The notes under the pieces: model-generated | Told to the model about the DNA's origin: nothing | Database searches by the model: none | What the model saw: only the letters and a program-made list of their open reading frames with translations | Assembly (NCBI GenBank): GCA_905233215.1 | Contig: CAJODC010000014.1 | Location: forward strand, 1-39,877 | Direction of reading: 5' to 3' | DNA from: an uncultured Synergistales bacterium | GTDB lineage: Bacteria > Synergistota > Synergistia > Synergistales > Aminobacteriaceae | DNA length: 39,877 nucleotides | Part shown: in pieces, positions 1 through 39,877 of the stretch | How positions within the stretch are numbered: position 1 is the first letter of the stretch | How the letters are laid out: each line of letters starts with the position of its first letter | Position numbers and translations under genes: made by a program

Positions 1-562
1 TTAATGCGCCAAGAAGGGCAGATGTAGGATCAGTGTCGGTATACCCTGCGGCTATGGCGTAGCGATATACTTGTCCAATAACAGCCTTAACTCGTTTGGC
101 TGTCTCATCACGTCCCGTGTTTTCGATTTTTCTACAAATCCTTAACACATTTCCTGACGTTATCTCTTTTAATGGCCAAGCTCCTACTTCCGGCAGTACA
201 TATTTGTTCAATCTGAATCGTATTGTTTGTAAGTAGTCTTCATCTCTGCCTTTCATCCGTATATTGAGCCATTCAGCCGCAACCTCTGAAAATGTTTGAG
301 GAGCATCAATCGTTTTACGTGAGGGACTTTCGCCTTTAGCTCTGGCTGTCTGTATCTCATCGCGTTTTATGCGAGCATCTTTCATGGACAAATCAGGGTA
401 CGGACCGAGCGACAATTTATGCTCCTTGTTGTTTTCCCAGTAACGCAGTATCCAGTATTTTCGGCCTGACGGATCGATGCGAAGATACAGTCCTTTGTCA
501 TCGCGCATCATATAACTACCGTTGCGCGGTTTTGCACTTTTCACCTGTAACTCTGTAAGCAT
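1..562 (-). CDS. Tyrosine recombinase/integrase, P4 type, N-terminal part (runs off left edge)
   Basis: The frame is open from an ATG at 562 to the window edge, giving the first 187 residues; the frame continues outside. The N-terminus matches the arm-type DNA-binding domain (DUF4102) of P4-like integrases, with GLYLRIDPSGRKYWILRY and LSLGPYPDLSMKDAR at about residues 24-65. From about residue 90 (TFSEVAAEWL) a SAM-like core-binding domain follows. The catalytic R-H-R-Y part lies beyond the edge, so activity cannot be judged. The start is supported by AAAGGAG eight bases upstream. The gene reads away from the adjacent tRNA-Ser in the same direction, the usual layout of an element integrated at a tRNA 3' end. 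The family call is secure; whether the element is intact is unknown. Confidence 0.9.
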   Translation of the reverse strand, partial: MLTELQVKSAKPRNGSYMMRDDKGLYLRIDPSGRKYWILRYWENNKEHKLSLGPYPDLSMKDARIKRDEIQTARAKGESPSRKTIDAPQTFSEVAAEWLNIRMKGRDEDYLQTIRFRLNKYVLPEVGAWPLKEITSGNVLRICRKIENTGRDETAKRVKAVIGQVYRYAIAAGYTDTDPTSALLGAL

Positions 563-586
563 TGATTATTACTCCTTTCACTAGAT

Positions 587-635
587 ACCGTACAAAGAAT
601 TGGTACGGTGATTTTGTTGTACGTTTTTTTGTACG
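587..635. repeat. Cluster of TTGTACG-type repeats in the integrase leader
   Basis: Four GTAC-centred copies lie within 50 bases upstream of the integrase start. An inverted pair ACCGTAC (587-593) and GTACGGT (603-609) is followed by a direct pair TTGTACG (617-623 and 629-635). A further TTGTACAA occurs at 872-879, over the -35 box of the tRNA promoter. They could be arm-type sites, excisionase sites or an autoregulatory operator. Function is inferred from position only. Confidence 0.5.
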
Positions 636-687
636 ATGCTATATAGGCTTTAGGCGGTTTCCTTTGGTCATTCTCGGAGTAATGATA

Positions 688-715
688 ACAGAAAACCCGT
701 CTACTAGACGGGCTT
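688..715 (-). terminator. Rho-independent terminator downstream of tRNA-Ser
   Basis: On the minus strand CCCGTCT and AGACGGG form a stem with a 3-base loop, extended by A-T pairs, followed by TTTTCTGTT. It lies 37 bases past the tRNA 3' end, between the tRNA and the integrase, and would end the tRNA transcript before the integrated element. Confidence 0.7.
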
Positions 716-751
716 CTATATTTTAACGGTCTTTACCGTATTATCTTTCAG

Positions 752-836
752 CGGAGAATGGAGGATTCGAACCCCCGGAGGCTTGCACCTCAATTGATTT
801 CAAGTCAACCGCCATCGACCACTCGGCCAATTCTCC
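752..836 (-). tRNA. tRNA-Ser (anticodon TGA)
   Basis: The 85-base minus-strand sequence folds as a class II tRNA. The acceptor GGAGAAT (836-830) pairs with ATTCTCC, with discriminator G at 752. The anticodon loop CTTGAAA gives anticodon TGA (UCN serine codons). A long variable arm is present and the T-loop is GGTTCGAATCC. CCA is not encoded. Its 3' end faces the integrase gene, so it is the likely attachment site (attB/attL) of the element at the left edge. Confidence 0.96.
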
Positions 837-849
837 AAAAACGAGCGAG

Positions 850-879
850 ATTATATCACATGATGTAGAATTTGTACAA
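850..879 (-). promoter_or_regulatory. Sigma-70 promoter of tRNA-Ser
   Basis: On the minus strand TTGTAC (879-874) is followed after 18 bases by TATAAT (855-850). TGA directly precedes the -10 box, giving an extended -10 (TGATATAAT). Initiation would fall a few bases before the tRNA 5' end at 836. Confidence 0.75.
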
Positions 880-905
880 GAATAATTTTAGAGGGGGCAT
901 TTTCA

Positions 906-1952
906 TTGTCAGAGTACACAATTTCAAAGGTCTACCCGTCAGACAAGAGAGGAAATTCACAGGTTGAGAAATTGCTTTTGTCTGAGGGCATAAGGCGGGA
1001 CAAGAATCTTGATTATACCTGTGCTGTTTACGATGACGACTACAATGTTATTGCGACAGGGAGCTGTTTCGGAAACACATTGCGCTGTATGGCCGTCAGT
1101 CGTCAGCATCAGGGCGAAGGCTTAATGAATGAAGTAGTCTCTCACTTGGTACAGCATGAATATGAGCGAGGGGTAAATCACTTGTTTCTTTACACGAAAT
1201 GCAATTCGGCAAAATTTTTCGGGGACTTGGGATTTTACGAGATAGTCAGGATTGCCGATCAGGTTGTATTCATGGAGAACAGGCGAACAGGTTTCAGCGA
1301 TTACCTTTCGGAGCTGTCAAAAACAAAACGTGAAGGGAAAAACATTGCCGCACTCGTCCTCAATGCCAATCCATTCACGCTTGGTCATCAATTTTTGGTC
1401 GAAAAGGCTTCGAGCGAGAATGATGTGCTTCACGTTTTCATTGTCAGCGAGGACGCTTCACTTGTTCCGTTTGAGGTGAGGAAGAGGCTTGTTATCGCAG
1501 GGACTTCACATCTTGGCAACATAATTTATCATGACACAGGGCCGTACATCATAAGCAGTGCGACATTCCCGAGTTATTTCCAGAAAGATGACGAGGCGGT
1601 AATAGAGAGCCATGCGAATTTGGATCTCGAAGTTTTCGTGAAGATAGCTGAAACTCTAGGGATCAACGCTCGTTATGTCGGTGAAGAACCGAAGAGCCTC
1701 GTTACTGGAATCTACAATCGGATAATGTCCGAGAAACTTCCCGAACACGGCGTGAAGTGCGTGATAGTTCCGAGAAAGACTGAGGGCGGAAAGGTCATAA
1801 GCGCGTCAGACGTTAGGCAGGCCGTCAAGGAAGGAAGGCTTGAGGAAATTCGAGGGCTTGTCCCTGAGAGTACGTATGAATTTTTCGCTGGCTCTGAGGC
1901 TGAGAGAGTCATAGCGAAGATTAGAGGTACTGAGAACGTTATACATTACTAG
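906..1952 (+). CDS. citC: [Citrate (pro-3S)-lyase] ligase
   Basis: CitC acetylates the prosthetic group of the citrate lyase acyl-carrier subunit and so activates the enzyme. The 348-residue length is normal for the family. Residues about 1-125 look like a GNAT acetyltransferase fold (RQHQGEGL at 66-73). The rest is a nucleotidyltransferase domain with the HxGH-like motif NPFTLGH at 155-161. The start is TTG at 906, preceded by AGAGGGGGC. The next gene, a MATE exporter, follows after 11 bases and is probably co-transcribed. No citDEF, citX or citG lies nearby, so this copy is an orphan. It could serve lyase genes elsewhere or modify another carrier. Family call strong, physiological role uncertain. 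Confidence 0.87.
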   Translation: MSEYTISKVYPSDKRGNSQVEKLLLSEGIRRDKNLDYTCAVYDDDYNVIATGSCFGNTLRCMAVSRQHQGEGLMNEVVSHLVQHEYERGVNHLFLYTKCNSAKFFGDLGFYEIVRIADQVVFMENRRTGFSDYLSELSKTKREGKNIAALVLNANPFTLGHQFLVEKASSENDVLHVFIVSEDASLVPFEVRKRLVIAGTSHLGNIIYHDTGPYIISSATFPSYFQKDDEAVIESHANLDLEVFVKIAETLGINARYVGEEPKSLVTGIYNRIMSEKLPEHGVKCVIVPRKTEGGKVISASDVRQAVKEGRLEEIRGLVPESTYEFFAGSEAERVIAKIRGTENVIHY

Positions 1953-1963
1953 GGGGTGATATT

Positions 1964-3310
1964 GTGGCAACAGTCAAAGACATGACAGACGGAACAATAT
2001 GGAAACACCTCGTAAATTTCGCGTTCCCTCTGTTCATAGGCAATATATTTCAACAGCTATATAACACAGTGGACAGTATCGTTGTCGGAAATTTCGTTGG
2101 TGCTGACGCTCTCGGTGCTGTAACATCAACAATACCGATCGTCATAACGTTAATCGGACTGTTCATCGGTCTGGCTATGGGAGCAAGTGTCGTAATCTCT
2201 CAGTACTTCGGAGCGAAAGATATTCCCAATCTCCGAAAAGCTACTCACACAGCGGTTGTATCGACAATAATTATGGCTCTCGTCATCTCGGCAATCGGTT
2301 ACTTCTCGACTCCTTCATTGCTCAGAATGATGAACACTCCCGAAAGCGTATTCCGTGAAGCTGTCGTTTACCTTCAAATATTCTCTCTCGGTTTGGGCGG
2401 TACTATGCTCTACAACATGGGCAGCGCAATTCTCAGAGCCGTTGGCGACTCGAAACGTCCGTTATATTTTCTGATACTGGCATCAATACTCAATATCTTT
2501 CTTGATTTGCTCTTCGTGATTAAGTTCGAGTCAGGCGTTGCGGGCGTGGCATATGCTACGATAATTTCACAGTTAGTTTCAGGACTGATAATTTTCTGGC
2601 TGCTCTTCAAGAGTCATGAAGTCCATAGTTTGACGTGGCACGAAATGAAAATTGACACGGCCATTCTCAAACGCATAATCTCAATCGGATTCCCGGCAGG
2701 TTTCCAGATGGCTTTAACATCGTTCTCAAACGTTTTCGTTCAGAGCTACATCAATTCTTACGGAGCGGCTTCGACAGCAGGCTGGGGAATATACGCACGT
2801 GTTGACGCATTCGTTATACTCCCGACTCAGAGCATGGCAATGGCTGTAACTACATTCGTTGGACAGAACGCCGGAGCAAGGAAGCCCGAAAGAATCCATA
2901 AAGGACTCATTCAGGGATTGTGCATATCTTGGAGCATATCGGCCTGTATCATCACATGCCTTTATATCTTCGCTCCGTACATTGCCGGACTCTTCAATCA
3001 GGACACAGCGGTTGTCGGCTTTGCGGTATTGTTCATCAGGTTGAATAGCTTCTTTGACCCCGTGAACGCAACTGATCAGATTGAGGCCGGAGCTTTGAGG
3101 GGAGTCGGCGACTCAAAAAGTCCAATGTTCATTATGTTGATGTCGTTCGTAGTGTTCAGACAGATATATTTATTCATAATATCAAGGCTGACTGACTCAA
3201 TATACTTCATCGCTATAGGCTATCCACTCGGCTGGTTTGTCTGCACTACACTAATGACAGTTCATATTATCCGCGCTGGCTGGGAGAAGAAAATAGTGGC
3301 TCTAAGATAG
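1964..3310 (+). CDS. MATE family multidrug/sodium antiporter
   Basis: This 448-residue inner-membrane protein has about 12 hydrophobic segments arranged as two MatE repeats, the normal length for the family. The N-terminal FPLFIGNIFQQLYNTVDSIV and repeated GxGxxxxP-like motifs are typical of the DinF/NorM-like branch. Members export cationic drugs or metabolites in exchange for Na+ or H+; the substrate cannot be read from sequence. The start is GTG at 1964 with AGGGGGTG seven bases upstream. It lies 11 bases after citC, so the two are likely one transcript. A TATAAT at 3313-3318, just after its stop, could start the next gene's transcript, but no convincing -35 accompanies it. Confidence 0.88.
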   Translation: MATVKDMTDGTIWKHLVNFAFPLFIGNIFQQLYNTVDSIVVGNFVGADALGAVTSTIPIVITLIGLFIGLAMGASVVISQYFGAKDIPNLRKATHTAVVSTIIMALVISAIGYFSTPSLLRMMNTPESVFREAVVYLQIFSLGLGGTMLYNMGSAILRAVGDSKRPLYFLILASILNIFLDLLFVIKFESGVAGVAYATIISQLVSGLIIFWLLFKSHEVHSLTWHEMKIDTAILKRIISIGFPAGFQMALTSFSNVFVQSYINSYGAASTAGWGIYARVDAFVILPTQSMAMAVTTFVGQNAGARKPERIHKGLIQGLCISWSISACIITCLYIFAPYIAGLFNQDTAVVGFAVLFIRLNSFFDPVNATDQIEAGALRGVGDSKSPMFIMLMSFVVFRQIYLFIISRLTDSIYFIAIGYPLGWFVCTTLMTVHIIRAGWEKKIVALR

Positions 3311-3347
3311 TCTATAATTACGGGAAAATTAAAGGAGGTAAAAAGTC

Positions 3348-4985
3348 ATGAAGAAAATTTTTGTACTGTCATTTATTGCGGTGATGATGTTAAACACGTC
3401 AGCATTTGCGGAAAATTACGCAGAAGGTGAAGCATTAGCAGTTTTCCGGGTTCCTGAAGGCGTGAGCGTTTCGGCAGCAAGCGTTAATGTTGTTGAGGCA
3501 GCAGAGGAAATTGGCGCGTCAGTTGCCGAGACCTACGAAACGTTATCAGAGATTGAGGGAAAAATATTCGTCCTCGTCCGTTCGTCAGCAAAAACAACCG
3601 AAGAACTAATTTCCGAACTCAAAGCCCGGCCAGATGTGATTACAGCCTCGCCGAATTATTACGCTCACAGTCTCAACGCTGAAGTGAAATCGTCCGTTAT
3701 GCCGAATGACCCTAGCGCGGATTTATGCTGGGGACTCAAGGCCATTAACGCCCCTGACGTTTGGGAGGATACAGCCGGGACACAGCGTATTTATGCGTGC
3801 GTTCTTGACACTGGAATCTACAAGCACCCCGATTTGACGGACAACATAGCAACAGAATACGGCTACAACACTCAGACAGTGAGCGGTGAACCTGATTTGA
3901 GATTCGGAAGCTGGGACGCTGATTTTAACGGTCATGGGACTCACGTTGCCGGGATAATAGGCGCGGTCGGAAATAATAATATCGGAGTCGCCGGGGTAAA
4001 CTGGAATGTGAAAATTATTCCCGTGAGAGTTTTCGACAACATAGCTTCTTACGAGACAATCAATTACGAAATACGCGCGCTGAATTACATTGCCAATCTT
4101 CTGCGGAAAGATTCTAACCTGAGACTCGCTGCTCTGAATTTCTCGCTCGGTGCTGTACTTCCTGTAACGCCTGACGAAATGCAGAATGATGTTTACTACA
4201 TGGCCTATAAAGCTATCGACTCTCTGAACAGGGTACTGATTGTAGCCGCTGCTGGAAATGCTGGTGTTGAAGTCGGAGCTTCCACTCTTTTCGATTCCCC
4301 TAGAGGCAGTAGCGACTTCATGAAGGGAATGTATTTCTATCCTTCGTCATTCACAGGGCTGAATAATCTTGTTGTTGTCGGTGCTGTTGCTTCAGACGAC
4401 ACGGCAGCATATTTCACGAACTGGGGCGACAAAGTAGACATAGCCGCGCCGGGAGTCGGTATTCTCAGCACTTATTCACCCATCGCAGTAGAAGACAGAG
4501 TCCCGGCCATGTACCAATACTTATCCGGCACATCAATGGCAGCACCACACGTTACGGGAGCGGCGGCACTCTTAATGTCGGCATTTCCGAGCGCAACACC
4601 TTCACAGATAAAATCAGCACTTCTTGAGGGAGCGAACAAGGACAAAAATCCGCTGGTCTATCCTTACGCTGGATTTGTGAAAAAGACAGTGGAACGCGGC
4701 ACAGAGTTAATCGAATCAAGAATAGAGCAGGGAATTATTCCGCCTGAATCGCGTGATGTTGAGGTTGAGAGAATCACACGCGCGGTTGAAGAGGAATACG
4801 CGCCGTATAAACAGTTTGACGGGAACGGGAGAGTCAGCAGGACGGGACTTCTTGACGTTAAAGCGGCGTATGAGATTCTCGAAAGGAGTTCGCACGGAAG
4901 CGGCACATCTTCCGGGTGCAATGCAGGAATCACGGCGGTGATTGTAGTTCTTGCTGGAGGATTCATTCTCAGGCGCAGGGGCTGA
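3348..4985 (+). CDS. Secreted subtilisin-like (S8) serine protease with Synergist-CTERM tail
   Basis: The 545-residue precursor begins with a signal peptide (residues 1-21, cut after AFA). A propeptide-like region of about 85 residues resembles fervidolysin-type prodomains. The S8 catalytic domain shows Asp154 (VLDTGI), His196 (NGHGTHVAG), the oxyanion Asn304 (AAGNAG) and Ser396 (SGTSMAAPHVTGAAALL), so the triad is complete. The C-terminus is Ser/Gly-rich with Cys524 in SSGCNAG, then one hydrophobic segment and the basic end RRRG. This is a Synergist-CTERM sorting signal and predicts anchoring or processing at the envelope. A strong AAAGGAGG supports the start. Its likely role is extracellular protein breakdown feeding peptide uptake, in line with the peptide operon at 24494-31105; that link is inference. 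Confidence 0.93.
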   Translation: MKKIFVLSFIAVMMLNTSAFAENYAEGEALAVFRVPEGVSVSAASVNVVEAAEEIGASVAETYETLSEIEGKIFVLVRSSAKTTEELISELKARPDVITASPNYYAHSLNAEVKSSVMPNDPSADLCWGLKAINAPDVWEDTAGTQRIYACVLDTGIYKHPDLTDNIATEYGYNTQTVSGEPDLRFGSWDADFNGHGTHVAGIIGAVGNNNIGVAGVNWNVKIIPVRVFDNIASYETINYEIRALNYIANLLRKDSNLRLAALNFSLGAVLPVTPDEMQNDVYYMAYKAIDSLNRVLIVAAAGNAGVEVGASTLFDSPRGSSDFMKGMYFYPSSFTGLNNLVVVGAVASDDTAAYFTNWGDKVDIAAPGVGILSTYSPIAVEDRVPAMYQYLSGTSMAAPHVTGAAALLMSAFPSATPSQIKSALLEGANKDKNPLVYPYAGFVKKTVERGTELIESRIEQGIIPPESRDVEVERITRAVEEEYAPYKQFDGNGRVSRTGLLDVKAAYEILERSSHGSGTSSGCNAGITAVIVVLAGGFILRRRG

Positions 4986-5003
4986 AATTTTTACACTAAT
5001 GCG

Positions 5004-5012
5004 TGATAAAAT
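5004..5012 (+). promoter_or_regulatory. Extended -10 promoter upstream of the DUF362 gene
   Basis: TGA followed by TAAAAT forms an extended -10 element. A start about seven bases later leaves a short leader containing the AGGGGGG ribosome site for the ATG at 5045. There is no clear -35 box. Confidence 0.45.
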
Positions 5013-5044
5013 TCCTAAGATACACAAAACAGGGGGGTATCTCA

Positions 5045-6175
5045 ATGGAAAAATCAAAAGTATACTTCACGGACTTCCGCTGTAATCCTGACGAAGGACC
5101 AGCCGATAAACTCAAGAGGCTGATAAAAGCGGCAGGAATAGATCGGCTCAACATGGACGGAAAGTTCGTAGCAATCAAGATGCACTTCGGTGAACTCGGC
5201 AACATGAGTTTTCTTCGTCCGAATTACGCTAAGGCCGTTGCTGATACAGTCGCTTCATTCGGAGGGAAACCGTTTTTGACGGACTGCAACACCATGTACC
5301 CGGGAAGCAGAAAGAACGCTATCGAACATCTTTATTGCGCTTGGGAGAATGGATTTACGCCTCTTTCGGCTGGCTGTCCTGTCATCATCGCTGACGGCCT
5401 CAAGGGCATGGACGATATTGGAGTCCCTGTCAACGGCGGTGAATACGTCAAGGAAGCCAAAATCGGAAGAGCCATCATGGACGCTGATGTATTCATCTCT
5501 TTGACTCACTTCAAGGGACATGAGATGACGGGCTTCGGCGGTACGATAAAGAATATCGGCATGGGCTGCGGTTCAAGAGCTGGCAAGAAAGAACAGCACA
5601 GCAACGGCAAGCCCACAATAAATCCTGAACTCTGCCGGGGCTGTAAAAGATGTTTGAGGGAATGCGCTAACAATGGCCTTCACTTTAACGATGACACAAG
5701 AAAAATGGAGGTCATCAGCGAAAACTGTGTAGGCTGTGGACGATGTATAGGAGCTTGCAACTTTGACGCTATAGAGTTTGAACAGGACGCGGCGGTAAAA
5801 GAGCTTAATTGTCGAATGGCTGAATACACGAAGGCAGTTGTTGACGGAAGACCGAATTTCCACATCTCCATAATCTGCGATGTTTCACCGCTCTGTGATT
5901 GTCATTCCGGCAACGATGTCCCGATTCTGCCCGATATAGGAATGTTCGCCTCTTTTGACCCTCTTGCGCTGGATCAGGCTTGTGTCGATGCGTGCCTGAA
6001 GGAGAAGCCATTGCCGAATACACAGCTCACTGACGAGATGAACAAACCTGATTTTCACGATCACGGCGATCACTTTGACAACGCTAACCCTAACACAGAA
6101 TACAAAACCTGTCTGTCTCACGCTGAAAAAATCGGACTCGGTAATCGTGAGTATGAAATTGTAACGGTGATATAA
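5045..6175 (+). CDS. DUF362 domain protein with two [4Fe-4S] clusters
   Basis: The 376-residue protein begins at ATG 5045, ten bases or fewer after a G-rich ribosome site. An in-frame ATG at 5003 would overlap the -10 element and has no ribosome site, so it was rejected. Residues about 1-180 are the DUF362 domain (KMHFGELGNMSF, FKGHEMTGFGG). A bacterial ferredoxin domain follows with two cysteine sets, CRGCKRCLREC and CVGCGRCIGAC, each ready to hold a [4Fe-4S] cluster. The C-terminal part holds further DUF362 sequence. It has no signal peptide and is probably cytosolic. These proteins are widespread in anaerobes and thought to be redox carriers or iron-sulfur enzymes; no reaction can be assigned. 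Confidence 0.85.
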   Translation: MEKSKVYFTDFRCNPDEGPADKLKRLIKAAGIDRLNMDGKFVAIKMHFGELGNMSFLRPNYAKAVADTVASFGGKPFLTDCNTMYPGSRKNAIEHLYCAWENGFTPLSAGCPVIIADGLKGMDDIGVPVNGGEYVKEAKIGRAIMDADVFISLTHFKGHEMTGFGGTIKNIGMGCGSRAGKKEQHSNGKPTINPELCRGCKRCLRECANNGLHFNDDTRKMEVISENCVGCGRCIGACNFDAIEFEQDAAVKELNCRMAEYTKAVVDGRPNFHISIICDVSPLCDCHSGNDVPILPDIGMFASFDPLALDQACVDACLKEKPLPNTQLTDEMNKPDFHDHGDHFDNANPNTEYKTCLSHAEKIGLGNREYEIVTVI

Positions 6176-6219
6176 TTTTCAAAGTATTCACAAAAAAATA
6201 AAGGAGTTGTGCTTTTATC

Positions 6220-7350
6220 ATGCGTAAATTTTTGGCAGCGTTAATGCTCGTGTTAATGCTCGGTTCTGTCGCTTGTGCTGACGATGACGTGATCAAAGTC
6301 GGAGTCTTCAACTGCCTCACAGGTCAAAACGCTTTCGGCGGACAGCTTGAGCTTGAGGGTACACAGCTTGCTCACTCCCTCAACCCCACAATACTCGGCA
6401 AGAAAGTCGAACTCGTCATTGTCGACAACAAGAGCGACAAAGTAGAAGCCGCTAACGCCGTAACCCGTCTCATCGAGAACGACAAGGTAAACGCTATCAT
6501 CGGCACATACGGTTCATCATTGGCGATGGCTGGCGGTGAAGTGGCAGAGAAAGCCGGTGTCCCGGTAATCGGTACATCATGCACTAACCCTCTCGTTACA
6601 GCCGACAAGAAATTCTATTTCCGTGTCTGCTTCATCGATCCTTTTCAGGGAGCAGGAGCAGCGACTTACGCATTCCGCAATCTTGGTCTGACAAGAGCCG
6701 CTACACTTGTTGACATGAGCAATGATTACAGCGTTGGACTCGGAAAATTCTTCAGAGACAGTTTCAAGAAGATGGGCGGAGAAATCGTAGCGAGTCTGTT
6801 CTACCAGTCAGGCGACACAGACTTCACCGCACAGCTCACGGCATTGATTGACGCGAAACCCGACATCGTATTTCTTCCGGCTTACTTCGCTGAGGGAGCT
6901 ATCGTTCTGAAGCAGGCGAAGGAACTCGGAGCATCATTCCGTTTCATCGGTGCTGACGCTATGGACAATCCCGAAATCGTTACGCTTGGCGGAGATGCTG
7001 TCGAGGGCTTCCTTCACACAACGTTCGCTTATGATCCTTCGATGCCCGACATGAACGAAGTACAGAAATCATTCACCGAAGAGTGGCGCAAAGTTCACCC
7101 CGACAAAGACCCGAACGTCAACTGCGCATTGGGCTATGACTGCTACATCATGCTGAAGGACGCTATCGAGAGGGCTGGAAGTGCTGAACCGGCGAAGATT
7201 CGTGACGCTCTTGAGACAGTGAAGGACCTTCCGACAGTTACGGGAATGACGACGATGAACGCCACACATGACGCTGAGAAGGACATGGGAATTGTCGAGA
7301 TCAAGAACGGCAAGAAAACATTTATCGGAATCGTTCAGCCCGAAGTGTAG
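6220..7350 (+). CDS. Branched-chain amino acid-type ABC substrate-binding protein (periplasmic)
   Basis: The 376-residue protein has a signal peptide (about residues 1-20, likely cut ACA|DDD). The body belongs to the periplasmic-binding-protein type 1 (LivJ-like) family: VGVFNCLTGQNAFGGQ near the start, AVTRLIENDKVNAIIG and VPVIGTSCTNPLVT. Such proteins deliver Leu/Ile/Val, other amino acids or amides to ABC importers in the periplasm. The Cys before the cut site lacks a proper lipobox, so a soluble form is favoured. No LivHMGF permease or ATPase genes adjoin, so it is an orphan that must use a transporter encoded elsewhere. Ribosome site AAAGGAG. A terminator follows directly, so it is probably the last gene of its unit. 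Confidence 0.88.
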   Translation: MRKFLAALMLVLMLGSVACADDDVIKVGVFNCLTGQNAFGGQLELEGTQLAHSLNPTILGKKVELVIVDNKSDKVEAANAVTRLIENDKVNAIIGTYGSSLAMAGGEVAEKAGVPVIGTSCTNPLVTADKKFYFRVCFIDPFQGAGAATYAFRNLGLTRAATLVDMSNDYSVGLGKFFRDSFKKMGGEIVASLFYQSGDTDFTAQLTALIDAKPDIVFLPAYFAEGAIVLKQAKELGASFRFIGADAMDNPEIVTLGGDAVEGFLHTTFAYDPSMPDMNEVQKSFTEEWRKVHPDKDPNVNCALGYDCYIMLKDAIERAGSAEPAKIRDALETVKDLPTVTGMTTMNATHDAEKDMGIVEIKNGKKTFIGIVQPEV

Positions 7351-7365
7351 AGCATGAAAATTCCG

Positions 7366-7401
7366 CAGGGCATGGGAAAAAATCCTATGCTCTGTTTTTT
7401 T
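7366..7401 (+). terminator. Rho-independent terminator after the binding-protein gene
   Basis: CAGGGCATGGGA (7366-7377) pairs over 12 positions, two of them G-U, with TCCTATGCTCTG (7383-7394). Seven T follow. Strong intrinsic terminator. Confidence 0.88.
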
Positions 7402-7402
7402 G

Positions 7403-7411
7403 TGATAAAAT
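7403..7411 (+). promoter_or_regulatory. Extended -10 promoter placed for a leaderless start at 7418
   Basis: TGA-TAAAAT lies directly after the T-run of the terminator. Six bases separate the -10 from the ATG at 7418, so transcription would begin at or next to the start codon. No ribosome site is present between them. Confidence 0.5.
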
Positions 7412-7417
7412 CTCCGC

Positions 7418-8491
7418 ATGAACAAGCGCAGAATTGACGAAATCGGAATAAGATACGTTGAAAGCCTGAAACTTTACGAAGAGTATGCCGCAAGAATCCG
7501 CAATCTGATTCAAGACCTCGTTGAGGTTGAAGGCGTTGAGTTTTATGCGATTGACGGCTGGGCTGAGAGTCCTGCCGAACTTTTGCACATTCTCTCAACT
7601 CTCGAAGAAAAAGATCTCGCAGGTGTTGACTTGGTTACTGTGAGAGTGCTTTTGCGTTTCCCTGCTGACGTTCTCAGAATAGAGTCTCTCATCAAGTCTG
7701 AATTTGATGTTGACGCTTCACGCTCTCTCCCCTCAAATTCAAGAATGCTGAAAGATCCCGGACGTTTCGGTTATCCTGCTGTCGTCTACGTGCTTTCGCT
7801 TTCACATTCACGTTCAAACCTCAAGGAGTGGGAAAAGTACAAAGACCTCAATTTTCGTCTTGAACTCCGTACGCTTTTGCAGGAGGCTTGGGCTACGATA
7901 GTTCCGAAAGTCAGCCAGACAGTAACAAAAGAATCCGAAGAAGAATTTACACGTGAATTATTCCTATTGGGGGCGATGCTTGAGAAGGCCGACAAGGGAT
8001 TTTTGACACTTCGAGAGGAAATCAGGAACGAGGCTGTTTTAGTCCCTCCGTCAGAAAAAAGAGACACTGAAAAAATTACGGCTGAAACAGTTTTCACTGA
8101 TGAAGAACTTTACCAGCTCTTCCGTGATGATCCTTCGCTTCTCGGAAAATGGAACGCCAACGCAATCTCGGCAGGTTTCCCGGAATTTACACCCGATGCT
8201 GATTACCTGCGTGAAAGTTTCTCTCACCTCTGCGGAATTTTGAGGGCTTCGGGAATTGATACGATGTCCGAAGTGAAAAAGTTTCTCGATGACATGGACA
8301 ATGACGGCAAAGGTCAACGACAGCTCAAGACGCTTCATGAATCTTTCAGCGATAATGACAACTGGAGGGTTGATCCTTTTTCGGCGATTTTCCTTTTGGT
8401 ACTGAATTTCAAATGGGACATACTCAAAGACAAAGATTTGGCAGGTCTGGGAATCAAACGAGGCTCAGACCGTATCAGCGGTAAAGATTAG
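7418..8491 (+). CDS. RelA/SpoT-fold protein with altered catalytic residues
   Basis: This 357-residue protein has the layout of a small (p)ppGpp synthetase domain in residues about 15-170. DLVTVRVLLRFPADV (71-85) matches the DxxGxR motif, with Asp71 and Arg76 kept but Gly replaced by Thr. FGYPAVVYV (117-125) matches GYRSxH with Gly-Tyr kept but Ser and His lost. FRLELRTLLQEAWATI (146-161) matches the ExQxRT region, but the metal-binding Glu is Arg147 and the Gln is Glu149. By family knowledge that should abolish or change pyrophosphokinase activity. Residues about 180-357 form an acidic extension that I do not recognise. There is no ribosome site. It may sense nucleotides or act as a regulator without making (p)ppGpp. 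Fold call moderately sure; function unknown. Confidence 0.7.
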   Translation: MNKRRIDEIGIRYVESLKLYEEYAARIRNLIQDLVEVEGVEFYAIDGWAESPAELLHILSTLEEKDLAGVDLVTVRVLLRFPADVLRIESLIKSEFDVDASRSLPSNSRMLKDPGRFGYPAVVYVLSLSHSRSNLKEWEKYKDLNFRLELRTLLQEAWATIVPKVSQTVTKESEEEFTRELFLLGAMLEKADKGFLTLREEIRNEAVLVPPSEKRDTEKITAETVFTDEELYQLFRDDPSLLGKWNANAISAGFPEFTPDADYLRESFSHLCGILRASGIDTMSEVKKFLDDMDNDGKGQRQLKTLHESFSDNDNWRVDPFSAIFLLVLNFKWDILKDKDLAGLGIKRGSDRISGKD

Positions 8492-8507
8492 GAAAGGAGC
8501 ATTTTCA

Positions 8508-9143
8508 ATGGCAAGAAGCATAATATTATGGTCGATAGTGTCGTACTTAATCGGCTCATTCCCAACCGGCTACATCGTAACAAAACTCTTCCACAAAGAC
8601 AAAGACGGTAAACATGACTGGCTCGACATTCGCACAATAGGTTCAGGCGCAATCGGTGCCACTAATGTCGGCAGGGCGATGGGGCCTGTGTGGTCATGGT
8701 TCACAGCGATAGTCGACATGCTCAAGGGTGCGTTCGCTCTTCTTTTGGCTGCGCAGATCGAAGCCCCTGAAACTCAGGAGATAATAGCAGCGGTTTCGGC
8801 GTTCGCTGTTGTACTCGGTCATAATTATCCCGTCTGGTTGAAGTTCAAGGGCGGCAAAGGCGTGGCGACAAGTTACGGAACATTGTTCTTCATTTGGCCG
8901 TATAAGTCATTCGCTGCCGTTCTTCTCTGCGGCGGACTCTGGTACATCATCAGGGGTACAACACGAATCGTCTCCGTAGCGTCAATGGTCTCGCTCGCTT
9001 GCGTGTCAGTGTGTTTCGCAATGCTCGGTGCGCCGGTAACGTTCACAATTCTCGCCGCGCTTCTCGCTCTTCTCTGCGTTTGGAGACACCGCACTAACAT
9101 TGTGAGAATAATCAACGGTACTGAAAACAAGTGGCATAAATAG
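8508..9143 (+). CDS. plsY: Acyl-phosphate:glycerol-3-phosphate acyltransferase
   Basis: PlsY uses acyl-phosphate to acylate glycerol-3-phosphate, the first step of membrane phospholipid synthesis. The 211-residue protein has five to six membrane segments and the three family motifs: YLIGSFPTGYI near residue 13, IGSGAIGATNVGR near 45-57 and GHNYPVWLKFKGGKGVATSYG near 105-125. The second motif usually reads GSGN; here the Asn is Ala. The start is supported by AAAGGAG. It follows the RelA-like gene by 16 bases and is probably co-transcribed with it. A terminator follows. Confidence 0.95.
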   Translation: MARSIILWSIVSYLIGSFPTGYIVTKLFHKDKDGKHDWLDIRTIGSGAIGATNVGRAMGPVWSWFTAIVDMLKGAFALLLAAQIEAPETQEIIAAVSAFAVVLGHNYPVWLKFKGGKGVATSYGTLFFIWPYKSFAAVLLCGGLWYIIRGTTRIVSVASMVSLACVSVCFAMLGAPVTFTILAALLALLCVWRHRTNIVRIINGTENKWHK

Positions 9144-9161
9144 AAGCGTTATGAATTGTTA

Positions 9162-9193
9162 CCCCCTTTTCTGAAAAGATTAGGGGGATTTTG
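9162..9193 (+). terminator. Likely intrinsic terminator after plsY
   Basis: CCCCCT (9162-9167) pairs with AGGGGG (9182-9187) across a 14-base loop, then ATTTTGTT follows. The same CCCCCT/AGGGGG design recurs at 39278, which supports the call although the T-tract is short. Confidence 0.6.
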
Positions 9194-9254
9194 TTATTTT
9201 GAGGTTATAATTGAAGTACTGCTAGTTTCATGAATGCAAAGGAAGTGATCCAGT

Positions 9255-10574
9255 ATGAATAATATTATTGTGTCGAAGTTCGGAAGTGCTACCTTCTCAA
9301 CTCCCGAAATGATAAAGAAGGCTGCTGACATTATCATTTCCGACAAGAACAGACGCTACATAGTCGTCTCATCGCCGGGCGAACGTTCAGCCGATGATGT
9401 TAAAATGACTGATATGCTCTTCATTCTCAATTCACGTTACGAGAACAGGGAAGATTTTTCGGAGATGCTCGATCAGGTTAAGGCGAGATTCACCGAAATG
9501 GTCAGAGGGCTTGGCGTTAGTTTCGATGTTGACGCTGAGATAATGAATATCAAGAAGAATCTCTTTTTCGGAAAGGGAAACGATTTCGTTGTGAGTCGAG
9601 GCGAGTACATAACAGCAAAAATTTTCGCAGAATATCTCGGCTGGCCTTTCGTTGACGCTGCCAATTTCGTTACGTTCAACAGAGACGGTACTCTTGACCG
9701 TGAAAAAACTTTCGCTGCTGCCGAAAAGATTTTCGCTGACACTGAACACGCTGTGATACCCGGTTTTTATGGGACAATCGGCGGAACAGGAATAAAACTT
9801 TTCCCGAGAGGCGGAGGCGATACGACAGCGGCAATCGTGGCACGTGCCGTTCACGCTGAACTGTGCGAGAAATGGAGCGAGAGAACAAAAGTATTCAGTG
9901 CTGACCCTTCAATAGTCGAAAATCCAGCGATAATCAGGCACTTGACCTACGAAGAGTTGAAACAGCTTAATTACATGGGCGTGAGCGTCTTTCACGAGGA
10001 CGTTGTACTCCTGATGCAGGACATAGGAATCCCAACAAAGGTCAGGAACATTCACGATATTGACGATGCAGGAACGTTGGTGACAAAAGAACTGCCCCCA
10101 GAAGCTCACAGAGGAGTCGCGGCATGTATAGCAGGAAAAAGGAACTACAGAATAATTCACATTGAGAAATTCGGACTGAACAGACTAACAGGAATAGGAC
10201 AAAAAGTTTTCGGCATCTTCACCGAGAGAAATATATCTTGCGAACATTACATGTCAGGCATTTACAGATTCTCGATTGTCGTTAAGAACCCTCTGTTTGA
10301 CCTCAAAAGAGCCGAAATTTTGCAGGCACTCAATAACGCTATCAAGCCTGAAAGCATAACAGTCGAGAAAAATTTATCGCTCATAACTGTAGTCGGTAAA
10401 GGAATGAGAACGGTCAAGGGCATATTCGCTAAAATGTTCAGCGGCATAGCGGAGGCAGGAGTAAAAGTCAAAATGATAGAACAGGGAAGCGATGACTTGA
10501 ATATCATAATCGGCGTTTATGATGAAGACTATGAAGCAACAGTCAGGGCAATATACAAAGCAATGATTCTGTAG
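9255..10574 (+). CDS. Aspartate kinase
   Basis: The enzyme phosphorylates aspartate at the head of lysine, threonine and methionine synthesis. At 439 residues it has the monofunctional length: an amino acid kinase domain (about 1-290) and two ACT regulatory domains (about 310-439), where feedback inhibitors usually bind. Visible motifs are KFGSATFST (8-16), VSRGEYITAKIFAEYL (113-128), PGFYG (169-173) and PRGGGDTTAAIVARA (184-198). Two conserved spots differ from the usual: KFGG is KFGS and RGGSDTT is RGGGDTT. It is therefore a divergent member, perhaps with altered kinetics. TATAAT at 9206-9211 is a possible -10 without a good -35. The ribosome site is AAAGGAAGTGA. An unrecognised gene follows after 18 bases. 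Confidence 0.85.
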   Translation: MNNIIVSKFGSATFSTPEMIKKAADIIISDKNRRYIVVSSPGERSADDVKMTDMLFILNSRYENREDFSEMLDQVKARFTEMVRGLGVSFDVDAEIMNIKKNLFFGKGNDFVVSRGEYITAKIFAEYLGWPFVDAANFVTFNRDGTLDREKTFAAAEKIFADTEHAVIPGFYGTIGGTGIKLFPRGGGDTTAAIVARAVHAELCEKWSERTKVFSADPSIVENPAIIRHLTYEELKQLNYMGVSVFHEDVVLLMQDIGIPTKVRNIHDIDDAGTLVTKELPPEAHRGVAACIAGKRNYRIIHIEKFGLNRLTGIGQKVFGIFTERNISCEHYMSGIYRFSIVVKNPLFDLKRAEILQALNNAIKPESITVEKNLSLITVVGKGMRTVKGIFAKMFSGIAEAGVKVKMIEQGSDDLNIIIGVYDEDYEATVRAIYKAMIL

Positions 10575-10592
10575 TGAAAGGAAATTGATTAA

Positions 10593-11141
10593 ATGGCAAA
10601 TAATACACTTGGCTATGTGGTCATTGACGGAAGCGAAACTGTCATAAGAGGAGCAGCGTTAATCACAGACATGAAGGGATTTCCTGTTGACTTTGTGCGC
10701 TCCGAGCCTTTGAGACCGGATCAAATCTCAAAAATCTTGTACGGCGAGTCATTCGGGAAATACGCGAAGGAAAAACTTGTGCTTGAGAGCCTGATTGACG
10801 CTGTAGAGTCTGACCCTCAGTTATGGATATGCAATGACAGCGACATTCTCACGCCCTTACGAAACAACAGCAGGGTCAAAAGCGTGCTGCTCGAAGAATC
10901 GCCTCATGTGCCTCTTGACGCTGCCGGTCATGTCGAAGCTACAGCGGATCCGGGAGTGTTCCTGATACAGGCCGAGCCTAACGGAAACCCATTGAGGGCT
11001 CAATTCCCGGCAGGAGTCAGGCCGGAGGACGTTCAGCAGACAGCGGCAATCTTGACGGAAGCGGCACAGACTATGAATGTTCTTGAGCCTTTCACGAGAG
11101 TCGAGAAAGCGATGACTTTTCTTGCTACAGGACTGAGATAA
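10593..11141 (+). CDS. Unrecognised 182-residue protein
   Basis: I do not recognise this protein. It has no signal peptide or membrane segment and looks like a compact acidic cytosolic protein: a beta-rich N-terminus (LGYVVIDGSETVIRGAALI) and a helical C-terminus (about 140-182). The ribosome site AAAGGAAATTG supports the start. The stop TAA abuts the next ATG (TAAATG at 11139-11144), so the two unrecognised proteins are translationally coupled and probably work together. Upstream is aspartate kinase; downstream are the basic partner and an S1 RNA-binding protein. A role linked to RNA or translation is only a guess from context. Confidence 0.75.
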   Translation: MANNTLGYVVIDGSETVIRGAALITDMKGFPVDFVRSEPLRPDQISKILYGESFGKYAKEKLVLESLIDAVESDPQLWICNDSDILTPLRNNSRVKSVLLEESPHVPLDAAGHVEATADPGVFLIQAEPNGNPLRAQFPAGVRPEDVQQTAAILTEAAQTMNVLEPFTRVEKAMTFLATGLR

Positions 11142-11729
11142 ATGGGACTTCGTGATTTTTTCACACGACATGTTTCAAAAAGGGTAAACGTTTACAGAAT
11201 TGATGACTTCAGCGTTGAGCCTCCTGAAGTCGTCAAGATGCCCAAGAGAGTTAAAACCGTCAGCAAAAAGCCTGAAGTGTCATGCAAAGTGTCAAGGCCC
11301 GTGAATTTTTCCGTCCTGAAAGAGAAAATGACCGTTCCTGCGAAAAGAGTCAAACTCAAGGGCAACAGCGCAATCTCAAAGAGTGTACGCTTCAAGAAAT
11401 ATGTGAAAGAAGACATAAAAGTTCATCATCATTCTTTCAGCAAAAAGCCTGACACAACAAGAATGACCAAACAAATACAGGCCTTGCCGCAGGAACGAGA
11501 AAATATATTGAAGACGATGAAGAACCGCCCCGAGACTGCAAAAGGAGAGGTATTGCTTGCGTGTTTCGGTCCGATAGTTGAAGGCAGCGTGTTAAAATTA
11601 GTGTTGAATAAACAGCGCGGTACACTTTTGGTCTGGTACAAGTCCTCAAGCCGTCAGCTAAAAGCAAAGTACGTTTACCTAGTGCGGAGATTTGGCGCAG
11701 GCGGAAAACCTGAGTGGCGTTGGCTGTAA
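11142..11729 (+). CDS. Unrecognised basic 195-residue protein
   Basis: I do not recognise this protein. Residues about 1-110 are very rich in Lys/Arg and low in hydrophobic residues (KMPKRVKTVSKKPEV, PAKRVKLKGNSAISKSVRFK), with HHHSF near 99-103, and look disordered. A small folded part follows (about 134-195, GEVLLACFGPIVEGSVLKLV, ending PEWRWL). The high charge would suit binding RNA or DNA. It starts right at the stop of the previous gene, with AGGA in that gene's end as a weak ribosome site. An S1-domain RNA-binding gene follows after 31 bases. Confidence refers to being a real gene. Confidence 0.72.
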   Translation: MGLRDFFTRHVSKRVNVYRIDDFSVEPPEVVKMPKRVKTVSKKPEVSCKVSRPVNFSVLKEKMTVPAKRVKLKGNSAISKSVRFKKYVKEDIKVHHHSFSKKPDTTRMTKQIQALPQERENILKTMKNRPETAKGEVLLACFGPIVEGSVLKLVLNKQRGTLLVWYKSSSRQLKAKYVYLVRRFGAGGKPEWRWL

Positions 11730-11760
11730 CAAAATTTTTTCAAGGGAGTAAGAGTTTCAC

Positions 11761-12303
11761 ATGGCCGAGTCAGCCGTAGTTGAAGTCGGAGAAATCGTAG
11801 AATGCACAGTAGAACAGATAATGCCCTACGGAGCGTTCGTAAGGATCACAAAGACGGGACGAAAGGGAATGATACACATTTCGGAACTTTCGTACTCATT
11901 TGTGAAAGACATTAACGCAGTACTGAAGATCAGCGATGTAATCAAAGCGAAAGTAATCAGGATAGACGAGAAGGGACGAATCGACTTGTCTCTGAAACAG
12001 ACGCAGGAGCCTCCCGCGCAGAAAGCCAGACCGCCGAGAAGAATGGCCTCGCAGTCTCAGGACACTGAAGGGAGACCGCCCAGAGAGTACAGAACGGTAA
12101 CACGTCAGACAAGAGCGGCAAGAGAGTTCAGCCAGAATCGCATTGAGGCGAATGAAATTGATTCGGAAGATGCCGACAGTTTCGAGAAGAAGATGGCCTC
12201 TTTCCTGAAAACCAGTGAAGCGAAAATCACGGACATTAACACGAGAAATTCAGCCCGAAGCGGACGAAATACCAGAAGACGCAGTAACGGCAGGGATTAT
12301 TAG
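11761..12303 (+). CDS. S1-domain RNA-binding protein (YabR/general stress protein 13-like)
   Basis: Residues about 8-78 form one S1 domain (OB fold): VGEIVECTVEQIMPYGAFVRI, where MPYGAFV is the RNA-contact strand, followed by GMIHISELSYSFVKDINAVL and VIRIDEKGRIDLSLKQ. This closely resembles YabR and related ribosome-associated single-S1 proteins. The remaining hundred residues are rich in Arg, Gln and Pro, look disordered and end in ARSGRNTRRRSNGRDY, probably extra RNA contacts. The protein is cytosolic. The ribosome site is AAGGGAG. It closes the group of unrecognised genes; a terminator-like hairpin lies 23 bases past the stop. Confidence 0.86.
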   Translation: MAESAVVEVGEIVECTVEQIMPYGAFVRITKTGRKGMIHISELSYSFVKDINAVLKISDVIKAKVIRIDEKGRIDLSLKQTQEPPAQKARPPRRMASQSQDTEGRPPREYRTVTRQTRAAREFSQNRIEANEIDSEDADSFEKKMASFLKTSEAKITDINTRNSARSGRNTRRRSNGRDY

Positions 12304-12308
12304 CCATT

Positions 12309-12851
12309 ATGAGCGTGAAAATCATCGGGAGGTGTGGGAAAGCATCTCCCGTTTTTGTTGTGAGTGAAAAATATTGCAGGTTCGGCCGTGTTCAAGTTCA
12401 AGTCTGCAAGCCTTTCGGTGAAAAGTACAAGCCTTTCCCGACAAGTTTTTGGCTGACTTGTCCTTTCTTGACCAGACTCGCAGGAAGGATTGAGAGTTCC
12501 GGCGGTGTTCATGAACTTGAGGAATACATAATTTCACGGGGGCTTGTCCACGAATGGAGACGATACAACATTGAGCATCAGGTGTTACGCTTGAGGCTCT
12601 GCGGAAAATCTGCCGGAAGTTTCATGAGACGCTTCAAGACGAAAATTTATCGTGATGTCATGCGCGGCGGTGTCGGAGGGATTCGAGTCGGCTCTGGCGT
12701 GAATGTGAAGTGTCTTCACCTTCAGACGGCCTCGTTCATCGGAATGGGTTATCACCCTGCTGGCGAGTGGCTAAAGTCTAAAGGGCTCTGCGGTGATTGC
12801 CGTGCTGAATGTTTGTGTTATGATGAAAAAATTACAATGAAAGGAAATTAA
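12309..12851 (+). CDS. DUF501 family protein
   Basis: The 180-residue protein carries the DUF501 signature: a CRFG site around residue 23 and KPFPTSFWLTCPFLTRLAGR (about 41-60), plus GVGGIRVGSGVNVKCLHLQ and a C-terminal Cys cluster (GLCGDCRAECLC) that may bind metal. DUF501 has no assigned reaction. The ATG at 12309 has only AGGG 14 bases upstream as ribosome site, and codons 6-16 contain a terminator-like hairpin. A start at GTG 12360 (Val18) would put the hairpin between the genes but would cut the domain's first strand and has no ribosome site. The start is therefore uncertain. The gene's tail probably holds the promoter of the radical SAM gene. Confidence 0.78.
   Translation: MSVKIIGRCGKASPVFVVSEKYCRFGRVQVQVCKPFGEKYKPFPTSFWLTCPFLTRLAGRIESSGGVHELEEYIISRGLVHEWRRYNIEHQVLRLRLCGKSAGSFMRRFKTKIYRDVMRGGVGGIRVGSGVNVKCLHLQTASFIGMGYHPAGEWLKSKGLCGDCRAECLCYDEKITMKGN
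12326..12356 (+). terminator. Terminator-like hairpin inside the start of the DUF501 gene
   Basis: CGGGAGGTGT (12326-12335) pairs over ten positions, with two G-U pairs, with GCATCTCCCG (12342-12351) across a GGGAAA loop. Five T follow. It has the form of an intrinsic terminator for the S1 gene but lies within the DUF501 reading frame, so it may attenuate that gene. Confidence 0.6.
12816..12824 (+). promoter_or_regulatory. Possible extended -10 promoter for the radical SAM gene
   Basis: TGT-TATGAT lies 35 bases before the ATG at 12859, within the end of the DUF501 gene. AAAGGAAA lies between. No convincing -35 box. Confidence 0.35.
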
Positions 12852-12858
12852 CTTTGTC

Positions 12859-14049
12859 ATGCCTAAGCTGTTTAATGTCAACGAATGGAAAGCGTTAAAA
12901 CGATGGAACCCCTACAACAGTTTCAAGCTGCTGGCTCATATTGAACGCTGGCAGAATATAAAGGCAGGCTGTCCCGTTCCTGCTCCTGTTCTTGTTACGG
13001 TTGACCCGGCGAACGTCTGCGATCTGAATTGCGAGTGGTGCAACGCCAGATTCATTCGTGATCACCGTAACCGTATGCTCACCGAGAAGGTACTGTGTGA
13101 AATTGCCGACTTCCTTCCGACTTGGGGGAGTTCGGGTTCATATCCTCCGGGCGTTAAGGCTGTATGCGTTGCCGGAGGAGGCGAGTCGCTCCTTAACCCT
13201 GCGACTCCTGTTTTCATTGAGAGGCTCGTCAAGAATGGCGTTGAGGCCGGAATAGTAACAAACGGAACAAGGATTGACACTTGCATTGAAGCCCTCAGCC
13301 ATTGTACTTGGGTCGGAGTTTCTGTTGACGCAGGAAGCGCAAAGACATTCAACAAGCTCAAAGGACTGCCGGAAAATTCCAGCGTTTTCACGAAAATTAT
13401 CGACAACATGGCCGAACTCGCTGAATATTCACGGAGTCATCAAACAAGACTCGGCTCGAAATATCCGTCATACGGCGTGAACTACAAGTATCTGCTGTAC
13501 AAGGACAACATCGGCGAAATTTTCGAGGCAGCGAAAACAGCGAAGTCAATCGGCTGCAAGTCAATTCATTTCCGCCCTGCCGGTACAACATGGAACAATG
13601 TCGGCACAGACAACGAGATCACTTTCACTGAAGACGACATAAAACTTTTCGAGGAACAAATCAAACTCGCTCAAGAACTTGATGATGATACCTTCGGGGT
13701 TTTCGGTGTTACTCACAAGTTCAACGACCATTTCGGAATCGCTAACCTTTTCAAAAAGTGCTGGGCCGTTTTCATGACCGCCGTTATTCAGCCTCCTTTA
13801 ACGCCTGAATCCCCTAAGGACAGTTTCAATTTAGGGCTTTGCTGCGACAGGAGAGGCGATGAGAGGCTCGAACTTCTGCATGACTGCCTAGACGTGAACG
13901 AAATCGAAAAGGCTTGGGGAAGCGATAAGCACTGGGAGATTCATTCAGCGATTGACATTCGCACCTGTCCGCGCTGTACCTATCAGCCTCACAATCAGAT
14001 ATACGAAGAGGTCATTCTCAACGACAGCATGACATACAAATTCATTTGA
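12859..14049 (+). CDS. Radical SAM protein of unknown substrate
   Basis: The 396-residue protein has the radical SAM cluster CDLNCEWC (Cys54, Cys58, Cys61; CxxxCxxC), then a glycine-rich SAM-binding strand VAGGGESLLNP (about 109-119) and later barrel strands. The C-terminal third has further Cys (GLCCDRRGDERLELLHDC and RTCPRCTYQPHNQ). These look like a SPASM/twitch-type extension that could hold one auxiliary [4Fe-4S] cluster. No peptide substrate gene is seen nearby, and the neighbours (DUF501, tyrS) do not indicate a pathway. Cytosolic. The ribosome site AAAGGAAA supports the ATG at 12859. Reaction not assignable. Confidence 0.86.
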   Translation: MPKLFNVNEWKALKRWNPYNSFKLLAHIERWQNIKAGCPVPAPVLVTVDPANVCDLNCEWCNARFIRDHRNRMLTEKVLCEIADFLPTWGSSGSYPPGVKAVCVAGGGESLLNPATPVFIERLVKNGVEAGIVTNGTRIDTCIEALSHCTWVGVSVDAGSAKTFNKLKGLPENSSVFTKIIDNMAELAEYSRSHQTRLGSKYPSYGVNYKYLLYKDNIGEIFEAAKTAKSIGCKSIHFRPAGTTWNNVGTDNEITFTEDDIKLFEEQIKLAQELDDDTFGVFGVTHKFNDHFGIANLFKKCWAVFMTAVIQPPLTPESPKDSFNLGLCCDRRGDERLELLHDCLDVNEIEKAWGSDKHWEIHSAIDIRTCPRCTYQPHNQIYEEVILNDSMTYKFI

Positions 14050-14062
14050 TGCCGATTCCGCT

Positions 14063-14110
14063 GCGTGAAGGGCTGATATAATTAGCTCGAAAAATAAAAG
14101 CCTTTCACGC
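14063..14110 (+). promoter_or_regulatory. tyrS promoter with long inverted repeat
   Basis: GCGTGAAGGGC (14063-14073) and GCCTTTCACGC (14100-14110) form an 11-position inverted repeat with one G-T. The 26-base spacer contains TGA-TATAAT (14074-14082), an extended -10. Transcription would start near 14089, so only the right arm would be in the RNA. The repeat is therefore better seen as a DNA operator around the promoter. The right arm ends just before the AAAGGAG ribosome site. Confidence 0.5.
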
Positions 14111-14125
14111 AAAGGAGAAATTAAC

Positions 14126-15403
14126 ATGAACGCATTTGACACTCTGAAAGAGCGAGGCTATTTCGAGTGGTGTACAAACGAAGAAAGACTCTCTCAGGTC
14201 ATGAATGAAGAGATGGTTACGGCTTATGTCGGTTTTGACCCAACGGCTGACAGTCTGCATGTCGGACACTTAATCCCATTGATGGCACTCGGCTGGCTTC
14301 AGAAGGCAGGACACAGACCCATCGCACTCGCTGGAGGCGGTACGGGACTCATCGGCGATCCTTCGGGCAAGAGCAAAGAACGCAACCTCATCACCCTTGA
14401 GGCGGTAATGCACAACATTGAGGGAGTCAAAAAACAGCTCGTGAAGTTTCTGGATTTTGACTGCGGTGAAAATTCCGCGCTCCTTCTCAATAATTACGAC
14501 TGGTTAAGCAAAATATCATTCCTCGAAGTCCTGCACGATGTCGGAAAATATTTCTCAATCAACAATCTCATAGCACGCGAATATATCCGCTCAAGACTCG
14601 AAGACCCCGAAAAAGGAATCTCATACACTGAATTTTCGTATGTCCTACTTCAGGCAATGGACTTCAAGTACCTCAATGAACACTACAACTGCCGACTCCA
14701 AATGGGCGGTAACGATCAGCAGGGCAATTTGCTCGCAGGTTCTGACTACATACGAAGGACAAGCGGTGCGGAAGTTTTCGGACTGACACAGCCGTTATTG
14801 CTCACGTCATCAGGTACTAAGTTCGGGAAAACTGAGGCCGGAGCGGTCTGGCTTGACCCTGAGAAGACAAGCCCCTACAAGTTCTATCAGTTCTGGTTCA
14901 ACACTGACGACAGGGACGTTGAAAAACTCTTGAAGCTCTACACATTCTCACCGATTGACGAAATAAAATCAATCATGGCCGAGCATGAGAAGTCCCCCGA
15001 AAAAAGAACCGCTCAGAAGAAACTCGCCTATGAAGTTACCAAGACAGTACACGGTGAAAAAGCCGCTGAAAGTGTCGTAAAAGCAAGCGAGATTCTCTTC
15101 AACCCCAAGATTGATTTCGCCGAAGTCAGCGAGGAAACTTGCGAGATGTTGAAACAGGAAGTCCCCTACGCTAAACTCGAAGGCGTGAACATGCCCGCAG
15201 GAGTCGTGGCTTTGATGTCGTCATCGGGAGCGTGTGAGTCGAACGGTGAGGCAAAGCGTGCGATACGTCAGGGCGGTGTTTCGGTCAACGGCGTGAAAAT
15301 CTCTGACGAAAAAGCCGAGATAACTCCGTCAACGCTTGTCTGTGGAAAATATCTCTTTATCAGGATTGGCCGAAAGAAATTCAACATGGCCGAAATCGTA
15401 TAA
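14126..15403 (+). CDS. tyrS: Tyrosyl-tRNA synthetase
   Basis: TyrS charges tRNA-Tyr. The 425-residue length is standard. The class I HIGH motif is HVGH within DPTADSLHVGHLIP (residues about 33-46), and the KMSKS-like loop is KFGKT (about 232-236). Tyrosine-pocket residues are seen in YDWLSKISFLEVL and QMGGNDQQGN. The C-terminal S4 RNA-binding domain covers about 345-425 (AKRAIRQGGVSVNGVKI). AAAGGAGAAATTAAC precedes the ATG. The next gene begins one base after its stop. No T-box leader is visible. Confidence 0.97.
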   Translation: MNAFDTLKERGYFEWCTNEERLSQVMNEEMVTAYVGFDPTADSLHVGHLIPLMALGWLQKAGHRPIALAGGGTGLIGDPSGKSKERNLITLEAVMHNIEGVKKQLVKFLDFDCGENSALLLNNYDWLSKISFLEVLHDVGKYFSINNLIAREYIRSRLEDPEKGISYTEFSYVLLQAMDFKYLNEHYNCRLQMGGNDQQGNLLAGSDYIRRTSGAEVFGLTQPLLLTSSGTKFGKTEAGAVWLDPEKTSPYKFYQFWFNTDDRDVEKLLKLYTFSPIDEIKSIMAEHEKSPEKRTAQKKLAYEVTKTVHGEKAAESVVKASEILFNPKIDFAEVSEETCEMLKQEVPYAKLEGVNMPAGVVALMSSSGACESNGEAKRAIRQGGVSVNGVKISDEKAEITPSTLVCGKYLFIRIGRKKFNMAEIV

Positions 15404-15404
15404 C

Positions 15405-16175
15405 ATGCACACTTGCACATGGTACATTTCTGACAATGTGAGCGATGTTCTAGCTCAGGTCATAAAGGACATGGCCGCTGCTCTCAGGAGTCATTCACGA
15501 AACATTGACCTTGAAGTGATAAGCGCAAAGGGCGAAGGACACAAGGCCGTTTTCGAGAGAGTGAAGAACGTTTTTGCGAGGCGTGAAATCTGGCACTTGT
15601 TCGGAAAAGCTCCGATTTGGTGGCGGATTGTCAGGTTACATTCAAGGACAGTTCACTCTCTTCTCGAAAGAAACGACTGGGCCGGTTATCCTTCCCGTTT
15701 CTTCACTGAGGGTGCGAAGTCCGGCGAAGCTGTAATATTTCCTGTCTTTGACCCGTTAAGCTCCTACACTGAGGACGGAGAGAAGGCCGTTTTCGTCCGT
15801 GACGGTCTCAGAGTTCCCGAAGGCGATTATGAGGTTGCCGACATCACAGAAAGATTGCTGCGACCTGAAGCGTTGAGCGGAGTATACATAGCGTCAGACA
15901 CAGGCCCCCGTGAAGCGATGAGAGCTGGCATTCTCACGATGAGGGGAGTCGCTGTAGCGTCAAGGAAGTCGGGCTATCTTGATGAAATTTTAGGGCCTGA
16001 CGGTTACTTTCTGATTAACGATGATGATGATCTGCCGAGAATAATACGTCAGGGATTGGCGGAAAGAGGCAGACGCTTGGCGATGTCGGCTCGTCATTTC
16101 CTGAACTCAAGACGATCTCATGAACGCTGCACTAACTCGATAATCTCACTCTACAGGAAAGTAATATCACAATGA
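15405..16175 (+). CDS. Glycosyltransferase-like protein (GT-B, C-terminal type)
   Basis: The start was set at ATG 15405, one base after the tyrS stop; the longer frame from 15336 would run inside tyrS. The 256-residue protein has a short N-terminal part (MHTCTWYISDN, WHLFGKAPIWWRIVRLHSR). Its C-terminal half resembles the nucleotide-sugar domain of family 1/4 glycosyltransferases: SDTGPREAMRAGILTMRGVA, where a Glu in an ExxxxG pattern is typical, followed by GYLDEILGPDGYFL. It is shorter than usual (350-400 residues), so it may be a compact or single-substrate form. It overlaps lpxL by four bases (ATGA at 16172-16175), pointing to lipid A or surface-glycan assembly. Assignment moderate. Confidence 0.6.
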   Translation: MHTCTWYISDNVSDVLAQVIKDMAAALRSHSRNIDLEVISAKGEGHKAVFERVKNVFARREIWHLFGKAPIWWRIVRLHSRTVHSLLERNDWAGYPSRFFTEGAKSGEAVIFPVFDPLSSYTEDGEKAVFVRDGLRVPEGDYEVADITERLLRPEALSGVYIASDTGPREAMRAGILTMRGVAVASRKSGYLDEILGPDGYFLINDDDDLPRIIRQGLAERGRRLAMSARHFLNSRRSHERCTNSIISLYRKVISQ

Positions 16176-17023
16176 GCAGACTTGCAGTGAAGGCGATAAA
16201 AATTTTTGAGCATATTCCCTACAGAATGACGGCGAAATTTCTGTCGGGAGTTCTGAAACTTTTTGAGCCTCGAAAAAAAATCGTTGATAATAATCTGCTT
16301 CTTGCTTACCCTGACAGCCCTCCTCAGTGGCGCAAGGATATACGCTCGTTGATGTATGAAAATATAGCGTGGACAATCACGGAACTTTTCGAGCTGAAGA
16401 AAAACCCTCTTCAGGCGTTCCTGTGGGTCAAAAAAGTTCACAATCTCGACATGGCGAACGAGCTTATTGACTCCAAAAGGGGAGTGGTATTCATGTCGGG
16501 TCATTTCGGAAACTGGGAGCTTATGGCCTCGTGGTACGCTCAATACATCAAGAAGCGAGGCCATCAAATGTACGTCATAGCACAGCCCATTCATGACAAA
16601 GATATATCGGACTACATTGACGGACTGAGGAATCATTGCGGAGTCGATTTGCTTTCGTCATTGATGTCTGTACAGAAGTACGTGAAGCTTTTGAGGCAGG
16701 GTTATCACATTTCGCTTCTGAACGATGTAGCAGGAACGGGGAAAATGATAGTTCCCTTCATGGGACATGACGCAACGAACATGCCCGGCCCTGCTATAAT
16801 GTCGCTTCTGTCAGGCGTGCCGATTGTGCCGGTCTGCATGTACAGGAACGCCCCGTTTGAACATGAGCTTGAATTTTTCGAGCCTATTGAACCTCCAAGC
16901 GAGAGTCTTGACCGTGAACAGCGTATCAGGATTGTTATAGACGAGTGCAACAAGGCCATCGAGAAATTCATACGAAGGAGGCCGGAATTATGGTTCTGGC
17001 TTCATAACAGGTGGAAAGGCTGA
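16172..17023 (+). CDS. lpxL: Lipid A acyltransferase, LpxL/HtrB family
   Basis: This 283-residue inner-membrane enzyme adds a secondary acyl chain to lipid A. HFGNWE at 111-116 is the catalytic HxxxxD/E motif. SLLNDVAGTGKMIVPFMGH and GVPIVPVCMY follow the family pattern, and RRPELWFWLHNRW near the end is typical of LpxL. The length is slightly under the usual 300. It supports a diderm envelope with lipid A-like lipid. Translation is coupled to the glycosyltransferase-like gene by ATGA overlap, and queD starts six bases after its stop. The exact acyl position cannot be read from the sequence. Confidence 0.88.
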   Translation: MSRLAVKAIKIFEHIPYRMTAKFLSGVLKLFEPRKKIVDNNLLLAYPDSPPQWRKDIRSLMYENIAWTITELFELKKNPLQAFLWVKKVHNLDMANELIDSKRGVVFMSGHFGNWELMASWYAQYIKKRGHQMYVIAQPIHDKDISDYIDGLRNHCGVDLLSSLMSVQKYVKLLRQGYHISLLNDVAGTGKMIVPFMGHDATNMPGPAIMSLLSGVPIVPVCMYRNAPFEHELEFFEPIEPPSESLDREQRIRIVIDECNKAIEKFIRRRPELWFWLHNRWKG

Positions 17024-17028
17024 TAATT

Positions 17029-17394
17029 ATGTTACTGAGCAGGGAATTTACTTTTGACGCAGCACACAATCTCATTCACTATCACGGGAAGTGCGAGAAG
17101 TTACACGGCCACACGTACAGGCTGAAAATAGTTCTTGAGGGAACGCCCGATGACGAAGGAATGATTATGGACTTCACGGAACTGAAAGCGATCGTCAACG
17201 AGCGTGTGATTTCTCGTCTGGATCACGCCTACATCAACGACATAATCACACAGCCTAGTGCCGAAAATATCGCTCTCTGGATATGGAATGAGCTTGACGG
17301 ACTTTTACGCCGTGAGAATTGCGCACTGTATGAGGTTCATGTTTGGGAGACGGCGAGAAGCTGTGTTGTTCTCAGGAGAGATGACATGAGTTGA
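17029..17394 (+). CDS. queD: 6-carboxy-5,6,7,8-tetrahydropterin synthase
   Basis: QueD turns dihydroneopterin triphosphate into carboxytetrahydropterin on the way to queuosine in tRNA. The ATG at 17029 gives 121 residues, the family length; the frame from 17011 lies inside lpxL. The zinc ligands are His13 (FDAAH), His26 and His28 (LHGH). The catalytic residues are Cys22 (GKCEKLHGH), Asp65-His66 (LDHAYIND) and Glu107 (WETARS). PSAENIA matches the substrate loop. The ribosome site AAAGG lies in the lpxL end. Its 3' end overlaps the oppositely directed coaE by 23 bases. Other queuosine genes are not nearby. Confidence 0.95.
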   Translation: MLLSREFTFDAAHNLIHYHGKCEKLHGHTYRLKIVLEGTPDDEGMIMDFTELKAIVNERVISRLDHAYINDIITQPSAENIALWIWNELDGLLRRENCALYEVHVWETARSCVVLRRDDMS

Positions 17395-17947
17395 TGAAGT
17401 TCACAGCCTGCCTCTCTAAATCCGACAGGCTGTTTTCGTTTTGTATCACATAGTCGCAGATTGACATTCTGAAATTTTTTGCCGACAGTAAATCTTCGCG
17501 CCGTTTCAATTCGTCATAGTCCCAGCCTCTTGACTCCCTGCATCTTTTCAGCCTCGACTCGAAACTTGCCGTAACGTAAACAGCACAGCCAATCCATTCC
17601 GGCCTCCCTGTTTCAGGCAGAAGAGGAATCTCGGCGATGATGTCAGGTTTTACGGCCAAAGCGTGAATCTGATTCATTACGACCGGGTGAATGAGTCTGT
17701 TACAGAATGAATGCTCTTCCCTGTCAGCAAAAATTATCCGGGCAATCTCGGACTTGATGATGTTACCTTCAGCGTCAAGAATCGAACTGCCCCAACGTGA
17801 TACAGCCTGACGTTTCACATCGGGGCGAGTCCAAGCCTCAAGAGCGATTTTGTCAGCGTCAACACTCTTACAGCACAAGAGGCGTGAGAGCATTGCCGTT
17901 ACCGTTGACTTACCAGACCCTATGTCCCCTGTAACCGCCGTAACCAT
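17372..17947 (-). CDS. coaE: Dephospho-CoA kinase
   Basis: CoaE carries out the last step of coenzyme A synthesis. ATG at 17947 gives 191 residues, the usual size. Evidence is the P-loop GDIGSGKST (residues 7-15), then VDADKIALEAW with the conserved Asp, and LIHPVVMNQIHAL and AEIPLLPETG, typical of CoaE (HPxV, PLLFE-like). The longer frame start at 18004 lies within pcrA and was rejected because AAAGGGCGAAATT sits just before 17947. The gene begins inside the last 38 bases of pcrA in another frame, so it is probably coupled. Its 3' end converges on queD with a 23-base overlap. Confidence 0.93.
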   Translation of the reverse strand: MVTAVTGDIGSGKSTVTAMLSRLLCCKSVDADKIALEAWTRPDVKRQAVSRWGSSILDAEGNIIKSEIARIIFADREEHSFCNRLIHPVVMNQIHALAVKPDIIAEIPLLPETGRPEWIGCAVYVTASFESRLKRCRESRGWDYDELKRREDLLSAKNFRMSICDYVIQNENSLSDLERQAVNFINSCHLS

Positions 17948-19922
17948 AATTTCGCCCTTTACCGCCGAAAATATTTGTCGGTGCTTTCCGGCCTCTGTCG
18001 TCAATCTTCTTGCAGCTGTCTGGAATCTCGAACAAGAAGCGGGACAATTCGTTTTCCTTGACAGTACCGTAAATTCTTCTTGTCCTTGCTGCGGTGAGAT
18101 AGAGTCTTTCTTCAGCCCGTGTCATTCCTACGTAACAGAGCCTTCTTTCTTCTTCGAGTTCGTCTTCATTGTCTTTTGAGCGTGAGTGAGGGAAGATGTC
18201 TTCTTCCATTCCGACTATGAAGACAACGGGAAATTCGAGTCCCTTTGAGGCGTGAAGCGTCAGGAGTCCTACAGAGTCATTATTGCTCTCTTCGGTGTCA
18301 GCGTCTGTGAATAATGCTGCTTCAGCGAGAGTTTCGGCTAAATTTCCGTCAGGCACGATTGATTTCAATTCGTTTACATTGTCGAGTCTGTCCGAATAAG
18401 TTTCGGGATCGTATTTCTTGAGATAATCGTTGTAGCCCATGTCCCTGAGAACGTAATCAATCGCTGGCTTGATGCCGTCATCGGCCATGTCGAGAATCGC
18501 GCACATATGAGAGGCAAAAGCCTTCATCGTGTCGCCTAACTGGCCTTTGACACTCCAAGCACCTCCGGCAGCGAGACTCCAAATCTTCACTGGGTCGTCT
18601 AGAACGTCATCAGGCTGAGACGACAGCCATTCATACCAGCTCCCCTGTCTCTTTGCGCCCATTCCCTTTATTGCGAAACTTGCTGCCCTGTCGAAGGCTG
18701 AACGGTCAAAAGGATTCATCGCCGTTCTCAAAACCGAGAGGACATCACGAACTTCCATTCTGTCATAAAACGACAAGCCCCTGATGATTTTGTAGGGTAT
18801 GCCCTCTTGAAGGAATTTGTTTTCGTAAACCCTGCTCATTGCGTTCTGTCTGTAGAGGATTGCTATGTCGCTGTAACTGTAATTGAACACAGAGACAAGA
18901 CGTTCTATCTCTTGAACGAGGAAGTCAGCTTCTTGAAAGTCGCTTTGTGCCATGAGAGTGTAAATTTTCTCGCCTGATCCTTTAGCCGTGTGAAGATTTT
19001 TTTTGAGACGGGCTCTGTTGTTGCGAATGAGAGCGTTCGAGGCACTGAGAATATTTCCTGTCGACCTGTAATTTTCATCAAGCACAATCGTTTTCGCTCC
19101 GTCAAAATCATTCGTGAAGTTCAGAATCATTCCGATCTCCGCGCCCCTCCAGCCGTAAATTGACTGGTCAGGGTCTCCGACAACGTTGACGATACAGTCA
19201 GGCCCGGCAAGGTAACGCAGGAGCAAATATTGAGGTTTGTTCACGTCCTGATACTCATCGACAAGAAGCCAGCCTATTCGGTCTTGTTCCTGCCTTCTTG
19301 CGTCAATGTCAGTCTTGAGAATCTCCAGCGGTAATATCATCAAGTCGTCAAAATCAGCGGCGTTAATCTCCCTGAGCCTTCGCCTGTATTCCTTTGCGAG
19401 CTTGTAGACGTTCTCATCGTCAAGAGTAGTCTCATGAGGAATTGGCGACCACGTCATATAGTCCCGTGAAATCAACTCAAGCATTGCAGCTGGTGAAGAT
19501 TCTTTTTCGGGGAAATTCATTTCCTTCATGATTTCCTGAACTAGTGTTTTGCTGTCTCCCCTGTCAAGAACGCTGAAATCATGCCTCAATCCGGCGATTT
19601 CTTCGGTCTGTTTTGGGTGACGGAAGAGAAATTTTAGGCCGTAAGCGTGAAAAGTTCCTGCGCTGATGCCTGCTGCATTGGGGACAAGCGAGTTTATTCG
19701 AGTCCTCATTTCACCGGCTGCCTTGTTCGTGAAAGTTACGGCCATGATGGCGTGAGGATCGGCGATATTCTCAGCGGTAAGCCAAGCTATTTTTCGTGTC
19801 AAAACACGGGTCTTTCCGCTCCCTGCTCCTGCAAGAACGAGTAAAGGCCCGTCAACGTACTGCACTGCTTCACGCTGTCTTTGAGAGAGCGAGAGCAGTA
19901 TGCTTTTTCCTTTTTCAGTCAT
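17910..19922 (-). CDS. UvrD/PcrA-type superfamily 1 DNA helicase
   Basis: The ATG at 19922 gives 670 residues; the frame extends upstream to 20033, but that part lies inside the hypA-like gene. SF1A motifs are complete: Q-motif LSQRQREAV (12-20), Walker A AGAGSGKT (31-38), Ia VTFTNKAAGEM, Walker B VDEYQD (221-226), III GDPDQSIYGWRGA (249-261), motif V LLTLHASKGLEFPVVF and VI VGMTRAEERLYL. These helicases unwind DNA 3'-5' in mismatch and excision repair and in replication conflict handling. The protein is slightly shorter than PcrA/UvrD and ends in a Gly/Tyr/Arg-rich tail. The start overlaps the upstream stop by eight bases. Confidence 0.94.
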   Translation of the reverse strand: MTEKGKSILLSLSQRQREAVQYVDGPLLVLAGAGSGKTRVLTRKIAWLTAENIADPHAIMAVTFTNKAAGEMRTRINSLVPNAAGISAGTFHAYGLKFLFRHPKQTEEIAGLRHDFSVLDRGDSKTLVQEIMKEMNFPEKESSPAAMLELISRDYMTWSPIPHETTLDDENVYKLAKEYRRRLREINAADFDDLMILPLEILKTDIDARRQEQDRIGWLLVDEYQDVNKPQYLLLRYLAGPDCIVNVVGDPDQSIYGWRGAEIGMILNFTNDFDGAKTIVLDENYRSTGNILSASNALIRNNRARLKKNLHTAKGSGEKIYTLMAQSDFQEADFLVQEIERLVSVFNYSYSDIAILYRQNAMSRVYENKFLQEGIPYKIIRGLSFYDRMEVRDVLSVLRTAMNPFDRSAFDRAASFAIKGMGAKRQGSWYEWLSSQPDDVLDDPVKIWSLAAGGAWSVKGQLGDTMKAFASHMCAILDMADDGIKPAIDYVLRDMGYNDYLKKYDPETYSDRLDNVNELKSIVPDGNLAETLAEAALFTDADTEESNNDSVGLLTLHASKGLEFPVVFIVGMEEDIFPHSRSKDNEDELEEERRLCYVGMTRAEERLYLTAARTRRIYGTVKENELSRFLFEIPDSCKKIDDRGRKAPTNIFGGKGRNYGYGGYRGHRVW

Positions 19923-20277
19923 AATTGAAATTGTTACTCTCCACTTCGAGAGCTTCGATGTTGAGTTCAAGACCCGATAAAATCTGTACGTTCTTGCTTC
20001 CGCACAGAGGGCAGGAGAAATCCGAGTCTTCACGTGCCGAAACTTTACCGCATGAATGACACTTCACAGTAACAGGCAGAAGCATGACCGAGAACAGAGC
20101 CCCTTCAGCCGGAGTATCTTTTGACACGGCAGCGAAGATGAAGGCCATGAGTTCTGGGTTGACGTTTCTCATTCCGCCGACTTTGACCATGACCCTTCGT
20201 ATTTTTCTCCAGCCTGTCTGCCTGCAAAGACGCTGTACAGCGTTATTCACTGAATTAGTGAGGGTGAACTCGTACAT
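19915..20277 (-). CDS. HypA-like zinc protein lacking the N-terminal nickel-binding His
   Basis: HypA delivers nickel to [NiFe] hydrogenase. This 120-residue protein has the HypA plan: an N-terminal alpha/beta part, VxVGxMRNVNPELMAFIF (about 31-48), the zinc ribbon with Cys73, Cys76, Cys89 and Cys92 (CHSCG and CPLCG), and GLELNIEALEVE near the end. The canonical N-terminus is Met-His-Glu, and the His binds nickel; here it reads Met-Tyr-Glu, one base change (TAC for CAC). No hydrogenase or other hyp genes are in the window. It may be a paralog with another role. It follows cheR by six bases and overlaps pcrA. No clear ribosome site. Confidence 0.8.
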   Translation of the reverse strand: MYEFTLTNSVNNAVQRLCRQTGWRKIRRVMVKVGGMRNVNPELMAFIFAAVSKDTPAEGALFSVMLLPVTVKCHSCGKVSAREDSDFSCPLCGSKNVQILSGLELNIEALEVESNNFNYD

Positions 20278-20283
20278 AGCGCG

Positions 20284-21084
20284 TTATTTTGTGTACAGGA
20301 AAGGCCCTGCGGAAACGAAGCCGATTTTCTGGTAGCCGAAAATCTGTTCAGTTGAGCCGACAAGGAAATATCCGCCCGGAGCGAGAGCATCATAGAACTT
20401 GTGATAGAGCTTGTCTTTCGTTTCGGCAGTGAAATAAATTACGACGTTTCTGCAAAGAATGATGTCGAAATTCGCGCCGAATGGATCATCAATCATGTTC
20501 ATGCGCTTGAAGCTGACTCTGCGTTTGATGTCGGCGTTCACGTCATAGGTTACGCCAGCGTCCTTAGTGGTGAAGTATTTTGCCAGATACTCTTTCGGGA
20601 CGTTGAGCAGCTGAGCCTTTCGGTAATTCGCTTTCTGAGCGATTGAGATTGCGCCCTGATCGACATCTGCGGCGAGTACCGGGTTCATTGTGTCGAGTCC
20701 GCAGACGGCCGAGAGGATAGCCAGCGAGTAAGGTTCCTCGCCTGTAGCACAGCCTGCACTCCAGAGCTTGAGACGCTTGGTCTTGCGCTTCTGTATGAGT
20801 TCGGGAATGATTTTGTCACGGAGCTTCCACCATTGAGAGTCGTTGCGGAAAAATTCCGAGACGTTGATTGTGAGGTGGTCGAGAAATTCACGTAATTTCT
20901 TCTCGTCCTTGTTCATCATGTCGTAGTAATCGTCATAGGTCTTGCAGCCCCAGCGCGACATAAGCTCGTGAGTCCTGCGGTGAATCTGCTCCTTGTAGGA
21001 GTTGAGGTCTATGCCGATTAACTTCTTCAGCTTCATTTTGAACGTTGTGTAACCGGGTGAATTGTACTGGCTGATTTCGTCCAT
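20284..21084 (-). CDS. cheR: Chemotaxis receptor methyltransferase CheR
   Basis: CheR uses SAM to methylate glutamates on chemoreceptors during adaptation. The 266-residue protein has the N-terminal helical CheR domain (about 1-85, LTINVSEFFRN at 72-82) and the Rossmann SAM domain: LWSAGCATGEEPYSLAI (motif I), ADVDQGAISIAQKANY and FDIILCRNVVIYF, ending in LVGSTEQIF. A strong AAGGAGGT precedes the ATG. No other che genes lie nearby, so it acts with receptors encoded elsewhere. Motility is also implied by fliW-csrA. A fragment of an Rpn-type gene lies just upstream. Confidence 0.95.
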   Translation of the reverse strand: MDEISQYNSPGYTTFKMKLKKLIGIDLNSYKEQIHRRTHELMSRWGCKTYDDYYDMMNKDEKKLREFLDHLTINVSEFFRNDSQWWKLRDKIIPELIQKRKTKRLKLWSAGCATGEEPYSLAILSAVCGLDTMNPVLAADVDQGAISIAQKANYRKAQLLNVPKEYLAKYFTTKDAGVTYDVNADIKRRVSFKRMNMIDDPFGANFDIILCRNVVIYFTAETKDKLYHKFYDALAPGGYFLVGSTEQIFGYQKIGFVSAGPFLYTK

Positions 21085-21106
21085 TGTTATACCTCCTTTT
21101 TAGAAT

Positions 21107-21334
21107 TTACGCTCTTTCTACCACATAAATCGGCAAATTCAGAAGACTTGCTATCTGTTCATCTGTCATTGCTCCTTTTGCGCGAATGGTGCGGATAATT
21201 TCGTTGCGTCCTTCTTCGCGCCCCTCTTCGCGTCCTTCATTGCGTTCACATTCCAGATTGGCCAGATAATCAAAATGCGCACGTTCCGCCATGACATACT
21301 GTCTCATCATAAGAGGGGCGTTGTTGAAAAATTC
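21107..21334 (-). pseudogene. C-terminal remnant of an Rpn/PD-(D/E)XK nuclease-type transposase gene
   Basis: About 75 in-frame residues match the tail of Rpn-family proteins (recombination-promoting nuclease, formerly putative transposase): NNAPLMMRQYVMAERAHFDY, then the repeated GREEGREEGRNE segment and a short helix-turn-helix-like end (DEQIASLLNLPIYVVERA, stop at 21107). The nuclease core, normally about 200 residues, is missing; the frame is cut directly at the frr stop. There is no ribosome site, though an internal ATG exists, so expression of a small product cannot be excluded. It lies between frr and cheR, where uppS-cdsA-dxr often follow in other bacteria. Confidence 0.72.
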
Positions 21335-21887
21335 AGTCCTCAAGTACTTCCTTCTCCTTGACCTTGTAAACCTCGTCAATCTTCTTGATGAAACTGTCTG
21401 TTACGTCCTGAACGTCCTTCGTAAACTTCTTCAGGTCATCTTCGGTAATCTCTGAAGCCTTTTCCTGTTTCTTCAACGCTTCGATTGCGTCTCGTCTGTA
21501 ATTCCTGATTACAACTTTCGACTCTTCCGCTTTGCGTGCCAAAAGTTTCGTCAGTTCCACACGTCTTGCCTTCGTCAATTCAGGAAGGGTCAGCCTGATG
21601 ACTTGGCCGTCATTCTGAGGTGTCATTCCGATGTTGGCCGCAAGTATCGCCTTCTCCATCGCCTTTAACACTGTCTTGTCGAACGGCGCAATCTGTATCG
21701 ATCTGCTTTCGGGTATCGTTACGTTCGCAAGACTCTTTATAGGAGTCGGCGTTCCATAGTAGTCAACTTTAATGTCGCTGACAAGTCCGGGGTGTGCGCG
21801 TCCTGTCCTGATCGACAGAAATTCATTCTGCAAAAAGGTTACAGCTTTATCCATGTTTCCGCGAAGTTCCGATAGTATATCAGGCAT
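21333..21887 (-). CDS. frr: Ribosome recycling factor
   Basis: With EF-G, RRF splits the post-termination ribosome. The 184 residues match the family length. SIRTGRAHPGLVSDIKVDYY (about 25-44), PLxSLANVTIPESR-like sequence and PLPELTKARR-like sequence are conserved, followed by the long helical bundle to KEKEVLED. ATG 21887 was chosen: AAAGGAG lies eight bases before it, whereas the in-frame GTG at 21896 sits right on the ribosome site. The gene is complete although an Rpn fragment abuts its stop. Fourth gene of the rpsB-tsf-pyrH-frr block. Confidence 0.96.
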   Translation of the reverse strand: MPDILSELRGNMDKAVTFLQNEFLSIRTGRAHPGLVSDIKVDYYGTPTPIKSLANVTIPESRSIQIAPFDKTVLKAMEKAILAANIGMTPQNDGQVIRLTLPELTKARRVELTKLLARKAEESKVVIRNYRRDAIEALKKQEKASEITEDDLKKFTKDVQDVTDSFIKKIDEVYKVKEKEVLED

Positions 21888-21892
21888 TGCAT

Positions 21893-22603
21893 TCACTCCT
21901 TTACGATTGTTCCCACGTCTGAGCCGTTTATGATATTCCCGACCCAGTTCGGATTATTGACACTGATTACCCAGACGGGAATGTTGTTCTGACGGCAAAG
22001 CGCAAAAGCCGCTGTGTCCATGACCTCAATGTTGCGAGAAATGGCTTCAGTATACGTCAGTTTCGGGAAAAATACAGCATCGCCGAACTTGTTGGGGTCC
22101 TTGTCATAAATTCCGTCAACTTTCGTACCCTTAATCACGCAGTCAAGCCCCAATTCAGACGCTCTCAACGCAGCAGCCGTATCAGTCGAGAAAAACGGGT
22201 GTCCGGTTCCGGCAGCAAAGAGTACGACATCTCCGGCCTTCAGGTAATCACGTGCCGACTCTCTGTTGTACAATTCGGCAACAGGCGGCATCGCTATGGC
22301 TGACAGGACTCTCGCAGGAACGTTGATTTTCTCAAGAGCCGTTTTCACCGCTAGAGCGTTCATCACAGTACCAAGCATTCCGATTCCGTCAAGACTCACA
22401 CGGTCATAACCGAGTTCCTCAGCGTCCCGGCCTCTAAGCATGTTGCCTCCTCCGATTACCAGAGACAACTCGATTCCAGCGTTCCTAATCTCGGCAAGTG
22501 AAAGAGCAAAATCACGCACTGTCCCGAAATCTATACCGATATGTTTTTCACCGGCTAGGACTTCTCCTGACAATTTCAGCAAAACTCGCTTGTACTTCGG
22601 CAT
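21893..22603 (-). CDS. pyrH: UMP kinase
   Basis: PyrH phosphorylates UMP to UDP for pyrimidine nucleotides. The 236 residues form the amino acid kinase fold: KRVLLKLSGEVLAG (5-18), SLVIGGGNMLRGRDAEELGYDRVSLD with the GGGN phosphate loop, FAAGTGHPFFSTDTAAALRA and GTKVDGIYDKDP. Members are hexamers regulated by GTP and UTP. It lies in the usual order behind tsf, from which a hairpin separates it (22629-22649). SD GGGAGGCG lies before ATG. Confidence 0.97.
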   Translation of the reverse strand: MPKYKRVLLKLSGEVLAGEKHIGIDFGTVRDFALSLAEIRNAGIELSLVIGGGNMLRGRDAEELGYDRVSLDGIGMLGTVMNALAVKTALEKINVPARVLSAIAMPPVAELYNRESARDYLKAGDVVLFAAGTGHPFFSTDTAAALRASELGLDCVIKGTKVDGIYDKDPNKFGDAVFFPKLTYTEAISRNIEVMDTAAFALCRQNNIPVWVISVNNPNWVGNIINGSDVGTIVKE

Positions 22604-22628
22604 AATATCGCCTCCCGTTACTAAAATA

Positions 22629-22649
22629 TCCCCAGCGTTACACTGGGGA
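22629..22649 (-). terminator. Hairpin between tsf and pyrH (weak terminator or processing site)
   Basis: TCCCCAG and CTGGGGA arms (22643-22649 and 22629-22635) form a seven-pair stem with a seven-base loop. On the minus strand TATTTTAG follows, too short a T-tract for strong termination. It could lower pyrH-frr expression relative to rpsB-tsf or mark an RNA cut site. Confidence 0.45.
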
Positions 22650-22664
22650 CATTGCCTTTCTGTA

Positions 22665-23537
22665 TTACTCGCCTATTGCAAAACGTTCAAAGCGTCTCAC
22701 TGATACTTTTGTTCCGAGCTTCTTTCCTGTCTCGGCGATGACATCTTTAATCTTCTTGTCTGTGTCTCGGATATATTCCTGTTCAAGAAGGCAGACTGTC
22801 TCGAAATACTTTCTGAGTTTTCCGGGAATAATCTTCTCGATTTTGTCAGCCGGTTTGCCCTCGTCAAGAAGCTGCTGACGGTATACGGCCTTCTCTCTGT
22901 CCAAGACATCAGCGGGAACGTCATCAGATACGAGATACTGCGGAGCTGCTGCAGCTATCTGCATACAAATTTCGTGTCCAAGTTCGGCAAATTCATCTTT
23001 CGACATCGCTGACTTGTCCTCAGCGTCAAGTTCAAGAAGTGCGCCGACCTTGTAATTGTTGTGAATGTAGCAGAATGCTTTTCCGTTCACAGCGTCATAA
23101 CGTGCGAATCTCTTGAGAACGATATTTTCGCCGAGCTTCGCTATTATTGCCGTAACAAGATCGTTGATTGTCTCGCCTGACTCGTGTACGCTGGCCATCA
23201 GGGACGGAACATCATCAAATGATTTTGCTGCGAGGTGAGCGGTGATTTTGTTGCCTAAGCCGTTGAACTCGTCTGTCTTCGCTACGAAATCTGTCTCACT
23301 GTTCAGCTCAATCATTACTCCGAGTTTGCCGTCATCGCTCAAAACATGGAAGATTCTTCCGTCTGAGGCTGTACGTTCGGCTTTCTTCGCTGCTTTTGCC
23401 AGACCTTTTTCACGGAGATAGTCAATCGCCTTCTCCATGTCGCCGTCAGTCTCAGCAAGTGCCTTCTTGCAGTCCATCATTCCTGAGCCTGTGCGCTCTC
23501 GTAATTCCTTTACCTTTGCGGCTGTAATCTCTGCCAT
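22665..23537 (-). CDS. tsf: Translation elongation factor Ts
   Basis: EF-Ts recycles EF-Tu-GDP. The 290-residue protein starts AEITAAKVKELRERTGSGMM, with the N-terminal UBA-like domain and DCKKALAE motif. The core domains follow (ELNSETDFVAKTDEF, the TDFVA contact to EF-Tu) and the C-terminal helical part. It lies six bases after rpsB, and both are expected on one transcript from the promoter at 24418-24444. Confidence 0.97.
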   Translation of the reverse strand: MAEITAAKVKELRERTGSGMMDCKKALAETDGDMEKAIDYLREKGLAKAAKKAERTASDGRIFHVLSDDGKLGVMIELNSETDFVAKTDEFNGLGNKITAHLAAKSFDDVPSLMASVHESGETINDLVTAIIAKLGENIVLKRFARYDAVNGKAFCYIHNNYKVGALLELDAEDKSAMSKDEFAELGHEICMQIAAAAPQYLVSDDVPADVLDREKAVYRQQLLDEGKPADKIEKIIPGKLRKYFETVCLLEQEYIRDTDKKIKDVIAETGKKLGTKVSVRRFERFAIGE

Positions 23538-23543
23538 TGTCGT

Positions 23544-24356
23544 TTAATCCTCTCTGGTTTCGTCGTCGATGTTGCCTTCGTATTTCTCGTAGAGTCTTTC
23601 GCTCTCCGCGATAAAATCCTCGTTGCTGATTGCTTCGGGTTCGCTGAGTTCCTGAACAGGAATAATCACAGCGTCCTCGCCCTGCCTGCCTTCGATGACT
23701 GCGTTTGCCATTAAGCCTGTGATGAGTTTTATTGCGCGTATTGCGTCATCGTTGCCGGGAATCGGGTAGTCAATCATTTCGGGGTCGCAGTTAGTGTCAA
23801 CGATTGATACAACGGGAATGTGTAACTTGCGTGCTTCAGCGATTGCGTTTTCCTCACGGCGAGGGTCAATCAGGAAGATTGCATCAGGCGTTGCGGCCAT
23901 GTTGGCGATACCGCCGAGATACTTTTCGAGCTTGAGCTGTTCCTTCTTGAGTGCTGCTGTCTCTTTCTTCGTGAACTCTTCCCATGTTCCCTCTTCATCG
24001 TAGCGTCTGAGTTCGAGCATACGAGAAATTCTGCGTCTTATTGTCGGGAAGTTCGTCATCAGTCCGCCGAGCCATCTCTGATTGATGTAGTACTGACCGC
24101 AGCGAGTTGCTTCATCACGGATTGTGTCTTGAGCCTGACGCTTTGTCCCTACGAAAAGAACATGCCCTCCTGCCGCAGCCGTCTCACGTATGAAGTCATA
24201 AGCACGATCGAGACCTTTAACGGTCTTCTGAAGGTCGATGATATAGACTCCGTTGCGTTCGGTGAAAATATAGGGCTTCATTTTGGGATTCCAGCGGCGT
24301 GTCTGATGTCCGAAATGGACTCCGCATTCTGAAATCTTGCGCCCAAACGAAATCAT
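23544..24356 (-). CDS. rpsB: 30S ribosomal protein S2
   Basis: S2 binds the small subunit head and helps recruit S1. The 270 residues contain [20 protein letters not shown] (about 12-31), [13 protein letters not shown] and [13 protein letters not shown], all classic S2. The N-terminus ([11 protein letters not shown]) is unusual compared with the common MxxISMKxLLEAG. ATG 24356 is the only in-frame start before this block. The nearest SD-like sequence (AAAGGTG) is 16 bases upstream, so translation may depend on leader structure. An acidic tail (NIDDETRED) ends the protein. First gene of rpsB-tsf-pyrH-frr. Confidence 0.97.
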
Positions 24357-24417
24357 ATTGAGTTCAACATGACACCTTTAACATTAAAATGAGCGCATTG
24401 AAATTTACTGCACTGCT

Positions 24418-24444
24418 AGTATATCACAGAGAGCTTAGTGTCAA
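24418..24444 (-). promoter_or_regulatory. Promoter of the rpsB-tsf-pyrH-frr operon
   Basis: On the minus strand TTGACA (24444-24439) is followed after 15 bases by TATACT (24423-24418). TGA directly before the -10 makes it an extended -10 element, which may compensate for the short spacer. The -35 directly adjoins the T-run of the pepT terminator. The leader to rpsB is about 55 bases. Confidence 0.65.
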
Positions 24445-24479
24445 AAAAAAATTCCCCTCTGACTCTTCATCAGGGGGAA
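24445..24479 (-). terminator. Intrinsic terminator after pepT
   Basis: On the minus strand TTCCCC plus CTGA pair with TCAG plus GGGGAA, with one bulged base and a seven-base loop. Nine T follow. Strong terminator closing the peptide uptake operon just ahead of the rpsB promoter. Confidence 0.9.
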
Positions 24480-24493
24480 AATTTTTCGCGTTG

Positions 24494-25729
24494 TTATTTT
24501 TTCGCTGCAAGTTCCAGCATCTTTATGACTGTCTCGCTTGCCTTCTCCATAACTTGAACGGAAACAAACTCGAATCTTCCGTGATAATTATGACCGCCGA
24601 TAAAAATATTCGGCGTAATCAGTCCGCGCCACGATAAAGCCGCACCGTCAGTACCGCCCCTCATCGCTTTGAAGAACGGAGTGATGCCGATTTCCTTCAT
24701 CGCTCTGACAGGAAGGTCTACAATCTCCATGTGATCTTTGACTTTTTCCAGCATGTTGTAATACTGGTCGTGCATCTCAAGTTCAAAGCGTTCATCACCG
24801 TATTTTTTTCTCAGCCAGTCGACGCAGTCGGCAAAAAATTTCTTCCTTGCTTCAAATTTCTTCATATCGTGATCCCTTATGATGAAGTGAAGCTCTGCGC
24901 TCTCCGTGTCGGCGTTGAACGTCAAGCAGTGATAATAGCCCTCGTACTTTTCCGTTGTCGCCGGTGTCTCATGAGCCGGGAACATCGACAGAAATTCACA
25001 GCCCATTGTTACTGCACTGAGCATCAGTCCTTTCGCTGAACCCGGGTGAACTGAGCGTCCGTGAATCTTCACAGTTGCGCTCGCGGCGTTGAAGTTCTCG
25101 TAACTCACTTCGCCAATGTCGCCTCCGTCAAGAGTGTAAGCGAAATCAGCTCCGAACTTCTCAATGTCAAGATGTCCGGCAAGCTCGCTGATTTCCTCGT
25201 CAGGCGTGAATGCTACCATGATGTCTCCGTGTTCAAACTCAGGGTGAGCGATGATCCAGTCAACAGCACCCATGACTTCAGCCATTCCTGCTTTGTCGTC
25301 AGCTCCAAGAAGAGTCGTTCCGTCAGTAACAACAAGATCATGGCCGATGTAATTCTTCATGAAGGGAAAATCTTTCGGCGACATTATGATGTTCAACGCC
25401 TCGTTCAACACAATATCGCCTCCGTCATAATTCTTCACGACACGAGCCTTGACGTTCTTGCCTGATGCTTCGGCTGCCGTGTCCATGTGTGTGATGAATC
25501 CGATTTTGGGAATCTTTCGGTCTGTGTTGGCCGGAAGCGTTCCGGTAACGTAACAGTATTCGCTGACATTCACGTTGACGAATCCTCGCTCATTGAGTTC
25601 ACGTTCCATCTCTCTGGCTAACTCCCATTGTGTGTCAGTGCTTGGGACTTTTCCGGCTAACCCGGCTTTCTCGTCTGACTGTGTGTCGTATGTTACGTAC
25701 TTCAAAAAATGTTCAAGCGTTGTGTACAT
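24494..25729 (-). CDS. pepT: Tripeptide aminopeptidase (peptidase T)
   Basis: PepT removes the N-terminal residue from tripeptides in the cytosol. ATG 25729 gives 411 residues, the normal length; the frame from 25852 runs inside the upstream ATPase gene. M20 metallopeptidase motifs are present: GFITHMDTAAE (metal His and Asp), GADDKAGMAEVMGA (bridging Asp, ADDKAG), TPDEEISELAGHLD (catalytic Glu), YTLDGGDIGEVSYENFNAA, GRSVHPGSAKGLM and MRGGTDGAALSWRGL. The start overlaps the upstream stop by one base (TAATG). Being last in the importer operon, it should hydrolyse the incoming peptides. A strong terminator follows. Confidence 0.96.
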   Translation of the reverse strand: MYTTLEHFLKYVTYDTQSDEKAGLAGKVPSTDTQWELAREMERELNERGFVNVNVSEYCYVTGTLPANTDRKIPKIGFITHMDTAAEASGKNVKARVVKNYDGGDIVLNEALNIIMSPKDFPFMKNYIGHDLVVTDGTTLLGADDKAGMAEVMGAVDWIIAHPEFEHGDIMVAFTPDEEISELAGHLDIEKFGADFAYTLDGGDIGEVSYENFNAASATVKIHGRSVHPGSAKGLMLSAVTMGCEFLSMFPAHETPATTEKYEGYYHCLTFNADTESAELHFIIRDHDMKKFEARKKFFADCVDWLRKKYGDERFELEMHDQYYNMLEKVKDHMEIVDLPVRAMKEIGITPFFKAMRGGTDGAALSWRGLITPNIFIGGHNYHGRFEFVSVQVMEKASETVIKMLELAAKK

Positions 25730-26709
25730 TATTGCTTCTGCTCCTTTGCAAAATGACATGCCGTGAAATGTCCCGGCAAAATCTCCTTCAACGCTGGCGG
25801 TGTCGTCCGGCAAATATCTTTTGCGTAACGGCATCTCCCGGCGAACCTGCAAGCGTTGGGAGGCTCTATCGGGCTCGGCACATCGCCTTCAAGTATAATC
25901 CTTTCGCGCTGAACGTCCAGTTTCGCAAGAGGTATCGCCGACAATAACGCCTGTGTGTAAGGGTGAAGAGGATCGCTGAAAAGTTCTTTGTACTCCGAAA
26001 GTTCGACAATCTGACCGAGATACATCACCGCTATTCTGTCAGAGACATGACGTACAACGCTCAGGTTATGCGAGATGAAAACGTAAGTGTACGAAAATTC
26101 CCTCTGCAAATCGTTCAGAAGGTTGAGGATTTGCGCCTGAATGCAAACGTCAAGTGCCGACACTGGCTCATCAAGGACAATAAATTCCGGGTTGAGCGCA
26201 AGTGATCTGGCTATTCCGATTCTCTGCCGTCTCCCTCCGTCAAGCTCATGAGGGTACGAATTTTCGAGTCTCTCAGCGAGTCCGACTGTCTCCATCAATG
26301 AACGCACACGTTTGCGCATCTCGTTTTTGTCGGAGTGAACATTGTTGACGATGAGAGGCTCTGCGATTAACTCCCAGACCGATAGACGGGGATTGAGGCA
26401 GGAATAAGGGTCTTGAAAAACTATCTGCACTCTTTTCCGCAACGCTTTCATTTCACGTGGAGACGCTTTCGTTATGTCAATGTAGCCGTCATCGTTATCG
26501 TTCTTGAGCAAAACTTTTCCCGATGTGCTGTCAAGAAGACGAATCAAACATCTTCCCAATGTCGATTTACCGCAGCCAGACTCGCCGACAAGACCTAAAG
26601 TTTCGCCCTTCTTTATCGTGAAGCTCACATCGTCAACAGCGTGTAACATTCCTCGTTTGGTGGCAAAATATTTCTTCAGGTTCTCGACACGTATATATTC
26701 TTCGCTCAT
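25729..26709 (-). CDS. Oligo/dipeptide ABC transporter ATP-binding protein (OppF/DppF type)
   Basis: This 326-residue ATPase has Walker [10 protein letters not shown] (about 38-46), Q-loop [12 protein letters not shown], Walker [13 protein letters not shown] and the H-switch ISHNLSVV. The signature motif is [18 protein letters not shown] rather than SGGQ; this LDGGRRQR form is one I recall from some OppF/DppF proteins. The C-terminal oligopeptide-transporter extension carries [19 protein letters not shown], a Cys set that can hold an Fe-S cluster in relatives. It pairs with the next ATPase to drive the permeases. Its ATG follows the upstream stop directly and its stop overlaps pepT by one base. 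Confidence 0.93.
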
Positions 26710-27696
26710 CTACAACGCCTCCCCGTTCATGAATTTTTTGACACAGAAAGGACACGCCGCAAAATGTCCCGGTTCAGCCTCCTGCATTTCGGGCCGGACT
26801 TTTGCGCATTCCTCCGTAGCCATTGAGCATCTCGGGTGAAACGCACAGCCAGAAGGAAGATTCACAGGATCAGGCATCAGGCCGGGTATAACTGGAAGTT
26901 CGTCAACATCTTCGTCAATGTCGGGAACAGAACGGAAAAGCCCTCGAGTGTAAGGGTGAATCGGGTGTGAATAGAGCGATCTTTTGTCGGCGTATTCAAC
27001 GACTCTCCCGGCGTACATGATTGCTACCTTGTCGCAGATTTCAGCGACTATTCCCAAATCGTGAGTGATGAGAATCATTGAGGCCGAAAATTTCTGTTTC
27101 AACTCCTTCATCAGTTCCAACACCTGAGCTTGAATCGTTACGTCAAGAGCCGTAGTCGGTTCGTCAGCAATCAACAGCTCAGGATCACAGGCAAGAGCAA
27201 TCGCAATCACTACACGCTGTTTCATTCCTCCCGAAAACTGATGAGGGTAATCGTGCATTCTCTCGCGCCTTATCCCGACAAGTTCAAGCATATCTCCGGC
27301 AAGTTTCAACGCTTCGGACTTCGTTACTTTTTTGTGAAGGGAAATCATTTCGGCTATCTGTTTGTCGACAGTCATAACAGGATTCAAACTCGTCATTGGG
27401 TCTTGGAATATCATTGCGATTTTCTCGCCTCGAATCTTTCGCATCTCTGCTTCGGACTTGTCGAGGAGATTTTCACCGTCAAAAATAATTTCGCCCGACT
27501 TGATTTTACCGGGGGGATTCGGAATCAGTCTCATTATTCCGAGAGCTGTTGTAGTTTTCCCTGCTCCTGTTTCGCCGACAAAACCGAGAGACTCGCCCCG
27601 TCCCAGTGTCAAATTCAAGCCTTCGACAGCGTGAACAGTTCCGCTCTCAACCTCGTAATGTATCGTCAAGTTGCGAATATCAAGCATGTTATCCAT
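26710..27696 (-). CDS. Oligo/dipeptide ABC transporter ATP-binding protein (OppD/DppD type)
   Basis: ATG 27696 was chosen: AGAGGTG lies six bases before it, while the in-frame GTG at 27705 overlaps that site. The 328 residues show Walker [11 protein letters not shown]-loop [11 protein letters not shown], the canonical signature [17 protein letters not shown], Walker [13 protein letters not shown] and the [13 protein letters not shown] switch. The C-terminal [14 protein letters not shown] is the usual Cys-rich OppD tail. With the OppF-type partner it forms the heterodimeric engine of the importer. Gene spacing is one to a few bases on both sides. Confidence 0.94.
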
Positions 27697-27701
27697 CGTA
27701 A

Positions 27702-28583
27702 TCACCTCTTCAGTTTCGGGTCAAGAGCATCGCGCAGGCCGTCGCCCAAAAAGTTAAGCGCAAGTATCGTCAACATTATCGCAAGTCCGGGATAAAGCGT
27801 CATGTGAGGGTAATCACGGATATATTGACGGCCTCCAGAAAGCATCGCTCCCCATTCAGGATTCGGAGGCTGTATTCCTAGACCGATGAACGATAGACCG
27901 GCTGCGTTGAGAATCGCCGAAGCGACTCCGAGTGTTGACTGAACGATTATAGGTGCCATGCTGTTGGGGATAATGTGCTTGAGAATGATTCGCAAGTCAG
28001 AACTTCCAGCAGCCCTAGCAGCCTCGATGAACTCCATCGAACGAATCGAAAGCACTGAGCCTCTAACGATTCTGGCATAAGTCGGTACTGCCGAAATTCC
28101 TACGGCTATCATCAAATTCATCAGGCTCGGCCCTAAAGCGGCGACAATCGCAATCGCCAGCAATGTTTGAGGTATCGACAACAGAACGTCCATAACCCTC
28201 ATGATGATGTTATCGAGTTTTCCGCTGTAGTAACCTGAAACAGCTCCGAGCATTCCGCCGGTAACAAGAGCGATTCCTACAGCGATGAAGCCGACCTGTA
28301 ATGACACTCTCGCGCCGTAAATGAGTCTGCTCAGAATGTCGCGCCCGAACTCGTCAGTACCCAGCCAGTGTTCAGCCGAAGGAGTCTCGAACATGTGCAT
28401 CAAATCCTGTTTGATTGGGCTGTAAGGCGAGATCAATTCCGCAAAGATTGCACAGAATACCAACACGAAAATTATCGCAAGTCCGAACATCGCAAGAGGA
28501 CTTTTAGCCAGTCTCATCATTACATCGACAAAGGGGCTTCGTCTTTTTCTGACAAGCTCAGGGATTATTTCTTTTTCTGACAT
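27702..28583 (-). CDS. Oligo/dipeptide ABC transporter permease (DppC type)
   Basis: ATG 28583 was preferred to the in-frame TTG 28589 because AGGAGGG lies six bases before the ATG. The 293 residues have an N-terminal OppC segment and six membrane spans. HWLGTDEFGRDILSRLIYGARVSL is partly visible as the DppC signature, and RAAGSSDLRIILKHIIPNSM as the EAA loop that contacts the ATPases. Partner of the DppB-type permease upstream. Confidence 0.94.
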   Translation of the reverse strand: MSEKEIIPELVRKRRSPFVDVMMRLAKSPLAMFGLAIIFVLVFCAIFAELISPYSPIKQDLMHMFETPSAEHWLGTDEFGRDILSRLIYGARVSLQVGFIAVGIALVTGGMLGAVSGYYSGKLDNIIMRVMDVLLSIPQTLLAIAIVAALGPSLMNLMIAVGISAVPTYARIVRGSVLSIRSMEFIEAARAAGSSDLRIILKHIIPNSMAPIIVQSTLGVASAILNAAGLSFIGLGIQPPNPEWGAMLSGGRQYIRDYPHMTLYPGLAIMLTILALNFLGDGLRDALDPKLKR

Positions 28584-28594
28584 CTTCAACCCTC

Positions 28595-29524
28595 CTACTT
28601 CAATTCAGCCTTAATGCGCGGGTCAATGTAAGCGTATAGCAAATCAACCAGCAAATTCACGATGCTGAACGTTACCGCTATGAACAAGACTCCGCCCTGC
28701 ACCATCGGGTAATCACGGCTCATGATTGCGTTGACCATCAAACGCCCGACTCCCGGCACGGCGAAAATCGACTCGGTCAAGATTGCGCCCGATAACAACT
28801 GTCCGAACTGTAGACCGCAAAGAGTTACGACAGGAATCAGAGCGTTACGCAAGGCATGAACACCGATGACGATACTTTCCTTTTGACCTTTCGCCCGTGC
28901 TGTTCGGATATAGTCGGCTCGGATTACCTCAAGCATTGACGAGCGTGTCATTCTCGTAACCATTGAGATTGACTGCGCTGCTAATGCCACTGAAGGGAGT
29001 ATCATCGCTTTGAACGTTGAGAAACCTGACGAAGGAAGCCAGCGTAAACGGACTGCGAAGAACAGTATCAGTAACAGGCCGAGCCAGAACACCGGCATTG
29101 ACAGCCCTATCATGGCGAAAATCATCGTGATTGTGTCAAACCATGAATATTGTTTTATCGCCGAGATTATTCCGCAGGGTATCCCGATTATGATCGCTAT
29201 AATCATTGCGAACGCCGAGAGCTTCAACGTATAAGGGAATGCCGTCAAAATTTCCTGCATTACCGGCCTCTTTGAACTGTAAGAGCGTCCTATGTCGCCA
29301 TGTGCTACAGCTTTCCAGATGTAATTACCGAACTGAACGAGAAAGGGATCGTTGAGTCCTTCTTTGTCTCTGAACTCTTTTATCGCCTCGTCAGTCGCTA
29401 AATCTCCTAGTACCATTCTTGCTGGGTCGCCGGGCGTGAAGTAAAGCAGTGTGAAAACACAGAACGCTACGCCGAGCAGTACAGGTATCAGCATTATGAT
29501 ACGCCGTAAAATGTACTTGAGCAT
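28595..29524 (-). CDS. Oligo/dipeptide ABC transporter permease (DppB type)
   Basis: The 309-residue inner-membrane protein begins MLKYILRRIIMLIPVLLGVA, the hallmark of DppB/OppB. TPGDPARMVLG is in the first periplasmic loop. RTARAKGQKESIVIGVHALR forms the EAA loop and GVGRLMVNAIMSRDYP the C-terminal signature. It forms the channel with the DppC-type protein. A hairpin terminator lies between it and the binding-protein gene, which probably lowers permease expression relative to the binding protein. Confidence 0.95.
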   Translation of the reverse strand: MLKYILRRIIMLIPVLLGVAFCVFTLLYFTPGDPARMVLGDLATDEAIKEFRDKEGLNDPFLVQFGNYIWKAVAHGDIGRSYSSKRPVMQEILTAFPYTLKLSAFAMIIAIIIGIPCGIISAIKQYSWFDTITMIFAMIGLSMPVFWLGLLLILFFAVRLRWLPSSGFSTFKAMILPSVALAAQSISMVTRMTRSSMLEVIRADYIRTARAKGQKESIVIGVHALRNALIPVVTLCGLQFGQLLSGAILTESIFAVPGVGRLMVNAIMSRDYPMVQGGVLFIAVTFSIVNLLVDLLYAYIDPRIKAELK

Positions 29525-29540
29525 TGTTTCACTTCCCTAT

Positions 29541-29579
29541 ATAAAAATTAACGGCAAGGCTCGTTTTGTCCCTGCCGTT
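29541..29579 (-). terminator. Partial terminator between the binding protein and permease genes
   Basis: On the minus strand AACGGCAGGG and CCTTGCCGTT pair over ten positions with one G-U, loop of ten bases, followed by AATTTTTATAT. The short T-tract suits read-through termination, as often found after ABC binding-protein genes. Confidence 0.75.
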
Positions 29580-29602
29580 TTGTTTACGGTTGATACTATA
29601 AG

Positions 29603-31105
29603 TTACTCTTCAAAGTAAACCCCTCTGAACGAGTGGACTTCAAACGGGTCAACCTCAAAGCCCTTCACGATTTTACGAACGCCTGCGATTGCCTCGTCAT
29701 TGTGAAGGTAGATCATCGGCAACTGTTCGTTAATGTAGAGCTGCATTTCCTTGTAGACTGCTGCTCTCTCTTCACCGTCAGGAAGGCTTCTGCCCTTCAC
29801 GAGCATCTCATTGAGCTTGGGATCATCGAACGTTGTGTAGTTCGTTCCTGCGTTCGACTCGAGAAGACCGGCTACAGCGTAATCAGGGTCAGGCACTGAC
29901 AGTCCCCAGCCGAGAAGGAACACATCATGCTGTTTCTGCTGAAGGACATTGAGATAGGCTCCCCATTCCTGCTGGACAATCTCGGTCTGTATTCCGACTT
30001 CGGCGAGCTGTGCCTGAATGATCGTGGCCATGTCGATACGTTCCTTGCGTTCGTTTGAACGGATAATGAATTTCAGCGTTGCAGGGTTGACTCCAGCTTC
30101 GGCAAAAAGTTTCTTCGCCGTCTCGACATTTCTGGTATGCGCTGGCAAATCGTCATTGATTGAGTATTTCGTTACGGCCGGGATTAGGCTTCTCGGTGTC
30201 TGTCCAACACCCCTGAAGACTGCACGCTGAATGTTCACTGTGTCAAGAAGAGCGTGAATGGCATGACGGACTTTCACGTTGTCGAACGGTGCTTTGTGAA
30301 CGTTGAAACCCATGTAAGTTGTTGACGGAATGACTTTGCGCTGTAAGACAAGTTCGGGATTTTCCTCAATCCTAGCAAGCTCAATCGTTGTTACAGGGTA
30401 GGCAATGTCAACAGCTCCTGTCTCAAGTTCAATCGTTCTGTTTGTAGGCTCAGGAATCGAACGAACAATGAGTGTCTTAAATTTCGCCTTCTCGCCCCAG
30501 TAATCATCGAAACGCTCAAAGGTGTAGTGATCTCCCTTTGCCCATTCCTTGAACTTGAACGGCCCTGTACCGACAGGATTCATTCCGTAGTCATCACCGG
30601 CAGCCTCAACGACTTTTTTGCAGACGATGTTGCCCCAGCTGTGAACGAGCGATGAGAAGAAAGGATAATTTACTTTCTTCAGGTGAATGATGACGGTGTA
30701 ATCGTCAACGATTTCTACATTGTCCAAGTCCTGCGAGTAGGTATGAATGTGAGAACCTGCCGGAGTGTTGGCACGTTCGAGCGAGAACTTGACATCAGCA
30801 GCGGTCATTTCATCGCCGTTGTGGAACTTTACGCCCTTACGGAGATACATCTTGTAATCCTTATCAGTGAGGAACTCCCATTTTTCAGCGAGGCCGGGTC
30901 TGAGTGTTCCGTCATGGTTGAGGAATACGAGAGTGTCATAGATGTGCGAACATGCGCGTGATGTCGGGTAATCGTTATGCCCGATCGGGTCGAGTGTTGT
31001 CGCGTCGTACTGGTCTGCGACAACGAGGGTGTCTTTAGCCAATGACGTTCCAGCCAAAGACAACGCAAGAATCAATGCGAGAAAGATAATGGAAAACTTT
31101 TTCAC
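29603..31105 (-). CDS. Peptide ABC transporter substrate-binding protein (SBP family 5, DppA/OppA-like)
   Basis: The 500-residue protein has a signal peptide (residues 1-23, cut after SLA; no lipobox Cys). It shows the family 5 hallmarks: LDPIGHNDYPTSRACSHIYD, PGLAEKWEF, the signature YLRKGVKFHNGDEMTAADVK (about 88-107), GTGPFKFKEW and LAEVGIQTEI. It captures di/oligopeptides in the periplasm and hands them to the permeases. It is the first gene of the operon, with the promoter at 31148-31176 and a strong AAGGAGGT. Nickel or other solutes are possible for this family, but the pepT partner favours peptides. Confidence 0.94.
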   Translation of the reverse strand: MKKFSIIFLALILALSLAGTSLAKDTLVVADQYDATTLDPIGHNDYPTSRACSHIYDTLVFLNHDGTLRPGLAEKWEFLTDKDYKMYLRKGVKFHNGDEMTAADVKFSLERANTPAGSHIHTYSQDLDNVEIVDDYTVIIHLKKVNYPFFSSLVHSWGNIVCKKVVEAAGDDYGMNPVGTGPFKFKEWAKGDHYTFERFDDYWGEKAKFKTLIVRSIPEPTNRTIELETGAVDIAYPVTTIELARIEENPELVLQRKVIPSTTYMGFNVHKAPFDNVKVRHAIHALLDTVNIQRAVFRGVGQTPRSLIPAVTKYSINDDLPAHTRNVETAKKLFAEAGVNPATLKFIIRSNERKERIDMATIIQAQLAEVGIQTEIVQQEWGAYLNVLQQKQHDVFLLGWGLSVPDPDYAVAGLLESNAGTNYTTFDDPKLNEMLVKGRSLPDGEERAAVYKEMQLYINEQLPMIYLHNDEAIAGVRKIVKGFEVDPFEVHSFRGVYFEE

Positions 31106-31147
31106 AGTGAAGAGACCTCCTTAATTTTTAGAAAATTGAACGGTAAC

Positions 31148-31176
31148 ATGATACGAAAAAATACACGCTCTGTCAA
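31148..31176 (-). promoter_or_regulatory. Sigma-70 promoter of the peptide uptake operon
   Basis: On the minus strand a perfect TTGACA (31176-31171) and TATCAT (31153-31148) are separated by 17 bases. The -35 box lies three bases from the purD stop. This is the best consensus promoter in the window. Confidence 0.85.
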
Positions 31177-31178
31177 AG

Positions 31179-32435
31179 CTAAATGCTTCCGATGTCAGTT
31201 CGGTATCTCATTCCAGAAAAGTTTATGAGCTTCACTGCCTCATACGCTTTTTCTTTTGCCGACTCTAAATCGCTTGATACAGCGTTGACCGCCAAGACTC
31301 TTCCGCCTGAAGTGATTAACTTTCCGTCCTCAAGTTTCGTGCCTGCGTGGAAAACTTCAACGCCTTCGAGATTCTCACTTTCGCCCAAATCAATCTCGTA
31401 ACCCGTCAGGACATGGCCGGGATAACCTGATGAAGCGCAGACGACACAGCATGACGCGCCGTCAGTGAACGAAACATCAACGTCAGCAAGTCTCTCATCG
31501 CTCACAGCAGTCATAACGTCAAGCAAATCTGACTTCATCAAAGGCAAGACCGCTTCAGCTTCAGGGTCTCCGAATCGGCAGTTGTACTCAATAACTTTCG
31601 GGCCGTCCTTCGTCAACATCAATCCGAAATAGAGACAGCCTTTGAACGTTCTGCCTTCTTTGTTCATGGCCTCGACTGTCGGAAGAAAAATATTCTTCAT
31701 GCAATAGTCAGCGATTTCGGGAGTGTAATAAGGGTTTGGAGCGATAACGCCCATTCCGCCGGTGTTAGGGCCTCTGTTGCCGTCATAGGCTCGTTTGTGA
31801 TCCATTGATGAGACCATCGGGACGATTGTTTTTCCGTCAGTGAAAGCTAGAACGGTAGCCTCATGTCCTGTCAAACACTCTTCAATGATGATGCGTTCAC
31901 CGCTCTTGTCGAAAATTTTATCCTTCATGCAGGAAATTATAGCGTCCTTTGCCTGCTGGAAATTCTCAGCGACCGTAACGCCTTTACCCTTAGCGAGACC
32001 GTCAGCCTTAATGACGATCGGACAATCCGAGAGAGCAGCGTGAGAAAGTGCCTTGTCGATTTCGGTGAAGACCTCGTAACGTGCCGTAGGAATGCCGTAC
32101 TTCTTCATGAGTTCTTTTGCGAATACCTTGCTGCTCTCAATCATTGCCGCTTTCTGAGTCGGACCGAAACACTTTATGCCCTCATCTTCGAGACGGTCAA
32201 CAGCTCCGAGTGCTAGAGGGTCATCAGGAGCGACAACGGCGAAATCAATATCGTGAACTTTTGCGAATGATACGATGCTGTTGATGTCTTCCGCTGAAAT
32301 TTTCACGCATTCCGCAAGCTGAGAGATACCGCCGTTTCCGGGAAGGGCGTAAATTTTTGTTACTTTGGGATTTTTGGCGATGAGTTTCGTGATTACGTGT
32401 TCACGTCCGCCGCCGCCGATTATGAGTATGTTCAT
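31179..32435 (-). CDS. purD: Phosphoribosylamine-glycine ligase (GAR synthetase)
   Basis: PurD joins phosphoribosylamine and glycine using ATP, the second step of purine synthesis. The 418 residues have the N-terminal domain start MNILIIGGGGREHVI and GNGGISQLAE, the ATP-grasp domain (IVIKADGLAKGKGVTVAE at about 132-149, GHEATVLAFTDG, HKRAYDGNRGPNTGGMGV) and LYFGLMLTKDGPKVIEYNCR with the metal-binding FGDPEAE motif. All expected regions are present. It is the last gene of the pur run, 55 bases after the AICAR transformylase gene, a gap in which I see nothing else. The peptide operon promoter abuts its end. Confidence 0.97.
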   Translation of the reverse strand: MNILIIGGGGREHVITKLIAKNPKVTKIYALPGNGGISQLAECVKISAEDINSIVSFAKVHDIDFAVVAPDDPLALGAVDRLEDEGIKCFGPTQKAAMIESSKVFAKELMKKYGIPTARYEVFTEIDKALSHAALSDCPIVIKADGLAKGKGVTVAENFQQAKDAIISCMKDKIFDKSGERIIIEECLTGHEATVLAFTDGKTIVPMVSSMDHKRAYDGNRGPNTGGMGVIAPNPYYTPEIADYCMKNIFLPTVEAMNKEGRTFKGCLYFGLMLTKDGPKVIEYNCRFGDPEAEAVLPLMKSDLLDVMTAVSDERLADVDVSFTDGASCCVVCASSGYPGHVLTGYEIDLGESENLEGVEVFHAGTKLEDGKLITSGGRVLAVNAVSSDLESAKEKAYEAVKLINFSGMRYRTDIGSI

Positions 32436-32490
32436 GTTGTTATCTGCTTCCTTTCAGTTGATGAATATACCGCTAATGTCTCACTCTCCT

Positions 32491-33621
32491 TTAATGATGG
32501 AATAACCTTCTGCCCGTCATCACCATAGCCATTCCGTAATCATCGCAAGCCTTAATCACCAAGTCATCACGAATCGATCCTCCGGGCTGCGCAACGAATT
32601 TCACTCCGCTGAGTCTCGCTCTCTCTATGCTGTCAGGGAACGGGAAAAACGCATCGCTCCCCAAACTTGCTCCGCCGTTCGAGGCGATGAAGTCTCTTTT
32701 TTCGTCAGCACTCAGAAAATCTCCCGTCAACATTGAGCTTATTGCGTTGTCCCGTTCTGGTCTGCCTAAGTCATCACGGAACTCAAGCTCCAAAATCTTC
32801 GGGTGTCCTCGAAGTAATCGCAGGTCGGCTTTGTCGCACGCAAGTTTCACGCAGTGTAAACGAGACTGCTGGCCCGCTCCGACTCCGAGTGTCTGTCCGT
32901 CTTTCGTTACACAGACTGAATTTGACTGCGTGTATTTCAGCGTGATTAACGCAAGCATCAAGTCTCTTCTTGCCGACTCTGGAATATTTTTGCTGACCGT
33001 AACTGGAGAGTCGAATTTTGACGGATCAATGACGGGAGCGTTGTTGCGTCCCTGCTCAAAAGTTATCCCGAAAATGTCTCGTGTCTCGGTCGATTCAGGC
33101 TCATAATCAGGATCGATCTTGACGACTGCGTAACTGCCTTTCCGTTTTGACTTCAGGATTTCGAGAGCCTTCGGTGTGTAGGACGGAGCGATTATTCCGT
33201 CTGAGACTTCACGCTTGATGAATGACGCTGTGATTTCATCGCATTCATCGCTCAACGCTATCCAGTCTCCGAACGATGACAATCTGTCAGTACCCCTTGC
33301 GCGGGCGTAGGCGCAGGCAAGAGGCGAGGCGTTAATGTCGAGGTTATTGTCGACAAAAAAAATCTTCTTCTCTTCGTCCGTCAAAGGAAGTCCGACAGCT
33401 GCTCCGGCCGGGCTTACGTGCTTGAATGACGCTGCCGAAGGAAGTTTCAACGAGGCTCGAAGCTCTTTGACCAGCTGCCACGAATTGAGAGCGTCAAGAA
33501 AGTTAATGTAACCCGGACGGCCGTTGAGAATTTCGAGAGGAAGAGGCGAGTCATCTCTCATGAAAATTCTTGCCGGAATCTGATTGGGATTCGTTCCGTA
33601 TTTCAATGCGTATTCGTTCAT
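32491..33621 (-). CDS. purH: Stand-alone AICAR transformylase (PurH C-terminal domain only)
   Basis: The 376-residue protein corresponds to the AICAR formyltransferase half of PurH, which adds the last carbon to give FAICAR using formyl-tetrahydrofolate. It starts ALKYGTNPNQIPARIF, the domain's usual beginning. The catalytic Lys67-His68 sit in SFKHVSPAGAAVG; SNSVCVTKDGQTLGVGAGQQ and AFFPFPDSIE follow. It ends GRRLFHH, whose final His matches the C-terminal active-site His. The N-terminal IMP cyclohydrolase (MGS-like) domain is absent. The ATG has AGGAGG eight bases upstream, so this is not a truncated gene. The cyclohydrolase function is probably supplied by the PurO-like domain of the upstream gene, which ends three bases before. 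Confidence 0.93.
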   Translation of the reverse strand: MNEYALKYGTNPNQIPARIFMRDDSPLPLEILNGRPGYINFLDALNSWQLVKELRASLKLPSAASFKHVSPAGAAVGLPLTDEEKKIFFVDNNLDINASPLACAYARARGTDRLSSFGDWIALSDECDEITASFIKREVSDGIIAPSYTPKALEILKSKRKGSYAVVKIDPDYEPESTETRDIFGITFEQGRNNAPVIDPSKFDSPVTVSKNIPESARRDLMLALITLKYTQSNSVCVTKDGQTLGVGAGQQSRLHCVKLACDKADLRLLRGHPKILELEFRDDLGRPERDNAISSMLTGDFLSADEKRDFIASNGGASLGSDAFFPFPDSIERARLSGVKFVAQPGGSIRDDLVIKACDDYGMAMVMTGRRLFHH

Positions 33622-33624
33622 CGT

Positions 33625-34854
33625 TCATGCCTCCTGTGTGTTGAATAATTTATCCCTGTAGCCGTTATCGTCATAGTACCTGACATAAAGCGCAACCCTG
33701 TAGCTCTCGCCAAGTTCAGTCCACAAAGAATCGGCAAATGTCTCAATGTCATCGCTTATTCTGACCTCTCTCGGTTCTCCCATGAATGACGGCAGAATTT
33801 CACCGCTCATTACATCGTGGTCATAAGTGTGAATGAGTCTTCCCTTTCCTTTTTCGTAAGAGTACTCGAAGAAATAGCGTCCTGCTCTCTTGAGTATGCT
33901 CATCTTGTAGCCGTCATCTGTCATCAATGCGCTTATTCTCGGCGTGTAGTGCGGTGCGTCAGGTTCGTATTCCCTCGTTCTTAACGCTCCCTCAAAAGTT
34001 CCGCCGTCCTTCAATGAGTCATAGATTGTGTCGGTCTGATCTCCGTTCGTTACGATAATGCTGCCGTCAAAAATCCTCAATGGCGCGTAAAGTATCAGTG
34101 AAGGGTCAAAATTCTTGTCCTCTCTCGTCAACTTGATGATTAACTCATCGCCGTTACGCTCAAACCTCCGGGCCTTGCTTGAGACACTCCGTCCCATGAT
34201 GAAGTAAGCAAGCATCTTATGGCCTGAAGGAGTCATTCCCGTGATTATTCCTCGACCGGCGTATTTCTGCTGGCGTGGGAAAATTCTCGGCTCAATCTTT
34301 CGGCACAAAGCCTCAACAGCTCTCGGAAGTATTACCCATTCTGCACGCTCCATGACTCTTCTCTGCAATGTCTCGGGCGTGTCATCGGGCAGAATCTCAA
34401 CGGCCTTTTGAGCGATTATCTCGCCTCCGTCTGGTACTTCGTTGACAAAATGAACAGTCGCTCCAGTAACTTTCACTCCCGATTTCAACACAGCTTCGTG
34501 AACTTTGAGACCGTAAAAACCTTTTCCGCAAAATGACGGTATCAATGAAGGGTGAACATTCACGATCGGAACTTTCACAGCCTCGATGAAATTCTTGCTC
34601 AATATCTTCATGAAGCCTGCGAGAACGATAACATCAGGCTTGACTTCATTCAGTGCCGAAAGTATTTCGCTCTCGCTTTCCGCTGTTCTTGACACAATCC
34701 CGGCCATGTCGGCACGTTTCAGCGCAAACGCTCCGGGATTGTTCGATATTACCTGAACGATTCGCCCTGATGACAGAACGCCGTTGCCTTGAGCGTCAAT
34801 CAGGGCTTGAAGATTCGTTCCTCCTCCTGAAACTAAGACAGAAATTTTCAGCAC
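33625..34854 (-). CDS. Fusion of GAR transformylase (PurN) and PurO-like IMP cyclohydrolase
   Basis: Residues about 1-190 are PurN: SVLVSGGGTNLQALIDA (5-21), LAGFMKILS, NVHPSLIPSFCGKGFYGLKV with Asn99 and His101, GATVHFVNEVPDGGEII with His135 and Asp142, all expected for formyl transfer to GAR. Residues about 198-395 match the archaeal-type IMP cyclohydrolase PurO family: YAGRGIITGMTPSGHKMLAY, then FIMGRSVSSKARRF, DPSLILYAPLR, VTNGDQTDTIYD and PHYTPRI. That enzyme closes the ring of FAICAR to IMP. The start is GTG 34854, nine bases after GGAGG; it overlaps the purM stop by seven bases. One protein would thus do step 3 and the final step, with the FAICAR-making gene next to it. Domain calls strong; activity of the fusion is inferred. 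Confidence 0.9.
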   Translation of the reverse strand: MLKISVLVSGGGTNLQALIDAQGNGVLSSGRIVQVISNNPGAFALKRADMAGIVSRTAESESEILSALNEVKPDVIVLAGFMKILSKNFIEAVKVPIVNVHPSLIPSFCGKGFYGLKVHEAVLKSGVKVTGATVHFVNEVPDGGEIIAQKAVEILPDDTPETLQRRVMERAEWVILPRAVEALCRKIEPRIFPRQQKYAGRGIITGMTPSGHKMLAYFIMGRSVSSKARRFERNGDELIIKLTREDKNFDPSLILYAPLRIFDGSIIVTNGDQTDTIYDSLKDGGTFEGALRTREYEPDAPHYTPRISALMTDDGYKMSILKRAGRYFFEYSYEKGKGRLIHTYDHDVMSGEILPSFMGEPREVRISDDIETFADSLWTELGESYRVALYVRYYDDNGYRDKLFNTQEA

Positions 34855-35864
34855 AGTATGAGTCCTCCTTCAACTTTCACAATCTCACCGATAACATAAC
34901 CATCAGTAACACTCAAAATTTCATCAGCGTTCTTACCGTCAGCAACAAGCACCATTCCAACGCCCATGTTGAAGACGTGGTACATCTCATCATGAGGAAT
35001 GTTCCCGGTCTTCTCGATAACGTCAAAAATCGCCGGCGTTCTTACGGCTGACAGTTCGATTTTTGCTGACAGTCCTTCGGGCAACGCTCTCGGTATATTC
35101 TCCCAAAATCCTCCGCCCGTGATGTGTGCGATTGATTTCACGAGTTTCATCACGGGCTTAACTGTCTTAACGTAAATTCTTGTCGGCGTTAGAAGTTCAT
35201 CGCCTAACTTTTTTCCGAGTTCAGAAACATAGCCGTTCATGTCGCAGTCAGCAAAAACTTTCCTGACCAGTGAAAATCCGTTTGAATGCACTCCTGTTGA
35301 CGGAAGAGCTATAACGGTGTCGCCTGCTCTGACATTCAAAGGGTCAAGAATTTCATCACGTTCAACAGCTCCGACACAAAATCCGGCGATGTCGTACTCG
35401 TTTTCGGGGTAGAAGCCGGGCATTTCGGCTGTCTCTCCTCCGATTAAAGCGCATTCTGACTGTACACAGCCTTCCGCGACTCCTGAGACTATTTCGGCGA
35501 CTCTTTCGGGAATATTCTTGCCGACCGCTACATAATCCAGAAAGAATAACGGTTCAGCACCGCAGCAAAGCACGTCATTCACGCACATAGCAACGCAGTC
35601 AATGCCGACAGTGTCATGACGGTTCATCGTGAACGCAATCTTGAGCTTCGTTCCAACACCGTCAGTGCCTGAGACAAGCACAGGCCGTCTCATTCCTTCA
35701 GGAAGCTCGAACATTCCTCCGAAACCTCCGAGTCCTCCGAGAACTTCGGATCTCATCGTTCGGGCAACATGTTCACGCATAAGCCTCACAGCATCGTAAC
35801 CGGCTTGAACGTCAACGCCCGAATCCCTGTAACTATTGCTGACTGAATCTCGCTCTGATGTCAT
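34848..35864 (-). CDS. purM: Phosphoribosylformylglycinamidine cyclo-ligase (AIR synthetase)
   Basis: PurM closes the imidazole ring of FGAM with ATP. The 338 residues fit the family: YRDSGVDVQAGYDAV (12-26) at the N-terminus, VSGTDGVGTKLKIAF (64-78, ATP loop), DCVAMCVNDVLCCGAEPLFF, GGETAEMPGFY, PSTGVHSNGFSLVRK and HITGGGFWENIPRAL. The start ATG 35864 lies 32 bases inside the end of purE, so the two are tightly coupled. The end overlaps the purN fusion. Confidence 0.97.
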   Translation of the reverse strand: MTSERDSVSNSYRDSGVDVQAGYDAVRLMREHVARTMRSEVLGGLGGFGGMFELPEGMRRPVLVSGTDGVGTKLKIAFTMNRHDTVGIDCVAMCVNDVLCCGAEPLFFLDYVAVGKNIPERVAEIVSGVAEGCVQSECALIGGETAEMPGFYPENEYDIAGFCVGAVERDEILDPLNVRAGDTVIALPSTGVHSNGFSLVRKVFADCDMNGYVSELGKKLGDELLTPTRIYVKTVKPVMKLVKSIAHITGGGFWENIPRALPEGLSAKIELSAVRTPAIFDVIEKTGNIPHDEMYHVFNMGVGMVLVADGKNADEILSVTDGYVIGEIVKVEGGLILC

Positions 35865-36330
35865 TGTCTTTCTTCATCACACTTTCTGACATTTTCGCCG
35901 ACTCTTTTTCGAGACGTTCATACAATCCGCTCTCACTGTCAGCAAGAATCCTCGCCGCAAGCCAAGCGGCATTCGCTCCTCCGTCAATCGCTACACACGC
36001 AACAGGCACTCCCGGCGGCATCTGTGCTGTTGACAAAAGAGCGTCCATTCCGCCCAAGTCCGAACCCTTCACAGGCACTCCGATGACGGGCAAGCGAGTG
36101 TGAGCGGCCAAAACTCCAGCGAGAGCGGCCGACTTCCCTGCAATCGCTATGATCGCTCCGAAGCCGGAAGATTTAGCGTTGACGGCAAATTCACGGGCTT
36201 TTTCGGGCGTTCTGTGAGCCGAAATCACACGAACCTCAAAAGGCATCTCAAGACGCTTGAGAACTTCAACACATTTTTCAGCGATGGGAAGATCTGAGTC
36301 GCTCCCGATTATTATTGCTGTCTTCTTCAT
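35833..36330 (-). CDS. purE: N5-carboxyaminoimidazole ribonucleotide mutase (class I PurE)
   Basis: PurE shifts the carboxyl group of N5-CAIR to give CAIR. The 165-residue protein has GSDSDLPIAEKC (9-20), VISAHRTPEKAREF (catalytic His in SAHRTP), IAGKSAALAGVLAAHT, RLPVIGVPV and LLSTAQMPPGVPVACVAI. SAHRTP and the PVIGVPV-QMPxGVPV pattern indicate class I. No purK is in the window. Its ATG overlaps the csrA stop (ATGA at 36330-36327) and lacks a clear ribosome site, so translation probably depends on csrA. Its tail is longer than usual and overlaps purM. Confidence 0.95.
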   Translation of the reverse strand: MKKTAIIIGSDSDLPIAEKCVEVLKRLEMPFEVRVISAHRTPEKAREFAVNAKSSGFGAIIAIAGKSAALAGVLAAHTRLPVIGVPVKGSDLGGMDALLSTAQMPPGVPVACVAIDGGANAAWLAARILADSESGLYERLEKESAKMSESVMKKDNDIRARFSQQ

Positions 36331-36614
36331 GACTCTGGCTGACTGTTCACGTGGACTGTCGGAATCTTGCTGAGTTTCGAGAACGCCGACAACGGAAGCT
36401 GCGGTGTCGCTTTGAGATCGGCGGTCTTCGGAGCTTCTGAGGCTGCTTTGTTTTCCTCAACGATGATGTCCCAGAGTTCTTTTCGCCAAATCTGTGTCGA
36501 TTGCGGAGCGGTTATTCCCAGTCTCACAACATCGCCCCTCACGTCAATCACCATAACTTCAATGTCAGTGCCTATCTGTATGCTCTCGTTGACACGCCTG
36601 CTTAACACTAACAT
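36327..36614 (-). CDS. csrA: Translational regulator CsrA with extended C-terminus
   Basis: CsrA binds GGA motifs in mRNA leaders and blocks or alters translation, notably of flagellin in FliW-bearing bacteria. Residues 1-60 are the CsrA core: MLVLSRRVNESIQIG, VMVIDVRGDVVRLGITAP and the IYxE-like helix WDIIVEEN. The total of 95 residues is longer than usual (60-75); the extra tail of about 35 residues is Pro/Ser/Lys-rich and of unknown use. The ribosome site TGGAGG lies in the fliW end and contains a GGA that CsrA itself could bind. Starts right at the fliW stop (TAAATG) and overlaps purE. Confidence 0.96.
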   Translation of the reverse strand: MLVLSRRVNESIQIGTDIEVMVIDVRGDVVRLGITAPQSTQIWRKELWDIIVEENKAASEAPKTADLKATPQLPLSAFSKLSKIPTVHVNSQPES

Positions 36615-37097
36615 TTACGCAACGCCTCCATTCTGAGCGGAAGCCTTCATCTTTTCACGCACTTCATCAGGAAACACAATGTGCCTTATCGGGTATTCCT
36701 CATTGAGAGCGATTACTTGAACGGCTTTGTGGGACTTGAGGTTTATGAGAATGGGTGCGCGTAAGTTAGCGGTCATGTTCCAAGGGGCTGACTCTGGAAT
36801 TGACACGACAATCAAAAGTGCAAGGTCTGAAGGGTTTACACTGCCGATGAGCTTCAATTCGTCTTCGGGGATTCTTGCGTTGTAATCCGGCTGAACAGCA
36901 TCAGGCGATGTTACAGGGAGTGCCAAATCACCGTCATCAAGAGACTGAAGCCACTTCACTGCGCTGTCATCACTTCCGGCTAATATCCACTCATGTTTTG
37001 TCTCAAACGCCGGAATGCCTCGAGGGAAAAATAACACGTCATCTTCTGAGTATGAGACTGACCCGAAACGAGTTGTCTCGATTTTTTTGTCTGACAT
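36615..37097 (-). CDS. fliW: Flagellar assembly factor FliW
   Basis: FliW binds CsrA and frees flagellin mRNA, linking flagellin level to its synthesis. The 160-residue protein shows the family plan: TTRFGSVSYSEDDVLFFPRG (9-28), IPAFETKHEWIL, VKWLQSLDDGDLALPVTSP, LLIVVSIPE, TANLRAPILINLKSHKAVQV and the YPIRH end. The csrA gene follows immediately, the usual pairing. The ATG has only a weak AGAAAG upstream. The promoter must lie in 37098-37261, which holds operator-like repeats. First gene of the run that continues into purine genes. Confidence 0.96.
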   Translation of the reverse strand: MSDKKIETTRFGSVSYSEDDVLFFPRGIPAFETKHEWILAGSDDSAVKWLQSLDDGDLALPVTSPDAVQPDYNARIPEDELKLIGSVNPSDLALLIVVSIPESAPWNMTANLRAPILINLKSHKAVQVIALNEEYPIRHIVFPDEVREKMKASAQNGGVA

Positions 37098-37130
37098 TTT
37101 AGTATCACATGCTTTCTGATTAAATCTTCT

Positions 37131-37145
37131 TTATCATAATGATAA
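37131..37145. promoter_or_regulatory. Perfect 15-base palindrome in the fliW/yvyF divergent region
   Basis: TTATCATAATGATAA is a perfect inverted repeat (seven-base arms, central A) lying 34 bases upstream of the fliW ATG. Its position is right for an operator or a -10 region of the fliW run. Regulator unknown. Confidence 0.5.
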
Positions 37146-37177
37146 CATGTTGAATGTTCTTTGCTTCAGTTTTGTGA

Positions 37178-37227
37178 ATTGTAAACTAAAAATTTTCGCA
37201 TTGTAAACCTTCCTTCTTATTGTAAAA
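37178..37227 (+). repeat. Three direct repeats ATTGTAAA(C/A) ahead of the yvyF-like genes
   Basis: ATTGTAAAC occurs at 37178-37186 and 37200-37208, and ATTGTAAAA at 37219-37227. The spacings of 22 and 19 bases are close to two helical turns, so a protein could bind one face of the DNA. The second copy supplies TTGTAA (37201) and the third TAAAAT (37223-37228), 16 bases apart, which could be a weak sigma-70 promoter for 37262. Confidence 0.45.
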
Positions 37228-37261
37228 TTATTACGTATATTTTCACTGGGAGAGTTCCGAA

Positions 37262-37645
37262 ATGGCACTTAGGGAATGCAAAGTTTGCAAGACGCTTTAC
37301 GATGATGAGACATTCGCCGGACCGAGCGAGATATGTCATGACTGCCGAATGAGACTCGAAGGAACTTACGGACGAATACATAACTACCTGCGTGACCGTT
37401 ACCCGCAACAAAGAAAAATCGACATTGACCGACTCGCTCATGACACTGGAACAACAGAGGCCGAGATGCGTATCATTCTGGAATTAGGCTGGCTTGAACG
37501 AGACATACAGACTTACAGCGGAACAATGTCAGACCGTCAATTATTGGCAAAAGAATTTGACAGGGAACTGGCCAAAATGATAGAACGAAAGAAAGCAAGG
37601 ACATACGGCGGAAAGTATTACGCCAGAAAACGAAAGAAAAAATGA
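37262..37645 (+). CDS. YvyF-like zinc-ribbon/HTH protein, copy 1
   Basis: The 127-residue protein has an N-terminal zinc ribbon (Cys6, Cys9, Cys25, Cys28; CKVC and CHDC). An amphipathic helix (RIHNYLRDRYP) and a helix-turn-helix-like part (DIDRLAHDTGTTEAEMRIILELGW) follow, and it ends very basic (KYYARKRKKK). This is the plan of YvyF-type proteins found in flagellar operons near flgM and csrA/fliW. Cytosolic; possibly a regulator. GGGAGAG precedes the ATG. A paralog follows after 16 bases. Family call moderate. Confidence 0.72.
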   Translation: MALRECKVCKTLYDDETFAGPSEICHDCRMRLEGTYGRIHNYLRDRYPQQRKIDIDRLAHDTGTTEAEMRIILELGWLERDIQTYSGTMSDRQLLAKEFDRELAKMIERKKARTYGGKYYARKRKKK

Positions 37646-37661
37646 GGGGGATTGCTAACAA

Positions 37662-38072
37662 ATGGCTTTAACAGAGTGCAAGCTGTGCCGGAGAGTTTAC
37701 AACGGCTTTGAGGGTCAGAAAATATGCAGTCAGTGTATACAGAGACTCGAAACTATTTACGGTCATGTTCACGAGTTCATGAGGGACAATAGGGACAGGG
37801 ATTTTGACCTTGACACTCTTGCTGACGAAATGGACATCAGCCCTGTTGATATTCAGGCACTTGTCGACTTAGGCTATATTGAACGGGACATGCAGACATA
37901 CAGCCGGGACAAGAAAGGAACTCGTCAAAAGCTCGCCGAAGCGATCAACGGTGAAGTCGAAAAACTCAAGCGAAACATAACGACTTACGGCGGAGACGTA
38001 TACGCTCGTGAGTCACACCGCAAGAAAGATGACGAGAGACAATACGCTTTCGACTTTCAGCGCAGAAAATGA
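37662..38072 (+). CDS. YvyF-like zinc-ribbon/HTH protein, copy 2
   Basis: This 136-residue paralog of the previous gene shares the pattern MAL-ECK-C near the start, ICSQC, the helix YGHVHEFMRDN and the HTH-like DLDTLADEMDISPVDIQALV, as well as the IERDMQTYS and TTYGGDVYAR segments seen as LERDIQTYSG and RTYGGKYYAR in copy 1. Cysteines are Cys6, Cys9, Cys22 and Cys25. Tandem duplication is the simplest explanation, with clear divergence since. AGGGGGATTG is its ribosome site. Its stop overlaps the prepilin peptidase start (ATGA at 38069-38072). Confidence 0.72.
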   Translation: MALTECKLCRRVYNGFEGQKICSQCIQRLETIYGHVHEFMRDNRDRDFDLDTLADEMDISPVDIQALVDLGYIERDMQTYSRDKKGTRQKLAEAINGEVEKLKRNITTYGGDVYARESHRKKDDERQYAFDFQRRK

Positions 38073-38869
38073 CGACTGAGCTTGTTGTAACATCTGCGCT
38101 TCTCGGAGCGTGTTTCGGTTCGTTCCTGAACGTCATAGCGCACAGGAGCATACAAGGCCGTTCATGGTGGGGCAGTGAGCGTTCAGTCTGCGAGTCATGC
38201 GGTCATGTCTTGGGCGCAACCGAACTGATACCGATTGTGTCATGGCTTGTTCAGCGTGGAAGGTGCAAACATTGCGGTGCGAAAATCTCGGCACGTTACA
38301 TCATCATTGAGATAGTGTGCGCTGTTCTTGCCGTGATGATAATGTTTCGTTTCGGCTTATCGTGGGCAGGGCTGATTGTCTCAGTAGGGACGATGGGACT
38401 TGTGCTGAACTCACTGACGGATTTTGAGTCGGGCGATGTCTTTGACGTTTTCGCGCTTGCTCCGGGCATCGCAGGATTGCTGATTCGATGTGCCGGAGGA
38501 GTTTGGGCTGTTGTTGACGGTCTTGAGGGAGCTGCAGCAGGCTGGGGAATTTTCGCACTGATAATATTTCTCTCACGAGGCGGAATGGGCTGGGGCGATG
38601 CTGTATTCATGGCCGGGATCGGTGCGATAATGGGATTGAAACTGACTTTGTTTGCGTTCTACGCAGGGATAATGACGGGCGGATTTTTTGTGATAATAAT
38701 GATGCTTATCGGCCGACTTCACTGGGGTAAGGGAGAAGCGGTGCCGTTAGTGCCGTTTTTGTCGATAGGGAGCTTTGTGACGATGATTTTTTGCGATGAG
38801 ATATTTTCTTACTTGGGACGAAGGATTTTGTCGCCGGAAATTTTATCGTTGACATGGCCGTTCAACTAG
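38069..38869 (+). CDS. pilD: Type IV prepilin peptidase / N-methyltransferase
   Basis: PilD cleaves prepilin leaders at the inner membrane and methylates the new N-terminus. The 266-residue protein has the N-terminal GACFGSFLNVIAHR motif (13-26), the CxxC pair Cys41/Cys44 and Cys66/Cys69 (methylase zinc site), several membrane spans and two catalytic aspartates: Asp118 in the LTDFESGD region and Asp177 in GMGWGDA (GxGD type). So both activities look possible. It is coupled to the yvyF-like gene by overlap. No pilin genes are in the window; type IV pili or a type II secretion system elsewhere must be the client. Confidence 0.92.
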   Translation: MTTELVVTSALLGACFGSFLNVIAHRSIQGRSWWGSERSVCESCGHVLGATELIPIVSWLVQRGRCKHCGAKISARYIIIEIVCAVLAVMIMFRFGLSWAGLIVSVGTMGLVLNSLTDFESGDVFDVFALAPGIAGLLIRCAGGVWAVVDGLEGAAAGWGIFALIIFLSRGGMGWGDAVFMAGIGAIMGLKLTLFAFYAGIMTGGFFVIIMMLIGRLHWGKGEAVPLVPFLSIGSFVTMIFCDEIFSYLGRRILSPEILSLTWPFN

Positions 38870-38884
38870 AAAGGAGAAATTGTG

Positions 38885-39256
38885 ATGATACGAGATGTTA
38901 AAGGCGTTGAAGCTGAGTGTTTAGCAGGCGGAAAGGGTAAGGCGACACGTTACGTTATAGTCCCAAAAGAAGAACTCAACGGTCACGGAAGGCTTTACGC
39001 TAGGATAGTGCTTCAGCCCGGTTCGTCAATCGGCTGGCATCAGCATGTAGACGACACAGAGCCGTACTACATTTTGAGGGGCGAAGGGGATTTCATCGAG
39101 GGAAAATCCGAGAATGACAGGAACGTTACGAGGGTACACGCCGGACAGGTTTGCGTTATAGAAGTCGGGCAGTGGCATTCACTGGAAAATAATTCTGACG
39201 GTGAACTTGAGATGATTGCGTTGATATACAACAAGAAAGGATATTTGAACGACTGA
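38885..39256 (+). CDS. Small cupin-domain protein
   Basis: The 123-residue single cupin has motif 1 GWHQHVDDTEPYYILRGEGDF (His-x-His, Glu, Gly in the proper spacing, about 48-68) and motif 2 GQVCVIEVGQWHSLEN (about 83-98). The three His and one Glu should bind a metal. Substrate unknown; similar proteins are isomerases, dioxygenases or sensors. ATG 38885 was taken, eight bases after AGGAG; an adjacent in-frame GTG at 38882 is possible. It ends the plus-strand unit starting at 37262; a terminator follows. Confidence 0.88.
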   Translation: MIRDVKGVEAECLAGGKGKATRYVIVPKEELNGHGRLYARIVLQPGSSIGWHQHVDDTEPYYILRGEGDFIEGKSENDRNVTRVHAGQVCVIEVGQWHSLENNSDGELEMIALIYNKKGYLND

Positions 39257-39277
39257 AAGCAATCAGGCAAAAATTTT

Positions 39278-39309
39278 CCCCCTCGCCTTCAAGGTAAGGG
39301 GGATTTTTT
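39278..39309. terminator. Bidirectional intrinsic terminator
   Basis: CCCCCT (39278-39283) pairs with AGGGGG (39297-39302), with a further CCTT/AAGG pairing inside. TTTTTT follows on the plus strand; on the minus strand AAAATTTTT follows the stem. It serves the cupin gene and the convergent gene to its right. Confidence 0.85.
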
Positions 39310-39312
39310 GTG

Positions 39313-39877
39313 CTAACAGAATCGCTTTGCTCTGCGATTTTTCCGTGTGATGAAAACTAACAGCAATAACGCTGAACTCGCCAGTCCTCCGTTACAGCCT
39401 CCGTTGCCGCTGTCTTCAGAGGTTTCCGCCGATGATGATGAAACTGAAGCGTCAGTGCTTCCTGAACGAGCGAGGATTATCGGGGCGTAAACTCTGTCAG
39501 CCCTCAGCCATGACGACACATTCACGCTGTAATCACTCGGGACTGTCGAAATCTCTTCGCCTTCAACGTTCGTGAATACCGCTCCGCCGTCATCGTCTGT
39601 TACGTCTTCGCCGTTCACGGGCATTGAACGCCACAAAAGTTTTGAACCCATCGGAACGCCCTTGTCAATCGAGACAGTGAAGCTGTAAATTCCGTCCTTC
39701 GTAACCTGAATTTCGGGTAACACTGCCGCGATTATACAGCCGTCATTCGCAAAGTCTCGCAAAACTTCCGAACTCAGTGATGATACATCACGCGGTGTTC
39801 CGAACTTGACGAGAGACTCGTTTTGTTCGGTGCCGAGATCACTGCCGATTTCTGACTTGCCTTCGGAGCCTTTATCA
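39313..39877 (-). CDS. C-terminal part of a secreted Synergist-CTERM protein (runs off right edge)
   Basis: The frame is open from the right edge through to the stop at 39313; the TTG at 39762 is internal, since codons stay open upstream to 39877. About 187 residues are seen. The middle part is beta-rich (TKDGIYSFTVSIDKG, YAPIILARSGS) without a recognised domain. A Ser/Thr-rich linker, then SGNGGCNGG, a hydrophobic stretch (about SALLLLVFI) and a basic end (RKNRRAKRFC) form a Synergist-CTERM-type sorting tail like that of the S8 protease. Probably a surface or envelope protein. The function is not visible in this part. Confidence 0.82.
   Translation of the reverse strand, partial: DKGSEGKSEIGSDLGTEQNESLVKFGTPRDVSSLSSEVLRDFANDGCIIAAVLPEIQVTKDGIYSFTVSIDKGVPMGSKLLWRSMPVNGEDVTDDDGGAVFTNVEGEEISTVPSDYSVNVSSWLRADRVYAPIILARSGSTDASVSSSSAETSEDSGNGGCNGGLASSALLLLVFITRKNRRAKRFC

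Follow-up and report, generated by a model that had tools for sequence, protein, structure and literature searches.

The first 750 nt of the window, which is the entire contig C14 (39,877 nt) of a 1.74 Mb assembly in 80 contigs, very probably form one end of a mobile element, integrated in the 3' end of a tRNA-Ser(TGA) gene through the action of a P4-like tyrosine integrase. This element is most likely a prophage or its remnant, and its far end was located on another contig of the same assembly, at C18:692-705. In the mechanism we propose, a short copy of the tRNA end carried by the element (attP) would have recombined with the tRNA gene (attB). After such an exchange, the tRNA gene would be whole on the integrase side, and 14 nt of its end would be repeated at the opposite edge of the element. 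Presumably, the window integrase catalysed this insertion, and the missing middle of the element would be phage-derived. Tyrosine-integrase elements that insert in tRNA 3' ends and leave a displaced tRNA fragment are textbook knowledge; the system is thus ordinary in kind, the only new point being that a case has now been mapped in ruminant-gut Synergistaceae. A literature search on integrases, prophages and tRNAs in Synergistaceae or Synergistetes found no paper.

The features of the window, whose base 1 is a contig end, are:

1-750, no strand: integrated element, visible portion, extending past the contig end (from the empty-site comparison)
2-562, minus strand: 5' part of a tyrosine integrase gene, 187 codons encoding the arm-binding and central domains, truncated where the contig ends
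616-635, minus strand: putative integrase arm-type site CGTACAAAAAAACGTACAAC, with its other exact copy at C18:590-609, inside the far end
750-763, minus strand: attachment core at the tRNA end, made up of the tRNA's final 13 nt and one further nt (CTCCATTCTCCGCT), with its other copy at C18:692-705
751-836, minus strand: tRNA-Ser(TGA), which served as integration target and is still intact (from ARAGORN and the relatives' tRNA comparison)
906-1952, plus strand: first gene of the host flank, for a protein with a citrate lyase ligase C-terminal domain and a weak GNAT match

A P4-type integrase reads away from tRNA-Ser

ARAGORN finds a single tRNA in the window, the tRNA-Ser(TGA); of the 35 loci compared in relatives, 17 have a tRNA identical to it over 86 of 86 nt. 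The gene at 906-1952 adjoins this tRNA in many relatives, which makes it a conserved neighbour, and further large ORFs follow it rightward of the tRNA. On the other side, the ATG of the integrase ORF is at 562, separated from the tRNA 3' end by 188 nt (563-750), and the gene reads away from the tRNA. The original prediction had described this arrangement correctly, with a distance of 190 nt.

The visible 187 codons of the integrase are open at base 1 and carry no damage. They match Arm-DNA-bind_3 (E 1.6e-21) and Phage_int_M (E 2.1e-25), a combination that we take to be the mark of a P4-type tyrosine integrase, and the earlier assignment to that type holds on these two domains. Complete P4-type integrases combine Arm-DNA-bind_3, Phage_int_M and Phage_integrase; the window protein has the arm-binding and central domains in common with them, whereas the catalytic domain is not visible in it and would lie beyond base 1. 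The only Phage_integrase catalytic domain found across the assembly is that of a different, broken integrase copy on contig C38. Among phage records, the ten best matches listed are 35-38% identical to the window integrase over this part.

The two ends restore an empty site found in relatives

We searched 43 genomes of the same genus, the own genome included, with window 600-1960, and compared the DNA left of tRNA-Ser in 36 of them (35 relatives and the own genome; G014, G019, G022, G023, G027, G028 and G039 were left out). The direct left neighbour of the tRNA is larE, a gene of about 270 codons reading away from it, in 14 of the 35 relatives' loci, and the seven best-scoring relatives of the search are all among these 14 (in one, G029, only the first 79 codons are on the contig). 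In the remaining relatives the left side varies. The larE homologue of the own genome (NCBIfam TIGR00268, LarE, E 4e-100) is on contig C18, at 764-1570. The sequence CTCCATTCTCCGCT at C18:692-705, 58 nt before the larE start codon, is identical to window 750-763 on the minus strand, and this 14-mer occurs at two places in the whole assembly, also when one mismatch is allowed.

When the outer flanks are joined (C18:706-905 reversed and window 750-836), they align with the tRNA/larE junction of the relatives, and the restored junction includes a stem-like AAAAGYCCTGYA...TACAGGRCT stretch. The alignment took in 12 of the 14 larE-bearing relatives (all except G010 and G029), and G003 aligns poorly on the larE side. 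Because of the 14-nt repeat and the restored tRNA/larE empty site, we place the element between the window core (750-763) and, to the left of it, the C18 core (C18:692-705). The link between C14 and C18 comes from repeats and gene order, not from reads, and the middle of the element is absent from the assembly. It had been predicted that an island or prophage boundary is visible here with the element left of the window, and a repeat of the tRNA 3' end at its other end and an empty site in relatives had been named as checks. Each point found support: the element lies between C14:1 and C18:1, the repeat is 14 nt long, and larE directly follows tRNA-Ser in relatives as it does in the joined flanks.

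Islander (PMC4383910) uses tRNA 3'-end integration with a displaced tRNA fragment as its detection rule, and its islands have a tRNA gene, an integrase at the 3' side and a 3' tRNA fragment in the same orientation at the far end, as here. At this locus, there is an intact tRNA-Ser(TGA) at one end, a partial integrase gene inside and, downstream at the other end, a 3' tRNA fragment that reaches the tRNA end in the same orientation, the order being taken from the gene order of relatives. The empty site in relatives, also found, is our addition and no Islander filter. In contrast to the Islander islands, this element is on two contigs, so the length (2-200 kb) and in-between filters are inapplicable.

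A second repeat accompanies the core. In the assembly, the 20-nt CGTACAAAAAAACGTACAAC has its only exact copies at window 616-635 and at C18:590-609, a further match on C5 having 3 mismatches. The distance to the core is 114 nt for the integrase-side copy and 82 nt for the far-end copy. The repeat is probably an arm site of the integrase, and similar sequences are found upstream of the integrase in related loci. The viral contig L130, whose integrase is 66% identical to that of the window, has in one piece the order arm, 64 nt, tRNA-like end, 81 nt, arm and integrase, which looks like an uncut attP. The L130 core has CCCTCACAGTCCA in common with the tRNA-Lys end on C38 of the own genome. In G022, a second arm-like repeat, exact to the reference motif, is 17 kb from the integrase-side one; despite this repeat, no tRNA-Ala end of at least 11 nt was found there.

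Copies of the tRNA end were also sought elsewhere. Beyond the tRNA itself, its terminal 13-mer occurs in G002 (one copy), G015 (two), G018 (one), G029 (on its C20) and on C18 of the own genome. The G018 copy has an arm repeat beside it, and C20 of G029 also matches the tRNA in the window 600-1960 search; the G002 and G015 copies are within what looks like coding DNA, and the pieces retrieved around them gave no tRNA. When 36 loci, the window's included, were scanned for direct repeats of the tRNA end left of tRNA-Ser, a long one ending at the tRNA appeared only in G012 (L058), where a 19-nt repeat is 835 nt away; no relative of the window integrase was found at that locus. The 12-nt matches in G010 and G041 are far away and were taken as chance.

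The far end carries a HicB-like gene pair

The far end on C18 differs in composition from the DNA that follows it, with a G+C content of 39% in C18:1-691 vs 47% in C18:706-12000. It holds two small overlapping ORFs, at 1-297 (cut by the contig end) and 294-584. The second matches PHROG 497, HicB-like (E 3.5e-7), and has no Pfam or NCBIfam match; the first matches PHROG 273, of unknown function (E 0.0049), with no NCBIfam match and a single Pfam match, at chance level. The pair is plausibly a working toxin-antitoxin module, in which the first ORF would be HicA, judging from its position. As in HicAB modules, the second gene is HicB-like and the pair overlaps; unlike in those modules, the first C18 gene has no above-chance Pfam or NCBIfam family. 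Among viral contigs, neither the window integrase by itself nor the first C18 gene had a match, the HicB-like protein matched one distant locus at 33%, and C18:1-705 had no match by DNA among phage records.

At the relatives' tRNA-Ser, an integrase of the window family, whole or as a fragment, is present in 5 of the 35 loci: those of G036 and G018 are 61-63% identical to the window's and that of G013 is 36%, while G035 and G006 have fragments. In G018, contig C89 (L135, 1-1700) carries a homologue of the first C18 gene (68% identical) together with a HicB-like gene with an internal deletion, and after this pair come an arm repeat, a tRNA-Ser end and an integrase remnant. This is an independent case of a C18-type far end, apparently in tandem with a second insertion.

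One could speculate that the element is itself a short decayed remnant, with little between the attachment copies beyond a broken integrase and the toxin-antitoxin pair. Decay is common here, as seen in the internal stop and deletion of the C38 integrase and in the G035 and G006 fragments. Yet the visible integrase codons are intact and, if the gene is whole, its catalytic half would be beyond the contig end, and we regard so short a remnant as possible but rather doubtful.

Relatives of the integrase adjoin phage genes

The original prediction left open whether the element is a genomic island or a prophage, and here the relatives of the integrase favour a phage-derived element. Beside related integrases are genes for a tail sheath, a major head protein, neck, head decoration and a holin (L114), and for a holin and a peptidase M15 (G019). 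At the same tRNA-Ser, G036 has a holin and a glycosyl hydrolase 108 protein near the integrase, the latter also matching a PHROG endolysin. L130, from the viral collection, carries an exonuclease, a DnaB-like helicase, repressors and an endolysin. This classing of loci comes from selected tested genes, not from full annotation of each locus. It is because integrase relatives adjoin phage genes, and because of the attP-like arrangement of L130, that we take the element to be most likely a prophage or its remnant.

Both phages and islands can have P4-like integrases, and the element may instead be a non-phage genomic island or another integrative element using the same tRNA site. This would agree with the visible far end, which has only the HicB-like pair, and with the searches of the own genome for phage genes, in which neither the amidoligase that follows the integrase in G036 nor the tail sheath was found (0 of 43 genomes had a tail sheath match above the cut-off). 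Against it are the lysis and structural genes adjoining related integrases, including the G036 copy at the same site, and the replication, lysis and repressor genes of L130, and we therefore consider an island unlikely. That the ends of C14 and C18 are assembly artefacts and their common repeats a coincidence is barely credible: the assembly is fragmented and both contigs end inside genes, but two independent repeats (14 and 20 nt), neither with other exact copies, match in order and orientation, and joining the flanks restores the empty site.

Other observations concern the related loci themselves. An Amidoligase_2 gene, by family match, follows the integrase in L117 (11854-12798), and L067, L113, L116 and L121 have ORFs that resemble it in their opening sequence. 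In the own genome, C38 (L004, 1-2346) begins inside a tRNA-Lys gene, whose end is followed by another integrase of this family; this integrase has an internal stop and has lost a large internal stretch, and the ORF next to it has a PAAR motif match and, by eye, a truncated reverse-transcriptase-like part. The C38 locus is probably a decayed prophage. In L067 (about 1-2279, G019), a pair of repeats of about 90 nt, 800 nt apart, precedes a reverse transcriptase gene on the prophage side, and in one 90-nt frame the two copies differ at 13 positions, every one of a single base type that is apparently adenine in the gene-proximal copy. Such a one-base-type pattern would be the mark of a diversity-generating retroelement. 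A weaker similar pair in L116 (18078/18862) has 6 differences, 83% of them on one base type.

Spacing is kept while targets differ

Most records with related integrases are from Synergistaceae or Synergistales bacteria, and goat and deer are the source of several. Of the 18 integrase loci listed, 15 allowed the distance to a tRNA or tmRNA to be measured, and in 13 of these, the window and C38 included, the integrase starts 178-190 nt past the 3' end. Because so many of the measured loci fall in this range, the integrase-tRNA layout is not due to chance. The outliers are L120, at 205 nt (with an estimated start), and L127, at 224 nt; in L126, L128 and L130, ARAGORN found no tRNA next to the integrase. 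When 13 related integrase loci were scanned for direct repeats, no convincing far end emerged. A 14-nt tRNA-Lys match at C38:8308 was rejected as a far end, as it is inside an ORF (7461-8717) and does not include the last 6 nt of the tRNA.

The targets of the family are Ser-TGA, Ala-GGC, Ala-CGC, Val-CAC, Val-GAC and tmRNA, and that of the C38 integrase is Lys, its anticodon having been read by eye from the cut gene. The visible part of the window integrase is 79% identical to the copies in G019 (Ala-CGC) and G022 (Ala-GGC), and 62-63% identical to two at Ser-TGA. Such close relatives with different targets suggest that these integrases may have switched targets. On the integrase tree, the target label changes 9 times vs a shuffled mean of 8.9, and was as low in 153 of 200 shuffles; the tree (15 rows of at most 190 residues each, with L068, L121 and short fragments left out) has no well-supported branch. 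The ruminant-gut Synergistaceae prophage-like loci L114, L117, L113, L116, L121, L125 and L067 share the integrase family and the tRNA spacing with the element described here, but their targets differ (Ser, Ala, Val) and, unlike here, their bodies are at least partly visible.

Both ends of the element are thus fixed to single-base precision across a contig gap, which gives a concrete prediction for its excised form and for the empty site. It is also tempting to speculate, very tentatively, that one lineage of Synergistaceae phage integrases has moved again and again between tRNA-Ser, tRNA-Ala, tRNA-Val, tRNA-Lys and tmRNA as targets, with an unchanged geometry (a spacing of about 178-190 nt and paired arm repeats), so that the choice of target would evolve fast and separately from the rest of the integrase. 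If such target switching is true, this integrase family would offer a natural series of cases in which to study changes of tRNA target by tyrosine integrases.

Follow-up and report, generated by a model that had tools for sequence, protein, structure and literature searches.

The gene at positions 7418 to 8491 of the window (the whole stretch of 39,877 nucleotides that was analysed) encodes a protein that is judged, from its residues, to be a non-catalytic pseudo-synthetase. It belongs to a family, here termed pseudo-SAS, whose ancestry in the RelA/SpoT (RSH) superfamily is secure by sequence comparison and which is confined to Synergistota, as far as searched. What does such a protein do? The reading we lean towards, and hold to be somewhat probable, is of a protein incapable of productive ATP binding that would serve as the cytosolic binding partner of a short tag on a membrane protein with TPR repeats.

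The host is a member of Synergistota whose named relatives, Synergistaceae and Fretibacterium MAGs, come mostly from ruminants. The family is present in 84 of 188 Synergistota genomes, beside an intact canonical Rel. The host genome also encodes a canonical Rel (774 aa, full RelA_SpoT domain), and basic alarmone metabolism is therefore independent of the pseudo-SAS gene. The features of the locus are:

7401..7411, + strand: extended -10 promoter element TGTGATAAAAT, its end 6 nt upstream of the pseudo-SAS ATG
7418..8491, + strand: pseudo-synthetase gene (pseudo-SAS), 357 aa; open reading frame and coordinates confirmed
7535..8032, + strand: synthetase-like RelA/SpoT domain, residues ~40-205; catalytic residues lost; dN/dS 0.037
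8081..8488, + strand: all-helix C-terminal domain, residues ~222-357; no known structural match found
8508..9143, + strand: plsY (glycerol-3-phosphate acyltransferase); PF02660, 154 bits

An element of the TGTGATAAAAT type lies 6-7 nt upstream of the start codon in 19 of the 22 genus loci compared; loci L016 and L017 carry the variant GTGATACAAT at the equivalent position, and no extended -10 element was seen at locus L009. As the element is only 6-7 nt from the start codon across genus loci, the pseudo-SAS transcript is probably leaderless, and plsY is probably cotranscribed with it.

The synthetase-like domain and its active site

How much is left of the synthetase active site? The DxxGxR motif reads D71-L-V-T74-V-R76, GYRSxH reads G118-Y119-P120-A121-V-V123 and ExQxRT reads R147-L-E149-L-R151-T152; the former donor segment sRxK, an ATP contact, is lost and reads G47-W48-A49-E50. 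The protein keeps D71, R76, G118, Y119, R151 and T152, and the lost catalytic positions are those now occupied by W48, E50, T74, P120, A121, V123, R147 and E149. A sequence-only reading of the locus had taken DxxGxR as kept, which holds for the Asp and Arg but not for the Gly, replaced by Thr74. It was correct in finding Gly-Tyr retained, Arg147 and Glu149 in place of the Glu and Gln of ExQxRT, and the Ser and His of GYRSxH gone (A121, V123), and the Arg of that motif is lost too (P120); the change in the donor segment had gone unmentioned. An alignment of homologs, which it had proposed as a check, bears out conservation of the replacements: R147, E149 and P120 are invariant across the 21 closest relatives, and replacements common to all of these are due neither to sequencing error nor to chance.

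In SaRelP, ATP and Mg are bound by R78, K80, S84, K88, R91, D107, R112, E174 and H190 (PMC5794853). By alignment two of these nine are kept, the equivalents of D107 and R112 being D71 and R76. The Mg-binding pair D107/E174 of an active SAS is broken, with the Asp present as D71 and the Glu now R147, and among the ATP contacts R78, K80, S84, K88, R91, R112 and H190 only the R112 equivalent (R76) survives. Loss of synthetase function is strongly supported by the replacement of catalytic residues across the family.

The homology itself is secured through intermediate relatives, as direct Pfam similarity is weak: PF04607 scores 16.2 bits against the window protein alone, below the cut-off of 27. 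The scores are 59, 56 and 37 bits in members of lineage f4, and 29.5 bits in one f6 member. The least diverged members (56-59 bits) retain GYRS and EIQVRT, and one of the family, L054, matches B. subtilis YwaC on its own at 1e-10. PDB searches with the single protein or a 22-row profile gave marginal matches only; the match to RelQ/RelP structures required the broader A2 alignment, whose 29-row family profile finds them best over residues 45-217 (E 4e-10). The RelA/SpoT ancestry proposed earlier is thus upheld, both by this structure match and by f4 scores of up to 59 bits. An AF2 model of the whole protein, built with 22 close relatives, has pLDDT values of about 28-48 for the greater part of residues 1-220 and is unusable in the N-terminal half; the synthetase-like fold is therefore assigned by sequence homology and not from the model, and with such low pLDDT a Foldseek search of the whole-protein model means little. 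Pfam matches to DUF3320, FokI_D3 and L-PSP were rejected, being below cut-off and not common to the family, and low-scoring PDB matches to leukotriene hydrolase, SecA and troponin are attributed to chance.

Beyond the synthetase-like domain there is an extension, as had been noticed, although its length is about 150 residues (about 205-357) and not 170. Modelled alone by AF2, residues 205-357 form an all-helix domain with good confidence (pLDDT 86, pTM 0.79); Foldseek searches of PDB and BFVD with this domain brought no significant hit.

Decay and selection within the family

The loss of catalytic residues is graded. An alignment joined 44 members of the family to eight SAS relatives from plasmids and phages. 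None of these eight outside relatives has lost the donor Arg or Lys, the Asp, Gly or Arg of DxxGxR, the His, or the Glu or Gln of ExQ. Only two of the 44 family members, both of one lineage, keep the catalytic Glu (SaRelP E174); elsewhere the position holds R, T, H, S, K, I or Q. L054 is near-intact, with DLSGVR, GYRSIH and EIQVRT all kept; L056 lacks the His, and L053 the Gly, His and Glu. Members of f6 have His at the position of the catalytic Glu, those of f1 vary there between R, T, S, K, I and Q, and in f5 the D, GY and donor segment have all been lost too. A stepwise decay is thus preserved, from the near-intact L054 through the partial L056 and L053 to the complete loss in f5, and with these steps at hand the change from an enzyme to a probable binding protein is open to direct study. 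Annotation by RelA/SpoT domain would mislabel some members as (p)ppGpp synthetases.

Could the replacements represent a different chemistry? An active enzyme might carry out another pyrophosphate or nucleotidyl transfer via R147/E149 or other residues; R147 and E149 are invariant within the genus and close genera, and the protein is under strong purifying selection. Sister lineages, however, have T, H, S, K, I or Q at these positions, a mixture that argues for release from catalysis and against a new fixed chemistry, and seven of the nine SaRelP ATP/Mg ligands are gone. We consider altered chemistry quite improbable; the earlier suggestion of a differently acting nucleotidyltransferase finds no positive evidence, the residue that replaces the catalytic Glu being variable across the family.

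With respect to the outside relatives the family forms one clade (100/100), in which branches are long and the order of the deep splits is unsure. For 11 genus sequences (55 pairs) the median dN/dS comes to 0.037 over residues 1-205 and 0.10 over the remainder, rough values given that synonymous sites have almost saturated (pS about 0.69). The protein is nevertheless clearly constrained, the dead domain more so than the rest. A copy in an f1-assigned genome (L058; G103:C215, 5459 bases) is, together with its TPR gene, nearly identical to the f5 copy L057, and represents either a misbinned contig or a recent transfer.

Such constraint on a dead domain also fits an inactive nucleotide sensor, in which the ATP donor half is dead and the acceptor half (G118-Y119 and R151, with D71 and R76) would bind GTP, GDP or (p)ppGpp and signal the binding to PlsY or the TPR partner. 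Across the 29 rows of the family alignment G118, Y119 and R151 never vary and D71 hardly does; the synthetase-like half is the slower-evolving one; and in toxSAS it is the acceptor Tyr that coordinates the base (PMC11782079). Both f1 and f6 conserve GY, D71 and R151, so that a ligand could still be bound, which counts against the partner model. The conserved residues may, however, be structural, and f5, from which D, GY and the donor segment have all gone, still has both the TPR linkage and the C-terminal domain, the last 40 residues of which are still recognisable there. The sensor, one of the roles that the sequence-only reading had put forward, is a possible function to which we give a minority of our belief; with the f5 pocket gone and its TPR linkage and C-terminal domain kept, we do not favour it.

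Genomic neighbours and a tagged TPR protein

That the gene precedes plsY, as had been pointed out, is borne out by the 16 nt between its stop codon and the plsY start and by the PF02660 match. The binding-partner reading draws on another neighbour. A large TPR gene on the same strand lies directly upstream of the pseudo-SAS gene in f4, f5, f6 and several (early) f1 genera, and in f5 within about 20 nt. In the window the neighbours are a transporter binding protein gene and plsY. The link to plsY is common but not universal: plsY is directly downstream in every genus locus checked, and in 37 loci of other genera it adjoins in 11, lies 1.8-3.7 kb downstream in 10 and was not found within the available locus sequence in 16. 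In two of these 10 the intervening gene is ADP-forming acyl-CoA ligase-like (L064) or AlaX-like (L054). The loci where plsY is not within the available sequence include those of f5, f6 and several f1 genera, and the TPR-gene neighbourhood is more ancient than the plsY link.

A regulator of PlsY or phospholipid synthesis, acting independently of the TPR protein, would account for the short plsY gap throughout the genus, for adjacency in the 11 other-genus loci and for the 10 more at 1.8-3.7 kb. It would not account for f5, f6 and the f1 genera where plsY is not seen nearby, and the TPR link spans more lineages; we regard it as unlikely.

The TPR proteins of f1 and f6 begin with a conserved tag, roughly M-x3-L-x2-W-L, a short spacer and G-L-P-V (LxxWL...GLPV); in the window's genus L-L-L-A-P-L stands where others have G-L-P-V. 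After the tag come an acidic low-complexity linker, one apparent transmembrane helix (by inspection) and the TPR repeats. The linker varies greatly in length between species. Basic residues precede the transmembrane segment, and by the positive-inside rule the tag is suggested to be cytosolic. The tag was detected with A3 and A6 profiles plus inspection, a tag-only alignment being too poor in informative positions, and was seen in 13 genera with pseudo-SAS (12 in f1, one in f6). Where the two genes are unlinked, as in G097, G036 and most of the window's genus, the tagged TPR orthologue is encoded elsewhere. In the host genome it is at G000:C2:13969-15156 (L120:1189-2376; L145) and begins MEQDLFEWLNSKRVEDNGTSLLLAPLS. 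An LpxL/HtrB-like acyltransferase gene lies on one side of it, on the opposite strand, and on the other side are genes that by eye resemble LutC/LUD, asparaginase and GTPase Der. The N-termini of the f4 and f5 TPR proteins are unlike the f1/f6 tag. In f4 (L053, L054) the protein starts with some 100 residues of another kind and its linker contains LxxFL-xxP-like motifs, perhaps an older form of the tag.

Are the gene and the tag lost together? In genus g17 (G101, G102) no pseudo-SAS gene was found, and the TPR orthologue (117-125 bits) starts at the transmembrane helix; tag and linker are absent, and the upstream gene ends adjacent, leaving no room for a tag. The closed genome G030 is without both genes, which its congeners G031 and G032 carry side by side. 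A gene missing from a fragmented MAG (G070, G072, G075, G099 and others) did not enter the loss count, and G058 and G070, whose TPR open reading frame runs off the contig start, were excluded from the judgement of the tag. With two clear correlated-loss events only, the link of pseudo-SAS and tag is suggestive, not proved. In G039, G100, G105 and G106 the pseudo-SAS gene is present and no TPR orthologue was found, perhaps because the profile is too insensitive.

A possible envelope system and its known relatives

For the binding-partner model, then, speak the RelA/SpoT homology, the graded catalytic loss, purifying selection, the TPR neighbourhood, tag conservation and the correlated losses; the four genomes with no TPR orthologue found and the differing f4 and f5 N-termini count against it. 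According to this model, an ancestral SAS became catalytically dead and was retained as the partner of a bitopic membrane protein. The pseudo-SAS, presumably with no catalysis left, would dock on the short cytosolic N-terminal tag, and the TPR repeats would lie across the membrane from it. The pair may serve cell-envelope or lipid homeostasis, as the plsY linkage hints. More tentatively, and with rather less confidence than we place in the binding partnership, the two proteins could form an envelope system specific to the phylum. The dead alarmone synthetase would be its cytosolic receptor, for a short linear tag on a membrane-anchored TPR protein, and would couple the envelope to phospholipid synthesis via its operon partner PlsY, the SAS lineage having its nearest known outside relatives on mobile elements.

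Do these mobile relatives point instead to a degenerate toxSAS-type toxin or defence gene? Like toxSAS, CapRel and PDC-S33, the protein combines a single SAS domain with a C-terminal extension, for about 350 aa in all. The nearest relatives found outside the family are PDC-S33-like; these are plasmid- or prophage-borne, and two of them score 53-63 bits against the PADLOC candidate PDC-S33 (63 bits for L090). In contrast, the same model gives the window protein 16.6 bits over 88 of 349 positions, short of a full-length match. The toxSAS, CapRel and PDC-S33 proteins belong to mobile elements and keep their catalytic residues, whereas pseudo-SAS is chromosomal, conserved and catalytically dead, with a vertical, phylum-wide distribution beside housekeeping genes. 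toxSAS enzymes rely on the donor site (PMC11782079), and in the alignment the window protein lacks the intact site of toxSYNTH. No antitoxin gene or fused antitoxin domain was found, the neighbours being the transporter binding protein gene, plsY and, in deep lineages, TPR genes. A degenerate toxin or defence gene seems to us very improbable, and the toxin-like enzyme suggested earlier finds no support, given the lost donor site and an ancient neighbour that is no antitoxin but a TPR membrane protein.

The synthetase domain is homologous to that of RelP (YwaC/SAS2) and RelQ (YjbM/SAS1), and the D, R, GY and RT positions are kept; the window protein differs in lacking the catalytic Glu, the donor-site residues and the His, and in adding a helical C-terminal domain of ~150 residues. 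It has no fused hydrolase. Tde-SAS of Treponema denticola, of the DsRel (SAS-TPR) family, is an active SAS with a fused TPR domain as a brake, and so gives a precedent for pairing SAS with TPR (PMC10434055). The tie between a SAS domain and TPR repeats is similar, but here the TPR part is a separate membrane protein (no TPR match was found in the window protein) and the synthetase is dead. A Limnohabitans plasmid (L091:2950-4389) encodes an intact SAS domain with a TPR-like C-terminal part, a DsRel-like fusion of the two parts that are encoded by neighbouring genes in the present family.

Dead RSH domains occur in multidomain proteins, SpoT[Hs] of Moraxellaceae and the hydrolase domain of RelA[hS] being examples given in the excerpted part of a 2011 census, where Synergistetes appear only under Rel (PMC3153485). 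These resemble pseudo-SAS in that a dead catalytic domain is retained by selection; they differ in having a second active or regulatory domain in the same protein, whereas the present family is of stand-alone SAS origin and has a separate partner. In the literature searched (inactive SAS; Synergistota and ppGpp), no earlier report of a stand-alone dead SAS-derived pseudoenzyme family was found. New here are the TPR neighbour of the pseudo-SAS gene, the conserved tag and the correlated loss. A named putative partner and a short tag make a candidate pair that is open to a direct binding test.

Two other sites in the window may be mentioned. At 10593-11729 two adjoining open reading frames (182 and 195 aa) have no Pfam matches and are flanked by genes for aspartokinase and an S1-domain-like protein. 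The subtilase encoded at 3348-4985 has the C-terminus SSGCNAGITAVIVVLAGGFILRRRG, which seems to resemble a protein-sorting signal of the Synergist-CTERM type.
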